Shown here: positions 1 through 64,000 of the stretch, one piece after another | How the letters are laid out: each line of letters starts with the position of its first letter | How positions within the stretch are numbered: the first letter of the stretch is position 1 | NCBI GenBank assembly: GCA_028753945.1 | Contig: JAPNXP010000002.1 | Location: 2,480,001 to 2,544,000 of the forward strand | Origin: Hexactinellida sp. DTS-2022 | Lineage: Eukaryota > Porifera > Hexactinellida | DNA length: 64,000 bases | Direction: 5' to 3' | Translations under genes and position numbers: made by a program | Notes under the pieces: generated by a model | What the model saw: only the letters and a program-made list of their open reading frames with translations | What the model was told of the DNA's origin: nothing | The model's database searches: none

Positions 1-2192
1 GGTGACAGTTTTCCTTTAACAGTGGGAAGGTTTTTCCAACAGTCTAACCAGTTAACTACATTTCGTAGGAACAAGATTCGAGAGTCGTCTGGAGATAGAG
101 GTCTAGAAAAGTCGTCATTAAAACGTATACCTTTCCCGACCCAATTTACATTAAATATTTTCCAGATGTCATTAATTAACTTCAGAAAATCAACAGTTTG
201 GTTTTGACTTATACTTTTTCTTTCAAAATTGAGAGCTAATAGGCCAGCTGAAGTTGACTCGTGAAAAATCTTAAGTGCCAAATTTACATTCTGTCTTTCC
301 AAGCTAGATGGCCAACAAGCTTTGGAAGTTAATTTTGGAGCTCGTTTAAAAATGTTGCATCAATCAGATTTGTATAAGGTCCTAATGTCATCAAAAACTG
401 AATAGCATATTGTAGGATACAAAGATTTAGCAAAATTAACAGTGTAAATTTTGAGGCCTGAAGTATTGATCGATACTCTCAAATGACCCTGAGACTCATC
501 TTCAGCAGATTTATGGTTAGGAATGATACAATCATTAAATTTAGGAAAAATAAATACTTTCTCGTAGTCTTTCAAATTTAACCAATTATTTCGAATTGAT
601 TTTAAAATATGGACTATATCAAAAAATAAAATAAGGTCTCTATTTGGGTCACAAGGATGTATAACTTCAGGTAGCAGTGTTTTGTGATTTGGGGAAAAAA
701 GTTTATATAAACTGACATTTAGGGGGTAATTGTCGGTACAGACAGCATCTACATATAAGTTACAACTTTCAATGTCCGAAATTGTCTTAATAACAATGGG
801 TAATAGTGCAGCAGCAGAGCTAGAACCAAGAGGGACTAGCCTTACAATGGTAGAGAACTTAGTCATCAAACTAGATACCATTATAGAAAATACAGTGGTG
901 GGTGGATCTTCCGGATGGTCAATAGAGCCAATAATTCTACCACCTTTATAACTAGCATCGCTACGTATATGAACTTCGTCCATCTGAAGTATAACATGCC
1001 TCTCTAAATCTTTGAATGTAGATGAAAATTCCTTAAGTACACTTAAATATTCACTCTCTAGACCAATTGAATTTTAAATTTTGAGTAGATTACGTTCATG
1101 AGGGAGATTCAAACAATTTGAGGATTGGATTAGCCGAAAACAAGCGGGAGAAATGCCGTGTACCTTGAGGGAAAAAACCTGCGTTGTCACGCTATAACGG
1201 CGCCCATATTTTGAAATTATTAAATATCTCAATTGATCAAGTAGAAACATAATCCCAATCTTTGGTAATAAAGGTAAGTTCTCGATTTGGGGTCCCTGAA
1301 ATTCTATATCTTGATCACTCTGCTCTATTAGTTCAATGGCACTTTGCAACTCAATAATAGCATTTTCAACATGCGTTTTAACGGAGGGTTGACGTTGGTT
1401 GGGTTTGCATTTAGGACTATTAACTGGGAATGTTTCAATTTCTACTAACAATGTCTCAATCTGGCGGATGTCATTAATTTTGTTGAGAGATAAATATATT
1501 TGGCGCTTGTGTTGATCAAAACCATTAATCAATAAACATTGGTCTATTACAAGTGAACATTGAATCGAAGGTTGGTTATCTAAAGTGGTAATTTTTAGAA
1601 AAAACAATGTGTCTGTGTCGGGTTTGTGGACGACCCAACTATTGGAAATATCGATGCAACTCAGCTTATCAACGACATCACTAAGAATACTGATTGAGAA
1701 CTTATCTATGGTAGATGTATTGTCCACTATGCTCAGATTGATTGCAGTTTGAACCATTGTCAGCTCTCTATCGTCTCTCGAAATTCTTTTTGTCTTCTCT
1801 GTAGTGTTTGTCAAGTAGCTGGGGCAGTTCGGGAATATAGTTGGTACAGCAGTCTTCGTCAGGGACACTCGGTCTCGTGGTGCCACAACCATCTTCTGTC
1901 CATCAAAATATTCGAATGTCCTTTCAATGAATTCCTCTTTGAAGTGGAGTATACAAACCTAAGAAATGATTCAATAATTTCGAATGTGAACTAATGATTA
2001 GTTAAAAATAAGTGTATAAGAGTATTTACCTTTATATTTATGTTGTTCTGGTAATCTTCTCTGGGTCTTGGAATGGCTCTAGAGTCTAAACCATTTTTCA
2101 CGAACTTGTTCATCTTTGGGAAAACTAAATACTTTTGTGAAATGTTCTTCTCCCCGATAATTCGAGGTACATCCGGGTACGATACAACTCAT
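1..2192 (-). pseudogene. P-superfamily THAP transposase, copy A (decayed, runs off left edge)
   Basis: This is a transposase of the P-element/THAP9 type, read on the - strand. The THAP zinc finger starts with ATG at 2192 (MSCIVPGCTSNY, then VFSFPKD and KWF). It splices through a 71-bp intron (1959-2029, GT..AG) into VCILHF, the CxxH half of the finger. A linker follows, with the family signature TAVPTIFPNCPSYL at about 1830-1870. The RNase-H-like catalytic half begins at about 1060 (MDEVHIRSDASYKGG near 983, then CTDNYPLNVS and IVHILKSIRNNWLN). These resemble the first two catalytic Asp regions of P transposase. The frame is broken inside the THAP exon near 2080, by an in-frame TAA at about 1074, and near 350-360. 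Past 350 the homology to copy C continues (ERQNVNLALKIFHEST) to the window edge. I call it a dead copy whose 3' end lies outside the window. Confidence 0.85.
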
Positions 2193-2495
2193 CTCGTTGA
2201 AATTGAAGTTAGTATAAGTGTGATAGTAGATAATAATAATAATTTCCATATCGCTTATTTATGTTGAATAGTCAATTTAATCATTATGGGTTATTAAAAA
2301 ATAAATCTCAAAAACACCTCCTTGGCAAATGTTTTATATGTTACAGGTTAGTTTTGCATCTCCTAGACTGTTTTTATATCGAAACAGCTTATGGATGTTA
2401 TATAACGTAATAAAGGAAAAAATTAAATTTGAATATACTAACCAATCCCTGGTCCAAAAAAAATAGTGACTGCCATTGCCTTATGTATAGAATGC
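1..2495 (-). mobile_element. P-like transposon copy A (partial, right terminus only)
   Basis: The THAP transposase pseudogene lies inside this element. The right terminal inverted repeat is degenerate: near 2444-2495 the sequence reads ATCCCTGGTCC, then GCCTTATGTATAGAATGCAATGG. This aligns with the right end of copy C, which ends GCCTTATGTATAGTAGGCTATG. The left terminus is not in the window, so no target duplication can be checked. It is more diverged than copies B, C and D. Confidence 0.65.
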
Positions 2496-2570
2496 AATGG
2501 TTTTTGCTTATTTTGCCATGTTCTCTGTGTCTAAGTTTATTAACTCAGTCCATGGCCTACTATAATACGG

Positions 2571-4713
2571 CATAGCCTACTCTATATATGGCCTGACAGT
2601 AGATATACCAGGGATGCACAAGAAGATGGGAAATTTTAATTTTTTAATGTTTTCTATATTGAACTACGAAGTTCTTTATGGGTCTCTAGGTCGTAAACAT
2701 AACTCAGCAGTGCTAGCCCGTGATTAATATTAGCTGTAATGAGAACGGTGATTGGATTTTCATAATTTAATAGTAATAATAAACACAAACAGTACAATTT
2801 CTAATATTAATATACAGTAAATAATACACAATTATTTGCTTTCCTTCCTCTCTCCTCTTTCTCTCTCTGGCTCTAGCAGTGACACACGACACACTTAACT
2901 ACATAATAGAAATAAGAATAACAGAGTAATACAAATCATGGTAAATACAAATAAGTAGACACATAATTAAGAGAATTTCTTAAATTTACGCTTTCTATAC
3001 TTTTTGAAAGAACCAGCGAGTTATAATTCTTAACTTTGTTTGCAAGAAAGCAATTCGCTGCAGTAAAGACGAGATTCGATAAGATGTTCCAACTAAACAC
3101 ACCACAGCTAATTCAAGTAGACTTTCAAATACTTGGATCACGATTATCACTATCTTCCGAATACATCAACGTGAGTTCAACTAGTAATAATTATTCTAGA
3201 AGGTCCACTTACAAGCTTCGCCATCAGCTCTTTATTGTTTTCGATGGCACTAAAGGTCTTCCATATAACAAATATGGAATTCAAAACTGGCTCAAATGGA
3301 TATTTAAGTCCGCCACGGTCCGTTAGCTGCAGAAGTTTATACTAGGAGTCCAGGTCTAAATCAAGGAGAAATTCTTTATCAATTGTTAGCATATGTACAG
3401 ACATGACACGGTTTTGTTTGTTTCAGGTACTGATGGACAGTATAGCCTGCAATAAAGGCTAATGATTGAAGAAACTGTGAACCACATTCAATTGTTGATA
3501 AATCATTAATCGCATCAAGAAATGGCTCCAAATTGAACTCACCATCAGTAGTGGAATACGCTATACGTAGAAGAAATGACTTAACAAATTACTGAATACA
3601 TAGATTGAAAGGAAGTGTCTTGTTGGTCAGCAAATATGTTTCATTATGCTAGAAAGTTTAAGTCGACGCTCGGTTCAAGGATTTGAAGATAGGAGATGTG
3701 ATAATTAGAACCCGACATCATACGGTATAGACCGAAATGGTCCAAGGGATCCGTCTGTAGAAAGGAGGACAAGACAACAGATATGTAAAGCCACAAGATT
3801 GAGTCAAATGATTGGTAATTTGTGGTAAGGTAATACAAGCATGTCTAAAGCTGGTGTATGTTGTTTACTCAGTTTGCCAAATTTTTCTGGTAAAGTTTGC
3901 CAAGCATCTAACCAAAACTACATGAGTCAAAAATTGAAATCGCTCGTCATTAAAAGTCAAAGGTCTAGAGAAATTATCGTTCAAACGTATTCCTTTAAAT
4001 GGTGTGTTAAAGCAAGTTCCTGCAAAACAGATTCAATTTCTCGGATGTCACTAATTGCAGCAATGGAAACGGATATACTCTGTCTATTAAAATAGGCTGA
4101 GGTGGATAAATAAGCATTGATTTCAAGGTACAAATCTACTGAGATATTTTGTCAGCCATTTTAGCGAGAACAAACGTTGTGTTGCTTTCATTACGGAACC
4201 ACACCAACCAACTATAAGGTCAAGAAATCAAGGTTAACTTATCTTTCAAGTCCTGTGGAGAGTTGACCACAAACTTCTCTTTCTCTTGACTCTCGGATCT
4301 CAAGCTGAGTTGTAGTGTTTGGTTCATCAATTCTTCCTCTTTTGCATCGTATGAGAAGCGATTCCGTTTGTAAGGTTTGGATGAGTAATATGCTGGGCAG
4401 CCGGGCAGTAAACTTGGTACAGCGCCTTCCTTCAGCTTTGGAATTGCCCGCGGTACTTCAGTAAATGTACCATCTCCTCTTGGGAATTGGAAAGTGTAGT
4501 CTATGTTTTCTTTCTGAAAATGGTTGTTACATACATAGACCACCTTCAGAAAAAATATGACCAATAATTGTATATATTTCAAGAATATTTCTAATTAATG
4601 TGGTATTATTTTTGAAATTAAATATTGTGGTTGGATAAATATTACCATCTTCTCCTTCATCCTTGGTCCACATTTTCTAGGTTACTGTCAGGCCATATAT
4701 AGAGTAGGCTATG
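2571..4713 (-). mobile_element. P-like THAP transposon copy B (internally deleted, 7-bp TSD)
   Basis: Inverted ends read CATAGCCTACTCTATATATG at 2571 and the reverse complement of that sequence ending at 4713. A 7-bp direct repeat AATACGG flanks both sides (2564-2570 and 4714-4720). The ends continue with a diverged GACCAGGGATG-like block, as in copies C and D. At 2.1 kb it is about half the length of copy C (4.2 kb), so it is a deletion derivative. It sits inside an older repeat: the flanks read together resemble another P-like terminus, CATGGCCTACTATA. Confidence 0.85.
3000..4600 (-). pseudogene. THAP/P-like transposase remnants of copy B
   Basis: Read on the - strand, the second THAP half-site exon is recognisable at 4220-4582. 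VYVCNNHF is preceded by an AG acceptor, and the signature GAVPSLLPGCPAY follows, then a Glu/Lys-rich linker. The first THAP exon is missing. A jump then leads to the C-terminal catalytic region at about 3640-4080 (FNDERFQFLTHVVLWLDAW, then LQTDPLDHFGLYRMMSGSN). In related copies that block carries DPLEHHFGLYR, the probable catalytic Glu region. The C-terminal tail at about 3000-3325 (LTDRGGLKYPFEPVLNS) matches copy C. The RNase-H core with the first two Asp residues has been deleted, and several frames are needed, so this copy cannot encode an active transposase. Confidence 0.8.
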
Positions 4714-4759
4714 AATACGGCTATACATGCTGCCGAATCATAGTAGGAAATAAGAGTCC

Positions 4760-5215
4760 ATTGATAAATAGGTTATTTATATTTTTCTCCATAACTAGTA
4801 ATGATAGACGTCATGAATGTACTATAACTATATAGGAACTTGGTATCAAGGTATACATAGCATCCTTCAGAATTGTGCTATGTTATCATATGATGACGTA
4901 ATCGATATTTTGGGTGCGATATATCGTGTTTTTATAACCTGCTTTACCATAGTTAAACTCGTTATAAATGTTCAAGATTGGAACATGATGATGCCTATAA
5001 CTAGTTGAATAAAATATATCGAAATTATAAATGGAATGTTGACACATTCCGCGGTTGCCAGGGAAATGTATATTTCCTAAAATGAGTCATAACTCAAAAA
5101 CTATCTATTTTATGTAAACTGGGCTAGTTCTGATCTATCCGGAATAGGTAACTTCCTATTCATAAATTATGCTTAACTTCATTAACTTTTGAGATAATGA
5201 GATAATTAGCTTAGA
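4760..5215. repeat. Dispersed repeat R, copy 1
   Basis: About 430 bp here is repeated with clear similarity at 18605-19150 and 19853-20385. Shared landmarks, in order, are a block containing TAACTATATAGGAA, one containing ATATATCGAAATTATAAATG, the string GTTGACACATTCC (approximate), TAACTCAAAAACTA, and GGTAACTTCCTATTC. No coding potential is seen. The 5' parts of the other two copies resemble the P-like terminus (AAGGCCT, then GGACCATGG), so R may be a non-autonomous relative of the P-like family. That link is an inference. Confidence 0.7.
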
Positions 5216-5395
5216 AAAAGCAAATATTTTTTATAAGTCCCTGTAGAAATTGTATAACTGGTTAGAATGTAAAATAGAATTGGACTTTGCAAATGTTTTT
5301 ACTTTTTTACCTATGTTGAATTTTTATTGTCAGATCCATGAAAACCATCCCTTATACGATAAGTTAACAGGAAATTTCAATTGTTGGTTGGAGGG

Positions 5396-5420
5396 ATATA
5401 TATATATATATATATATATA
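5396..5420. repeat. (TA)n microsatellite
   Basis: Uninterrupted TA dinucleotide run of about 25 bp. A second TA run lies at 9284-9306, immediately beside the insertion point of a TA-targeting MITE. Confidence 0.9.
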
Positions 5421-5762
5421 ATTTGCTTCAAAATTATTGGTAGTTGCATTTACACCATTCGGTGTTGTAGGATTAAGATAAAGTTGTAGGAACGAACGCA
5501 ATTTGCATGCTTATTCTGTTTTAATACTTGACATCTTCACGATTATAATATGTAGAACATGTAAGTATATTTAAGGTTTCTCTTCGAAATTGATGATGCT
5601 TATATTGTGTTCTTTAATTAGGAAATCATTTTAATTGTTAAAATTATTAGTCTCGTGACCCTCTTACAAAACCTTTGGGATATTGATGTAGTCACGACCT
5701 CAATAGCCTTTCTTTAGGAAATGGTATATTTATTTCATAGTTACTGAAATACTTGTTGAAAA

Positions 5763-6890
5763 CAGGGGCGCCGAACTTTTAAAAAAGTCCAAAACTGAGG
5801 GGGGGGCTCGAAACCTTTAATAAAACTTTATAAAAGTTTTAATAACAACAATGCATAATCGATGCTAAGACTAAAATTATGGACTTTTTCTTCAAATAAT
5901 AACCGGGAACATCATTGATTTTCCGAGGGTATTGATCATTCATAGGATACAGCTATAAATGCTAAATACTGTGAGATATAAACGCTGAAAAATTCGTTAA
6001 ATAATAAATGATATACATATTAACAAATCAGCATACGCAAGTTTTGGATTAAAAAAGTTCACAAAATGAGAATTTGCCAATTTGTTTATTTAAAATTCCT
6101 TAAAATTTTCCAAGGAGTTTTGGGATAATTGTCAAAGTTAGGTCCTCCTCCAGCAGGGTAACCAGATGACTACTTTAAAAGAAGGACACGTTTAAAATTA
6201 AAGAGACCGCAGATTGAGAAACCCAGTATAGTATAGAACATTTGAGAATATAGGCTTTTGTACAAGTACATGGGCTATAATCATAGGCGTAATTAATGGG
6301 GGGGCAGGGGGGGCAGGCCCCCCTAGTTTTTAAAACTGGGGGGGCCGAGTATCCCAGGCCCCCCCAGTATATTAACCTCGATGTTACATAGATTTATTGT
6401 TTTTTACAATGAATGCGACTATTCATTCTACAGATTCATTCGCAAGGTGTTACAAAAACAAATTGTTAATTTATTGTTAATTGTGTAATGATATTAATAA
6501 TGAGATAATATTAATAATGAGGTATAGAGATAAACCTTTTTTGGCCCCCCCAGATTTTGAAGGATACCAAAAATATCGAAGCCTATGGCTAGAATACTTT
6601 AATAATTCTGAGTATGGTTGAACAACAAAGTTATTTAGACGGGTAGAGGAGTGGATTATCAGACTGAACAGACTGTAAACAATTTTTAAAAGATACAAAA
6701 GGACACAGTGTATGAAAGCAGTTAGCATGACTGCCTGAGAAGGACTATCCTTCTAAAAATAGGACATTTGGTCACCCTGCTCGTCACGTCCTTTGGCCAA
6801 AACCCTCACCCCCCTGGCCCCCCTCGCCCCCCCGGGTTTGACACGAGGGGGGGCTCGGGCCCCCCTGCCCCCCCGGGTTCGGCGCCTATG
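5763..6890. mobile_element. GC-run MITE-like element with GGGGCGCCGAAC ends
   Basis: The left end CAGGGGCGCCGAAC (5763) and the right end GTTCGGCGCCTATG (ending 6890) are inverted copies. Homopolymer G and C runs lie just inside both ends. The interior is AT-rich and non-coding and contains the nested element at 6282-6587. No clear target duplication was seen. Confidence 0.55.
6282..6587. mobile_element. Nested short element with CATAGGC ends and poly-G/poly-C blocks
   Basis: It starts CATAGGCGTAATTAATGGG and ends CGAAGCCTATG. Inside are runs of seven G and seven C that could pair. It is inserted within the larger GC-run element. Similar dispersed pieces with GCGTAGC or GCCTATG ends and G/C runs occur at 8331-8630, 31545-31690, 36380-36590 and 40015-40085. 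Confidence 0.5.
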
Positions 6891-8897
6891 GTTTAAAATA
6901 CCTGGAATTTGCATAGACAATATTGGAAAGCAAGTTGGAAGACGACAAATATTTAGTGTTACCTTTGTTTCTAGGCCGTAATTTTGTTCACTCTTTCTAT
7001 ATATTCTATTTAATCTAGTATTAATATCGGCTTGACATCTGTTGACATTTCTTTCTTAGAATGTGCGAGATATAAATATATAATTAAAATCAGCATACTT
7101 TAATTGTATAAGATTTATGTGTATTACTGGTTGTTAAAAGTGGCTAAACTTCGCAATACAACCTATTTTGAATATCCCAAAACATCAAAATGCATAATTA
7201 ATTTCTTGACTTTTGATACTATTTTAGTGGCTTATTCTTATAAAAACGTTATAGTAGGGTCCTAGTATAGTTTTATACTATAAGTGCACACTATTGAATT
7301 CGTTCTGATATAGTTCCCGCTTGCCGTTCGGCCGTATGCAATAGCCTGACGACACCATTGGTGGTAGAGATTTGAAATTTAGACAAGGGATAGAGAATTT
7401 CCTGGGAGATGATCACCTCGAATCCTGAATTCTCAATTTTGACTTTGTTCGTCAGTTATATCGAAATTTGTGTTCTGATCTAGTGACTCATCGATAATTC
7501 TAATTAGTAATTGAAAATATAGTGGTTGTATTCTCCTAAGTATGTTCTTTCTATATATCCATTAAAATGAATAGGTCGCTAATCAATTCTACGTTTTATT
7601 AACGGTTTACGTAAATCAGCAATATTCTCCATATTGTAATTATAATTACACTATAGTATATTTTGAACATAATACATAAGCCTACTATGCTGCTACATAA
7701 AAACTGTTATTTGATTGGTTGTAAGTGAAGCTGTGATTCATACAAAATTAAAACACTTGGAACATTTTGCAGTTGATGATGTCAATTCTATTATTCAAAA
7801 CAGTAAAGTAAATAAACTTCACTTATTTCTATTTGTACTAGTTAATCTTTCTTTATTAATTAAAGATTTGAAATCTTTACAATTCAAACATTAATTTAAG
7901 TATATTAAATTAAGATGAATTGTAATTTCATAATTGAAATTATATTTGAATCAAACTTTGGGTGCGGCTTGTGCAACCAGAAGAAGCACATTCTCATCCC
8001 GTCTGTGAGGGTTTTTTTATTCTAGTTCTTAGGCTTTCGATGTATTAGAATTTTGGGGGATAATTCATGTTGTTAACATGGGCCATATTTATATTTTCTA
8101 TAATTATCCATGACATTCTACTTCCGGCTACTTACTTTCTGTCCAATGATAATAAGATTACTGTTTAGCATCACTCTTTGTTGTATTCTGATGTGTTTTT
8201 TCAAGCGATGTTGTTATTTGTCCTAAACCTATAAAATATCGTCAACCATATACATATCCATTACACATGAGTCAAACTGAAAACAATTACATGTTTTTGA
8301 TTTAGAACAGGCCCACTCATATTAACCACAGTGGCGCAAACAGGGGTGGGGGGGGGGGGGCGCGTGGGGCATGCGCCCCCCGGAAAAGTTGAAGGGGGGC
8401 AACATTAATGGTGCGGGTGTTACCGTGCCCTCTGGATAAAAAAATAAAATGTTCAATATAATTTAGTATAGTAAAATATACGTATAATTCATTAAAAAAT
8501 GTCATTTGTTGCAATCAATTTTTTTCTGGGGGGGGGGGGGCAAGCCGCCCAGAATCCCAAAAGATCGCTCACTACACTCGCTCCGCGCCCCCCAACTTTA
8601 TCCTCAGACTTGTACAACTTTGAGCCTATGATTAACCACACAATAATATTAAATTATTGTTGAGAATCTAATAATGGTTGAATATGTGTGAATCTAAAGA
8701 CTATAACTTACTTGAATTATTTGTTTATTTAGCTTCTATTGATAAGTTTCCATATTGTTAATTGAGAAAATTTGGTCTCAAAATCTATCCAATGTCTACT
8801 TACTTTCTTTACTTTGTCTATATTTTTACTCATTTTATTATTGTGATTTTATTGTTGCGATTACTTGCTTGGTTAATTTGTTATTAACATACGGTAG
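6891..8897. other. Non-coding stretch before importin exon
   Basis: AT-rich sequence with no recognisable gene. The only structure noted is a repeat-like block at 8331-8630 with G runs of 12-14, a CGCTCGCTCCGCGCC-type patch and a GCCTATG end. It is probably intronic sequence of the importin gene, since the missing upstream importin exons must lie further left. Confidence 0.5.
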
Positions 8898-9199
8898 GTC
8901 GAATGTGCGAAGAATTACCAGATGTTGTTATCCAACATGCCACTCTACACAATCTTTTGCAAGCATTACTCACTGGTTTAGGTAGTGTACCCAGGGTTGC
9001 TACAAATACATGTTGGGCATTTATCTCTCTCGCCGAGGCAGCTTATAACATTGTTCTTTCTGGTGAGGATGATGACCCTGAAACATATGCCTTGTCCGAA
9101 ATTTACGAGGAGCTTGTTACCAAGTTACTTAATTGTACCGAAAGAAATGAATCCACGGTTTCTAATTTAAAGAGTGCAGCTTATGAAACACTCATAGAG
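8898..9199 (+). CDS. KPNB1: Importin subunit beta-1, internal exon
   Basis: This exon encodes part of the HEAT-repeat solenoid of importin beta, the nuclear-import receptor that binds importin alpha or cargo, RanGTP and nucleoporins. The frame reads GRMCEELPDVVIQ, then LLQALLTGL, PRVATNTCWAFISLAEAAY and, at the end, SAAYETLIE. Each matches the corresponding block of animal importin beta (GRICELLPEAA, PRVASNVCWAFSSLAEAAY, RSSAYESLMEI). The acceptor is the AG at 8896-8897, since an in-frame TAA at 8885 excludes a longer exon. The donor GT is at 9200-9201. The exon begins one base into a Gly codon and ends in phase 0. The frame is intact, so this is a live gene rather than a retrocopy. Confidence 0.93.
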
Positions 9200-9306
9200 G
9201 TAGGAGTTTTATATTTTTACCATGATTTTCTGAGGTTTGCAATCCAATCCACTCATAATGGCTTTACTTTGTCCGTTATAATTATATATATATATATATA
9301 TATATA

Positions 9307-10353
9307 CAGTCTACGCTGCTTAATTGGGACACGTTTGTTCCAGGCCTCTTGTCCCAATTAAGCGGAGTTCCCAATTACCCGAAGATTTTATGTAAAGTAG
9401 GGATCTATTCTCGATTTACAACAATTTCAGTTTAAAAACTGTTTTTACAATTCCTCCAAAGCCTGCGTTCCGTGAAGCATGTATCGACCGAGTACTCGGC
9501 CTCGGCCAAACTCGACCACTTTTTCGAACTCGGCCGATCCAGGCCAATGTATTTAATCCAAAAATATTGACTTAAACCATGGGATAACAACACAGTTATC
9601 AAACTTTATATATAGATGAAGTTACTTTAGTGTTAATAATTGTGATTAAAAGCACTAAATAGTATCATTAAAATATATTGAGCACTGCTAATATCCTTTC
9701 AAAATAAACATTAATTTAATCTTCTATGTCTTCATCACTGTCATACATTCTGTCCTAAAATTTCACTTGCTGCAAGTTTGCTATCGCACAAATTTGAAAT
9801 ATTATAATACAATAGCATACAATATCATTGAGGGAAATATTTTAATAGCAAACTCAATATTTCACTAAAATAGGAACTCGTCCGAAAACTCGGCCTCGGC
9901 CTCGGATCCGGCCAAAAATATTTAAACTCGGCCTCGGCCTCGGCTCGGCCAAAATTCTGAACTCGGTCGATTCATGCCGTGGAGGCTACTCACACCCAGT
10001 GTATGAGCCTTAATATTCAGTGGATCATGGACCTTTTGGAAATATACCTGAACCACAAGGTCATATTATCTGCTAAATTTTTATTTACGGAATCAATAAG
10101 TAAATAACCCTATTTCGATATTTCGATATTTTGTTACGCCTTTTTCAGAATTTATCAAGATTATTAGAATTTGTTCTGATCAATCTGAATTTTATTTAGA
10201 GCGAGCACCTATTCTGAACCCAATTTGTTGGGTTTGTCCCGATTAACCAAACTTTTTAGTTTAGCTTCTATGGAATTGATTCAGTTCTTGGGAGTTGTCC
10301 CAATTAAGCGGTTCTCCCGATTATCCGATGTCTCAATTAAGCGGAGTATGCTG
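9307..10353. mobile_element. Pogo/Tc1-like non-autonomous element, TA target
   Basis: The ends are CAGTCTACGCTGCTTAATTG on the left and the inverted counterpart CAATTAAGCGGAGTATGCTG on the right. The dinucleotide TA sits directly outside each end (9305-9306 and 10354-10355). The internal sequence repeats the CCCAATTAAGCGG motif near both ends, typical of subterminal inverted repeats. No transposase frame is seen. Its termini are related to the element at 60930-61302. Confidence 0.8.
9471..9981. mobile_element. Nested MITE with CTCGGCCTCGGCC-rich ends
   Basis: The ends CGTGAAGCATGTATCGACC and GGTCGATTCATGCCGTGG are imperfect inverted repeats. Inside each end lie repeated CTCGGCC units. It is inserted inside the pogo-like element and has an AT-rich interior without coding potential. 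Confidence 0.55.
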
Positions 10354-10740
10354 TATTTATATATACATTTCAAAGTTGCAATCGATTAATGAAGGTATAG
10401 TTGTTTTCCGATCAGTTGAGTATCGGTTGGTTCACGAACCTCAGTATCATTATTTTTTGAACCCTAATTGTTCATCAAATAAAATATTTGGTTTACATGA
10501 TAATTAGATTCAGTTGACGTATTATTAGAATTTAATCGACCATATATTACTATTTGGTCAACCGAATATTTATCTCAACCAAATAATGCTATTTGGTATA
10601 TATATTATGTAATCAATGAATCAAATATATGTAGATAGGAATAGTTTCATTGATGATTACTCATAATATGTTCATTTCACAAATACCTCTTCATAATTTC
10701 ACCAAATAATGTAGGTTATGAATTACTCGGGGGGTTGACT
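10354..10740. other. Non-coding intronic spacer
   Basis: AT-rich, with short repeats of ATTTGGT or ACCAAAT (for example at 10490, 10550 and 10590). No gene or element ends were identified. Confidence 0.4.
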
Positions 10741-10778
10741 CTATTGTTTAGGTAGCGCGTCCTGTTCGCAAACGAAAC

Positions 10779-11790
10779 TTAGAAGAATTCGGTGTCCTGT
10801 GTGAAGCAGAGATAGGGGTAGGTTTTCTGTAGGCGCGTCATTGTTCTTGTATCTTGCTCGGTGGAAGTTCGGGTGGAGGTTGTAAAACGGGGGGATAAGA
10901 GCTGGAAGATCTGCCAAGACAGATCAGGGGCGTTGGCGAGAGCCTGATGCTTTAAAAAGAAGTGGTTGTGGGGGAGTTGGTTCAATGTTCGAGGGGTGGT
11001 ACCGGTCGGTCCAGTGTACACTGTAATACGTTTGGGAACAAATATGGCATAGGTACAGAGGTACATCATGCAATGGATGATTTGGTGGGAAAACATGTGA
11101 TAGGGCTGGCATACTACGTCACATCGGTTGGGACAGGAGGTAAATTGAAAAAGTCGGATGTGTTCATATAGGATTGTAAGGATTTGAGGCCATGGCCCAT
11201 GGGTATTATCGTAGCTTGTCGATAGTGGCGGAGTTGATATGGTCGCAATTAATTCATTGTCGGCCTGGTGGAGGAGTAGGCGTAGTTTAGGGTGTCGGTA
11301 TCTATGGGGGGGCTGTTCCTTAGGTGTTTTCGCTGGGAAGTAACAGAGAAGTGTAATTTCGGAGATAATGTCGGCCAAAGATTCGTAGGTTTCCAATGAA
11401 CCGGGAGAGAGCGGTTTGTAGAGCAATGTTCGGATCGCTACATATTCATAAGGCGGTTGATAGTTGAGCGGTAGGACTTAACTACCACGCGGCGATGAGG
11501 GTGTTAGGATTGGGGGTGCAAGCGACCGGAATCAGGAGCATGAGGGGGTTTGGGGAAAAATTCCCGTTGAGACAGGGTGATATCCAGCGTCTGGAAGGTG
11601 TTGGTGGATTCTTCGGTGAGTGTGAAGGGGAGAAAGACATCAAGCATCATGTCCGAAGGGTGGGTAAGATTGTCAAAGTAAAGAGAGAGGGCCACCAGGG
11701 AGACGATGTCTAGACTGGTATCTAGCTGATATGCGGTAGCGACGCGAGCAATCTGATGGGCATGGGTAGCAGGAATTTGAATATATCATG
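10779..11790 (-). pseudogene. Penelope-like element, C-terminal part with GIY-YIG-like endonuclease
   Basis: Read on the - strand, this is the downstream half of a retroelement whose reverse transcriptase lies at 12340-13335. The first block (about 11500-11790) contains TFQTLDITLS, resembling the FLDV motif after the RT palm. A block AIRTLLYKPLSPGSLETYESL follows after a frame change. The last part has paired Cys and His residues (CPNRCDVVC and HMFSHQIIHC), then YLCTYAIFV, ITVYTGPTGTTPRTL and a downstream Arg/Glu stretch. The spacing fits a GIY-YIG nuclease, the endonuclease typical of Penelope-like elements. The central YTG in place of YIG and the several frame shifts indicate decay. The + strand is conspicuously G-rich compared with its surroundings. 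Confidence is moderate because the motifs were matched by eye. Confidence 0.5.
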
Positions 11791-12183
11791 ATATATGATA
11801 TATATATCATATCTATTTTTTTCTAATCGAGATATATCAATCAGTATCATATCACTTGGATTGAGGTGATATTTTTATCATATCTTGTAGTGAAGATATA
11901 TAATTTTATGATTTATATCACATTGAATGTTCATTGATGCTTTTAGGTTTCATCTGTATAAAAAATTGTGAATTTTTATCATTTATTATTTCCCACCATT
12001 TTCATGTGTAACTACTTAGCTGCGTATTACTAAGAATGTGTATATCACTCATATATCAATTGGACGATATGATATATATATATAATATATCATATCAGAT
12101 ATATATCTGATATGATATAATCAAAGCCCATACTGGGGATGGATCTGATATACATATAGTATATATATATGATATATATATTA
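11775..12183. repeat. Palindromic AT-rich block of GATATATC units
   Basis: Multiple overlapping palindromes of GATATATATC and TGATATGATATA type crowd both ends (11781-11830 and 12065-12180), with a less repetitive centre. It sits between the two halves of the Penelope-like element, next to the Helitron remnant. It could be a palindromic MITE or an expanded microsatellite. Confidence 0.5.
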
Positions 12184-12372
12184 CTACCGCGCTTCGCTTG
12201 CTAGGTCGCTTCGCGGCAGATCACAACCACACACCAACCGCTTAGCGGTTGGTGTGTGTTTATAAACGTACTTCTAACATTGATTATAAAGCTTAAACAG
12301 TCCTAAATAGTCAAATTTAGCGATGTGATATTTTAGTGATTACGTCATCATGCGATGATGAGTAAGCAAACT
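12184..12372 (-). mobile_element. Helitron remnant (3' end), interrupts Penelope-like RT
   Basis: This matches the 3' part of the Helitron family seen at 26789, 30171, 40660 and 60436: GCGCTTCGCTTGCTAGGTCG, then a hairpin of ACCAACCGCTT and its complement, then ATTACGTCATCATGCGAT. Its 3' CTAG-like end faces left, so the element is in - orientation. The 5' half is missing. The RT reading frame stops being recognisable exactly where this sequence begins. Confidence 0.75.
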
Positions 12373-13480
12373 GATGGAGCCAAAGTGATAATAAATGTCG
12401 CCAGAGGTCAGGAAGTTGTAGGAGAGGAGGTCTGTGAGGAGTTCTAGTTCTTTGGGGCAATCAGGGAAATAGTGGGTGAAGGCTTCCCGGGCGAAATAGT
12501 GCGGGATAGAGGGGTAGAAAACCTTTATGTCATAATGACTGACGGCTGGTGCTGATCCATAGATTGACAATTGTTTCAATCACTGCATGCACATCAGAAG
12601 CAACAGGGAATGGGAGGCCATTTTGTGGGGACAAAAGGGGTGCGAAGAACCTTAGAAACGAGGGTAGTGACCGAAGAGGAATGGTTGACGATGGGGCGGC
12701 CAATGGGTCGATGGAGTAAGGTTCATGGGAGAATAACCTCTTGCGGAGCCGGATGGTTACGTTGTAGTACCAGGAGCGGGGCACTTGTCGGTATTGGAGT
12801 AATTAGATGGAAGATAATATTTGTAACTCAGTGTCCGTTAGGAGAACAAGCCCTGAGGTATGATCCGTAGACAGGATTCGGTGCGATTATTGGGCCATGC
12901 GTCATTTAAAGGGAGCTAGGAGGGTGGAGTAGGTTTTATGGTTCGATTGGTGTGAGTTGGGAGGGGGAACCTTGTGAAGGGAGGCAATTTGAAGTCTAAA
13001 TCCTAAATTGCGTGGTATGTAGTAAGAAATTTGTTGGAGTTGGGCGGCGGCGCCAGGTCTTGAAATGACATACCATAGGTCATAAGTCGCTGTAGCTTAA
13101 GGACCACGTGGTTAGAGAGGGAGTGCGAATATTATACCAGGGGTGGGGCAGCTGGGTAGGAAGTGAGAGGGGGGGAGGTCGAAGGGATTTCTAATGGTTT
13201 TGCAAGGATGCAAAGGGAATGTCTGATAGTGGTGGTGAGGAGAGCGTAAGTGAGGTAGGGAAGTGTTCACATAGCGAGGAAAATGGGATTCAAATAGGTG
13301 CTGGAGAAAGTCGGGAGGTGCTGAGTCAGGCACTCACATCCGGCTCAAAAAGAGAGTCGCGTGGTGACACGTTCCATGTTGTTGGTTTGGGGGTGATGGT
13401 GACTTCGTCCGCGTCCAGTCTCCAAAGAGGAGTGGTGTGGGGAGGGAAACTGTCCAAAACGGTCGATTAAGAACGTAAAG
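12373..13480 (-). pseudogene. Penelope-like element, reverse transcriptase part
   Basis: On the - strand, overlapping frames give a conserved-looking RT segment. It runs SWYYNVTIRLRKRL, then SPQNGLPFPVAS, DVHAVIETIVNLW, YDIKVFYPSIPHYFA and LLTDLLSYNFL, with SGDIYYHFGSISL at the break point. The block DIKVFYPSIP resembles RT palm motif A (first catalytic Asp) of Penelope-like and related retroelements. The YxDD box is not found; it may have been lost where the Helitron interrupts the gene. Frame changes near 12550 and 12800 make this a pseudogene. The coding strand is C-rich and Pro-rich (see also 13112-13333), unlike the AT-rich surroundings. A GIY-YIG-like domain lies downstream in the same orientation, which supports the Penelope assignment. 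Confidence 0.5.
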
Positions 13481-14930
13481 ATTAGGTCAATTAGAGTAGT
13501 TAGCTCTATCAGTCATTTTGTTAGACTTTTCTATTAATTTGCAAACCTTTATTCATAATGCTTATGCTAAATTTATTTAACATTTGACAAATTTTGATGG
13601 AGTTATAACGAGTTTTGGTAATTTTTGACTAAATTTTGTTATATTCTTATTATCCTTGAAAATCTAGTAGTAGACGGCACCTAATTACAGTGGTCCTATA
13701 ATGCAAGTAACATTGTATATATTGAACTACACAACATTGGATTAAGTTGAAAGTTTATTCCGCCTTATAGGAAATATATCTCAAATTTAGCTGTACTGAC
13801 AAGATTTCTCATTTCACCCCAAAGGGTGCTAGTCTTTGGTACGCCCGGACCTTCAAAGAGATGAAAATATTTACGAAGAGAAATTATTTATATAAAATAT
13901 TCCTGATTTGTCTGAATTCTATAACATTTTATTGATTTAATACATGGATATCATAACACGGTTTGGCTGAAACTAAAATTTGATATTCACTTATTAAAAT
14001 CACATGGTCAATTTTCTTCGGGCTCGGTCGCTTCGCGAGCTTTATTCGTTTGTGTTAGACACTGTGCAACACAATTAACGGCCGCTTCGCGTTCTTACCC
14101 TCCTCAAAATATCACTCATAATAAATAAGTTAAACTTGTGGCTTGTAAATTAACGTAAGTTGATCCAGTTCAGTTTGTTGTTATTTTGGAGCCAATTTTG
14201 TCAACTAATTAATTAATTAGTGCTATTTACTAACCGGCGATATAAACTGCATAACAAATAGTTTGATTCTTATTAATTCACTGCATTACTATAACCAAAT
14301 GCCATTTATTATGCAGAAGATTTTGGAGTTATTAGTTGAATAACTATGATTAATCAAGTATGCAATTTCGAAATTAATGTAGGTGAAGATTAAGTCATCA
14401 AACCTCGATATGTGCAATGACGCAGCGATAGGAGGTACATTTTTGCTATTGCCTTGCGCAGATTAAATGCAAATGCGAATGCGAAAAAATACAATATATT
14501 TTAGAGTGTGACAAGATTGTATGCTCTAAATCCAAAATTTGTTCCTACTTGACTTCACAATCCCATAAATCGGTATACGTATCTCTACTGTACTATGTTG
14601 TCTTGCCATCTAAAATTGTGTGAAAATCGGATAAAAACTGAAGGAGTTATTCCCAAATATTGGTTTTATAAAACCAATAGATCGTTGTCAGCGTGTAAAA
14701 CTACCCCTGCTTGCAAATTTTCAGATTTCTTGAACTTGTGGTCTTTCCTATTAATTCTGGACAAAGACATAAACAATAATTATATAGATGATTAGGGTAC
14801 ACTAGGGTATACTGCATTAAATTTTGTTTCCTGTTTTTGTTCTGACTAACTCTTGCTGCAAGGTAGTATTCCATATAAATGATCAGTTACTGTAAGATTT
14901 TGAGAGATTGTATATCAACATAATACCTGT
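13481..14930. other. Non-coding intronic stretch
   Basis: No gene seen. At 14020-14095 (- orientation) there is a fragment resembling the 3' end of the second Helitron-like family (GCGGCCGTTAA, then GCGACCGAGCCCGAAG), as at 39030 and 42290. The rest is AT-rich and featureless. Confidence 0.4.
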
Positions 14931-14939
14931 AGTTTAAGA

Positions 14940-15640
14940 TGCCCGTTCTGTTATCAGCATCCACTCGGGTCTCGAGGTATCAAAATTGAATTGAAAGTGC
15001 TACAAACAGAATGAACAGCCAGGTGACCACAGGCCCAACATGTGACACTCTTGTTTTTTTGGATGCAGGTCAGGTTATTATTGGAGATAGGTAGCATGCA
15101 TGATGACATGAATACAGAGTGTTTGAATCAGAGTAAAAAATCACAAGCATCTGTCACCCTCCTTGTACAGTCTAACATAGCTAGATTCAGGCGATGAACA
15201 GAGCTATGGGCAGGAATAGCCTGAGGTATAATAGCTTGTGTGTATTTCTGAACTCCTGAGCAATGTCATCTCATGACAGCTGCGCCATCGTAGCCTTGAG
15301 ATTCTATACACTCTCTAAACCATTCTGCTTTAATGTAGCAAGAATGTATTGCTTTCGGCATCCAGGGATGCAACCTCAACGGAAGTTTTGAAATTGTTCG
15401 AAGAGCGTTACTGACTCTTTGTCTAAATAGCGTACTCTAATAGAAAGTTGCTCCGTTCTTTTCGTCAGTTTATGTTAAGCAATATCTCACAAATTTCCTC
15501 TATTCTTTGGCTCAGACGATTTATTATTCCACGCATTGCAATTTCCTGGTTACAGCATAAAAGCAATACATACCTCACACATTGATTTTCAGTAGTGACG
15601 ATTTCTTGTAATTTGATCTGCTCTTGCACTAGCTAGTTGT
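14940..15640 (-). pseudogene. hAT transposase fragment (DUF4371/ZMYM-like)
   Basis: Read on the - strand, several frames give blocks typical of the hAT catalytic domain. They are EQLSIRVRYLDKESVTLFEQF at about 15390-15450, AEWFRECIESQGYDGAAVM at about 15280-15335, and QAIIPQAIPAHSSVHRLNLA at about 15190-15240. The GQGYDGAxxM and HxxxHxLNL signatures surround the second catalytic Asp of this transposase family. Stop codons and frame changes occur between the blocks. No termini were found. Confidence 0.7.
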
Positions 15641-15835
15641 TCAGATACTGATGAATTACTTTGCTAAGTTAGTATTTACTGATTCCAACGGATTAAGACT
15701 TGCTTGTGTTCATGGCCATTGTTATGTGTAGCTAAACTTGCACTTCTAACTGTTGCTGCCTCCATGTCACCCCAGTGATAGAATAAGTGTTATCAGGTTT
15801 ACTGGCTGTGCCAATTCCTCTAGATCCAAGAAATC

Positions 15836-15945
15836 TAAAATTACATCTGTGCCGACAGCATGTTCCTTTAAGGCACTATTTACTTATGGTTGGTGGATTT
15901 ATAGAGCTTCCAAAATAACATACTGTCGGCACAGATGTAATTTTT
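15836..15945. repeat. Inverted repeat, 28-bp arms
   Basis: The left arm at about 15836-15864 contains TTACATCTGTGCCGACAGCA. The right arm at about 15917-15945 contains its complement with one or two changes (ACTGTCGGCACAGATGTAAT). The loop is about 52 bp. It is either the core of a small MITE or a foldable hairpin. Confidence 0.75.
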
Positions 15946-16035
15946 TTGCCACGATATCATCACTACTTGCGAGCGTCGGTAGCTAGGTCGCTTCGCGGCG
16001 GAACATTTATATCAAGGTTTTAAATCAGTGCAGTG

Positions 16036-16215
16036 TAGGGTTCAATTAGAATTTCCAACTAAAATTACAATTATAATTATAGGGATTTATGTTTTCAATT
16101 ACAATTTCAATTATAGGGATTTGTGTTTTTCAATTGCAATTACAATTAAAATTATGTCAAAAACTGTAATTAATTGTAATTGAATTACTTACAATTATAA
16201 TTGAACCCAACCCTG
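16036..16215. mobile_element. Small MITE with TAGGGTTCAATTA-type ends
   Basis: It begins TAGGGTTCAATTAGAAT and ends in an inverted counterpart (ATAATTGAACCCAACCCT). The interior consists of short AATTACAATTATAATT-type repeats. The TAGGG terminus resembles the hAT MITEs at 20815 and 21874, but no 8-bp duplication is clear here. Confidence 0.5.
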
Positions 16216-17493
16216 ATCAGCAGGTTCATCGAAGTGTTTAAATATCGGAATATGACCTAACTCGATAAATCATGGAATATTTTGGTATACTACAAGTAAT
16301 TTCAATTGAAATTACAGATGCAGACTGTTAAACAATCATTAATTAGAGGTACAGTTGGTTGTCTTTGTAACTCTTATGAACTAAGTTAATCAATTTTGGT
16401 TTCTATATGCTAATAATACTAATGCTCATGATACCAATATATATTCGCTCTATAGTTTACTTTTATTTAAGGATGAAGGAATAGCGATCTTGTAGGTAAA
16501 GGAATGGTGATTCGAGCGTGTAATAAACTACGAATTGTGATTAATACTAATTTCCGGATAAGACGAACAAACAGTTCCACAAAATAATGTGCCTAAATTG
16601 CTATTCAATGGGTATTACTCCGATACTACGAATTCCGAATAAAGAGGATAGATTATAGCCGTCCGTTGGTGTTGGTATTTACGAAGTGCTACAATGATAA
16701 TAATAGCGATTCATTAACCTAGTTGCATGTATAAATTTATATAATTCAGAATTATGATAGATCGAACCATTTCTATCCACATGGAACTATTTTGGTATAA
16801 ATATGGTCAAATACAAGCCGATTACCGATGACAGAATAGAATATGTGAGAAAAAACAGGTGGTGGACCTGCAGAAGCCGGACTAACATAGTTTCAACTTA
16901 AGATAAAGTCGATCAAGGGTAAATAAACATTTGAAGGGATTACTGGTGGATTAGGTCTTTGCATGGAAGCACCTACCAGTCCATTTAGCACATGTGATAT
17001 GTTTATTATCCCACCTCCTTTGAGATTTCGTCTCAAAGTTCAGCACATGGATCAGTTTATGACCACAATGGAAAGACAATTATTTGATGAGACTTTTATC
17101 CTGGGTAATTGAGTCAAACAGAAAATATTCGAAAAGGGAACAAATTTTATTTGCTACTTTTGGGGCTACTATTCGAGTACTGTATACGGTGGATTGTTAT
17201 TTGACCTAGTTTTCTGAGAGTTATCATGCCGATACGGATATGATTGTGGATCTCTTAGAGCGACTGCTCTCAAACCATAATAAGCTGTTGGTTTCTAATT
17301 CATCTTCGACAATGCAACCTCACTCACCACCTTGTTTACTGAGCTTCCTCTTCCACTCACGTTCCACTTGAATTCCATCAATTATTTACCTTAACTATCA
17401 CCATTTTATCCTGATAAAATTAGCATAGCAATAATTTACTTACTAAGTTGTAGTTCACAGTAGTAGAGTTATGAACCATTGAAATTTAACTTA

Positions 17494-17892
17494 CCTTATT
17501 ATAGGAAATTAACGCGTCATGAAATTAACACGAAGGAAATTAACGCTCCATGAAATTAACTCGAATTGGAGCTGAACATTTGCAAATACTTTAAATTAAC
17601 GCTAATAAATTTTAGAAAAAAATTCAGGATTACTAATTTCCTGATTAAATACTATTTATTGTGCCCAAATAGGCTTCTAATCTACTTGATAGGCATGGTA
17701 TATCCTTTCAACCGAGTTGCTCATCTGAAAATATGTAGCTCGGAAGTTTGTCCATTCATTGTATAATTTTGCTAAATAGCAGGGAATTAAGGTCTTGGAA
17801 ATTAACGCTCCATGATATTATCGCGAAGGAAATTAACGCGATTTGGAGAAATTCGCGGTAATTTCATAGCGCGTTAATTTCCTATAATAAGA
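17494..17892. mobile_element. MITE family M (CCTTATTATAGG ends), copy 1
   Basis: The ends CCTTATTATAGGAAATTAAC and the inverse GTTAATTTCCTATAATAAG bracket an interior with repeated GGAAATTAACGC motifs. A second copy lies at 30544-30868 with the same termini and interior landmarks (GGTATACCCTTTCAAC-like, ATATGTAGCTCG). TA is present outside the left end. Confidence 0.8.
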
Positions 17893-17894
17893 TA

Positions 17895-18260
17895 TATTCA
17901 ATTCAATTGATCAACAATCACTTTTAGGCGAATTGCATGTCCACTTGTCATGTAATCAAGAGGTAAGATCTCTTCATCTATATCAACAGTCGATTCTTCT
18001 TCCCAACGGAACCCATGTTCAATGCAAATATATGTAATGACATCTTTGCTATGACTAGTTTACAAATTCTCTCTGGTGCGTATCATAGTATACCTCCACT
18101 TCTGTCCTTCGATCCCAGCTGCTCTTCCATATACCAATTGCACGTTGATATATTATTTCGCCACGTGTGTTTGAAATTGGATCGGTGTTAGGGTAGTTTA
18201 TCTTTGAATGAGATCTTTGTATTTTAACTGTAAACTTCGCACACCCCCTCAAAAGGTGAG
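17895..18260 (-). pseudogene. PIF/Harbinger-like transposase remnant (C-terminal part)
   Basis: On the - strand, one frame gives NTRGEIIYQRAIGIWKSSW at about 18110-18170. This resembles the ExxFGxxKxRW motif around the last catalytic residue of Harbinger DDE domains. About 50 codons further on, another frame gives ITYICIEHGFRWEEES, resembling the CxxLHNICxxxG tail, followed by an acidic run. The frame shifts between the blocks, so it is a remnant. The assignment rests on these two motifs only. Confidence 0.45.
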
Positions 18261-18604
18261 GTTATATAGCAAACCGACTCCTACAAAATATTATCCCAAA
18301 GGGATGTCGTTAACAGGTCTCTCAAAGCCACAATTTCTGCCCCTTTCAACTGGATTTCACAGAATTCCTAAAACGATTATGGTAACCTAATTTGAGCTGA
18401 AGTTTCATATCTTAGGCGAGTCTATCGGATGTCGAATTCGGATGCACATGATTTTATTTAACACTTTAACCAGAAGATAGAATTAATTAATAAACTTTTC
18501 TTTTCTACCCTGATTTTATCAGCTATGCTTAATGTAATTTGTTCAATATTCTAACGATTGATCTTGATGAACTAATCCCATGCTAACCAATTACTAAGTA
18601 GTAT

Positions 18605-19150
18605 ATCCTCAGTCGTGACCTTCGTTATATAAGGCCTTACTACTGAGTAGATTTTGCTGGACCATGGATTTCTTAAAGGCGTTTGATTATTAGCTGACAT
18701 ATCTTTATCTCAATAGCTAGTAATGACAGACCTGAGCAATGCATTATAATTGTATAGGAAGTTAGGAACATGATATCAAAGCATACATAACACCCTTTAG
18801 AATTGTGTTATATCACCATTTGAATACGTAATCGCTATTTTTCGTGGGAATTATCGTGTTTTATAGCCTGATTTTAACATAGTTAAACGCGTTCTAAATG
18901 TTCTAAATTGGAACATGAGGATGGCCATAACTCGTTGAATGAAATATATCGAAATTATAAATGGAATGTTGACACATTTCTCGGTTGCCTGGGAAATGCA
19001 TATTTCTTAAAATGAGCCATAACTAAAAAACTATCTATTTTATGTAAACTATGCTAGTACTGATCTATCCGCAATTGGTAACTTCCTATTCGCTGATAAT
19101 ACATTTTCTAGGCCTAACTTAAATAATCTTTGAGATAATGAGTGTATTAC
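18605..19150. repeat. Dispersed repeat R, copy 2
   Basis: Similar to 4760-5215 and 19853-20385. It begins GTGACCTTCG, then AAGGCCT and GGACCATGG, followed by the common core (TATAGGAAGTTAGGAACATG, CGAAATTATAAATG, GGTAACTTCCTATTC). No coding frame. Confidence 0.7.
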
Positions 19151-19509
19151 CATATAAAGAATTAAATGCTAATAATCTTTAGGGACTTGATTTTGTGGAT
19201 CTGTTTGTTCGTCTTATCCGGAAATTCGTATTAAATGTGTTCGTACTAACGAGGTTCTACTGTATATATACATAAACGTTTTTGTTTAATAGTGTAGATA
19301 TCAATTTCAAATCATTTCCAGATATCTTTTCAAATCATTTTCAAAATTTGAGTGCGATTTGATTTTTCAAATCAAATACTAGTAGCAAGTGGTCCTGCAA
19401 AGGAATTTCTTTACTTGTTCAGAAATACCTTTCATGCAATTTATATTCCTATTATTATCAATTAATTGAAAATTATTACTGAACAGTGTTTAAAAGTTTA
19501 TCGCACTTA

Positions 19510-19835
19510 GTATCATATATCGATCTATGCGCGAGCCACAATCTGCCTGTTGAGGATAACAGACGTTGAACATTGGCTGTGCCAATAAGACCATAAACTA
19601 TTTTAAAGCGACCTTGAACATAACTGGGTACACGTGTTGTTTTCCTACCCACCACATCAAAATATTAATTGTCTACTCCATCTGTCTTTTACGATCCTCT
19701 ATCGTGAATTTAGACAATTCCTCTTCGGGAGATCCCTCCTACACTGATCTCCTATCACCCGGAATCGCGGTCATCATTATTTCTGCAGCATCTGAAGCTT
19801 TGTCCCAGAAACGGCATTTTTCTGAAGAGATTCAT
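19510..19835 (-). pseudogene. hAT C-terminal dimerisation-domain remnant
   Basis: On the - strand, shifting frames read INILMWWVGKQHVYPVMF, then VALK, and a distorted SER-type region near 19530-19560. This fits the hAT C-terminal pattern of a WW followed by YPxLxxxA and a Ser/Glu/Arg motif. Stops and frame changes are present. It could belong to the same ancient insertion as the fragment at 14940-15640, but nothing proves this. Confidence 0.4.
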
Positions 19836-19852
19836 TGACTTGTTCCGCAAAA

Positions 19853-20385
19853 TATTATGATTCGTGACCTTCGATATAAAAGGCCTGAGTGCTGGTTTGA
19901 ACCATGGATCACTTAAAGTGCATTGAAAAATGGAGAATTGATCTTTATTCCAATAATTAGCAATGATTGAGATGAAAAGTGTATTATAACTATATAGGAA
20001 TATGGTATCCAGGTATACATAGCACTCTCCAGAATTGTGATATGTCATCATCTTGACGGCGTTATGGTAATTTTGGTTGCGAATTATCTTGTTTTTAAAG
20101 CATACTTTTAACATAGTTAAACGCGTTATATATGTTCTAAATTGGAACATGGTTATATCTAGAAGAAGTAGAATAGAATATATCGAAATTATAAATGGAA
20201 TGTTACACATTCCTCGGTTGCCATGTAAAATGTATATTTCCTAAAATGTGCCATAACTCAAAAACTATGAATGTTATGTAAACTAGACTGGTACTGGTCT
20301 GTCCGGAATAGGTAACTTCCTATTCATCGATAATACATTTTATATGCCTAACTTCAATAATTTTTGAGATAGTGAGATAATTAAC
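19853..20385. repeat. Dispersed repeat R, copy 3
   Basis: It begins CGTGACCTTCG, then AAAAGGCCTGAG and GAACCATGGATC, and carries the core shared with copies 1 and 2 (CGAAATTATAAATGGAATG, ACTCAAAAACTATG, CCGGAATAGGTAACTTCC). Copies 2 and 3 lie about 1.25 kb apart in the same orientation. Confidence 0.7.
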
Positions 20386-20387
20386 AC

Positions 20388-20726
20388 TTAATTCATTATT
20401 AGGTAATGACTCACTATCTCAAAAATTTTATTGGTATCACTTGCCCGAAACTTGTTTTTCTCAGAGGAGTTCAGTCTGTCGAGGAGGCCATCTTGCACTT
20501 GCACTTTAAGCATTCTATCGATTATGTGTACATGGAATTCCATCGTTTCTGATTCGTTGTGTGCAAGGTGAATACATGTTTCAGTAACGGTTGCACTCTT
20601 CCTTACGGACTTGGTGAATTCATGGGCCTTGCTAATCGCCTTCTCAAAACTGCGAAGGCGACAATTATTGAAATCCTTAATTTCCAACTCCTTGATGAAA
20701 GAATCGTCGCCTTGAGAGGAATTCAA
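20388..20726 (-). CDS. Unrecognised 112-aa open frame
   Basis: An open frame on the - strand that I do not recognise. It is hydrophilic, rich in Glu, Lys and Ser, with alternating charged residues that could form a helix (for example FEKAISKAHEFTKSVRKSA). There is no signal peptide, membrane segment or known motif. The frame remains open slightly upstream of the first Met, toward an AG at about 20765, so it could be an exon or a transposon fragment. It lies between repeat R copy 3 and a hAT MITE, which favours transposon debris. Confidence 0.2.
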   Translation of the reverse strand: MNSSQGDDSFIKELEIKDFNNCRLRSFEKAISKAHEFTKSVRKSATVTETCIHLAHNESETMEFHVHIIDRMLKVQVQDGLLDRLNSSEKNKFRASDTNKIFEIVSHYLIMN

Positions 20727-20814
20727 AGATTACCCAACAACCTCACGGACTCCTGGAAAAATTCAATTCAGTTGAAATCTATCCAATTCAATTCAAATAC
20801 TGGGGCGTTAAAAC

Positions 20815-21191
20815 TAGGGCTGAAACGAATATTCGAAATGTAACGAACGAACTTTTTTCTAAACGAACGAATATTCAAATATTCGTTCGTTTGGATGACT
20901 AGACATTAAATCAATTTCTAAATACAAAATACATTGGAAAATAGGTTTTTGATAATGTTAGAATGGTATAATAATAGTTACAAAGTGTATTATACACAAT
21001 TTAACTTATAATCAGCTAGTTTAAGTGGAAATTTAAATTTACGATATCTCTAAGCTATGAAAAAGTCCTGTTGTTGTCCAAAATTAGTTAACGAATATCC
21101 GTTTCAATCTAATATTCGTCCAAACGAACGAATATTCATTCAATCATTTCGAACGAATATTCGAATATTCGGTATATTCGTTTCAGCCCTA
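20815..21191. mobile_element. hAT MITE with TAGGGCTGAAACGAATATTCG ends
   Basis: The inverted termini are TAGGGCTGAAACGAATATTC and GAATATTCGGTATATTCG plus TTTCAGCCCTA. They are flanked by 8-bp direct repeats with one mismatch (GTTAAAAC at 20807-20814, GTTTAAAC at 21192-21199). The interior is 377 bp, non-coding and built of ACGAACGAATATTC-type subrepeats. TSD length and terminus fit the hAT superfamily. Confidence 0.85.
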
Positions 21192-21789
21192 GTTTAAACA
21201 CATTCAGGGCCATAGTTCGTATCACAACTATATAAGTGCGTAGCTTACCCGGGCTTAGGCAGGTGCGGGCAAGATCTTTGGAAATTCTCTGGACCGCCAG
21301 GACATTTATTTGGCCTCGGGAAGGTTGCGACGACTATGATTGTTTTAATCAGTCTAAGGAATATAACGGGGCATAGCCTACTATACATAAAGCCTCACAG
21401 TAAAATATGAAATCTGGACCAGGGATGTGGTCGCCGACGGGAAACGAAATTGCAATTTTTTATCAAATTTAGTAACATTCCGCTTAAAAACAGATATTCC
21501 GGTGACTAGCAGTCGATATATATCGAAAAATATGCATTTTAATCACAAAGCAAATTTTAGAATTTTGTGTTGTTATTCACCCATAATCTAAATAAGTGGT
21601 TTATGTTATATACCATACATAGCAAATTTATACTTTTATTACGCTCTACAGCTAAATAATCCATCTTGTTATTTATTTATGTCATTTCCATTAGTACAAT
21701 TCCCCTACAGAGCCCATTTCCCTATTAATTAATTAACCTTATAATTTGATTTATGCTACTACCATTAATTTATTAGTTTTTTTCTAACG

Positions 21790-24700
21790 ATGCCCAACAG
21801 TTGTGCCGTTTTCGGATGCAAAATCAACTGCAACGACGATCACCGTGTCCCAATTTTTTGACTATCTACGAAATAGGGATTACAATCCCGGACATATTTT
21901 GCAATCCCGGGATTTCGGGATTAGACACAGAAACCCTAGGGTGCCTGCTAAACCACCTTCACACTTTAATATTTTGTTACATGCCTTGCATTGAGCCAGC
22001 CTACCACATACAGATCTCAGAAAATGTTTCCATATTTCTGCAACATTAAAATTTTGAAATTTAGTACTTTCAGCCATAGGTAGATAATTTCATATTTATA
22101 GAATTCTATAATATTAGTCATAATTTATTAAATAGGAATCTTCAATTCATCGTTTGTTAAATTTTAACAACAATGACCACAAAGATTATCATTGAACACT
22201 GTATCCAAATAAGAGTTGATAAGAAATTTTATGCATCTTACAAGTGTATGATTGTTTGTCTAGCTAGGGAATCTAATTAAATATGTTTGGATCATACAAG
22301 CAAACCTGTCCCATTCTTTGACTGCAATTTAAGCCATTAGATACCAAGTTCGGAATCCCGGGATTGAGAAATAATCCCGGGATTGGAAAACGGGATCGGG
22401 ATTAAAAAAACAAATCCCTGGATATAATCCCGGAGGTGAAATGGATCAGGATCCCGGGATCCCGGGATTGTAAGCCCTACTACGAAACCAGATGACCTAA
22501 GACACAGATGGCTTCAGGTTCTTCGGAGAGACGATTTACAATCATTCAAGGGGGTTTACGTGTGTGTAAATCATTTTCGCCAGGAGGATGTTGAGTATAC
22601 TCACAAAGTTCCAAACGGAGATGGTACTTATCGTGAAATTCCAAGAGTCAACCAAAGCTAAAAGATGGTGCCGTTCCAGTTTATCTACCAGGACCCTTCA
22701 ATCTGTTCTCAATATATTAGCTCCAAAAAGCGCAGATGTGTGTCACCTACCTCAAAAGATGAGGAAATGTTCAATGAAGCATTAACACTTAGCCTGGCAT
22801 CTCAGAGCGAAGAGAAAGAGAAATATCAGATCAATTGTTTCCAGGATATCCAAGCTAAGTTACCTTTGCTTTCCCTACCTAAAACATGGTCTTTATGGTA
22901 CCCAGATGATCATAGTCTAATATATATGCTACGTCTACTGACAGAACACAATATCATTGTCAACACCTATATATTAGTGTCCTTCGATTTGTCAGTTAGA
23001 GCTTATCTTAATGGAGAAATTTACCAATTCCAATTTGCTCAATCAGCGATATACGACACCTTGAATCAATTCTCTGTGAGATTTCTATATCCCCTCGTCC
23101 TGTTCTGTCCACTGAATCTGTTTCAAAGACCGTTAGTGAGATTTTATCTTTAGCGAAGGACAATATCCAACTACTCATTAACAAAGTACTTTCATCTAAT
23201 GGTGAATTAGAGATAACTTATTAACGATTCCCCCGAAATATCCAGGCTTCAATTCATCCAATGTCAGCTTGAAAACAGTATTGTACCCAAAACAGGCGGA
23301 GGTACAACATCCTCACACAGGTTATGGCACTTAAAGCAAATTTAATTTCACCAGCATGTTATAAGTATCTTCAACAAATGGCTTGTCTATCTCTGCCTCT
23401 GCCTCTTCATTCGGACTTGAGTGTGAATTCTTTCCTTTCCTCAAGCAAGCGACAAATTCTTTCACTGAAGCTGAGAAACATATCGTTATGCTAATGGACG
23501 AAATTCACGTAAAATCTGATGTCACATATAAAGGAGGCAAGATATATGGTTCTAGTCTAAGTCCAGAAGATCCAATAAAGACTGTATTCGCTATTATGGT
23601 ATCAAGTCTCCAGAAAAAATGGTCTACTATAGTTCGTCTATTACCATGTGCCTCTCTTTCCGCTGAGAAGATATTCCCCATCATACTCGCTTGTATTAAA
23701 TATATCGAAACTAGTGGTTTATGTGTGGATGTAATCTCAACAGATAACTATCCTCTTAACGTCAAGTTATTCAAACTATTCTCTCCTGTTGGTAAGCTTG
23801 AAACATGTGTACCTCATCCTTGTGTTCCTAACAGGCCTCTGTATCTCACTTCGATTTCGTCCATATTTTGAAATCTGTACGAAACAATTGGCTAAATCTG
23901 AAGTCCAGTTATAAGTGTTTTTTCTACCCCGATTTTGACGATATTGGATTTCATTATTGTTCATTTCCTTTAAAGGTGTGCTGCGCTTCTTTCGAAGATG
24001 TACGCGCCCTTTATAGCTCAGAGAAGGAGAGTCTTGCAAAATTTGCCCCGCGGTTGACATTTAAATCATGTTATCCTTCTGTATTGGAACGCCAAAATGT
24101 CAAATTAGTCCTGAAAGTAATCCATGAGTCCACGATTGCTGCTCTAGCTCTCCAAAATGATCAACGTTGCAGTGAGTTGAAAACAAACACCTCTAGTTTC
24201 GTCAAAATTCTACTCACGTTATGGAACATGTTTAATGTAAATGTTCCATATAAGCATATTCGTTAAATGATTCTTCATGTCGCCCTTTCACAGTTAATGA
24301 CGAACGATTTATCTTTTTAACAGGATAGTAAATTGGCTAGAGACTTGGGAATCACACTCTTTGAAACATGGCAAATTGAGCAAGCAAACTTTTACAAGCT
24401 TAAGACACGCGTGCATTGTACTCCCTCAAATAGTTAATTATCTAACTGGACAGTGTGGATATGCTTACATTTTAACACGTTTCTTACAAACAGATCCACT
24501 AGAGCACCATTTCGGACTTTATCGGATGATGTCTGGATCAAATTACCATGTTCCGTACCTTCAAATTTTAGAAGCTGAACGTCGTTTGAAGATCTCCAAT
24601 CTATTAACTCTATTTTCTAATACCAACACTCAACTATCCAGCCAGATTTCTATGGAGGAATTTATTCAGTCTTTCTCTCCCATTTATAGCGTACATACAG

Positions 24701-25234
24701 ATACAGAAATTGACATTGATCCTTTTCTTGATGCTCTATCAGATGTATCAGCCATTGAGTGCGATACCCCAACACTCCAGTCACTAGCTTTTATTGCTGG
24801 GTATGCTGCCTACCAATACCTTAAGCATTCTTCACCGTGTTTAATATGCCGAGATCTTTTAATTATCGACAAAGATATTCTAGTAGATGAATCCTTCGAA
24901 TTCCGGTACCAACTTTGCAGCTTTCTGATCGTGGTGGTCTAAAGTATCCTTCAGAGCTTGCATTGGAATCTTTAATCATTGTTTGGAAATTCTAACTATA
25001 ATCCAAAGTAATAGTGAACTTATGTCCCTGTTGATAGAAGGTCAAACTAGAAAGATTTTAGTAACACTTGCTTTTGGCTCCCTAACTGGTCTTGATAGTG
25101 GTTTTGAAGGTTGGAGAACTACTTGTCCTTCTTGTAATGTGAAAGGTTCAACCATTCTATCAAGTCTCGTTCGGAGTGAGGCAAATTGTCTAATTCAAAT
25201 CTTGTCAAGAATTACAATTCGAGCCTTAAATTAA
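21790..25234 (+). pseudogene. THAP-domain P-superfamily transposase of copy C
   Basis: The zinc finger starts at 21790 (MPNSCAVFGCKINCN, then HRVPIF). It is broken by a TGA at the position of a conserved Arg and by a 606-bp MITE, then resumes at 22488 (PDDLRHRWLQVLRR, VYVCVNHF). GAVPVYLPGPFN is the family linker signature, in a shifted frame near 22670. The catalytic half follows: MDEIHVKSDVTYKGGKIYG near 23500, STDNYPLNVKLFKLF near 23740, HILKSVRNNWLN near 23870, ERQNVKLVLKVIHEST near 24090, and DPLEHHFGLYRMMSGSN near 24495. These correspond to the expected Asp, Asp and Glu regions of P transposase. The C-terminal tail includes SDRGGLKYPSELALESL near 24930. At least five frame changes are needed, so it is inactive. 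Confidence 0.88.
21874..22479. mobile_element. hAT MITE inserted in the THAP exon (8-bp TSD)
   Basis: The element reads TAGGGATTACAATCCCGG at the left and the inverse CCGGGATTGTAAGCCCTA at the right. A perfect 8-bp direct repeat CTACGAAA flanks it (21866-21873 and 22480-22487). Removing it and one repeat restores the THAP reading register. Internally it is full of AATCCCGGGATT subrepeats near the ends. It is 606 bp and non-coding. Confidence 0.92.
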
Positions 25235-25634
25235 AGGGATTAAAAAAGCGCAAATTGAAAAAGTTCGATTCCTGATTATTTAGATACGAGTTAGTTGTCT
25301 TATGTGAAGTAACTATATCTACCAGAGTAAATAAGGTTTTCTAGTAGTTTCTGTATTGTGTATGTTATGTGACTGTATTCAAACTCACAAAATAACAAGA
25401 TTAATGGTATAATGAGAGTATACGTATTACTTTATTACAGTTGCTAGTTATTGAGGTAGCTGTTTTAAGCAGTAAGTCACTATATTTGATCTAAAATTGC
25501 AATACCATAATTTTCGTTTCCCGGCGGCGACCGCATCCCTGGTCCAGATATCATATTTTACTGTGAGGCCTTATGTATAGTAGGCTATGAACGGGGTTAT
25601 TTATTATACTCTATCACCGAAATTTCTCAATTTA

Positions 25635-25811
25635 CAGTTGATCCTCGTTAATACGAACACGCTTAATACGAAATCAAGGTTATTACGAGCACAATTTTTG
25701 GACCCTACTAATGATTTTCAATACAATTGACAACGGTTAATATGAATTTCAGTTAAGTCGGACAAATTTTGACCATCACATGCGTGTTCGTATTAACGAG
25801 CTGTTTTACTG
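25635..25811. mobile_element. Pogo-like MITE (CAGTTGATCCTCGTTAATACG ends)
   Basis: CAGTTGATCCTCGTTAATAC on the left and the inverted GTATTAACGAGCTGTTTTACTG on the right share a CGTTAATACGAACACGC core. TA precedes the left end; the right flank is TC, so the TA duplication is imperfect. 177 bp, non-coding. Confidence 0.65.
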
Positions 25812-26788
25812 TCGCAGTTCGGGAGGGCACAAAGAAAATGGAGGAACACAGGCTAATATGATTTGTAAGTCATTTGTCAAATATGTGCATAAAAATCAAT
25901 CAATCTTTACCCCTAGGATGTGGGAATCAATCAAATCAAACTAACCAACTCAACTCAACTCAAATCAATTCAACTCAACTCAAATCAAGTCAAAACAATT
26001 CAATTTAATTAAAGTCAATAAACTCAATTCAATTGAATATAAACTCAGCTAAATTCCATTCCATTCTTTTCAATTCAATTCATATAAATTTCAGATAATT
26101 CAGATCGTTTCAAAAAACTCAAGATCCAACAGTAATTCAATCAATTCATTCATTTTCTATGAACAAACTCAATCAATTCACTCAAAAAAGTGTTCTCCAT
26201 CGGGTATGTTAGGTGCACAACCAAATCCTTCTACGATTCCATCTTTCTACTAGTCCATCTATCCATAACGAGAATAACATAGAGTGCTAACTCTTTCTCC
26301 TTCATTCTCCTTCAACCACTCTAATGCGTTATCAAATGTCGATGCCATTTAGGCGCATTAGCCGGAGCTACCGGAATCGGAGGGAAAGTTTGATGAACTT
26401 CTACCCCTCCTGCTTAACAACAATAATTTATTCCTCATTAATAATTCGATAAAATTCCCATACATGTACTATAATTAAATCAGGGCTACACTCAGGTATA
26501 AATTGTTGCTAACTTGCTAGGCTGATGATTCCTTGACTAGGTCAATAGATTTCCTAACTCATGAAAAGCCCTAGTTCAAATGGGTGAATAATACATTGTA
26601 AGGACATTTGCAAGCAATAGTTATTGTAATCTATACTTTTTATTATTTAATGATAAGTAGTTATTTATACCGTATCTATCTATCAATTTGAATCTTGGTG
26701 ATAATCTCCTGAAGATTGGGATATACTTTAGTACATTGTGTATACATATTATATTTAAAAATATATTTAAACGCAATATATATTATAA
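25812..26788. other. Non-coding stretch with CAACT/CAAAT simple repeat
   Basis: At 25925-26120 short repeats of TCAACTCAA and TCAAATCAA dominate. No coding frame or element termini are recognisable in the remainder. Confidence 0.5.
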
Positions 26789-27299
26789 CTAGCGCGCTTC
26801 GCTTGCTAGGTCGCTTGGCGGCAGATCACAACCGCACACACCAACCGCTTCGCGTTTGATGTGTGGTTTGTATACTTTTAACATTGATTATAAAACGTAA
26901 ATATGCGTAATAGACAAATATATTTTAGTGATTACGTCATCATGTGATAATGAGTTAGCACGTTGACAATCTGATGTCATCTACGTGCCCGCATCATTAA
27001 TGTACATTTTATATTAAATTTTCAGATTTTATCACTTAGAGGGCGAATTGTGTGCGATTAAATTATTTCCCATGCTTCTCGAAATGTGACAATGACGTCC
27101 TAATTTGTCGAGGTGTGAGAGATATTGAGTGGAAACCTCAACTTGTTGGTGGGTGCCAGAAATGGGTGTCAAAAACATTTTGGGGTCCAAAAATCACATT
27201 TGGAAATCTTCCAGTTTCTTCAATCAACTCGGAACCTACAAACAAATATATACATATATGCACACATATATATACAGGTTTGTGTTTTAATAGTATAGA
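26789..27299 (-). mobile_element. Non-autonomous Helitron (family H), copy 1
   Basis: In - orientation it starts TCTATACTATTAAAACAC (at 27299) and ends in a GC-rich hairpin followed by GAAGCGCGCTAG (at 26789). The 5' TC and the 3' hairpin plus CTAG are the Helitron hallmarks. It lies between an A and a T with no target duplication. No Rep or helicase coding sequence is present. Internal landmarks shared with the other copies are ATTACGTCATCATG, CGAAATGTGACAATGACGT and TTCAATCAACTCGGAAC. Confidence 0.85.
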
Positions 27300-28997
27300 T
27301 AATGGCATTATACTTCCTAAACTGACATAGGTTGTATTATTGCTTATTTTAACAGCAAATTAATTAGAACAATTTATAATTTCAAACTATGTAAATATTA
27401 ACAAAAAGATAATTGTATTGGAATTGTCATAAATTCCATTTCAGAGTAATACACACACAACTATTAGAGAGAAATGAACATGAGAACTTAGATGGAATTG
27501 GTGTATACCAAGTGTAGCCGCGGGACCAACAGCAGTGGAAGAACAAGTAGAAAACTTTCCGCTGTTGCGTCGGTCGATAAGGCTACGCTTTCCACCGGAC
27601 CACTATCAGCCAACACTTTGACACCAACGGATAGGCTATTTTCGTTGCCTCCTGTTGGTTCCTACGTGTCATCAGCTTTCGATGGAGGAGTGTAGTAACT
27701 CAATAGATATTTCGCTAGCAAGACTAGGCGTCAATTATATACAGATCAAAGTTTTATATAGCGCTTGTCTTAACTTGTATCTAGATTTTTCCTGTTGACG
27801 TGAACATTTGTTGCTATTGTGTTAATTGATTGTTATCCTTGATCTTTACGTTATTACAATGACATAATCATTGAAATTTCTCATTTTACTTTGACTATTT
27901 CAGCTCAAAAGTATTTGAACAAAAGGAATTATAATCCAGACATAATATGCTTCTAATAGTTTGTTTGCGGCTGTTTAAACTACTCTAATGGCTTTAAATA
28001 TATTGCTATGATTCTAAAGTTAGCAACATTGTTGTTTTAAGTCGATTTTATACAATATCCTGAAGTGGCATAAATGTCCCTGCCACTTGCTCATTGTGGC
28101 TCAAATGGGAATGTGGGTGATTCTCTGGAAAATTTCGTAATGATTAGAAATCATGCACGTAGAATGATTAACCTATGTAGTATTCAAATCTGAAATCACA
28201 ATTAGTATATTTTAATTGCCTCAAAATGAACAGAAATAAATTTTTATTTAGCTAATTATATAGTATGTAATGAATTTACACATTCATAAAAAATTTATTT
28301 AAAATATTTTGCCATTTTATTATACTTATATAACATCTCATTTTATGTTAATACCACACTGCTAGAATCTTGAATCTGTGAATTCCTAAAATTGATGTTC
28401 GAATACTTTTGACCGGTCAGTGTACAATCAACATTAGAAGTATAAACCACACACAACCGCAAAACGACTGGTGTGTAGTGTATTCTGCAGCGAAGCCCGA
28501 TAGTTCTTTATTAAACCATTATGTCCTCGTTTATGTCATCTCCGAAAATTAAATTTATCAAGAAACATATTATGCTGAAAATATGACCGCTAGATTTCAC
28601 AGTCAAATCGAAACCAAGGGCAATATAATATCAATTGTTGATGCTTTTACGGACACCATGCCTGGCCACTAATGCAGGCTATTATGTTGCCATTTCTTTA
28701 CTTTAATGAATGCAACATGTAGGTGAACTTATTTAAATTATTTGTAAACAGCTCAATTAATATAAACTTGGAGCCAGTTGAACGTTGATTCTTTCGATTT
28801 ATCCACAACCAAATTAGTGTTCTTTCCATGAACCATATTACCTCGAATAGTAAGCCTAGGCGATGATTATATTTTAGCACCCTCATGGGGGCGATTATTT
28901 GAGGTAGGCGTTTGTCGAGGGGCGTTATTATTCGAGATATTGGGATTTATATTTTAATATTCACCATATTTATCTATTACCTTAATATTCTATTTAG
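27300..28997. other. Distal part of importin intron
   Basis: Mostly AT-rich and featureless. A 67-codon open frame at 27492-27695 has balanced codon composition (Ser/Thr-rich, SSGRTSRKLSAVASV), but I cannot recognise it. A partial Helitron H 3' end, + orientation, lies at 28437-28505 (ACCACACACAACCGC, then GCGAAGCCCGATAG). At 28855-28945 there is a fragment resembling the CGAATAATCGCCCC-type MITE at 31122. Confidence 0.4.
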
Positions 28998-30020
28998 GTG
29001 ATCAGGTATTGCGCTAAGGACTGTTATGGCACAATTGGCAAGACAACATTACATATTCTCGAAAAACTTCAACATTCTATTCAATCAAATTTTCCTGTTT
29101 CTGATCGAAGCGTTGTTCATAATGTACAGTCGTATCTTTGTGCTACATTGCAAAGTTTGCTTCGGAAACTCAATAAAGATGATACATTAAAGCTTTCCGA
29201 TTCGATTATGCATTCTCTTCTTTACATTCTTCAAACTTCTGCTACTCTAAGCGGTAGTATTCAAGAAGATGTCATATTGACTATTGGAACTTTGATCGAA
29301 GTGCTACATTCTGATTTTAATAAATACATGGAGTCTTTCAAACCGAGTTTGTTGGCAGGATTACAAAATTATAGAGAATATCATGTTTGCATTGCATCTG
29401 TTGGTGTTGTTGGAGATTTATCTAGGGCATTAGGCGAGAATATTTTACTTTATTGTGATGATCTCATTAAATGTCTCCTAGCTGGTCTTACGGAATTATC
29501 TCTATTTCGAGATGCAAAACCCCATATAATTTCTGCTTTGGGCGATATTGCTTTAGCTATTGGTCCAAATTTTAAGAACTATATTGAGACAGTGTTACAA
29601 TTATTGTCTCAGGCATCACAGATTGAAGTAGATAGGAAAGATTACACACTTATTGAATATATGAATGAATTAAGAGACAGTTGCTTAGATGCATATACTG
29701 GCATTATTCAAGGTTTGAAAGGTCCTGATCCAAGAGAAGTTAATCAAGAAGTACACCTTGTATGGCCTCAAGTCCCATTTATTCTTGCTTTTATTGACTA
29801 TATAGGGAAGGATCCAGTTCGCACAGATTCAAACATATGTTCTTGTTGTGGGATACTTGGAGACCTTTCAATATCATTTGGTCAGAGCATGTCTCAATTT
29901 CTGAAAGATAAACAGGGCATTGAAAAGATTCTCTTCGATGGTCGTAATTCTGAAACACAGAAAACTAAACTATATGCAAACTGGGCTAATAATACCATTA
30001 GGAAATTCAATCAGAGTTGA
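28998..30020 (+). CDS. KPNB1: Importin subunit beta-1, terminal exon
   Basis: This exon encodes about 340 residues, the C-terminal HEAT repeats of importin beta and the stop codon TGA (30018-30020). Blocks matching animal importin beta include VIRYCAKDCYG, LCATLQSLLRKLN, DVILTIGTLIEVLHSDF, KYMESFKPSLLAGLQNY, CIASVGVVGDLSRALGENI, GDIALAIGPNFKNYIE, YMNELRDSCLDAYTGIIQG, and a WANNTIRKF-type tail. The frame is open throughout and the end coincides with the family's usual C-terminus. The acceptor AG is at 28996-28997. In the cell this region helps form the superhelix that wraps the importin-beta-binding domain of importin alpha. I place the 3' UTR between the stop and the Helitron starting at 30171; no clear poly(A) signal was identified. 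Confidence 0.95.
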   Translation: MIRYCAKDCYGTIGKTTLHILEKLQHSIQSNFPVSDRSVVHNVQSYLCATLQSLLRKLNKDDTLKLSDSIMHSLLYILQTSATLSGSIQEDVILTIGTLIEVLHSDFNKYMESFKPSLLAGLQNYREYHVCIASVGVVGDLSRALGENILLYCDDLIKCLLAGLTELSLFRDAKPHIISALGDIALAIGPNFKNYIETVLQLLSQASQIEVDRKDYTLIEYMNELRDSCLDAYTGIIQGLKGPDPREVNQEVHLVWPQVPFILAFIDYIGKDPVRTDSNICSCCGILGDLSISFGQSMSQFLKDKQGIEKILFDGRNSETQKTKLYANWANNTIRKFNQS

Positions 30021-30170
30021 AAACTACCTGTGAGTCTAAATTTCTTATTGTTAATTAAAATATTAAAAAAATACTTTTTATTAATAATTATAATCTGATT
30101 TGAATGATGATTTAATAATGAATTAAAATATTTCAAATGGTTTAAATTTTTTATGCAAATTCAATAACAA

Positions 30171-30975
30171 CTAACGCGCTTCGCTTGCTAGGTCGCTTCG
30201 CGGGAGAACACAACCACACACCAACCGCTTCGCGGTTGGTGTGTGGTTTATATACTCCTACATTGATTATAAATAAAGCGTAAATCGGCCTAAATAGTCA
30301 AATTTTACAAAGTGAAATTTAGTGATTACATCATCATACGATAATGAGCAAGCATGTTGGCAATCTGGTGTGTACATGTTCTATTAAATTTTCAGATTTT
30401 TACCTCTTAGAGCGCTCAAATTTGTGCGATTAAATGAATTTTTATGCTACTCGAAATGTGACAATTACGTCATAACTTGTCGAAGTGTGATAAATTTTGA
30501 GTGGAAACCTCAACTTTTTGGCGGGTTCTAAAAGTTACAACTGCCTTATTATAGGAAATTAATGCGCCATGAAATTAACGCGAATAAATTTTAGTATAAA
30601 TTTCTTGATTATTATTCTCCTGATTAAATACTATTTATTGTGCCAAAATAGACTTCCAATCTACTTGATAGACATGGTATACCCTTTCAACTTAATTGCA
30701 CATCTGAAAATATGTAGCTCGAAGTTTGTCCATCAGTTATATAATTTGCTAAATAGCAGGAAATTAAGGTCATGGAAATTTACGCTCCATGAATTATCGC
30801 GAAGGAAATTAACGAGATTTGGAGAAATTCGCGGTAATTTCATGGCGCGTTAATTTCCTATAATAAGGTATATGCCAAAAATCACTTTTGGAAACCGTCC
30901 AGTTTCTTCAATCAACTCGGAACATACAAACAAATATAGCACATATGCATATACAAGTTTGTATTTTAATATTCA
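30171..30975 (-). mobile_element. Non-autonomous Helitron (family H), copy 2
   Basis: The 3' hairpin and GAAGCGCGTTAG end face left at 30171. The right (5') part contains ACTCGGAACATACAAACA and a degraded TTTTAATATTC terminus. MITE M copy 2 (30544-30868) splits it. It begins about 150 bp past the importin stop codon and so may form part of that gene's 3' UTR or lie just beyond it. Confidence 0.8.
30544..30868. mobile_element. MITE family M, copy 2, nested in Helitron copy 2
   Basis: The ends CCTTATTATAGGAAATTAAT and ATTTCCTATAATAAGG are nearly perfect inverted repeats, and TA follows the right end. The interior matches the copy at 17494-17892. The surrounding Helitron sequence is continuous on both sides when this element is removed. 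Confidence 0.85.
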
Positions 30976-31121
30976 ATAACAATATATTAACATACATATG
31001 TTTCATCTTATATTGTTTCTCTAATTTTAACAAAATTTAGAGTATAACTATTTTGTGGAGGCCGTTCATCAGCTCAGCTTTTATACAAATCTTGATTTAA
31101 GAATCAGATTTTTATTAATTA

Positions 31122-31381
31122 CCGTATTTCCTTGAATAGTAGCCCCCCCCTCGAATAATCGCCCCCCTTGAATAATCGCCCCCCCAAAATAGGTCCTAAT
31201 TATTTTTTACACCGCCTAGAATAACCGTTGATATCAAATAATCGCCTCCCTACAATTATTGACTCTCTCAAATGATAATATTCCACAAGTATTTGCCATT
31301 CTCGAAAATCATAACATTTTCTTTGGCCTAAATGGGGCTTGAAATCAATAATCGCCCCGGCTACTATTCAATGCAATACGG
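31122..31381. mobile_element. MITE with CCGTATTTCCTTGAATAGTAG ends, TA target
   Basis: CCGTATTTCCTTGAATAGTA and the inverse TACTATTCAATGCAATACGG are flanked by TA on both sides (31120-31121 and 31382-31383). The interior has repeated AATAATCGCCCCCC motifs. Tc1/mariner-type behaviour is inferred from the TA duplication. Confidence 0.85.
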
Positions 31382-31542
31382 TATATCGGATTTTTAATTT
31401 TAATAAAATTTTAACACTTAATCATAGTTATATTTATTATCACTACATACGTATCTTGTTTTCGACCTGCCATAGCAAGTTATCAACGATAAGAAGATGA
31501 ACTACTTTATCTAACAGTATGCATATACCTCACAACCAGAGG

Positions 31543-31692
31543 CGTAGCTAGGCCTGCATGGAGGTGCGGCACTGGTGGATTATGGTTGCGGCATTTCCGC
31601 ATTATAGTATTATACTAGTGGGCATTCTTGTGGACACAAACTTTTTGGGTGCGGCCTGTGCCCCAAGTGCCGCACCCTTGATACGCCTCTAA
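31543..31692. mobile_element. Short element with CAGAGGCGTAGC ends
   Basis: CAGAGGCGTAGCTAGG on the left and GATACGCCTCTAAAG on the right are inverted. The interior contains GTGCGGC-type repeats in both orientations (31563 and 31635-31675). Non-coding. Confidence 0.55.
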
Positions 31693-32680
31693 AGATGGAA
31701 TACTTACTTATATTTATCATTTGCATATACAGATTATGGCCTGAGGTTCCTGCGCTTTTGGACTATTGAGTCCTATGCCCGCTTTGGGGAACCTGATTGT
31801 TTAAAAATTGGATTTATTTAATGTAATATACATATATACTATATTGTTTTGTTTACGAGTAATACCGTTTTTATGCACTTATTACAAGGTCCGGTTTCAT
31901 AATGTGGAACCACGAGGTGATGTCAAATTTTGATAAAGCTAAATGCTAAATTGAATGCTACATTCCATTCTACAATATTGAAAGCCTAGATAAATGTTAT
32001 TGTCATTTACCTGGTTAAATATATCATGCCTACACAAAGTCTCAAAGTTATGCATAAATTTAAAATTTCAATTTCTCAAAAACCACAAATATCTATTGCT
32101 AGCGTACGTTGCTCTATTTAATTTTGCTTGTTCTTTTTGTAATTAAAAACACATGTGTTTTCTTATGCATTATTTTATAGATTTTGACTTGTTTTCAAAC
32201 AGAACTGATGATATTTATTTTATGTGAATTTTTTCGTGATATTTTGTAAATAACTTCATGCATTGTGGAAAATTTACAACCCCCGATCTTATAATGAAAA
32301 CAATGCGAGCTGAATAGTTTTCATTTTTATATTGTCTATCTATCTAGGCGTAAATTAAAATTATTTCTACGCCCGCCCAATTATATCTTGTTAATAAAAG
32401 TTAAAAAACTATCAAAATATCGGACTTTTTTCAATTTTCCATTTTGAACATTCATCTTAATTGATTATTTTCCTTTTAGTTATACTTGTGTGAAGTTGCC
32501 CCAGTATTCAACTGAGCATACTTCAAGTTAAATTTTTGTCACTTCCCTTTGTTGGAACTGGACAAAATGGTGTCATTCAATAGAGGAGACATGGAAGTTT
32601 ATATTTCCGAATGAGATATCTATAAATATCATTTTTCAGTCTTCTTTTTCATTCCGACTGATAATATAAAAACATGCTGT
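31693..32680. other. Non-coding spacer
   Basis: AT-rich sequence without an identifiable gene or transposon end. Confidence 0.4.
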
Positions 32681-32686
32681 TTTTAT

Positions 32687-34475
32687 GGGAGAGCTTCATT
32701 TGTCCGAATTTTGTAGCATGCATTTGTCCGAATTTTGAAGTATGCATTTGTCCGAATTTTGAAGTATTCATTTGTCCGAATTTGTAGTATGCATTTGTCC
32801 GAATTTTGAAGTATGCATTTGTCCGTATTTGTTGTATGCATTTGTCCGATACCTTCGTGCATCTGAGTCTGCGGAATCTGATTCTACACCATCATAATCT
32901 TCAGTTAGAATTGACATTGGTTTTAGAGCAAATTGTAAAACATTAATGTATTTAATTGGCGTATATATTTCTGGAAATATCCAATCCGTTATTCAGGCGA
33001 GTGATATCTGTGTCTGATCAGCGATAATTTTATTTAGAGTATCACAAAAGTACCATATACCAGGATGATTGCATTTAAAGTGTTATTTAGCTTAGCATGG
33101 TAACTTTCTGCACCATTATTAGTCGTTACTTTACTTGTGAAAATTGACAACTGCGAGGGTCCAATTCTCGTTAACCATTGTTTTTGATAGTAACGTTCAA
33201 GTTTTTGTATCATAAAATTTCTGTTTGAGTAAACGATTCTAATGTAGAAGTGGGGAAGTGAAAAGTGGCTTCAATATATTCTGAAGGTAGTAAGGGTAAA
33301 TTCATATTGATTTTATGTACCTTTTGAAGGTATAACTAGAATGAAATAGAGTGACTAGCCCCAATTTTGTTATCTTTCTCCACACGGCTTGGTTATGATG
33401 AAACAAACATCCGTATAACGTGATACTTGGATATGCTGTCTTGATTGCTTTTGTTGGAGCTTTTTCCCAGTCACCCATTGCAGAAGATGGGTTCATTTTG
33501 GGGTACGAGTTCTTTTATACTTTCTAAAGTAGCTGTGTAGATCTCTTCGCTTTTACTTGTCAACAAGCAGTGAATCCCAGGCAGATATGCCTTCCAAATT
33601 CAACAAATACTGTCCAAAGCTGATAGAATTGTTTCGGACACTTTTTGAATGTTCCATCAAAATAAAGATTTGTTGCGTTCATTAAACATTGCTCTCTTAC
33701 CACAACAGTCTTTTTGAAAAATTGATTGAATTTTGCACACTCCTTAATAATTGTAGTAAACTCAAGGGCACACATAGGAATTTTTGGTAGGAGTTCAAGA
33801 CGTGCACGGTATATTATTGATTCGCAATTTTTTAAAGATATCTGATCAGCTGACTCCTCGTGTCTAGTTGTATCGTTAAATAAATCCCTTAAGCCAGTAG
33901 AGGAACTTTTTCGGCAATTTTACATTTTGCTCTTAATTCAAATTTATCAGCATGATATTATCAATCGGGTGATTGTGTGGTGATATAGTTATAATATTGG
34001 ATAATTTGTTCATCTTTGCCGTACTTCGACATGACTGTCGAAATAAAATACATTTGAGGTAACTTACTCTTTCGGAATCTTTTGATAAAGTATATTTGTG
34101 CCCATCTGTTGTTTTGTATACGTTTCCGCGTTTATTCTTATACTCTCCACGTGTATATTCCATTAGTACAAATTCCAAATTTAAGATAGGAAGGAAATGT
34201 TAATATATATGTTTGTGTATAGTATATATTTATAGCATATTGCAGATGTAATGTATCCTTACAATGCCTTGTTATGAATATGCATATTATGGTGTGCTAA
34301 AGACGCCTGTATGATAGTATATGTCATCTATTAATTATTAGTGACAAAATATTATATGAATGTCAAGTGTATACTACAAAATTCGGACAAATGCATACTC
34401 CAGCCGGACAAATGCATACTCTAGTCGGACAAATGCATAGACAAATGCATACTACTAAATTCGGACAAATAACTT
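32687..34475 (-). mobile_element. MULE transposon E with tandem-repeat ends (24-bp unit)
   Basis: The left end begins GGGAGAGCTTCATTTGTCCG and continues as about seven copies of ATGCATTTGTCCGAATTTTG plus AAGT (32696-32850). The right end has about five copies of the reverse complement (AATTCGGACAAATGCATAC, 34373-34472). The two arrays act as inverted terminal repeats around the FLYWCH/MULE pseudogene. The exact outer right border and the target duplication could not be fixed by eye. The left terminus aligns with that of MULE F at 61824 (GGGGGAGCTGCACATGTCAG). Confidence 0.8.
32890..34178 (-). pseudogene. FLYWCH/MULE transposase of element E (decayed)
   Basis: On the - strand from 34178: the FLYWCH zinc-finger-like N-terminus (YKTTDGHKYTLSK, SYLKCILFRQSC, ITISPHNHPID), then RDLFNDTTR and IIYRARLELLPKIP. 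The MULE catalytic domain follows (NATNLYFDGTFKKCPKQFYQ, LWTVFVEFGRH, MGDWEKAPTKAIKTAYP, LYGCLFHHNQAVWRK), and near 33130 VTTNNGAESYHAKLN. FDGTF and DWExA are the expected MULE Asp regions, and CxxHxxxxxWR is the characteristic downstream motif. Frames change near 33930, 33780 and 33500. Homologous to the better preserved copy at 62393. Confidence 0.85.
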
Positions 34476-34942
34476 TTTTCAAATTTTTGATTTCAAAATT
34501 ATTTTTCGTCTTCCTTACTATTATACGTTTCTTGTGTCAAAGATTAGAATAAAGATGTAAAACATTGAAATTTGAGAACTAATGTGGAATTAAGTGAAGT
34601 GGTGTTTTCTGATTTGAATAATCTTGTAAAATGTTTGGGTGATCAAAAGTAAAGCCCATCACATCCAATTTGTCTTAAATCTAGATTACTACTAGCGAGA
34701 CATATGTAACTGTCCGTTAATCAACATTCAATTTATTATATTTGAGAGGATTAGCATAAGCTATGTTTATAGATTGTGTCCAGTGTATTATACAGCCATT
34801 TGTAAATGCACTCCTAATCCTGGTCTGTCCATTTTTCATACACCTAAATCACAAATTAATGTTACAGTATAGGAGAGGATTCAAAATTTTCCAAAAAATT
34901 ATGCTCCAAAAAGAGCGTCTCGCGCTCCTGGATAATTCCTTG
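34476..34942. other. Non-coding spacer
   Basis: No gene or element recognised between MULE E and P-like copy D. Confidence 0.4.
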
Positions 34943-34949
34943 ATTGTGT

Positions 34950-36244
34950 CATAGCCTACTAAATATGAGGCCATTTCACTGAGCCAAATGCCCCTGGACC
35001 AGGGATAGATGAAGGGGATTTTCTTATAACCCATAGTGTAAACATATATATTTTGATTAAAACTAAAATGCATATCTGGTTTTGAAATATAGTTAACCAG
35101 AATCATCTAATAAATGTTAGCTATTCTATCTTAATTAAATCATACTTTTCCTTCTAATTCATAATGCTAGCTCCTTGTTTATTTATATCCTGGACTCATG
35201 TCAACTCTTGTTCTGCTCCCAGGTGTGCTCCTGGATACTATAGTAATCATAGTAGTGTTGCAGACTTGCAGTATTTCACATTCCTTCTGTGTCGCAAGAC
35301 ATCGTCCATAAGTGGAAACGTTTTCTGCATAGAGATGGTGTTGCAGTCTTTACTAGTTGGATAAGCTAAATTAATTACGTTACCAGTTTTCCTTTAAGCT
35401 TAACATCACTTACATACTTTAATTGATCATCACGTTATTAGGTAATTATATGCTAGATCTTCACACACTGAAAAACATATTCGTTGTGCTAAACACTTTG
35501 ATCATGATGATATCATTGACACACAAACTTATCTTGACATTGATGGCCAAACGAAGATACGACCAATAAAAGCTACATTGAAGAAAGGCGCAGTACCTAA
35601 ATACCTTCCTGGTGGCCCTGATCGTATTAATGATCACAATATCAAGTATCAGCGGCTTGATAGAGAGAAAAAGGAGAATGATTTACAGATCCAAGTTTGT
35701 TAAGTTTTGCTAAATATATAAGTTTTGTATTTTAACATGTGTGTTATTGTATAGGCAATGAAACAGAGTGTTGACTTGTACGAAGAAGAACAGAGAAAAT
35801 TCACTGTTTCTAAATTAGATGATATAATCACTAAATCACTAACATTAAAATCCCCCAAGGATGGATTTTTGGCACCTTGATACCACATTTATACATATTG
35901 TCAATATTACATCAAATACAGTAGTCATTTCAGTCCAAAACATTATTACTATTTGACAAGTTTCTTCTAGTTAAAGTGTCCTGCCCCAAAGAAACTCATA
36001 AGAAATTCCTCTAAATATTTGCTTAGTTTTAATAATTATACTATCTAGTTTGCATGTAATATTATACTTGAGCTTGAATTTATGTTGGGAGACAACTATG
36101 AACCATATATATTACTTTGATATGTGTAGTTGATATAATGAGTCTCGTATTAATCTGGTAATTGGTTACAGTTAGAAAAATAAACCCCGTCTTTATCTTA
36201 TCTCTGGTCAAAGTAGTGAAATGGCCTTTATTTAGTAGGCTATG
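34950..36244 (+). mobile_element. P-like THAP transposon copy D (short derivative, 7-bp TSD)
   Basis: The ends are CATAGCCTACTAAATATGAG and its inverse ending TTTAGTAGGCTATG at 36244. They are flanked by the 7-bp direct repeat ATTGTGT (34943-34949 and 36245-36251). Inner terminal blocks differ from copy C (GCCATTTCACT in place of GCCTCACAGTA), so D belongs to a related subfamily. At 1.3 kb it retains only the DNA-binding half of the transposase. Confidence 0.88.
35164..35880 (+). pseudogene. THAP-only transposase derivative in copy D
   Basis: The zinc finger is recognisable: CSAPRCAPGYYSN, then (after a one-base frame change near 35265) HIPSVSQDIVHKWKRFL. After an intron the frame gives IRCAKHFDHDDI (the CxxHF half) and KKGAVPKYLPGGP, the family linker. 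A second intron (35695-35754, GT..AG) joins QIQ to AMKQSVDLYEEEQ. The frame ends at TGA 35878-35880, shortly after the region aligned with SEEKEKYQINCFQDIQ in copy C. The RNase-H domain is wholly absent. The two later exons are open. If the exon-1 frame change is real, the gene is dead; if it is sequencing or splicing related, the product would be a DNA-binding-only protein. Confidence 0.7.
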
Positions 36245-36251
36245 ATTGTGT

Positions 36252-37120
36252 GTATTCTTCATTTGTATATTACGTTTTATATTTTTTGATTGTTGTTTAA
36301 TTTTGCTTTTATTTAATTGTAACTTCACCACCTGTTCATAATGGTTTTCTCTATGTTTTATATTTCATGAACCTGCATTATTCGGCGGAGGTGTATCCAT
36401 AATTTGTCCTTAGTTATCCCCCTATCCAGAATAAATCATCCACTTATTACCCAGTTTAAAAGGGGGGTCAATTTGAAACATTATAAGTCTAAGGGCGGGG
36501 GGCATGCTGAAATATCCTACAGGGGTAGAAAACCGGGAGGGGGAAATTACCCCCCCACGCTCGCTCCCCTAGAAAAACCCTGCCCCTAAAATAATTTTGA
36601 ATCTCTGTCACCCTCAGATATCGATTTAAAATCACATTATTTTGAAATAACATTATCATATAGCCTATCCTTTGTTTTCATATCACGTGATATTAACCTG
36701 TTCAAGATTGTTATTTAATAAACTGAGGCTTGGAGGGGTGTATTCAAGGATCCCCACTCTATAAAACTCTAAAATTTAATAATGTTTTTATTCTTGAATT
36801 GAATTTTAGCTTATACTAATGACAGGGACTCACAATTACCAATTAGTACCAAGCAAGTGATTTATATAGTGGTTCACTACATACTAGAATGCATATTGAA
36901 GATATTTTTGATCATCAATTAGGGAGATATTTTGAGCATCATTTCTTGTAATTAATACATAAAGATAAGAATAGCACTAAAAAAAGTAGCTTTTCCTAAC
37001 TTTAAATAATATGCATAGTTTACACTATAATATTAGTGTGGATAATAACACATTGTTAAGCAACAAATTGTTAATTTCAAAGTGTATTTTGAGTCTTAGT
37101 TTCAGGTTATAATACATCGA
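36252..37120. other. Non-coding spacer with G/C-run fragment
   Basis: At 36380-36595 there is a G/C-run dispersed repeat piece (GGGCGGGGGGCATGC, then CCGGGAGGGGGAAATTACC). The rest is AT-rich with no gene. Confidence 0.4.
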
Positions 37121-37683
37121 TTTCGGGAAACGCTGGACAAAAGCACCAAATTTTTATACGTATTCTTTATGACCACGGGATCAAATTTTTCCGCGACCCC
37201 ACGACGAACGGATGCATTTTCGATGTTATCTTGGACTATTAAAATTGCGGCTCTCTACTAAATCGCCGGTATTACCCCGAACGGCAACTTTCCAAAATCA
37301 ACTCTGGTCTACTTTTAAAGACCAGATTCGTTGTCCACATGAAATTTCCCTTCGTTTAAGGGGTCACTTGCCCATAGTTTATCCCTAGCGACGCAATAAT
37401 GTCTCAGGAATGTGACAACATTTCTTTCTCAAAATTTATCCTAAACCTATCGAGTGACCCTTTGTTCGACTCCCAACAGCTATCTGAGTCTAGTTATAAA
37501 CATAGTGACACTCTAAATCGTTATTTGATGCTATTTACGACAATTTCCTTAGTTATCATTACATTATATTCTCTCTAATATTCCACCATTGGGTAAAATG
37601 ACCCAGGTGGACTATTAGAGAACATGACCATTAAATTATATCAACTATACATAATATATTAACATACGTTATAATTAAAGTAT

Positions 37684-38249
37684 AGTAGAACTCGGTTAAG
37701 ACGTACCACCCTCGGAAACAAGAAAAGGTACGTACTAACTGAGTTACGTCTTATCTGTACACATAACCCACAAGTCGAAATACTGACTTGTTTGATTGTG
37801 TAAATATGATGTAGGGTAATCAAGTCTTTAACATACTTAATACTTAACGATGAGATAAAACTATTTAGTTTAACCTACTCACTTAAACCAATTACTACTG
37901 AGTTCTGCTAATAGTTTTCTAGGGTACGTACTAACCGATTTAATATACAAGTATATTTATTACTTGGGAATATAAATTGATACGTCTTATCAGAGGTACG
38001 TCATATCTGAGTACGCAGTGTTTCATACAGGGGGTTGTAGGGGGGGGGCATTTCCCCCCCACTTGCTCCTTCAAGTTCCCCCCTTGATAATTTATATAAC
38101 CCAGATTTCCACCCTTATATGCAAATCCTGTATGAAACACTGGTACGTATTAACCGAATATTTATAATATAGTGGGTCAGATAGGAGGAAAAATCGGCTT
38201 ATAGAGTATCTAGTATCCGAAAGTACGTCTTAAAACTCTTAACCCTACT
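37684..38249. mobile_element. Nested MITE with TTAAGACGTAC ends
   Basis: AGTAGAACTCGGTTAAGACG on the left and GTACGTCTTAAAACTCTTAACCCTACT (inverted, diverged) on the right. Repeated TACGTACTAAC and TACGTCTTATC motifs lie inside. It is inserted in the foldback element. Confidence 0.6.
38016..38142. mobile_element. Third-level nested MITE (CAGTGTTTCATACAGG ends)
   Basis: CAGTGTTTCATACAGG and CCTGTATGAAACACTG are perfect inverted repeats. They flank a G9/C7 hairpin-prone core and are bordered by GTACG on both sides (38011-38015 and 38143-38147). It is inserted within the TTAAGACGTAC element. Confidence 0.85.
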
Positions 38250-38399
38250 TCATGCAGCTGCAGGAACAGTCAATTTGCTATCGATGATTTCGTGAGTGTG
38301 TAATTTGTCGGGACCTAGCAGCAATATTTCAAAAACTCTGTTAAGTTAACTAAAAGATTTTAGAGCTTAAGTCCAGTATATCTATTATTAGAACTCTAT

Positions 38400-39110
38400 T
38401 GTTGTTTGTTTGTTTGTGTGTTTGTCCGGATTGTATTTAGGGAATCGAATCCGCAGGGACGTCCTGGCCATACAAGCCAGCGGGGAATCCCCGCTGGCCC
38501 CCCTTGGGGGTTCCTAATTTGGGCTCTTAGTTTGATAAGGGCCCCCTTGGGGGCCCTTATCTAGCTATTTTATCTGTACAAAAGCACTTAAAGTTCAGTG
38601 GTGTATCCAGGGGGGGGGGGATTTGGGTGTTCAAACACCCCCCTCATAACTGGTTTTCAAAAGGGATATGTTTTTATTTATAATTTGGTACAACTGCACA
38701 TATTACACTCCTCCTACTATGTGACAAGAATAGCTGTACATCGATGTTTGAGCGTCTAACATTCAAAAAAAAAATTGGGGGGCTTGCCCCCCAGATCCCC
38801 CCTTACCATCGCTCGCTCCAAAACACCTCCCTCACGATTATCCTGAATAGTCCACTGAAGTTTCCCGATGGGCCCCCCCTGGCCAGGACGCCCCTGCGAA
38901 ACGTATTTATAATTAAGATATAAACTAACTTCCAGATGTTATAATAGGTAAACAAGTTAAAACTATGGAAAGTGGTAGAAAGGCTTGTTATAACATCCAC
39001 TACCATTCTGCATGGTAGCTAGGATGATGATTAAGGCCGTATAGCGGCCGTTAACTTAAGGTGTGTAGCACCGATTCGTCGCAAAGCGACCGATACCGAA
39101 GGGCTCGTCA
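38400..39110 (+). mobile_element. Second Helitron-like family, copy 1
   Basis: It shares both ends with 41805-42365: a TGTTTGTGTGTTTGTCCGG leader and a 3' tail GCGGCCGTTAACTT, then GTAGCACCGAT, AAAGCGACCGA and ACCGAAGGGCTCGT. A GGCCG/CGGCC hairpin precedes the tail. Internal matches include TATAAACTAACTTCCAGATG. No coding sequence. Classification as Helitron rests on the 3' hairpin and lack of inverted ends. Confidence 0.5.
38452..38898. mobile_element. Nested G/C-rich element with CGCAGGGACGTCCTGGCCA ends
   Basis: CGCAGGGACGTCCTGGCCA and TGGCCAGGACGCCCCTGCG are inverted with a single mismatch. The interior has strong GGGGGG/CCCCCC runs and a further possible nested piece (about 38598-38830). 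Inserted in the Helitron-like copy. Confidence 0.75.
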
Positions 39111-40014
39111 CCATTATGTGTTAAGTGCCCAAACTGTTTCTAGCTACACTCAGTTCTCTCTAAACGTCCACTTCTCTATTTGCCCACCTTAATTAGTTTC
39201 GATGTTATTAAGCTAACGTCCACAAGGGCCCCTTAACTACAGATGGACTAGTAAAGACCAGATTTTATTAAGTATTACTTACGTACAGTTCATACTCCCT
39301 AATAGTTTATATTGACTCTATATATTCTCGATTATATTTGCTTGTACTAATACACTTTAACTATAACGTATGTTAGTGTATTATGTATATTTGATGTTAC
39401 TCAAGGATAATTCTTTAATGGTCCATGTTCTCTAATAGTCCACCTGGGTCATTTTACCCACTGGTGGACTATTAGAGAGAATATACTGTAATGATAACTA
39501 AGGAAATTGTCGTAAACAGCATCAAATAACGATTTAGAGTGTATCTATGTTTATAACTAGACTCAGATAGCTGTTGGGAGTCTAACAAGGGGTCACTCGA
39601 TAAGTTTAGGAGAAATATTGAGAAAGAAATGTTGTCACATTCCTGAGACATTATTGCGTCGCTAGGGATAAACTATGGGCAAGTGACCCCTTAAACGAAG
39701 GGAGATTTCATGTGGACAACGAATCTGGTCTTTAAAAGTAGACCTGAGTTGATTTGGAAAGTTGCCGTTCGGGGTAATACCGGCGATTTAGTAGAGAGCC
39801 GAAATTTTAATAGTCCAAGATAACATCGAAAATGTATCCGTTCGTCGTGGGGCCGCGGAAAATTTTTATGCCGGGGTCATAAAGAATGCGTATAAAAATT
39901 TGGTGCTTTTGTCCAGCGTTCCCCGAAACGAAGTTAAGCGACCTGACTATATTGTAAAAAGTGCTTATTACGAATTAAGATTAATCACATTAGTAGTTTT
40001 GCAGGTATGCTGTA

Positions 40015-40655
40015 TCCAGGGGCGGAGCCAGAAATCGAAGAACCGGGGGGCTGGGAATGCCGAAACTCTTTTTCGAGGGGGCCAAGCGTAAGCTTCAAAT
40101 TAACTTTTAATTATTTCGAGTAATAAGAATGCACGTACAATTGCCAGAAAGACAAACAAACTTTAAAACATAAGCTATCGTACTCAAGCTATCGTACTGT
40201 ATCCGATTCGAAGCTTTCTGAATTAGAAAATATTCCACAAATTTTCACATGTCATTCCACTATGCACGGCTATCAATACCTTTTGGTGATAATTTATATT
40301 ATTTAGTTTTGTATAGTTTCTACAAGTTAACAGTGATTAGTGGCTGATTGTTTAACATGATACTTAGATTTTCTTACTTGCTTCATTAGTTTCTCAATTT
40401 CTAAAAGTGTAAATATCTTATTTGGTTTTTTAAACCCTGTTGTCATCCTATACGCTCGGGGTCTAATATATAGATTTGCACTGTCTAGTATTGGAATAAT
40501 AGTGTTGACAACTTTAAGTATTTGGAATATATCCATAAAAATATCCGAATTTAAAAGGTTTCCGTATCTTGACTTTAGTTCAGAAGTATCATGTAACAGT
40601 CGTATTCACAATTTATCGCAAAAAGAATATCTTTTGTAACCTTGTCATATATTCG
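40015..40655. other. Non-coding spacer with G-run fragment
   Basis: A short GGGGCGGAGCCAG / CCGGGGGGCTGGG fragment lies at 40018-40085. The rest is AT-rich and non-coding. Confidence 0.4.
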
Positions 40656-41442
40656 AGTATCTTACTATACTATTAAAACACAAACCTGTATGTGTGTATG
40701 TGTTTGAGTATGTGTGTATTGGCAGGTCTTTGTCCCTTTATCCGCAGGATTTTTAATGAATAGGATTTTGCCTCGGAAAAATCGAGTCGTGTCCTATGGA
40801 TCATTTGCCGAATATAGCCCATATAAACTGTATTAAAGGATGTCGGCTTTCGACTAGTGCTTTTTTAAAACTTTAACTTTCTTGATGGAATATAGGATAT
40901 TGGGACAAAAGAACTGTATGAAGGGACATACTCCTGTGTGTTGATGTGTGTATGAGTTTGTGTATGTGTGTATATGTTTGTATGTTCCGAGTTGATTGAA
41001 GAGACTGGACGGTTTCCAAATGAGATTTTTGGCATATGGGAGTAACTTTTGGCACCCGCCAACAAGTTGACATTTCCACTCAAAATTTCTCACACCTCGA
41101 CGAGGGGCGTAGCTAGAGTATTTGAACTGGGGGCGCACAACCGGCGCACAACAATAACTGATGGCGCATTTCTTATATTGTTCAACATATATTACATCCC
41201 GGGGCTCGTTCTTTTAGGCTCTGATGGATTTATCACTTCATTTTATTTCACAGTTTAATAATGGTTATTCTTTGATTGTAAACATTGTTCCACATATCAC
41301 AAAATTTATTAGAGCTTCACGCCAATAGGCAATAGAGACAATAATTATTAAATTATATCACTTAATATTTAATACCTTAAATGAAACTTGCAATGTTTCC
41401 AATATATTTATGGTTACAAGTTCAAATTGTAAATGTATCATA

Positions 41443-41794
41443 CAGTCAACTCCCGTTATATCGAAGTGCTCTGGACCTTACTTTCATTTCGTTATAACCG
41501 GAGTTCGGTATGGAGTTCGATCTAAAAGAGTTCATTACAAGTTTATTATAAAAGGATTTCGTTATAACCGGTGTTCTTATAAGCAGAATTCGTTATAACC
41601 GGAGTAAATTCAATAGTTTAGAGGGTATATGGGATTTAAATAACTTCGTTATAAGCGGAATTTCGTTATATCCATTTCGTTGTAACCGAAGTTTAATTAA
41701 TGTAATAAGATAGAAGGATTTCCCGACCATTGAATGACTTCGTTATAAGCAGGTACTTCGTTATATCCGACTTGGTTATAACGTGAGTTGACTG
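41443..41794. mobile_element. Pogo-like MITE (CAGTCAACTCCCGTTATATCG ends)
   Basis: CAGTCAACTCCCGTTATATC and the inverse GGTTATAACGTGAGTTGACTG. The interior is full of TTCGTTATAACCGGAGTTC-type subrepeats. TA precedes the left end; TC follows the right. Related by termini to the MITE at 55226. Confidence 0.75.
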
Positions 41795-41804
41795 TCTCGA
41801 TTGT

Positions 41805-42365
41805 TGTGTGTGTTTGTGTGTGTGTTTGTTGGTCCGGATTGTATTAAAGTGACGGGGGGATATAAACCGCATTAACATATGAGATATAAACTAAATGTCA
41901 AATGTTATAATTGGTAACAAATGTTTTAATAGGTAAATAAGTATGCTGTTCACGAATTTCGCGTTTATATATTTCTAATATGAATATTTGTTCTTGTTGC
42001 TTACAGAAAATAGGTAAACAAATTAATGAAATTCAAAATCGACCTAGATCTTTCCTTTCAACGGGTAATATAGGTAAACAAGATGCTGAACACGAATTTT
42101 GCATTTCTAAAGTTCTAATTTGAATCTTTATTGGTGTTGTTTACACAAATCTGTAAACAAATAAATGAAAATTCAAAATCAACCTAGAAGTTAGCTTTCA
42201 ACGGGTATTAAAAGTAAACGGGTATTATTAGTACGTATATAACTATGACAAGTATTACTAACTATGTAATCATTTGTTTAGTGAGGATAAGGCCGGTACG
42301 CGGCCGTTAACTTGAAGTGCGTAGCACCGATATGTCGAAAAGCGACCGAGACCGAAGGGCTCGTA
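41805..42365 (+). mobile_element. Second Helitron-like family, copy 2
   Basis: It shares the 5' TTTGTTGGTCCGGATTGTATT region and the 3' tail (GCGGCCGTTAACTTGAAGTG, then GACCGAAGGGCTCGTA) with the copy at 38400-39110. Two internal tandem blocks (about 41930-42070 and 42060-42200) repeat ATAGGTAAACAA and GATTCGACCTAGA-like motifs. Non-coding. Confidence 0.55.
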
Positions 42366-42790
42366 TATACATATATATCACAAACATATATTGAATCTAT
42401 TGATCTATCCCAATTCCAAGTGGGGGCGCACTGGCTCCCCCCTGGCTACGCCCTTGACTTCGACAAGTTATGACGTCATTGTCACATTTCGAGAAGCATT
42501 AAAATTCACTTATTCGCACATAATTGAGCCCTCTAAGAGATAAAAATCTGAAGATTTAAGAGAACATGTGCATTAATGATGCGAACCCGGTGGTAACACC
42601 AGATCGCCAATATGCTTACTCATTATCACATGATGACGTAATCATTACAATACACATTGTTAAATTGACTATTGGGCCTATTTACGCTTTATAATCATTG
42701 TTAGAAAAGTATCACAACACATTAACCGCGAAGTGGTTGGTGTGTGGTTGTGTTCTGCTGCGAAGCGACTTATGAAGAGAAGCACGCTAG

Positions 42791-43960
42791 TGTCTGATAA
42801 AATATACTTGAAATTTTGCAGTTTGTAATTTGCTCGGTAAAATCTCAATGAATGTTATGGCAAATGTTTTTGACTTACCATGATATTGTATCTATAGTCA
42901 TTGACAAACAGTATCACTGTGACAGTGTACAATCGAATTTGGTGTATTCGCGAATTGACCTGGTGTAAATAAGATAAATTTACACATAACAACCCATAAT
43001 TGGTGGCTTTGTGGCTTTGGTTTGTACATTGTACTTCCATAAGTGGGGTTAATCGCGAATCCACTAGAATCGGATTGGTACTAACTACAACAAAAACATC
43101 AAAAATATTATTTCCTATTTAGTACTTTAGATGTCTGTGAGAGCAAATGTGTGTGAAAGACGATGTCAAGCCTTGTGTCAACACTACAATTCAATTTGCA
43201 CGTTATTACCGGCTGATCCAAATTGAAATGGAAATCACAGATATTTCTTCGCTAGATGATTTGAATGTAGTAGAGCGTGAATATTCTCATGCATGAAGAC
43301 TTTTGCGAAGAACTATTATTTTCAAGCTGTCTGTTCCAGTCTGTTATACTAACTTTTGAGCCTTTCATTTCTTTTTGTGATCTTACTATCATTAGTTTCT
43401 TCAAAGTAATTCATTCGTTTTCTTAGTATATTTTATAAATACCCCATAATTATATTATATACCGATTAACTGAAATGGAAAGGATAAGCATTTCCATCTC
43501 TTTTTATTGCATACTTAGCAGTTAGCACATAGCTTCACCTAAGTTATTTGGATTATTGTATCTATCTGAGGATACTAATTATGTCCCAAATCATTATTCA
43601 CATAGGTATATCACTCCATTTAATTATATTAATATCATTTATTTATCTAAAAAGGGCTATAAAATATGCTAAGCTATAAACTGAATGGATCAAATAGATA
43701 TTCAGTCATTTTAATACTGGCACAAAACTAGAGATGCACCGAATCCACTTTTTTTTAGATCAGGATCTTTGATTTTAAGATTCCGGCTGGAACCGGGAAG
43801 TTGCTGCATGCCTTAGTGAACATATTTTACTATAGTTGAAATATATGACTAATTTCAAAAGATTTCATTAAATCCCCATTAAACCAATGGATTTTCATTA
43901 AATGAGTCACTCGTGATTTGACTACAATTAGTCTTAGCACGACATTAAGAATTGACTTGA
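42791..43960. other. Non-coding spacer
   Basis: AT-rich, no gene or element termini identified. Confidence 0.4.
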
Positions 43961-43964
43961 ACAA

Positions 43965-44565
43965 GACAATTGATCATTAATAAGCCGAATGGACATGAAC
44001 GAGACAAATATACCTGACGGGACGAATGCACTTGATTGGGAAGAATGGATTTGATTGGGAGGAATGAACTTGAACGTTACAAATGAATTGAACATAAATT
44101 AGACAAATGGACTTGAACGTTCCAAATTACTTAAACAAAACAATTGATCATGAATAAACCAAATGGACATTAATGGGACGAATGGACCTGAAGAAGTCGA
44201 ATGGACATTTCGTGACTAATGGACTTGAACAAGACAAATGGACATGAACGGGACGAATGGGCTTGACCATGAAATACCAAATGAACCAGATGGGACGAAT
44301 GCAATTGAATATGAAGAATGAGCCTGAATTGGTCGATTGGAATTGAACATTACAAATAACTTTAACAATACAATTGATCTTGTATAAGCCAAAATGACAT
44401 GAACGGGACGAATGGAACTAACGCGACTATTCGACGTGAGGGGATGAATTCACTTGAATAGGAGGAATGGAGCTGAACGTTACAAATAACTTGAACGAGA
44501 AAATTGATCATTAATAAGACAAATGTACCTGACTGGACGAATGCAAATTAATGGGAATACTGTCT
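43965..44565. repeat. Degenerate minisatellite (GGACGAATGGACTTGAAC units)
   Basis: About 600 bp made of variants of a 16-20-bp phrase such as GACAAATGGACATGAACG and GGGACGAATGGACTTGAA. Larger units recur (AATTGATCATTAATAAGCC appears several times at about 140-200-bp spacing), suggesting a higher-order repeat. No splice-like or coding organisation. Confidence 0.8.
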
Positions 44566-44578
44566 GCACACTTTATAC

Positions 44579-45491
44579 CAGTGTTTCTCAACCTTTTTCA
44601 GTCGATCGCCCCCTTAGCGGATAGTGCCAGTGCTTATCGCCCCCCTCCAATTTGAACATAAAAAAGAACCAAGCAACTAAGACAGATATTCTATAAACCG
44701 TATTTCCTCGAAAAAGAACCGGCTCTATAAAAATGGTATCTGTATGTTAAAATTTATTCCCAATAAATGATAACTGCAATGGAATTGTTGAGATTTAGGC
44801 AATTATAGGATGTTTAATCTCGCTGGGTACCATTAGAATGCATCTTAATATTATTTTCTGGAAATTTCATAAAAAAATGAGTGCAAATTTTGACCATGAA
44901 ATCAATAAGCACCGAGGCGCTTATTCAAATTTTGGCATGGTGCCCAGGGACGTAGATTTAAAAAGCAAATTGGGTCGGGGGGCGAAGCACATATATTCTT
45001 AGTTGTATAAAATTACTAATTGATTTCCTCTTAATCTAAGAATACCTGGATTTATAAACGAGCGAGCGCAGCGAGCGAGAAAATATTTAGGAGAGAAGAA
45101 GAAATCAAATAACATTTGAGTATAACTAAATAATTTAAGACAACAATAATTAATTTCAGGAGAAATAAATACATGAGGTTCACAAAATATTGGGGGAGAG
45201 AAATGAGGCTCTCGAACGAATGTATTGATTTCGGGGAGTCGAGGATCCCCCAGTATCGAGGCCCTTGATTGTTCCCAGTGCAAGATTTTTCAGATCGGGA
45301 TTGAATTAGGTCAAGAATAGCCGAAATGATGAACATGTAAATTTCTAGATTCTAGCTAAAGTGAATCAAATCGACCCCCTACCGCCCCCTTTCAGTCTTG
45401 TCGCCCCCCAATCGCCCCTAACCGTTTTATCGCCCCCCTCGTCTCCCATATCGCCCCCTAGGGGTGATATTGCCCACGTTGAGAAACACTG
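44579..45491. mobile_element. hAT MITE with CAGTGTTTCTCAACC ends (8-bp TSD)
   Basis: CAGTGTTTCTCAACCTTTTT on the left and the inverse GTTGAGAAACACTG on the right. A perfect 8-bp direct repeat CTTTATAC flanks it (44571-44578 and 45492-45499). Both subterminal regions contain ATCGCCCCC runs. The interior (about 44940-45300) may hold another nested G-run element. Terminus and TSD length fit the hAT superfamily. Confidence 0.92.
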
Positions 45492-45539
45492 CTTTATACG
45501 ATATATAAAAAATAGCATCAAACGAAACAGCCGGCCAAG

Positions 45540-46005
45540 TTCTTAAACCACGAATTTATCATTTGGGAGTTTTTTTTTCAGTCATTGCGCCAAAAAAGAT
45601 ATTTCTTGATTTAAACTTCATAAATGAATATTAATAAATGAAGTGCAATTCTAGGAGTCTGTTTGTACACTTTTGACAATATATAATTATTAGCATCAAA
45701 CGAAACAGACGGCCAAGTCCTTAATCCACGAATTTAACAATTTGGGAATTTTTTGACGGTCATTTCACCAAAAATGTTTTTTCTTGTTTTTAAGGTCTTA
45801 AATGAATGTAAATGAACGAAGTGGAATTTCAGGGGTACTTATTGGACACTTTTAACGATTTATCATTTTTAGCATCTAAGGAAAAAGCCGGCAACGTCCT
45901 AAACTACGAATTTGTTTATTGGGGAGTTTTTCGACGGTCATTGCACCAAAAAAAGGTTTTTATTGATTTAAACCTCTTAAAAGAATGTAAATTAACGATT
46001 TACAT
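45540..46005 (-). repeat. About 180-bp satellite, block 1 (- orientation)
   Basis: About two and a half units. Landmarks in + strand order are CCACGAATTTA, TTTGGGAGTTTTT, TCATTGCGCCAAAAA, CTTGATTTAA, AATGAATG, AGCATCAAACGAAACAG and CGGCCAAGTCCTTAA. The orientation switches at 45984-46006. Confidence 0.85.
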
Positions 46006-46006
46006 T
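45984..46006. repeat. Satellite inversion junction (perfect short palindrome)
   Basis: AATGTAAAT, five spacer bases, then ATTTACATT. The satellite block to the left is inverted relative to the block to the right, and the junction falls on the TTTACATTCA-type part of the unit. Confidence 0.8.
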
Positions 46007-47755
46007 ATTTAAGAGCTCAAAAAAAGTAAAAACAATTATTACTGCAGTTACTTAAAAAAATTCAACAATGATAAATTCATGGTTTAGGACCTTTGCCGGT
46101 TATTTCTTTGGATGTTGTATTTAAATATCGTCAAACGTGTCCAAACAGTACTGAAAATACAATTCGTTCATTTACATTCATTTAAGAGCTTAGACACTAG
46201 AAACCACATTTTTGGTAAATGAGGGTTAAAAAACTGCCACAATGATAAATTCATTAATTATTGACGTTGTCGGTTGTTTCTTTTGATGCAAAAATGAAAT
46301 ATGTCAAAAGTGTCCAAACAGTACCCTGAAAGTCCACTTTGTTCATTTACATTCATTTAAGACCTTAAAACAAGAAAAACCATTTTTGGAATAATGACTG
46401 TCAAACAACTCCCAAATTGTTAAATTTAGTTGTTTAAGGACGTTGCCAGTTGATACTTTTGATGCTAAAAATGAAATATCGTCAAAAGTGTCCAACAGAA
46501 CCCCTGGAATTACAATTCGTTAATTTACATTCATTTAAGACCATAAAATCAAGAAAAACATTTTTGGTTGTATCTCTGTCAAAAATCCCCCACATTGATA
46601 AATCCATGGTTTAAGTACGTTGCCGGTTTATTTTGATGCTAAAATCAAATATCGTCAAAAGTGTCTAACAGAACCCCTGGAATTACTATTCGTTCATTTA
46701 CATTCATTTAAGAACTCAAAAACAAGAAAAACCATTTTTGGAATAATGACTGTCAAACAACTCCCAAATTGATAAATTTAGTTGTTTTAAGGACGTTGCC
46801 AGGAGATTCTTTTGATGCTAAAAATTTCTTTTCGTCAAAAGTGTCCAAATAGTATCCCTGAAATTACAATTGGTTCATTTAGATTCATTTAAGAGCTTAA
46901 AAATTAGAAAAAACACTATTGGCAAAAAATTCCCAAATTGATTAATTTGGTGGTTTAAGGGCGTTACCGGTAGATTCCTTTGATGCTAAAAATTACTTTT
47001 CGTCAAAGTTGTCCAAATAGTGCCCTGAAATTACAATTCGTTCATTTACATTCATTAGGAGCATAAAAAGAAGAAAAAACATTTTTAGAATAACGACATT
47101 CAAAAAACTCCCAAATTTATAAATTTTGAGGTTTAAGGACGTTGCCAGTTGATTCTTTTGATGCAAAAAAAAATTTTCGTCAAAGGTGTCCAAATATTAA
47201 CCCTGAAATTACAATTCGTTCATTTACATTCATTAGGAGCATAAAAAGAAGAAAAAACATTTTTGGTGTATGACTGTCAAAAAACTCCCACATTGATAAA
47301 TTCGTGGTTTAAGGACGTTGCCGGTTGTTTATTTTGATGCTAAAAATTACAATTCGTGAAAGGTGTCCAAAGAGTCTCCCTGAAATTACAATCCGTTCAT
47401 TCACATTTATTCAAGCGCATAAAATAATGAATAACATTTTTGTGTGCAATTACAGTAAGAAAACTCCAAAATTGATAGATTTCGTGGTTTAAGGACATTG
47501 CCGCATGTTTATTTTAATGCACAAATTAGTTTTGGTCAAAAGTGTCCAAATTGCACCATGAAATTACAATTCGTTCATTTATATTCTTTTAAGACCTTCA
47601 AAACAAGAAAATACATTTTTGGAAAGATGACTGTCAAAAAACTCCCAAATTGATAGATTAAGTGGTTAAGGACGTTGCTGGTTGATTCCTATGATGATAA
47701 AAGTTCAATTTCGTCAAGGTGTGCAAATATTACCCCTGAATTTACCATTAGTTCT
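46006..47755 (+). repeat. About 180-bp satellite, block 2 (+ orientation)
   Basis: About ten diverged tandem units with a period of roughly 175-185 bp. Each carries ATTACAATTCGTTCATTTA, CATTCATTTAAGA, an AAAACATTTTTGG patch, CAAAAAACTCCCAAATTG, GTTTAAGGACGTTGCCGG, and TTTTGATGCTAAAAAT followed by CGTCAAAAGTGTCCAAA. Occurrences of GGACGTTGCC-like motifs near 46252, 46440, 46617, 46792, 46965, 47138, 47312, 47496 and 47672 show the period. It ends where the Ginger-like element begins. Confidence 0.9.
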
Positions 47756-48180
47756 GTTGCATGATATTTTGAGACACGTTAGATTCTGAGACATTGTATT
47801 AGCAAACCATGGATGTGCTATTAGAATTTATACGGTGATATTTTGAGACACTATGAATGGAATTTTTGCCTTATTTACTTTTATTATGAATTTAATTCAA
47901 GAATAAGACGCGTGAGATTTTGAGACTTTGTATTAGCAAATTATGAATGTGCTATTAGAATTTATACAGTGATATTTTTAGACACTATAGACTAGAGTAA
48001 TTTTTGGCTTATTTTTATTTTTTATTATGAATTTAAGAAACTATGATTTGAGATCATAATATAGATAAACCCTATACTATTATTAAATTATTTAACTATA
48101 TAAGAAACATAATATATACATTAATTGACTTATTCATTTACAACAAACCAACAAACAATCAAATCCTTTCTTATTTTGAA

Positions 48181-50430
48181 ATGAATCCAAATGAATATGA
48201 CGAAATCATTCACTTTATTCGCGAAGAAAAATATCCTGAAGCATCTGAAGCTTCTCGTCAGACAAAATGGAACTACAAAAGAAGATTGTCTTCCTATTTT
48301 ATTGGAGATACCAACAGACTTTTCAAGGTAATATTGACTTCCTTATTCCCCTAGACCATTTTTAAATATCCCATGGTTTAATTGAATTCTCCCTTTAGAG
48401 AGTAAACTGGAATGCCCAGAGACAGATTTTGCTGTTCCATTGCAGTCTGAATTGGACAGCATCTATGAGAAGTTCCATGACTAAGTCGGTCATCCCGGAA
48501 TAAATACGACCTACATTCAGTTCAGCAAAAATACACATGGGCAGGCGTTTCCCAAAGCGTTAAGGAATATGGGAGTTTAATTATCCGGTATACTTTCCTA
48601 GGTAGCACGAGGTTCGCTACCACTTGCCATTTACAGTGACATTATTATAAAGGATAGTCCATCTTTGGTCGGACCACTTCTGTATTTGTTAAACTTTATA
48701 AAAAAAATCCTACCTATCTCGTTTCATTTGATCATTCTAGACAACTGAAGTTTTATTTCTGAATTACAATATACTTCTCGTTTTCGTAATAAATCTTGCT
48801 GAATTAAACTACTCTCAAATGACTTTATCTTCTAATATAATTGTAAATATCATAACATTATGATTTTAAGTCATGTTTATCCAATAATTATCCATAAAGT
48901 GGCATCTGTGTCTATGTCACGTGCCACTTGTGGGAAAAGTGGCACATAAGTATATGTGGCTATATCTCAGTGGAAAAATCCCAAATTCATAATGATTAGA
49001 AACTATTCACTTAGTTTTGTAACATAGTTAGTGCATATTAAATTATACAATAGTAATGGCTTTCTTATATTATCAAGGTAAAGACGTGCCATATATGTCA
49101 GATGACAGCGGCCTTGCCACCTCAACCGCAAAAGAAACTCCAACCAATACCACCTCCGTCTAAAACGTGGAGACATATAGGAATGGATCTTATATGCGAC
49201 CTCCCTGAGATTGAATATGGCTATAAACACGTTCTAGTCACTATGCTACCTGAGCAAATATGTTGCAGTACGCCCTCTCAAGACCAAGACTTGACAAGAA
49301 GATATTCAGAATCTGAAGGACATCTATCTCGATATGGGATTACCTGATATTATCCAGCACGACCAGGGCAAAGAGTTCACAAGCAATGTGAGTAGTATAA
49401 TGTAATACTGTTTGTTAGATTAGTGTTATATAACTATCTAATTTTACACACTAACATTTGTATTGTTATTTGTATTTATTTATTGTATTTAACAGATATT
49501 TAAGGAATTCAACCAGAAATTGGGTATAGACAATCGTAGCACTCGTGCTTACCACCCGATGGCTAACCGCTTAGTCGAAGCGCACAACAAGATTCTGAAA
49601 CAGTTAGTTTTTGTAATATAATTTTAAGACCCATTTAAGAATTATCTATATAGAAACTGATTAAAATGGAGATCCAGATAGGGGATCATTGGTCCAAACT
49701 GCTGAAACAGGCTGTGCTTGCAATGAACTCCTGCAAGAAAAGATCCCTAGGACAAACTCCATGCAAGCTTATGTGTGGAAGAGAGTCCCGGCATCAAGAT
49801 CACTTGTCCACCATTAACGACCTGCAGACCAACGATGAGGGAGACTTTGATTTGAAGAATCGATTTTCTCTGAACTCACAGATCCACTAGATGGTATCGA
49901 ATGTATAAACGACATTTTTTGCCCACCTCAAGATAATCCCCTCGAAACAGTTAGCAACATCGATGAATCTCGAACTTCTACACAGCAATCAGCTATTTAC
50001 TTAAATAGCAGTGTTGATGTATCTACCAATGCTAATATGCTGCTAGATGCTTGAATGTATAAACACAAATTATTGCTGTTCAAATACTTTTGGCCGGTTA
50101 GTGTATAATACAAGGATTCCTTACTAGTTGAATGCACTAGCCTTTATTAATTAACCGATTAATCGAAATGAAATAATCGGTTATCGATAATACTTGAAAA
50201 TTTAATAACCGATTAAATAATCGGTTACCATCGCTAAACAGTTCACAACACTCTATCGAAAGAGCTCAAAGGAAAAGTACATCAAACTTTTGGGGACCTC
50301 TGCTCGAGGTTATTCAGGCAACGCAATCCCAATCATGGTGAGCCCAGATAATGGAAACGTGGACTGCAACGGCACATCCCCAGTGGCTAAAGACGAGCTG
50401 TTATCTACGATCTACGATGCAAAAGACTAA
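48181..50430 (+). pseudogene. Retroviral-type integrase (rve) gene, Ginger/KRBA2-like
   Basis: This is a DDE integrase/transposase in an element lacking RT and protease. Exon 1 (48181-48327) gives MNPNEYDEIIHFIREEKYP, then a Lys/Arg-rich stretch. Exon 2 (about 48401 on) gives LECPETDFAVPLQSELDSIY and an HxxxHPG-type zinc-binding relic, KFHD-stop-VGHPGINTTY (TAA about 48482). The catalytic core follows at 49080-49391: TWRHIGMDLICDLP (first Asp), a frameshift, then DIIQHDQGKEFTSN (second Asp). A 104-bp intron ends in AG at about 49494, then comes STRAYHPMANRLVEAHNKI (catalytic Glu). Downstream are AVLAMNSCKKRSLGQTPCKL and a C-terminal segment at 50250-50430 (KYIKLLGTSARGYSGNAIP). All three catalytic residues are visible, but a stop and a frameshift make it inactive. 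Confidence 0.75.
50150..50232. repeat. Small palindromic insert of AACCGATTA units
   Basis: TTAACCGATTAATCG and AATCGGTTATCG alternate in both orientations in about 80 bp, between two parts of the integrase gene. It is probably a tiny MITE (its TTAACCGATTA and TAATCGGTTA ends are inverted). Confidence 0.5.
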
Positions 50431-50684
50431 CGACTAGTATGTAGGTATATTATCTGTGGAATCAAGTGAGTTAACATTTTTAATAATCTACTAATATAAT
50501 TTATACTAACTTACTAAGTAATTAATTAGTTTCTATTTAGTAAGTACACCATACATGATGTAACTTTGTTACATCGTGTGTTATTAAGGAGTACACTAGA
50601 TGTTTAGTGCGGATTAACAAGGTTTGTGCAAGTTTGGTTCGGATTATCGAGATTCTCATTTATAGATGCCCATAGAAAATGCAT

Positions 50685-53415
50685 TACTACACTAATCCGA
50701 AAGAATTCACTAATCAGAACAGAAATTCTTTGAATCGGAACCAGGGGTTATTTTAAGCTCCGATGATCGAAAAATGTGAAGTTATAATGATTTTGTGTAG
50801 TAATAAAAAGCGAAATGTGAAGTATAAAAATCTGTTTAAACTTTACTTCATATGTAACACAATATTCGTAGCGTAGATATTCTAAACCTAGCTATAGTTG
50901 TTTCACAACCACATATTTTATCTTTATTTTCAATTAGATGTTACTAGCATATAGTTATTGTTAATTATTAAATACAGTATTATTCTAAGTAGTATACTAT
51001 TATGGCTACAAACTGTACACAGACTCCTTTATTTGGCATTCCTCTCTCTATTGAAGATTATAACTCTTCCAGTGAATTTATCATCAAATTCAAAATCCCA
51101 ACATCCAAATGTTTTTGAATATATTCAAGTTGATAAACCTGGGGAACGTAAAAGAATTTGATGTAGTGTTTGTGTCGCTAACTCTGATACTGTAAAACGA
51201 TTTTGTTATCATGGACGTCAACCAGCAATCTGCACAATTGATGGCGCGATTGCTCGTACTGACACGATATCGAATCATTTAGACAATTAGATACATTTGG
51301 AGTGTGTCAAGGTAGATCGGCTAAAAAAACTTTCAACAATCTCTAAAGTTCAATCAGTTCCTCTTATAAGAATGATTTCGAGTCAAAATAAAGAGTTGGC
51401 AGATAAAATTGGACAATTAATTGATTATTCAAATTTTTAATGATGCGAAAATGCTATCCAATTCTGCATTTTCTTGGCCTTCACGCATTGTAGCATCGAA
51501 ACTTTCAACAGGTTTCGATTTCAACAAAGAGTTTACTCCTTATAAACCATCAAATTTCGATTTGGAATATTTAACCCCTGTTATGCATCGACAACTTCTT
51601 CGGACAATTGTATCTGCTGACTTGCCGATGTTTAGAAAAGAAATGGAATCATGTTTAGCAGCCTCTTTTCGATGCGATGCATCTATGGGTAGGACCCAAA
51701 AAGATAACGAATTCCTCCTTTTGAAAATAATTGATGGTGATGGACGGGAGGGTACTAGATTTCTGGGTATTGACCATGTATCTGAAGGAGGCGCAAAAGG
51801 ACATTTATTAGCGATTAAGGAAGGTATTAAGGATACTGTTGATTTTAAATTTATCTTGAGTCTCATTAATCATATATCGACCGATGGAGAGAATAAGAAT
51901 GTTGGCCGACATAATGGTCTCTGGAAATTATTAGATGATGAACATTACGCCCTAAAATTGAAAAACCTCTCCTTAAATCTGTTTGTGCTGTACATTCTTC
52001 TGCTCTAGCCTTTAAGGATTTATGTAAAGAAGTCTATGAACTTCATGTTCTCATTACCAAGTTAGCTGAAATCAGTTCATACTTCCATAAGTCAGCTCGG
52101 CGTACGACTGAATTAGAGTTGCTCGGTACAAAAGCAAAACTTCGCTTACGAAGATTTCCTCAATATTATGAAATAAGATGGGCTGAATTTACTGAGTCAC
52201 TCTTGAATTCCATTTTAATATCTTGGAGAGTTCTCATATTATATTTTGCTCAAACAACTGATCCTGTTGGAATAGGTTTGGGGAAACTCCTGACCAATTT
52301 TGATAATCTAAAATTAATCTGTTTTACCTCAGATCTCTTATTTCTCTTACAAAATTTTCAAAAGAAGTTGCAGAGTGATCACATTACTATAGTTGATGTC
52401 AATTTAGAATTGAATAAAATGCAAGGTATAAATTGATTAAGATTTGTCATAAACCAATTCTTGGTGGTTGGGAAGAAGTCTTTGAAAGAAATTACAGCGA
52501 TGGCATGTTTTTTTAAGTCAAACTGTGGAATAAGGATCCCCGGATTGGTGGTAGACATAGTTTCATCAAAGAAAGAAGGGATTTCGCTACTATTCGTCAT
52601 AATTCGATTACAGCTTTGCAGACTTTTTTGAATTCGAGACTAGAACTCGATAAAAAATTTATTCGGGATATAACAAATTTTGTAAATTTCACTTCAAATG
52701 AAGATATCATTAGGGATGTCCATCGTTGCTTTGCACCTGATGTGGACCTTGCCTCAGTGGCTGATCAATATGATGATCTAATTAGATTGGAGTTTCCAGA
52801 TAGGACACCCAAAAAACTACGTCATATTTGTACAATCAAAACTGGGGTTTATTCTGAAATTTCTATACTATTAAGTCGCATTTTGGTATGCAAACCTCAT
52901 TCGGCGGATTGTGAGAAATTAATTTCTGCTTATAATAAGCTTAAAACTCAAGCAAGACCTATCTCGAGGAACACTCAGTGGTTATTTATACGTTCATATC
53001 AATATGCCTGAATTGTGCAATTTTAATCCAAGACCAGCAGTATATAAATGGATTAAAGAAGTGGAACATAGAAAAAGAGATTCATTGAGAGCAGGAAACC
53101 AAAAATGGTACAAAAATGTATTCGAACATAGTCAATCTGACACAGATACTATCACTTCAGAAAGGACCATTAAGAGTTCATTTTAGAGTCTATTAGACTT
53201 GTAGCTAAACATGTTATTTTATATAATAATACATCATTAATGCGATTCCTACAGAGTTAGATAAAAAGGTGGGTAGTAAAGGAAGAATTAGGATACGTGA
53301 TCTCTCGGTGACCTAATTTACTCGTAGATTTTCGGAGATGTGAAGTTATCAAAAATCATTAAAATAACCCCTGATCGGAATACCTCTGTTCGGATTAGCG
53401 AGGGTGTACTGTATA
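50685..53415 (+). mobile_element. hAT element (KIAA1586-like) nested in element X
   Basis: Diverged inverted similarity brackets the transposase pseudogene. Left (50690-50800): CACTAATCCGAAAGAATTC, AATCGGAACCAGGGGTTATT. Right (53300-53415, inverted): AATAACCCCTGATCGGAAT, CTGTTCGGATTAGCGAGGGTG, ending TACTGTA. Outermost termini and target duplication are unclear, and extra similarity at 50590-50660 may be a second element end. Confidence 0.45.
51130..53186 (+). pseudogene. hAT-superfamily transposase, KIAA1586-like, frameshifted
   Basis: The N-terminal zinc-finger-like block is near 51150-51310 (ICSVCVANSDTVKRFCYHG, ISNHLDN, IHLEC). A long frame at 51421-52008 carries FRCDASMGRTQKDNEFLLLK, RFLGIDHVSEGGAKG, and ISTDGENKNVGRHNGLWKLL, the hAT region around the second catalytic Asp (DGxxxNVGxxxGLW). 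CAVHSSALAF near 51990 is the CxxH-type motif. Then come YEIRWAEFTESLLNSIL, a helical segment, and a C-terminal dimerisation-like block, ILVCKPHSADCEKLISAYN plus KLKTQARPIS, near 52880-52960. A further short frame (53004-53186) is basic and Pro/Lys-rich. Frames change near 52010, 52440, 52600 and 53000. I consider it a dead copy. Confidence 0.75.
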
Positions 53416-53803
53416 CACTAGTGTAATTTACATTCCCACTCTCATAGTCGCTAATGGTCATTGAGTTATATTATTCGTTTGCCTAGATGATAGGTTTAAA
53501 TATCTTGCGAATAATACAATTATTTACATTTAACAAATTAGATCCATTTAAGACATCGCCCAAAACTTGAAAAACCTGTATTTTCACCTCAAAAAATGTT
53601 TAATTTAAGCAATCAATTCAAACACACTCAAAACATGTGTGGCATGAGTTTAGGGGAAGTGTACAGCTTAGAAATGGTATCCCTTAGACGTATTTATGAA
53701 CTAAGGGATACCATTTCCATTTAATTTTCGGCAATAAATGCAGCCAATTTCCGTTAGCTCGACATTAATTGTAACCATTATTTTAAATGGTTTTACTCTA
53801 ATA

Positions 53804-55220
53804 CAGTGGTTCCCAAACTAAGCTACTAGGCGACCCAATTCTAGTTCTCCAACAAAGAAAAAATAGTTCTTCATCCTGAGGCCAATCATCACTGTCAGGT
53901 ATTATAAGAGGAGATATCATACATGGATTTCTAAGTAGTGTAAAATCGATCTCACCACATTCTGGAAAATTCATATTCTAAAGCTTTGAGATGTTCAATG
54001 ATCGTACCTTTGGTATCCTCGTCTAGCTTAATGTCCTTCTTTTCTTCTTTTCTTTTCAGATAACCCTTCGAACATGCAACTGTTTCCATAATCAATTTTT
54101 CTTTTAAAATTCTGAAGTTTCATTTGAAAAGCTTTGGGTTTGTCACTCAAATCAAAAATGTATTTCTCTTTTCCCTGAAAGGCAAGATTTAGACTATTTA
54201 TGCGATCAAAAATATCAACAAGATAAGTTAGAAGCATTTCGCTCCTCTCATTAGTGATTATTTCTAAAAATTAATGTTTTTCATGTTAATCAAGGAATAC
54301 CTTGATCTCTGGAAGGAATATTAGAACTCGTTTAAGAACATTACCATTCGAAAGCCAACGTACTTGAGGTAATAATGTAGAGTTTTATAACTAGTTGTCA
54401 TATCTTCGCAAAGCTCTCTGAAAAGGCGAGGGTTAAGTGCACTTGATTTGATAAAATTGAATATCTCAATAATTGTTGACATCATTTCAAAGAGTTGTGG
54501 CGGTATAGTTTTACAAGATAGCGCTTGTCTATGGATCACACAGTGTACGCCTGTGACTTCTGTTGATTTATCTTTGACAAGCTTTTGAAATACTGAACGC
54601 GAACCAAGCATAGCTGGCGCTCCATCACTACAAATTCCACACAAATCCTTCCACTCCAGTTTATTATCCTGGAAAAGGTTGGCAATCAGTTTGAAAACAT
54701 CGTGTGCTTTTGTTGTGGTTTCAAGTTCACGGCAGAACAAAAACTCTTCCTTAAACTTATTATCTAGAACATAACGGATGTATACCATTAATTTGTGAAC
54801 ACGATGAAACATCAGTGGATTCATCAAGTTGCAATGAAAATAACATAAAAGGACAAACTTGTAACTGTGTCACAATCTGTTTCAGTATATTATCTGACAT
54901 ATTAGAATCCCTCGCTCGACAATATTATTTGATAGCGGAATAGATGACAAATTATTTGCCAACTCATTTCCAAAAGCTATTCGGACCATGTCCTTCGCAC
55001 ATGGAAGTATGTGGTCCTCTACAATTGTGTGAGGTTTATGCTTTCTTGCAATTCTTAGAGAAACAACCGACGAAGCTTCAATACATGCGATTGACTGTTG
55101 CTGTTAGACACCTGTTGTATCCAGTCTTGATCACTTCAAGCCATTTTCCATCCTTTTGAAAAATGAAGGATCTTTGACAAAAAGTTCAGGATGGCGAGTT
55201 TCAAGATGTCGTTTAAGGTT
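53804..55220 (-). mobile_element. hAT element (ZBED5-like), - strand, one end identified
   Basis: It starts at 53804 with CAGTGGTTCCCAAACTAAG, the typical terminus of animal hAT (Charlie/Buster type) elements. The opposite end was not found; it may be lost beyond the MITE at 55226. The 8 bases before the end are CTCTAATA. Confidence 0.6.
53960..55215 (-). pseudogene. ZBED5-like hAT transposase remnant
   Basis: On the - strand from about 55210: LKRHLETRHPELFVKDPSFF (a BED-finger His-rich segment), then SIACIEASSVVSLRIARKHKP and SLSSIPLSNN. A longer open frame follows at 54321-54827: LMVYIRYVLDNKFKEEFLFC, ETTTKAHDVFKLI, LCGICSDGAPAMLGS (second catalytic Asp region), and VTGVHCVIHRQALSCK (CxxHRxxL motif). 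Further down, near 54060-54230, comes KEKYIFDLSDKPKAFQMKLQ. This order matches ZBED5-type hAT transposases. Stops and frame changes occur before 54830 and after 54330. Confidence 0.8.
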
Positions 55221-55225
55221 AAGTA

Positions 55226-55457
55226 CAGTGAACTCCCGTTATACCGAAGTGGGACATCGATTTCATATTTGTATAAACCAAATTTGTTATAAGCTGATTA
55301 AAATTAATTACTCAGAAATTTATGGGGTAATAAATATATTCGTTAAAAAGAGACCTCATTAGATAAATTTATTTAACTATAGTATAGTCAAATATAAGGA
55401 TGTCCGGACTATTGAACTTTATTATAAGCCGATTTATAGCCGACTTGGAGTTCACTG
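55226..55457. mobile_element. Pogo-like MITE, TA target, at the ZBED5-like element
   Basis: CAGTGAACTCCCGTTATACC and the inverse GACTTGGAGTTCACTG, with TA at 55224-55225 and 55458-55459. The interior is AT-rich and non-coding. Termini resemble the MITE at 41443. Confidence 0.85.
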
Positions 55458-55912
55458 TAATAGTGTTTAATTTTATAGTTTGAGTTATTTAGTAAAACTT
55501 AACGTATATTTCCTTTATTCTCATTCTGTTATGTCGTTACACACATACCAACGAAGGCTAATTAACTTAAAAATTGGGGCCGATTGAATGGATATAGATA
55601 TGCGGTTTCCACTGTATGAATGGAGAGGATAGGGCGGATGTGTGGGGGAAAAGGAGGAGGCCTCCATTAAGTAATTGGCTAATACAATCAAAACTGATTG
55701 GAAAAAATAGTTTACCATTTATTTATGTTAAAAATATATGTATATCTCTTTCTAGCATTCTCCTAGTTTAAATAAGTTAATCGTTGTGATTATTTATTTT
55801 AGCTATTATATTGGTAGGCTAGTAACCACAAGTCGTCAGAAATCTAGGAATATATTAATGAAATTCAGGAGAAATAAAAGGTTTAAACATTTTTAAAAAA
55901 TCGTTATATTCG

Positions 55913-56240
55913 TAACAAAGTTTGTTAGAAATATTTTGTTTGTATTATTTTGTTAATCGTAATCAGATAAGGTAAGTGCTAGCAATTGACGTAATTAACA
56001 CTGTGCATTATAATTTCGTTGTGGGCAATACAAAGTTACATTAATTAAGTAATAGGTAACAAACTTATCTAACTTAACAACAAATTTGGTTTAAAATATA
56101 TTGTTTATATTATTTTGTTAATCGTAATCAGATAAGGTATGAACTAGCAATTGAAGTAATTGACACTGTGTATTATAATTTCGTAGGTTGGCTATGAAAA
56201 GTTAATAACTATGAGTAATAGCTAACAAATCTACATAATT
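55913..56240. repeat. Tandem duplication, about 166-bp unit
   Basis: Two adjacent copies start near 55913 and 56079. Both contain TTAATCGTAATCAGATAAGG, AGCAATTGA(C/A)GTAATT, and ACACTGTG(C/T)ATTATAATTTCG in the same order, with scattered differences. Confidence 0.85.
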
Positions 56241-56690
56241 TAAATGTTACTATTATATTTATTATTATTTTATTTTCGAAAGTGGGAAGGGGAGAGAAGG
56301 GAATGGCGAGAGGAAAAGTTTTGGAAGGAGGGGAAATTTTTGACCTTGAGGGGATTACTGAGGGAGAGAATGAGCAGGAGGAGGAGGAGAAGGGGGTTTT
56401 GTTGGGTATTTTATAATAATTTTTTTAATGTTTAGTTTTTTATTTTGTTTATGTATTTATTATTAGGTTTCGTTTATATTAATTTAGTATGTTTATTCTG
56501 TTTGTTTGTAATAGTTGTTTTTTGTTTATACTTAATTAAAGTTGTGTCTCTACAATTGTTAGTATTATAACCATATTGTGAATTGGGAAATTAGTAGATT
56601 AGAAAACTAGTCAAATCAGATATAGATTCGAAATTGGGCTACTGGTTTAAGTTGCTATAATTATCAGTAATTTAAATTAATTTAAAAGGG
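56241..56690. other. Purine-rich patch and spacer
   Basis: 56280-56400 is strongly purine-rich (GGGAAGGGGAGAGAAGGG, GGAGGAGGAGAAGGGGG). The rest is AT-rich. No gene is supported; the open frame here is an effect of composition. Confidence 0.4.
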
Positions 56691-57014
56691 ATACTTATTG
56701 CAGATATAATATAAAATATAGTGAGACGTTCAAAACAGGTAATCACTCAGAAATTCTTATATACCAGCGTCTCAAAACAATATATAATAGCACATCTATG
56801 TCTCTGGTTTAGCTTCACTATCGTCTCAAAATTGTTAGAATCTTTAATTCATAATGAAAAAGTGATATTAAGTAGAAAATTACTTATATAGTAGTGTCTC
56901 TAAATACACATCCATAGTTTGTTAATACAATTTCTCAAAATATCACCATATAATTTCCAATAGCACATCCATGGTTTGGTAATACAATGTTTCAAAATCT
57001 CACACGTGTCAAAA

Positions 57015-57300
57015 GGGGGTGCCTGCACATGTCAGAATTTAGAGTTATGATTTTGTCAGAATAATCAGTTCTGCACTTGTCAGAATGGAATTTTTAGAGT
57101 TCTGCACATGTCAGAATGAGATTTCTAGAGTTCTGCACATGTCAGAATCGGTTTTCTTGATTTCTGCACATGTCAGAATGGGTTTTTCAGAGTTCTGCAA
57201 ATGTCAGAGTCGGTTTTCTTGATTTCTGCACATGTCAGAATCGGTTTTCTAGATTTCTGCACATGTCAGAATCGGTTTTCTACATTTCTGCACAAGCACT
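57015..57300 (+). repeat. 31-bp tandem array, MULE-type left terminus (orphan copy)
   Basis: It begins GGGGGTGCCTGCACATGTCAG, then about nine units of the CTGCACATGTCAGAATCGG + TTTTCTAGATTT type. It is nearly identical in order and variants to the array at 61824-62145, which fronts the MULE F transposase. Here no MULE coding sequence follows; the RAG1/Transib-like fragment begins about 160 bp downstream. Confidence 0.85.
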
Positions 57301-57458
57301 TTCAGGAAAAACATCGATGTATCTTCATCGGAAGACATGCTATTTTATTCAGGTTCTGTACAAAATCCTTCAAAGAAAAGGATTTCGGATGATAAAACTA
57401 TTTTTGTAGCCGAAATCTCGAAATAATTTATTAAACCGCTCTCCCAGTTGACTATTAA

Positions 57459-58460
57459 GGGATTGAAACTCCTCTAATAAATTTGATCAAAACACTAGCT
57501 GCGAAAGAAGATGTTGATTGTGAGACTATCGCTTCGTATGGTCTTCAGTTAGTTTCTAGTTCAGAACATGACATAACAACTGCTTCCTTTTGCAAAGAGA
57601 TCATTTCTACAGGATCTTTTGGTAAATCAGGCCAACGACTCCCAATTGACAAATCTGCATTCCTTTTAGACCAATTGGAAATCGGGAAGAGAAAATACAT
57701 CGAGCTAATAAAACTATTAAAATCAGAAAATATCATATTTCCTCCGTATCCAGAAGTTTCTCGTTACCGTACAGAAATCACACTGCTCGTTTGTATAAAG
57801 AGTGACTGTGACATCGGTAGAAGAATCCCATATGGTAGAATTTTACAGCAGACCGTTTCTAGATTGCTTGGGATACTTCCCAAATTAGCCGCAGACCGAT
57901 TTCCCCTGAGCGTAAGATATCTGATGGGTTGGATGGTTCTGGCTCCCACCAAATCTATAACCAGCTCCAACCTAGTCCAAGTCTCAGTTCAAAAAATTTC
58001 ATTTTATACGCTTTTAAAATTATCTCTATTCAGGACTGTACTGGCTGTGAAATTTGGCTCAACACAATACCGAATTCCCCTTTTCAAGTCAGGCCTATTG
58101 CCTTAGTTGAGATGAAAGAAAACGAAGATAATGTGAGATTTCTAATGGATTCCTATATTTATCCTGATACATCAATCATCAAACAGTATGGGATTGAGTT
58201 TGACCAAGGAATAATTAATGTAAAAGTGCTCGTACCATGTTTGATGCGAAAATGTCAGGCATACTAATTGGTCCAGGTGGTGCAAAATGCCAACTATGCA
58301 CTGCTACCGCTCATCAAATAAATGATTTAGAGATAGTTAGATCAGGATATCCCATGAACAGGACCATTTCGGCGGCCAAAAAATATTTTCTCAAGTTGAT
58401 AGGGATGAATTTCTCTCACTTCCATCACAGAAGAGATTCGGATTGACACACGAACCGGTT
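57459..58460 (+). pseudogene. RAG1/Transib-like transposase core fragment
   Basis: This resembles the catalytic core of RAG1-like/Transib transposases, DDE enzymes related to the V(D)J recombinase. In order: KYIELIKLLKSENIIFPPYP (about 57690-57755), DIGRRIPYGRILQQTVSRLL (about 57812-57870), and, after a frame change, RKISDGLDGSGSHQIYNQ (57911-57965). The last corresponds to the first catalytic Asp region (RAG1 CDGMGD). Then IPNSPFQVRPIALVEMKE (58066-58120; RAG1 KPNSELCCKPLCL), and, after a one-base frame change, MFDAKMSGIL (58237 on, second Asp) with GGAKCQLCTATAHQINDLE (RAG1 VYICTLCDATRLE). A third change leads to RDEFLSLPSQKRFGLTHEPV, where satellite begins at about 58460. The C-terminal part with the catalytic Glu is missing. 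RAG1-like versus Transib is unresolved. Confidence 0.7.
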
Positions 58461-60435
58461 TTTTCAAAGTCATTCACAAAAATATAGGGATTTTGTAGTT
58501 TTTATGCTCTTAATGAAATGAATTAATTGTAATTTCAGGGGTACTGTTTAAACAATTTACACCAAACTCAATTTTTCTCATCAATAGAAACAGCCAGCAA
58601 CGTCTGAAATTCGAAATTACTTATTTTGGGTTTTTTGAAAGTAATTCACCAAAATATAGGGTTTCTGTAATTTTAAGCTCTTTAATGAATGTAAATTAAC
58701 GAATTGGATTTTCAGTTGTTCTGTTTGAACAATTTACACGAAATTCAATTTTATCAGCAAAAGAAACAGCTAGCAAAGTGCTAAACTCAGAATTTCTTTT
58801 GGGGTTTTTTTAACAGTATTCACAAAAATATAGGATTTTTGTTGTTTTCAAGCTTTTAATTGAATGGGAATGAACGAATTGTAATTTCATGGCTACTGTT
58901 TAAACAATTCACACGAAATTCAATTTTGCTCAGCAAAAGAAACAGCTAGCAACGTCATAAAACTTCAGAGTTTCATATTTGGTATTCTTTTAACAGTATT
59001 CTCCAAAATATAGGGTTTTTGTTGTTTTTAAGGTCATAAATGATTATACAAGATCGAATTGTAATTTCAGGGGTACTGTTTGAACAATTTACACGAAACT
59101 CAATATTTTCATCGATATTAACTGCCAAGCAACGTGTAATCTCAGAATTTCTTATTTGCGATTTTTTGACAGTATTCACCTAAATTGGCTTTTTGTTCCT
59201 TTAAGTTTTAGACGTTGCTGGCAGTGTCTAGTGATGAGAAATATTGAGTTTGGTGTAAATTGTTTAAACAGTACCCCTGAAATTAAAATTGGCTCATTTT
59301 AATTCATTTAAGACCTTAACTCAGAATTTCCTATTTGCGATTTTTTGACAGTATTCACCTAAATTGGGTTTTTGTTCCTTTTAAGGTCTTAAATGAATGT
59401 AGATGAACGTATTGTAATTTCAAGGGTACTGATTGAACAATTCTGACGAAACTCAATTTTTCTCATGAAAAGAAACGGCCAGCAACGTATTAAATTCAGA
59501 ATTTCTTATTTGGGGTTTTTTGAGAGTCATTCATCAAAAATATGGGTTTTAGTTCTTTTTAAGCTCTTAAATCAATGTAAAGGAACGAATTGTAATTTCA
59601 GGGGTACTGATTGTATAATTTTGACGAAACACAATTTTTCGCTTCAAAAGGAATTGCTGGCAGCGTCCTGAAAGCTCCGAATTCTATATTCATGAGTTCA
59701 GCCATTCACCAAAAAATGGTTTTTGATGTTTTGAGGATCTTAAATGGTTGGGAATATACGAAATGTAATTTCAGGGGTACTGTTTGAACACTTTTGACGA
59801 AAAATAATTTTTAGCATCAAACTAATCAACCGGCAACGTCATTAAACTCTAAGATTTAACAAATAGGAGTTTTTTGTCAGTCAATATTCCGAAAATGTGT
59901 TTTCTTGTTTTAAGGTCTTAAATGAATGTAAATGAACGAATATTAATTCCAGGGGTTCTGTTGGACACTTTTGAGGATATTTGATTTTAGCATCAAAATA
60001 AAGAACCTTCAACGTCCTTAAACAAAGGATTTATCAATTTGGGAGTTTTTTGACAGAGATACAACCAAAAATGGTTTTCTTGATTTTATGGTCTTAAATG
60101 AATGTAAATTAACGAATTGTAATTCCAGGGGTTCTGTTGGACACTTTTGACGATATTTGATTTTAGCATCAAAATAAAGAACCGGCAACGTCCTTAAACA
60201 AAGGATTTATCAATTTGGGAGTTTTTTGACAGTTTTCTTGATTTTATTGTCTTAAATATATGTAAATTAACGAATTCTAATTTCAGGGATGCTATTTGGA
60301 AACCTGACGAAAAATAATTTTTATCATGGGAAACATACCGTCAACGTCATTAAACCACAAAATCTATCAATTTAGGACTTCTTTGATAATCATTTACCAA
60401 AATTGTCGTTTTCTTGTTTTTAATCTTTTAAAGAA
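58461..60435 (-). repeat. About 180-bp satellite, block 3 (- orientation)
   Basis: About ten units of the same satellite as 46006-47755, inverted. The first units (58461-59700) are a variant subfamily with TTCACCAAAATATAGGGTTTT, GTACTGTTTGAACAATTTAC and ACGAAACTCAATTTTTCTC. Later units (59700-60435) match the block at 46-47.7 kb closely. Two near-identical neighbouring units (59930-60060 and 60100-60230) point to recent local duplication. Interrupted by the Helitron at 60436. Confidence 0.9.
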
Positions 60436-61308
60436 CTTGCGCGCTTCGCTTGCTAGGTCGCTTCGCGGGAGAACACAACCACACACCAACCGCTTCGCGG
60501 TTGGTGTGTCGTTTTATACTCCTAAAATTGATTATACAGCGTAAATAGGCCTAAAAGAGTGGAATTTAACAATGCTAAATTTATTGATTACGTCATCATG
60601 CGATAATGAGTAAGCATATTTGTGATCGGGTGTGACCAACGTATCCGCATCATTAATGTGCATATCCTATTAAATTTTCAGATTTTTATCTCTTAGATGG
60701 CGCGAATTATGTGCGATTAAGTGAAGTTTCAGGGTTCTCGAAATGTGACAATGACGTCATAACTTGTCGAGGTGTGAGAAAATTTCAGTGGAAACCTCAA
60801 CTTGTTGGCTGGTGCCAAAAGTTACCCCTATATGCCAAAAATCACAATTGGAAACCGTCCACTTTCTTCAATCAACTCGTACCATACAAACAAATATATA
60901 CACCCACCCAGGCTTGAGTTTTAATAGTACAGTGTAAGCCGCTTAATCGGGAGACGGTTAATCGGAAAATTCGGTTATTCGGGACGAGGCTTTGGAAACA
61001 GAGTATTTTATAAGGATTAAAAAAAAGTTTTTTAATGTTTTCGTGGAATAAAAAAATGGATTTTCGGAAGAAATGGAATCTTGAAATGGATATCATACGA
61101 AAAAAACTCACTATTCAAGGGAGTAAAAAAATGAAAATAGGAATAAAAAAATGGGCCAGGAATAAAAAAATGGGCTTATAATATACCCTGTTTGGAAACC
61201 AATTCGTATCAAATAGTATAAAGTATATCGGTTAATCGGGAGAACCGGATAAAAGGACTAAATTCCTACTCCCGAGGCGTCCCGATTAAGCGGCTTCCAC
61301 TGTATAGA
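60436..61308 (-). mobile_element. Non-autonomous Helitron (family H), copy 4, inserted in the satellite
   Basis: The 3' hairpin and CGAAGCGCGCAAG end face left (60436). The 5' end TCTATACTATTAAAACTC is on the right (61308), itself split by the MITE at 60930-61302. The flanks AATCTTTTAAAGAA and TGTAAATGAACG join to give a continuous satellite unit with no duplicated bases, as expected for insertion between A and T. Confidence 0.9.
60930..61302. mobile_element. Pogo-like MITE nested in Helitron copy 4, TA target
   Basis: CAGTGTAAGCCGCTTAATCGG and the inverse CGATTAAGCGGCTTCCACTG are flanked by TA (60928-60929 and 61303-61304). Excision in silico restores the Helitron 5' end AATAGTATAGA. The interior has AAAAAAATGG repeats and a second AATCGGGAGA subterminal motif. 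Confidence 0.92.
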
Positions 61309-61669
61309 TGTAAATGAACGAAGTGTAATATCAGGGCTACTGTTTGGAAACCTTTTGAGGGTATAGAATTTGCATCAAAAGTCACCGCCGAGAAAGTAAT
61401 TAATCACGAAAAAGTTAATTTGGGAGTTTTTTGACAGTCATGATTCCAAATTGTTTTTTCATTTTTTAGGGTCTTAAAATAATGGAAATGAACGAATTGT
61501 AATTTCAGGGAACTATTTGGACACCTTTGACGATCTATACATTTTAGCATCAAAGGAATCTGCCGGCAACGTCCTTAAACCACTAAATCTAACAATTTGG
61601 GAGTTTTTTGACAGTCATTTTAGCAAAAATCTTTTCTTGTTTTTAGTTTTTTAATGAATGTAAATGAAC
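61309..61669 (-). repeat. About 180-bp satellite, block 4 (- orientation)
   Basis: About two units, continuous with block 3 apart from the Helitron insertion (AATTTGGGAGTTTTTTGACAG, AGCATCAAAGGAATCTG, CGGCAACGTCCTTAAACCAC). It ends at GTAAATGAAC, directly followed by a TGTTACATGATATTTTGAGAC terminus. Confidence 0.88.
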
Positions 61670-61823
61670 TGTTACATGATATTTTGAGACGCCTATGTGA
61701 TACACTTTATACACCATGGATGTGCTATTACAAATTATACAGCGATATTTTGAGACGCTATAAAAGGAAACTTTGGCATATTTTTACTTTTTATTATAAA
61801 TTTAAGAATAATATACTTTTGAC
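61670..61823 (+). mobile_element. Second terminus of the Ginger-like family (fragment)
   Basis: TGTTACATGATATTTTGAGAC followed by ACCATGGATGTGCTATTACAA and GCGATATTTTGAGACGC matches the left end of element X at 47756 in the same + orientation. It is cut off by the MULE F terminus at 61824. Confidence 0.75.
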
Positions 61824-62392
61824 GGGGGAGCTGCACATGTCAGAATTTAGAGTTATGATTTTGTCAGAATAATCAGTTCTGCAATTGTCAGAATGGGATT
61901 TTAGAGTTCTGCACATGTCAGAATGAGATTACTAGAGTTCTGCACATGTCAGAATCGGTTTTCTTGATTTCTGCACATGTCAGAATGGGTTTTTCAGAGT
62001 TCTGCACATGTCAGAATCGGTTTTCTTGATTTCTGCACATATCAGAATCGGTTCTCTAGATTTCTGCACATGTCAGAATCTGTTTTCTAGATTTCTGCAC
62101 ATGTCAGAATCGGTTTTCTAGATTTCTGCACATGTCAGAATCGATTTACCCGAGATAAATAAAGAATCCTAAAAATTTCTACTATTTGGTTTTTACATAT
62201 TTGAGGGTTCCTATTCATTAAAATGAATACATATATGAAATTGTGATTGTTTATATATTGTCACCTACCGGAGAATGGAATTATCTTGGTAAATTTTATG
62301 TGTATACACATAACATTGGTTCTACTCAAGTGTGATTTCAGAAAACCCTCTATAAATGATAACATTTTTAAAATAAATTAATTCAAAAACTC

Positions 62393-63696
62393 ATGGAATA
62401 TACTTTGGACGAGTACAAACGTTTTAAGGGATAAGTCTTCTCAACTGTAGACGGTCATAAATATGTCAAGTCCAAAATTAGTGAAGAACACATTTACCTC
62501 AAGTGCGCTTTATTTAGGGGTAATTGTAAAGGAACAGGAAAACTCAATAAAGAAACTAACGAAATTACGCCTCTAAAACATCACAATCACCAATTAGAAG
62601 AATACAAAACAGATATCTACAAGCTGAAAAATAAATGCAAGACACTTGCAAAACACACTCAAACAAATCTTAGGAAAGTATTCAACGATGTAACGAGAAC
62701 TGACCCTTGTGCACTCGAAATTTCATTCACCGAATGCGAATCAGCGATGTATCGTGCGAGGAGAACATTTCAGCCAAAGATACCCCTGAATGCATCTGAA
62801 TTTTGTGGAATGCTACCTACAACAACATTTGGAGAATTCCACCAATTTTCTGTATCATCTGGTGCTGACATTGGTGTCGTCTTCTTTTCGAACGAGATGA
62901 GTAACTTGTTAGCTGAGGTGACCAACATACACTTTGATGGCACATTTTTTACAGTACCCTCTCAATTCAGTCAGTTATGGACCATATTCGTTGCTGTGGG
63001 AAGACACACATTACCCGCGATACTTTGTCTCATGACTGCGAAAAGTGAAGAACTATATAAAGCGGTATTAGAAACTATCAACGCTAATATACCTCAGTTC
63101 AAGCCTCAAGCTGCAATGTCAGATTGGGAACCTGCAGCTAGGAATGCAATAAAGGAAGTATATCCTCAAATAGCAGTTTATGGCTGCTGGTTCCACTACA
63201 CACAGCGCATCTGGAGGAAAACACAGAAGCTCGGATTGAGTCATTCATTCAAGACCAATATTCAAGTCCAAACATTCTTAAGACAACTGATGGCCATCCC
63301 TTTTCTTCCAGCTTCTCTCATCAAGCCAACTTCTAGTTTCCTTCAAATACCAGCGGTAAGTGATTCGGAGAAAATAAAGTTGGAACAACTGCAAAAGTAT
63401 TACAGAAAATATTGGATAAGACGAATAACACCTGACCAACTCTCTATCAATGAACTCAATATCACTACAAACAATGGGGCAGAAAGTTACCACTCGAAAC
63501 TAAATCTATTATAAAAATTAGCCATCCCAGGATATGGACATTCATGGCGTCTCTCAATGATATTATACGGGACACAGACAACGATACAGGTCGCCTCAGC
63601 TCTGAGGTTTCGAAATTTCCTATTTATCAAGTTTTCTTCACTTTGGGAAAGTTGAAACCTATCAATGAATGCATCAGTTGCATCTTTAATAGTTGA
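62393..63696 (+). pseudogene. FLYWCH/MULE transposase, nearly intact
   Basis: A Mutator-like transposase. The N-terminal FLYWCH-type finger (62393-62600) reads MEYTLDEYKRFKG, TAA (62432-62434), VFSTVDGHKYVKSK, YLKCALFRGNC and ITPLKHHNHQLE. A helical linker (LRKVFNDVTRTDP, SAMYRARRTFQPKIP) leads to the MULE domain. There I see NIHFDGTFFTVPSQFSQ (first Asp), LWTIFVAVGRHTLP, AAMSDWEPAARNAI (second Asp region), VYGCWFHYTQRIWRK, and LNITTNNGAESYHSKLN. After TAA at 63512-63514 a one-base shift continues the family tail (ISHPRIWTFMASLNDII, GRLSSEV) to TAG near 63696. Only one stop and one frameshift separate it from a full-length reading frame of about 430 residues, so it decayed more recently than copy E. 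Confidence 0.88.
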
Positions 63697-64000
63697 TTTA
63701 GAACTGAGGAAGTCGAGGGCTTCTTGTTATTCATTTTAACTGCTAAATATATGATGTATTTAATCATTAATTAATTTTGCATAAAATTTATGATTCCTTA
63801 ATTAAAAATGTACAATTCTCCATGGTTTAAAGTCAATAGATGACCCCAGTCGAGCCTTTTCGCGCATCTAGATTACTTTATAATTTGAAGGTATCATCAT
63901 AACCTTTCATTTTAAATGTATAAACGAATTGCTCAAGATTGCTCTCAAAAGTTCTTGAACAATATTGAAAATTAGTAAATGCGTCCGAATCATAAAATTC
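63697..64000. other. Non-coding tail of the window
   Basis: AT-rich; no gene, no array matching the 31-bp MULE repeat, and no satellite seen up to the window end. Confidence 0.4.

What the first reader, a model, noticed from the sequence alone, without database searches (positions are those of the whole stretch)
57459..58460. RAG1/Transib-like recombinase core in an apparently invertebrate genome
Three successive frames give a collinear series of blocks matching the RAG1 core: a DGxDGSGSH first-Asp motif, a PNSPxxxRPIALVEMKE block, an MFDAKMSGIL second-Asp motif, the GGAxCQLC zinc-type motif, and RFGLTHEPV. The order and spacing of five independent blocks make chance unlikely. RAG1-like transposons are known from several invertebrate lineages, but each new lineage matters for the origin of V(D)J recombination. 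The GGAxCxLC block looks closer to RAG1-like than to classical Transib, by eye only.
Basis: partly seen in the sequence, partly recalled or inferred. Interest (0 to 1): 0.88.

Follow-up and report, generated by a model that had tools for sequence, protein, structure and literature searches.

The report
RAG1-related jumping genes in glass sponge
The stretch is a broken copy of a large, probably recently active family of jumping genes in what is most likely a glass sponge genome, whose enzyme is related to the one that cuts antibody genes in vertebrates and whose ends carry the same seven-letter signal, though no partner gene (RAG2) is seen in the copies read.

Summary
Window 57294-58459 is a decayed, truncated copy of a RAG1/Transib-superfamily transposase; its 5' part lies inverted at 63595-64000 and beyond. 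The genome (112 Mb, 18 contigs, most likely a glass sponge) gives at least 150 matches. Of 20 loci read, mostly chosen for long frames, 13 have uninterrupted frames of 711-757 codons.

It is not a RAG1-RAG2 (RAGL) transposon: the elements hold one gene. By sequence the core is nearer to Transib than to RAG1. Its anatomy resembles the published 'Subgroup I Transib' (PMC9435367): an NBD-like N-domain, a RAG1-length alpha11-alpha12 region (65 residues; 30 in HzTransib-type proteins), a C-terminal zinc knuckle in some subfamilies, asymmetric ends. Both ends start with CACAGTG, the canonical RSS heptamer. With exact heptamers only, 18 of 27 end pairs have identical 5-bp flanks (0.04 expected). A second, subfamily-specific box lies 9-10 bp further in at the 3' end (outright best in 11 of 15 representatives), also in 4 of 4 non-autonomous copies read.

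Verdict: a glass-sponge branch of a known kind, with unusually readable RSS-like ends. 'RAG1-like' is partly right.

The parts
57294..58459 (+). Decayed, 3'-truncated copy of the transposase gene region (about residues 1-355 of the 616-aa sister ORF L026, plus about 130 bases upstream)
   Evidence: blastn 92.7% to L026 4120-5319, tblastn E 1e-153
57923..57949 (+). DGLDGSGSH: first catalytic Asp block (RAG1 D600 position, numbering recalled)
   Evidence: ORF 57863-58264; DGLDGSG invariant in 13 family members; aligned to HzTransib and RAG1L
58070..58120 (+). PNSPFQVRPIALVEMKE block with the conserved Glu
   Evidence: Glu column invariant in the 43 sequences of A2
58237..58299 (+). MFDAKMSGIL...GGAKCQLC: second catalytic Asp block and the two Cys of the ZnC2 site
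   Evidence: Asp and both Cys columns invariant in the 43 sequences of A2
58434..58460 (+). RFGLTHEPV, in the alpha11-alpha12-like region; homology to the element stops here
63595..64000 (-). 5' non-coding part of the element on the other strand, split off most simply by an inversion of about 6.3 kb; continues outside the window to a CACAGTG end (extended coordinate 64363, in L037)
   Evidence: blastn 90.9-92.8% to L026/L027 element positions 1-756, which run on from position 759 at 57294; end seen

Best explanation
The window holds a dead, truncated copy of a cut-and-paste DNA transposon of the RAG1/Transib superfamily, of the Subgroup I Transib type, in what is most likely a glass sponge. 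Copies with an uninterrupted frame and both ends are 3.0-3.8 kb (6.1 kb in L009, which contains an insert): one gene of about 710-750 codons between terminal inverted repeats that start with CACAGTG. Inferred mechanism: the transposase (RAG1-like DDE core) nicks at the heptamer, releases the element by a hairpin reaction as HzTransib and RAG do, and inserts it with a 5-bp stagger, leaving 5-bp duplications. Each end has two parts: the heptamer plus a few flanking bases, read by the catalytic core and the zinc knuckle where present; and a second box (often GGAAATAGG followed by an A/T tract), read by the N-terminal NBD-like domain. The box sits about one helical turn (9-10 bp) further in at the 3' end than at the 5' end, so a synaptic dimer would need one near-box and one far-box end, like 12/23 pairing. 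Shown: homology, catalytic residues, end sequences, duplications, spacer offset, near-identical copies, one-gene anatomy, non-autonomous copies with the same ends. Inferred: hairpin chemistry, box-NBD and knuckle contacts, the pairing rule.
Against: No activity, hairpin or binding was tested. The NBD equivalence is weak by sequence: isolated RAG1 NBD 3gna E 0.022; hhalign P 1.6e-4 but probability only 24%, from 4 RAG sequences; and when the following DDBD part is included, sponge (P 0.0023) and HzTransib-type (P 0.0029) N-regions are equally near to RAG. Where the NBD is included in the structural match, rmsd is 7-14 A, as a hinged domain would give but also as a poor match would. A test of the 9-bp shift that pools all subfamilies by position was only borderline: 99 of 2000 permutations reached it. 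L020 does not show the offset. The zinc knuckle is mostly CX2CX4HX5C rather than the RAG1L CX2CX3GHX4C, and the pattern is missing in L014-L018 and L024. The tree is unrooted and has no Subgroup I references. The species is inferred, not named.
Confidence: 0.86

Rival explanations
1. A true RAGL (ProtoRAG-like) transposon: RAG1L and RAG2L genes together between the ends.
For: NBD-like domain, RAG1-length alpha11-alpha12 region and, in some subfamilies, a CTT-like zinc knuckle.
Against: Elements hold one gene; for example L010 has 3078 bp with a 2139-bp frame, leaving 939 bp, and the 17 bounded elements among L009-L027 have no second frame of 250 codons or more. No RING or RAG1 N-terminal domain by Pfam in 5 of 5 ORFs. 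The core scores Transib far above RAG1L, and the tree puts the sponge clade outside RAG1/RAG1L. The genome search for RAG2 found nothing, but its control was silent too.
Confidence: 0.03
2. A classical (Subgroup II, HzTransib-type) Transib.
For: HzTransib is the best solved relative by sequence and by structure.
Against: Alpha11-alpha12 region present (65 against 30 residues); N-domain and C-terminal tail differ from HzTransib-type proteins; separate clade with 100/100 support.
Confidence: 0.07
3. A domesticated, RAG1-like host recombinase acting on host loci instead of a mobile element.
For: Several frames are intact and some subfamilies look old: Oopsacas sequences are interleaved with this genome's.
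Against: Multi-copy on 16 of 18 contigs, copies with their own ends and target duplications, near-identical copies and non-autonomous derivatives. The window copy itself is dead.
Confidence: 0.03

Closest known systems
Subgroup I Transib transposons (Tao et al. 2022, PMC9435367; main text read, supplement not)
   Same: Transposase without RAG2L, NBD equivalent, alpha11-alpha12 region kept, asymmetric ends; said there to be nearer to RAG1L than other Transibs.
   Different: Glass sponges are not named in its main text. The zinc knuckle here mostly has five residues before the last Cys and is missing in several subfamilies. I had no Subgroup I sequences to compare directly.
HzTransib (Helicoverpa zea, species recalled; PDB 6pqn, 6pqx)
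   Same: Catalytic core, CxLC motif, HKLLxH, SEExxEAxNK; best sequence match.
   Different: Lacks alpha11-alpha12 (30 against 65 residues); the solved chain aligns only from model residue 164 on, without the NBD part.
ProtoRAG / RAGL transposons (amphioxus BbRAG1L-BbRAG2L)
   Same: CAC-starting ends, 5-bp duplications, asymmetric bipartite ends (PMC8289069, PMC7204232, passages read), similar core and a C-terminal zinc motif.
   Different: No RAG2L, no RING or N-terminal zinc regions here; core far less similar (67 against 156 bits).
Vertebrate RAG1 with 12/23 RSS
   Same: Heptamer CACAGTG identical to the consensus (PMC8289069); a second element whose spacing differs by about one helical turn between partners; NBD-like domain.
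   Different: Offset is 9-10 bp, not 11; the second box is GGAAATAGG-like plus an A/T tract rather than ACAAAAACC; mobile element, no RAG2, no somatic role shown.

Membership tests
RAG1/Transib superfamily | RNase H-like DDE core with Asp, Asp, Glu and ZnC2/ZnH2 ligands | tested here: met
RAG1/Transib superfamily | 5-bp target-site duplications | tested here: met
   18 of 27 exact-heptamer end pairs in 26 loci, 0.04 expected; 4 of 4 non-autonomous copies, where it was a search criterion
RAG1/Transib superfamily | RSS-heptamer-like ends (CAC...) | tested here: met
   CACAGTG at both ends in 21 of 22 elements with two ends; L031 has CACATTG at one end
Transib Subgroup I | alpha11-alpha12 (RAG2-binding) region present | tested here: met
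   CxxC-to-LH distance 65-66 in 19 ORFs; mouse RAG1 64, RAG1L 60-67 (8), HzTransib-type 30-31 (32); helices predicted there
Transib Subgroup I | Asymmetric terminal inverted repeats | tested here: met
   9-10 bp offset of the second box outright best in 11 of 15 representatives, tied in 2, second in 1, absent in 1; pooled test borderline
Transib Subgroup I | CTT1 tail with CX2CX3GHX4C | tested here: inconclusive
   A related CX2CX4HX5C knuckle in several subfamilies; exact motif in P0026 only among P0001-P0058; no such pattern in L014-L018 and L024
Transib Subgroup I | NBD equivalent | tested here: inconclusive
   3gna E 0.022; hhalign P 1.6e-4 for the domain alone but no better than the control with the DDBD included; 17 of 30 RAG1 rows include it, 4 of 30 for the control. 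PMC9435367 reports it in both subgroups.
Transib Subgroup I | Position in a rooted tree near the RAG1L/Transib split | tested here: inconclusive
   Unrooted tree: separate clade, 100/100; no Subgroup I or bacterial references were at hand
RAGL (ProtoRAG) transposon | RAG2L kelch gene in the element | tested here: not met
   No second frame of 250 codons or more inside the 17 bounded elements of L009-L027
RAGL (ProtoRAG) transposon | RAG1 N-terminal RING and zinc regions | tested here: not met
   No RING in 5 ORFs, while P0062 (amphioxus RAG1L) gives it in the same library
Classical Transib (Subgroup II) | alpha11-alpha12 lost | tested here: not met
   Region present
RAG1/Transib superfamily | Hairpin-forming cut-and-paste chemistry | not testable with these tools
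   needs biochemistry

The most novel reading that the evidence does not exclude
Glass-sponge genomes carry many sister subfamilies of a RAG2-free RAG1-type transposase, each with its own second box that changed in step at both ends while the heptamer CACAGTG and the one-turn offset stayed fixed. This would be a natural, RAG2-independent version of the 12/23 pairing rule (about 10/20), with the NBD-like domain and its box co-evolving into many separate recognition pairs.
Probability: 0.34. Interest if true: 0.8.

Novelty: new member of a known kind. Interest (0 to 1): 0.57.

Why it matters
How the vertebrate 12/23 rule arose is still argued over, partly because the second element of amphioxus ProtoRAG ends differs from the RSS nonamer (PMC8289069). 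Here a host that is probably a sponge offers 15 diverged representatives, 9 of them with uninterrupted frames of 712-749 codons, with an RSS-identical heptamer, a readable second box and a nearly constant one-turn offset, and no RAG2 in the element. That makes three questions directly testable: does the NBD-like domain read the second box, does a one-turn pairing rule exist without RAG2, and does the zinc knuckle matter (some subfamilies have it, some do not). It fits the published view that NBD, alpha11-alpha12 and asymmetric ends precede RAG2L.

Tried and rejected
A paper search for RAG1-like with Xenoturbella found none. The importin-beta search did not name the host: two unnamed hits at 92 and 85%, all other 118 of the 120 listed (of 381) at 50% or less, no Oopsacas importin among them.

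RAG2-like gene: no match for PF03089, but the control genomes also gave none, so this says nothing about the rest of the genome. Pooled position-wise test of the 9-bp shift: borderline (99 of 2000). In one search ties could be hidden by the sorting; one search recounted them (11 of 15 outright, not 12). hhalign with the DDBD included did not separate sponge from HzTransib-type. Rooting the tree: not possible, no outgroup; the grouping of Transib with RAG (91.1/90) may be long-branch attraction. The link between zinc knuckle and A/T-rich bases after the heptamer was noted by eye only and is confounded by descent. P0059-P0061 are unnamed relatives and were left as such. L033 shows no end, L015, L019 and L030 one side each. 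Classifying from the window fragments alone was too weak.

Papers: PMC9435367 main text read whole; PMC7204232 outline, abstract and passages; passages of PMC4411706, PMC8355894, PMC8289069, PMC10232365, PMC10280926, PMC10282587, PMC13337447. Kapitonov and Jurka 2005 is not held, so what I know of it is recalled or taken from the others. No paper was found that joins Transib or RAG1 with glass sponges (none; listings only, 9 of 10, 5 of 5 and 10 of 35 papers listed, of which only those named above were opened). Repbase and supplements were not searched.

Full report
What is in the window. The five protein blocks are present and collinear, in four overlapping frames between 57459 and 58487. A sister copy, L026, has one uninterrupted 616-codon frame and matches window 57294-58459 at 92.7% in DNA. 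Compared with it the window copy has 54 substitutions in 1166 bases and six deletions, four of which shift the frame, and it stops at about residue 355. The 5' side of such an element lies on the other strand at 63595-64363 in extended coordinates; the element positions on the two sides of the break are 756 and 759, so an inversion of about 6.3 kb through an old insertion is the simplest reading. Two fragments of different copies would be the alternative. The CACAGTG end lies 363 bases outside the window. The 3' part of the element was not found in the window.

The family. The genome search with the middle fragment gave 150 scored matches out of 337 candidates, a lower bound, on 16 of the 18 contigs. 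I read 27 loci (L009-L035), mostly chosen for long frames, so counts of intact copies are not a random sample. Thirteen of the 20 loci L009-L028 have uninterrupted stop-to-stop frames of 711-757 codons. Twelve other representatives share 46-60% identity with L026, so there are many subfamilies. The closest copies are 99.8% identical (L009/L010), which points to recent movement.

N-domain and tail. The N-terminal domain (RKPLSxLT..RxRL...) resembles the RAG1 nonamer-binding domain. Support is modest: the isolated NBD structure 3gna at E 0.022; hhalign P 1.6e-4 against 4 RAG1/RAG1L sequences, where 9 HzTransib-type ones give 0.45, but with the following DDBD included the two are equal (0.0023 and 0.0029); and structural alignments that start at model residue 89-109 in 17 of 30 RAG1 rows, against 4 of 30 rows starting before residue 198 for the control. 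PMC9435367 states that both Transib subgroups have an NBD equivalent, so this is not exclusive. A C-terminal zinc knuckle CX2CX4HX5C is found in L009-L013, L019, L020, L021 and L026, one with other spacing in L022 and in L031 (read); no such pattern in L014-L018 and L024; L025 and L027 are cut short. The exact RAG1L-type motif CX2CX3GHX4C is in P0026, P0059 and P0060.

The ends. Homology between near-identical copies ends at, or up to 6 bases beyond, CACAGTG, except for an inner break in L012/L013. The first end search used the duplication as a criterion, so I repeated the count with exact heptamers only: 26 loci, 27 pairs, 18 with identical 5-bp flanks against 0.04 expected. With the looser search 21 elements have both ends, 18 of them with exact duplications, L017 with one mismatch, L023 and L034 without; L035 makes 22 and 19. 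A second box, often GGAAATAGG followed by an A/T tract, is shared by the two ends of an element but shifted by 9 or 10 bp. Among 15 representatives 11 have this as the best match outright, L018 and L031 tied, L010 second, L020 not. L035 was examined after the rule was set and gives offset 10 with a different box. Because boxes differ between subfamilies but agree within an element, the ends have changed in step: own pairs average 9.9 of 12 matches, pairs across subfamilies 7.4, shuffles 5.4 (14 representatives). A test that pools all subfamilies by position is only borderline. An offset of the same size (4/13-bp spacers) is reported for the algal RAGL in PMC9435367.

Non-autonomous copies. A 70-base 3' end found 40 places scored of 71 candidates: 10 at 96-100%, 30 at 80-83%. 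Four of the latter were read: 1017-1064 bp, longest open stretch 52-74 codons, CACAGTG ends, exact 5-bp flanks and offset 9 in all four; L040 and L041 are 98.9% alike. So these ends appear sufficient for mobilisation in trans (inferred).

Host and age. The 12 named relatives among 61 hits of the protein search are all Oopsacas minuta, a glass sponge. The genome has no wnt match (control silent) and 16 homeodomain matches, and glass sponges are reported to lack wnt (PMC10280926). A 'tulip' hexactinellid close to Oopsacas was sequenced with an estimated 141 Mb (PMC10232365, passages); that this is the same assembly is a guess. In the tree the sponge clade (with one unnamed sequence, P0016) is 100/100, and Oopsacas sequences pair with different subfamilies of this genome (100/100, 90.6/98, 83.1/99), so several subfamilies probably predate the split of the two hosts, unless they were transferred repeatedly.

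Judgement. The elements meet the published description of Subgroup I Transib in the alpha11-alpha12 region and asymmetric ends, with NBD, tail and rooted position inconclusive, and fail the RAGL definition. I file them as a glass-sponge branch of that known kind. What is worth a specialist's time is the set of diverged, apparently intact subfamilies with RSS-identical heptamers and a nearly constant one-turn offset without RAG2.

Noticed in passing
window 8888-9358 and 28998-30017 (+): Exons of importin subunit beta-1 (the second: PF25574, E 1.5e-80; the first by eye), about 20 kb apart; 50% or less identical to the named animals listed.
   Followed up: partly
window 1-4000 (-) and 22662-25231 (+): Decayed transposase copies with a TNP-like RNase H domain (PF21787, P element/THAP9 type by recall); related frames lie beside an element in L019.
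   Followed up: partly
window 62435-63511 (+): MULE transposase with a FLYWCH zinc finger, inside the segment inverted relative to the Transib-like element.
   Followed up: partly
window 57000-57290: Short tandem array with the unit ttctgcacatgtcagaat plus about 20 bases, just before the broken copy (by eye).
   Followed up: no
window 58460-59600: Repeated units with a shared motif (ttcacaaaaatatagg) start where homology to the element ends (by eye).
   Followed up: no
L014, L016, L017, L018 compared with L010, L012, L021, L022, L031: Subfamilies without a C-terminal zinc knuckle seem to have fewer A/T bases just after the heptamer than those with one; by eye, confounded by descent.
   Followed up: no
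P0059, P0060, P0061: Three unnamed relatives at 29-34% identity branch near the sponge clade; two have the exact RAG1L-type CX2CX3GHX4C tail.
   Followed up: partly
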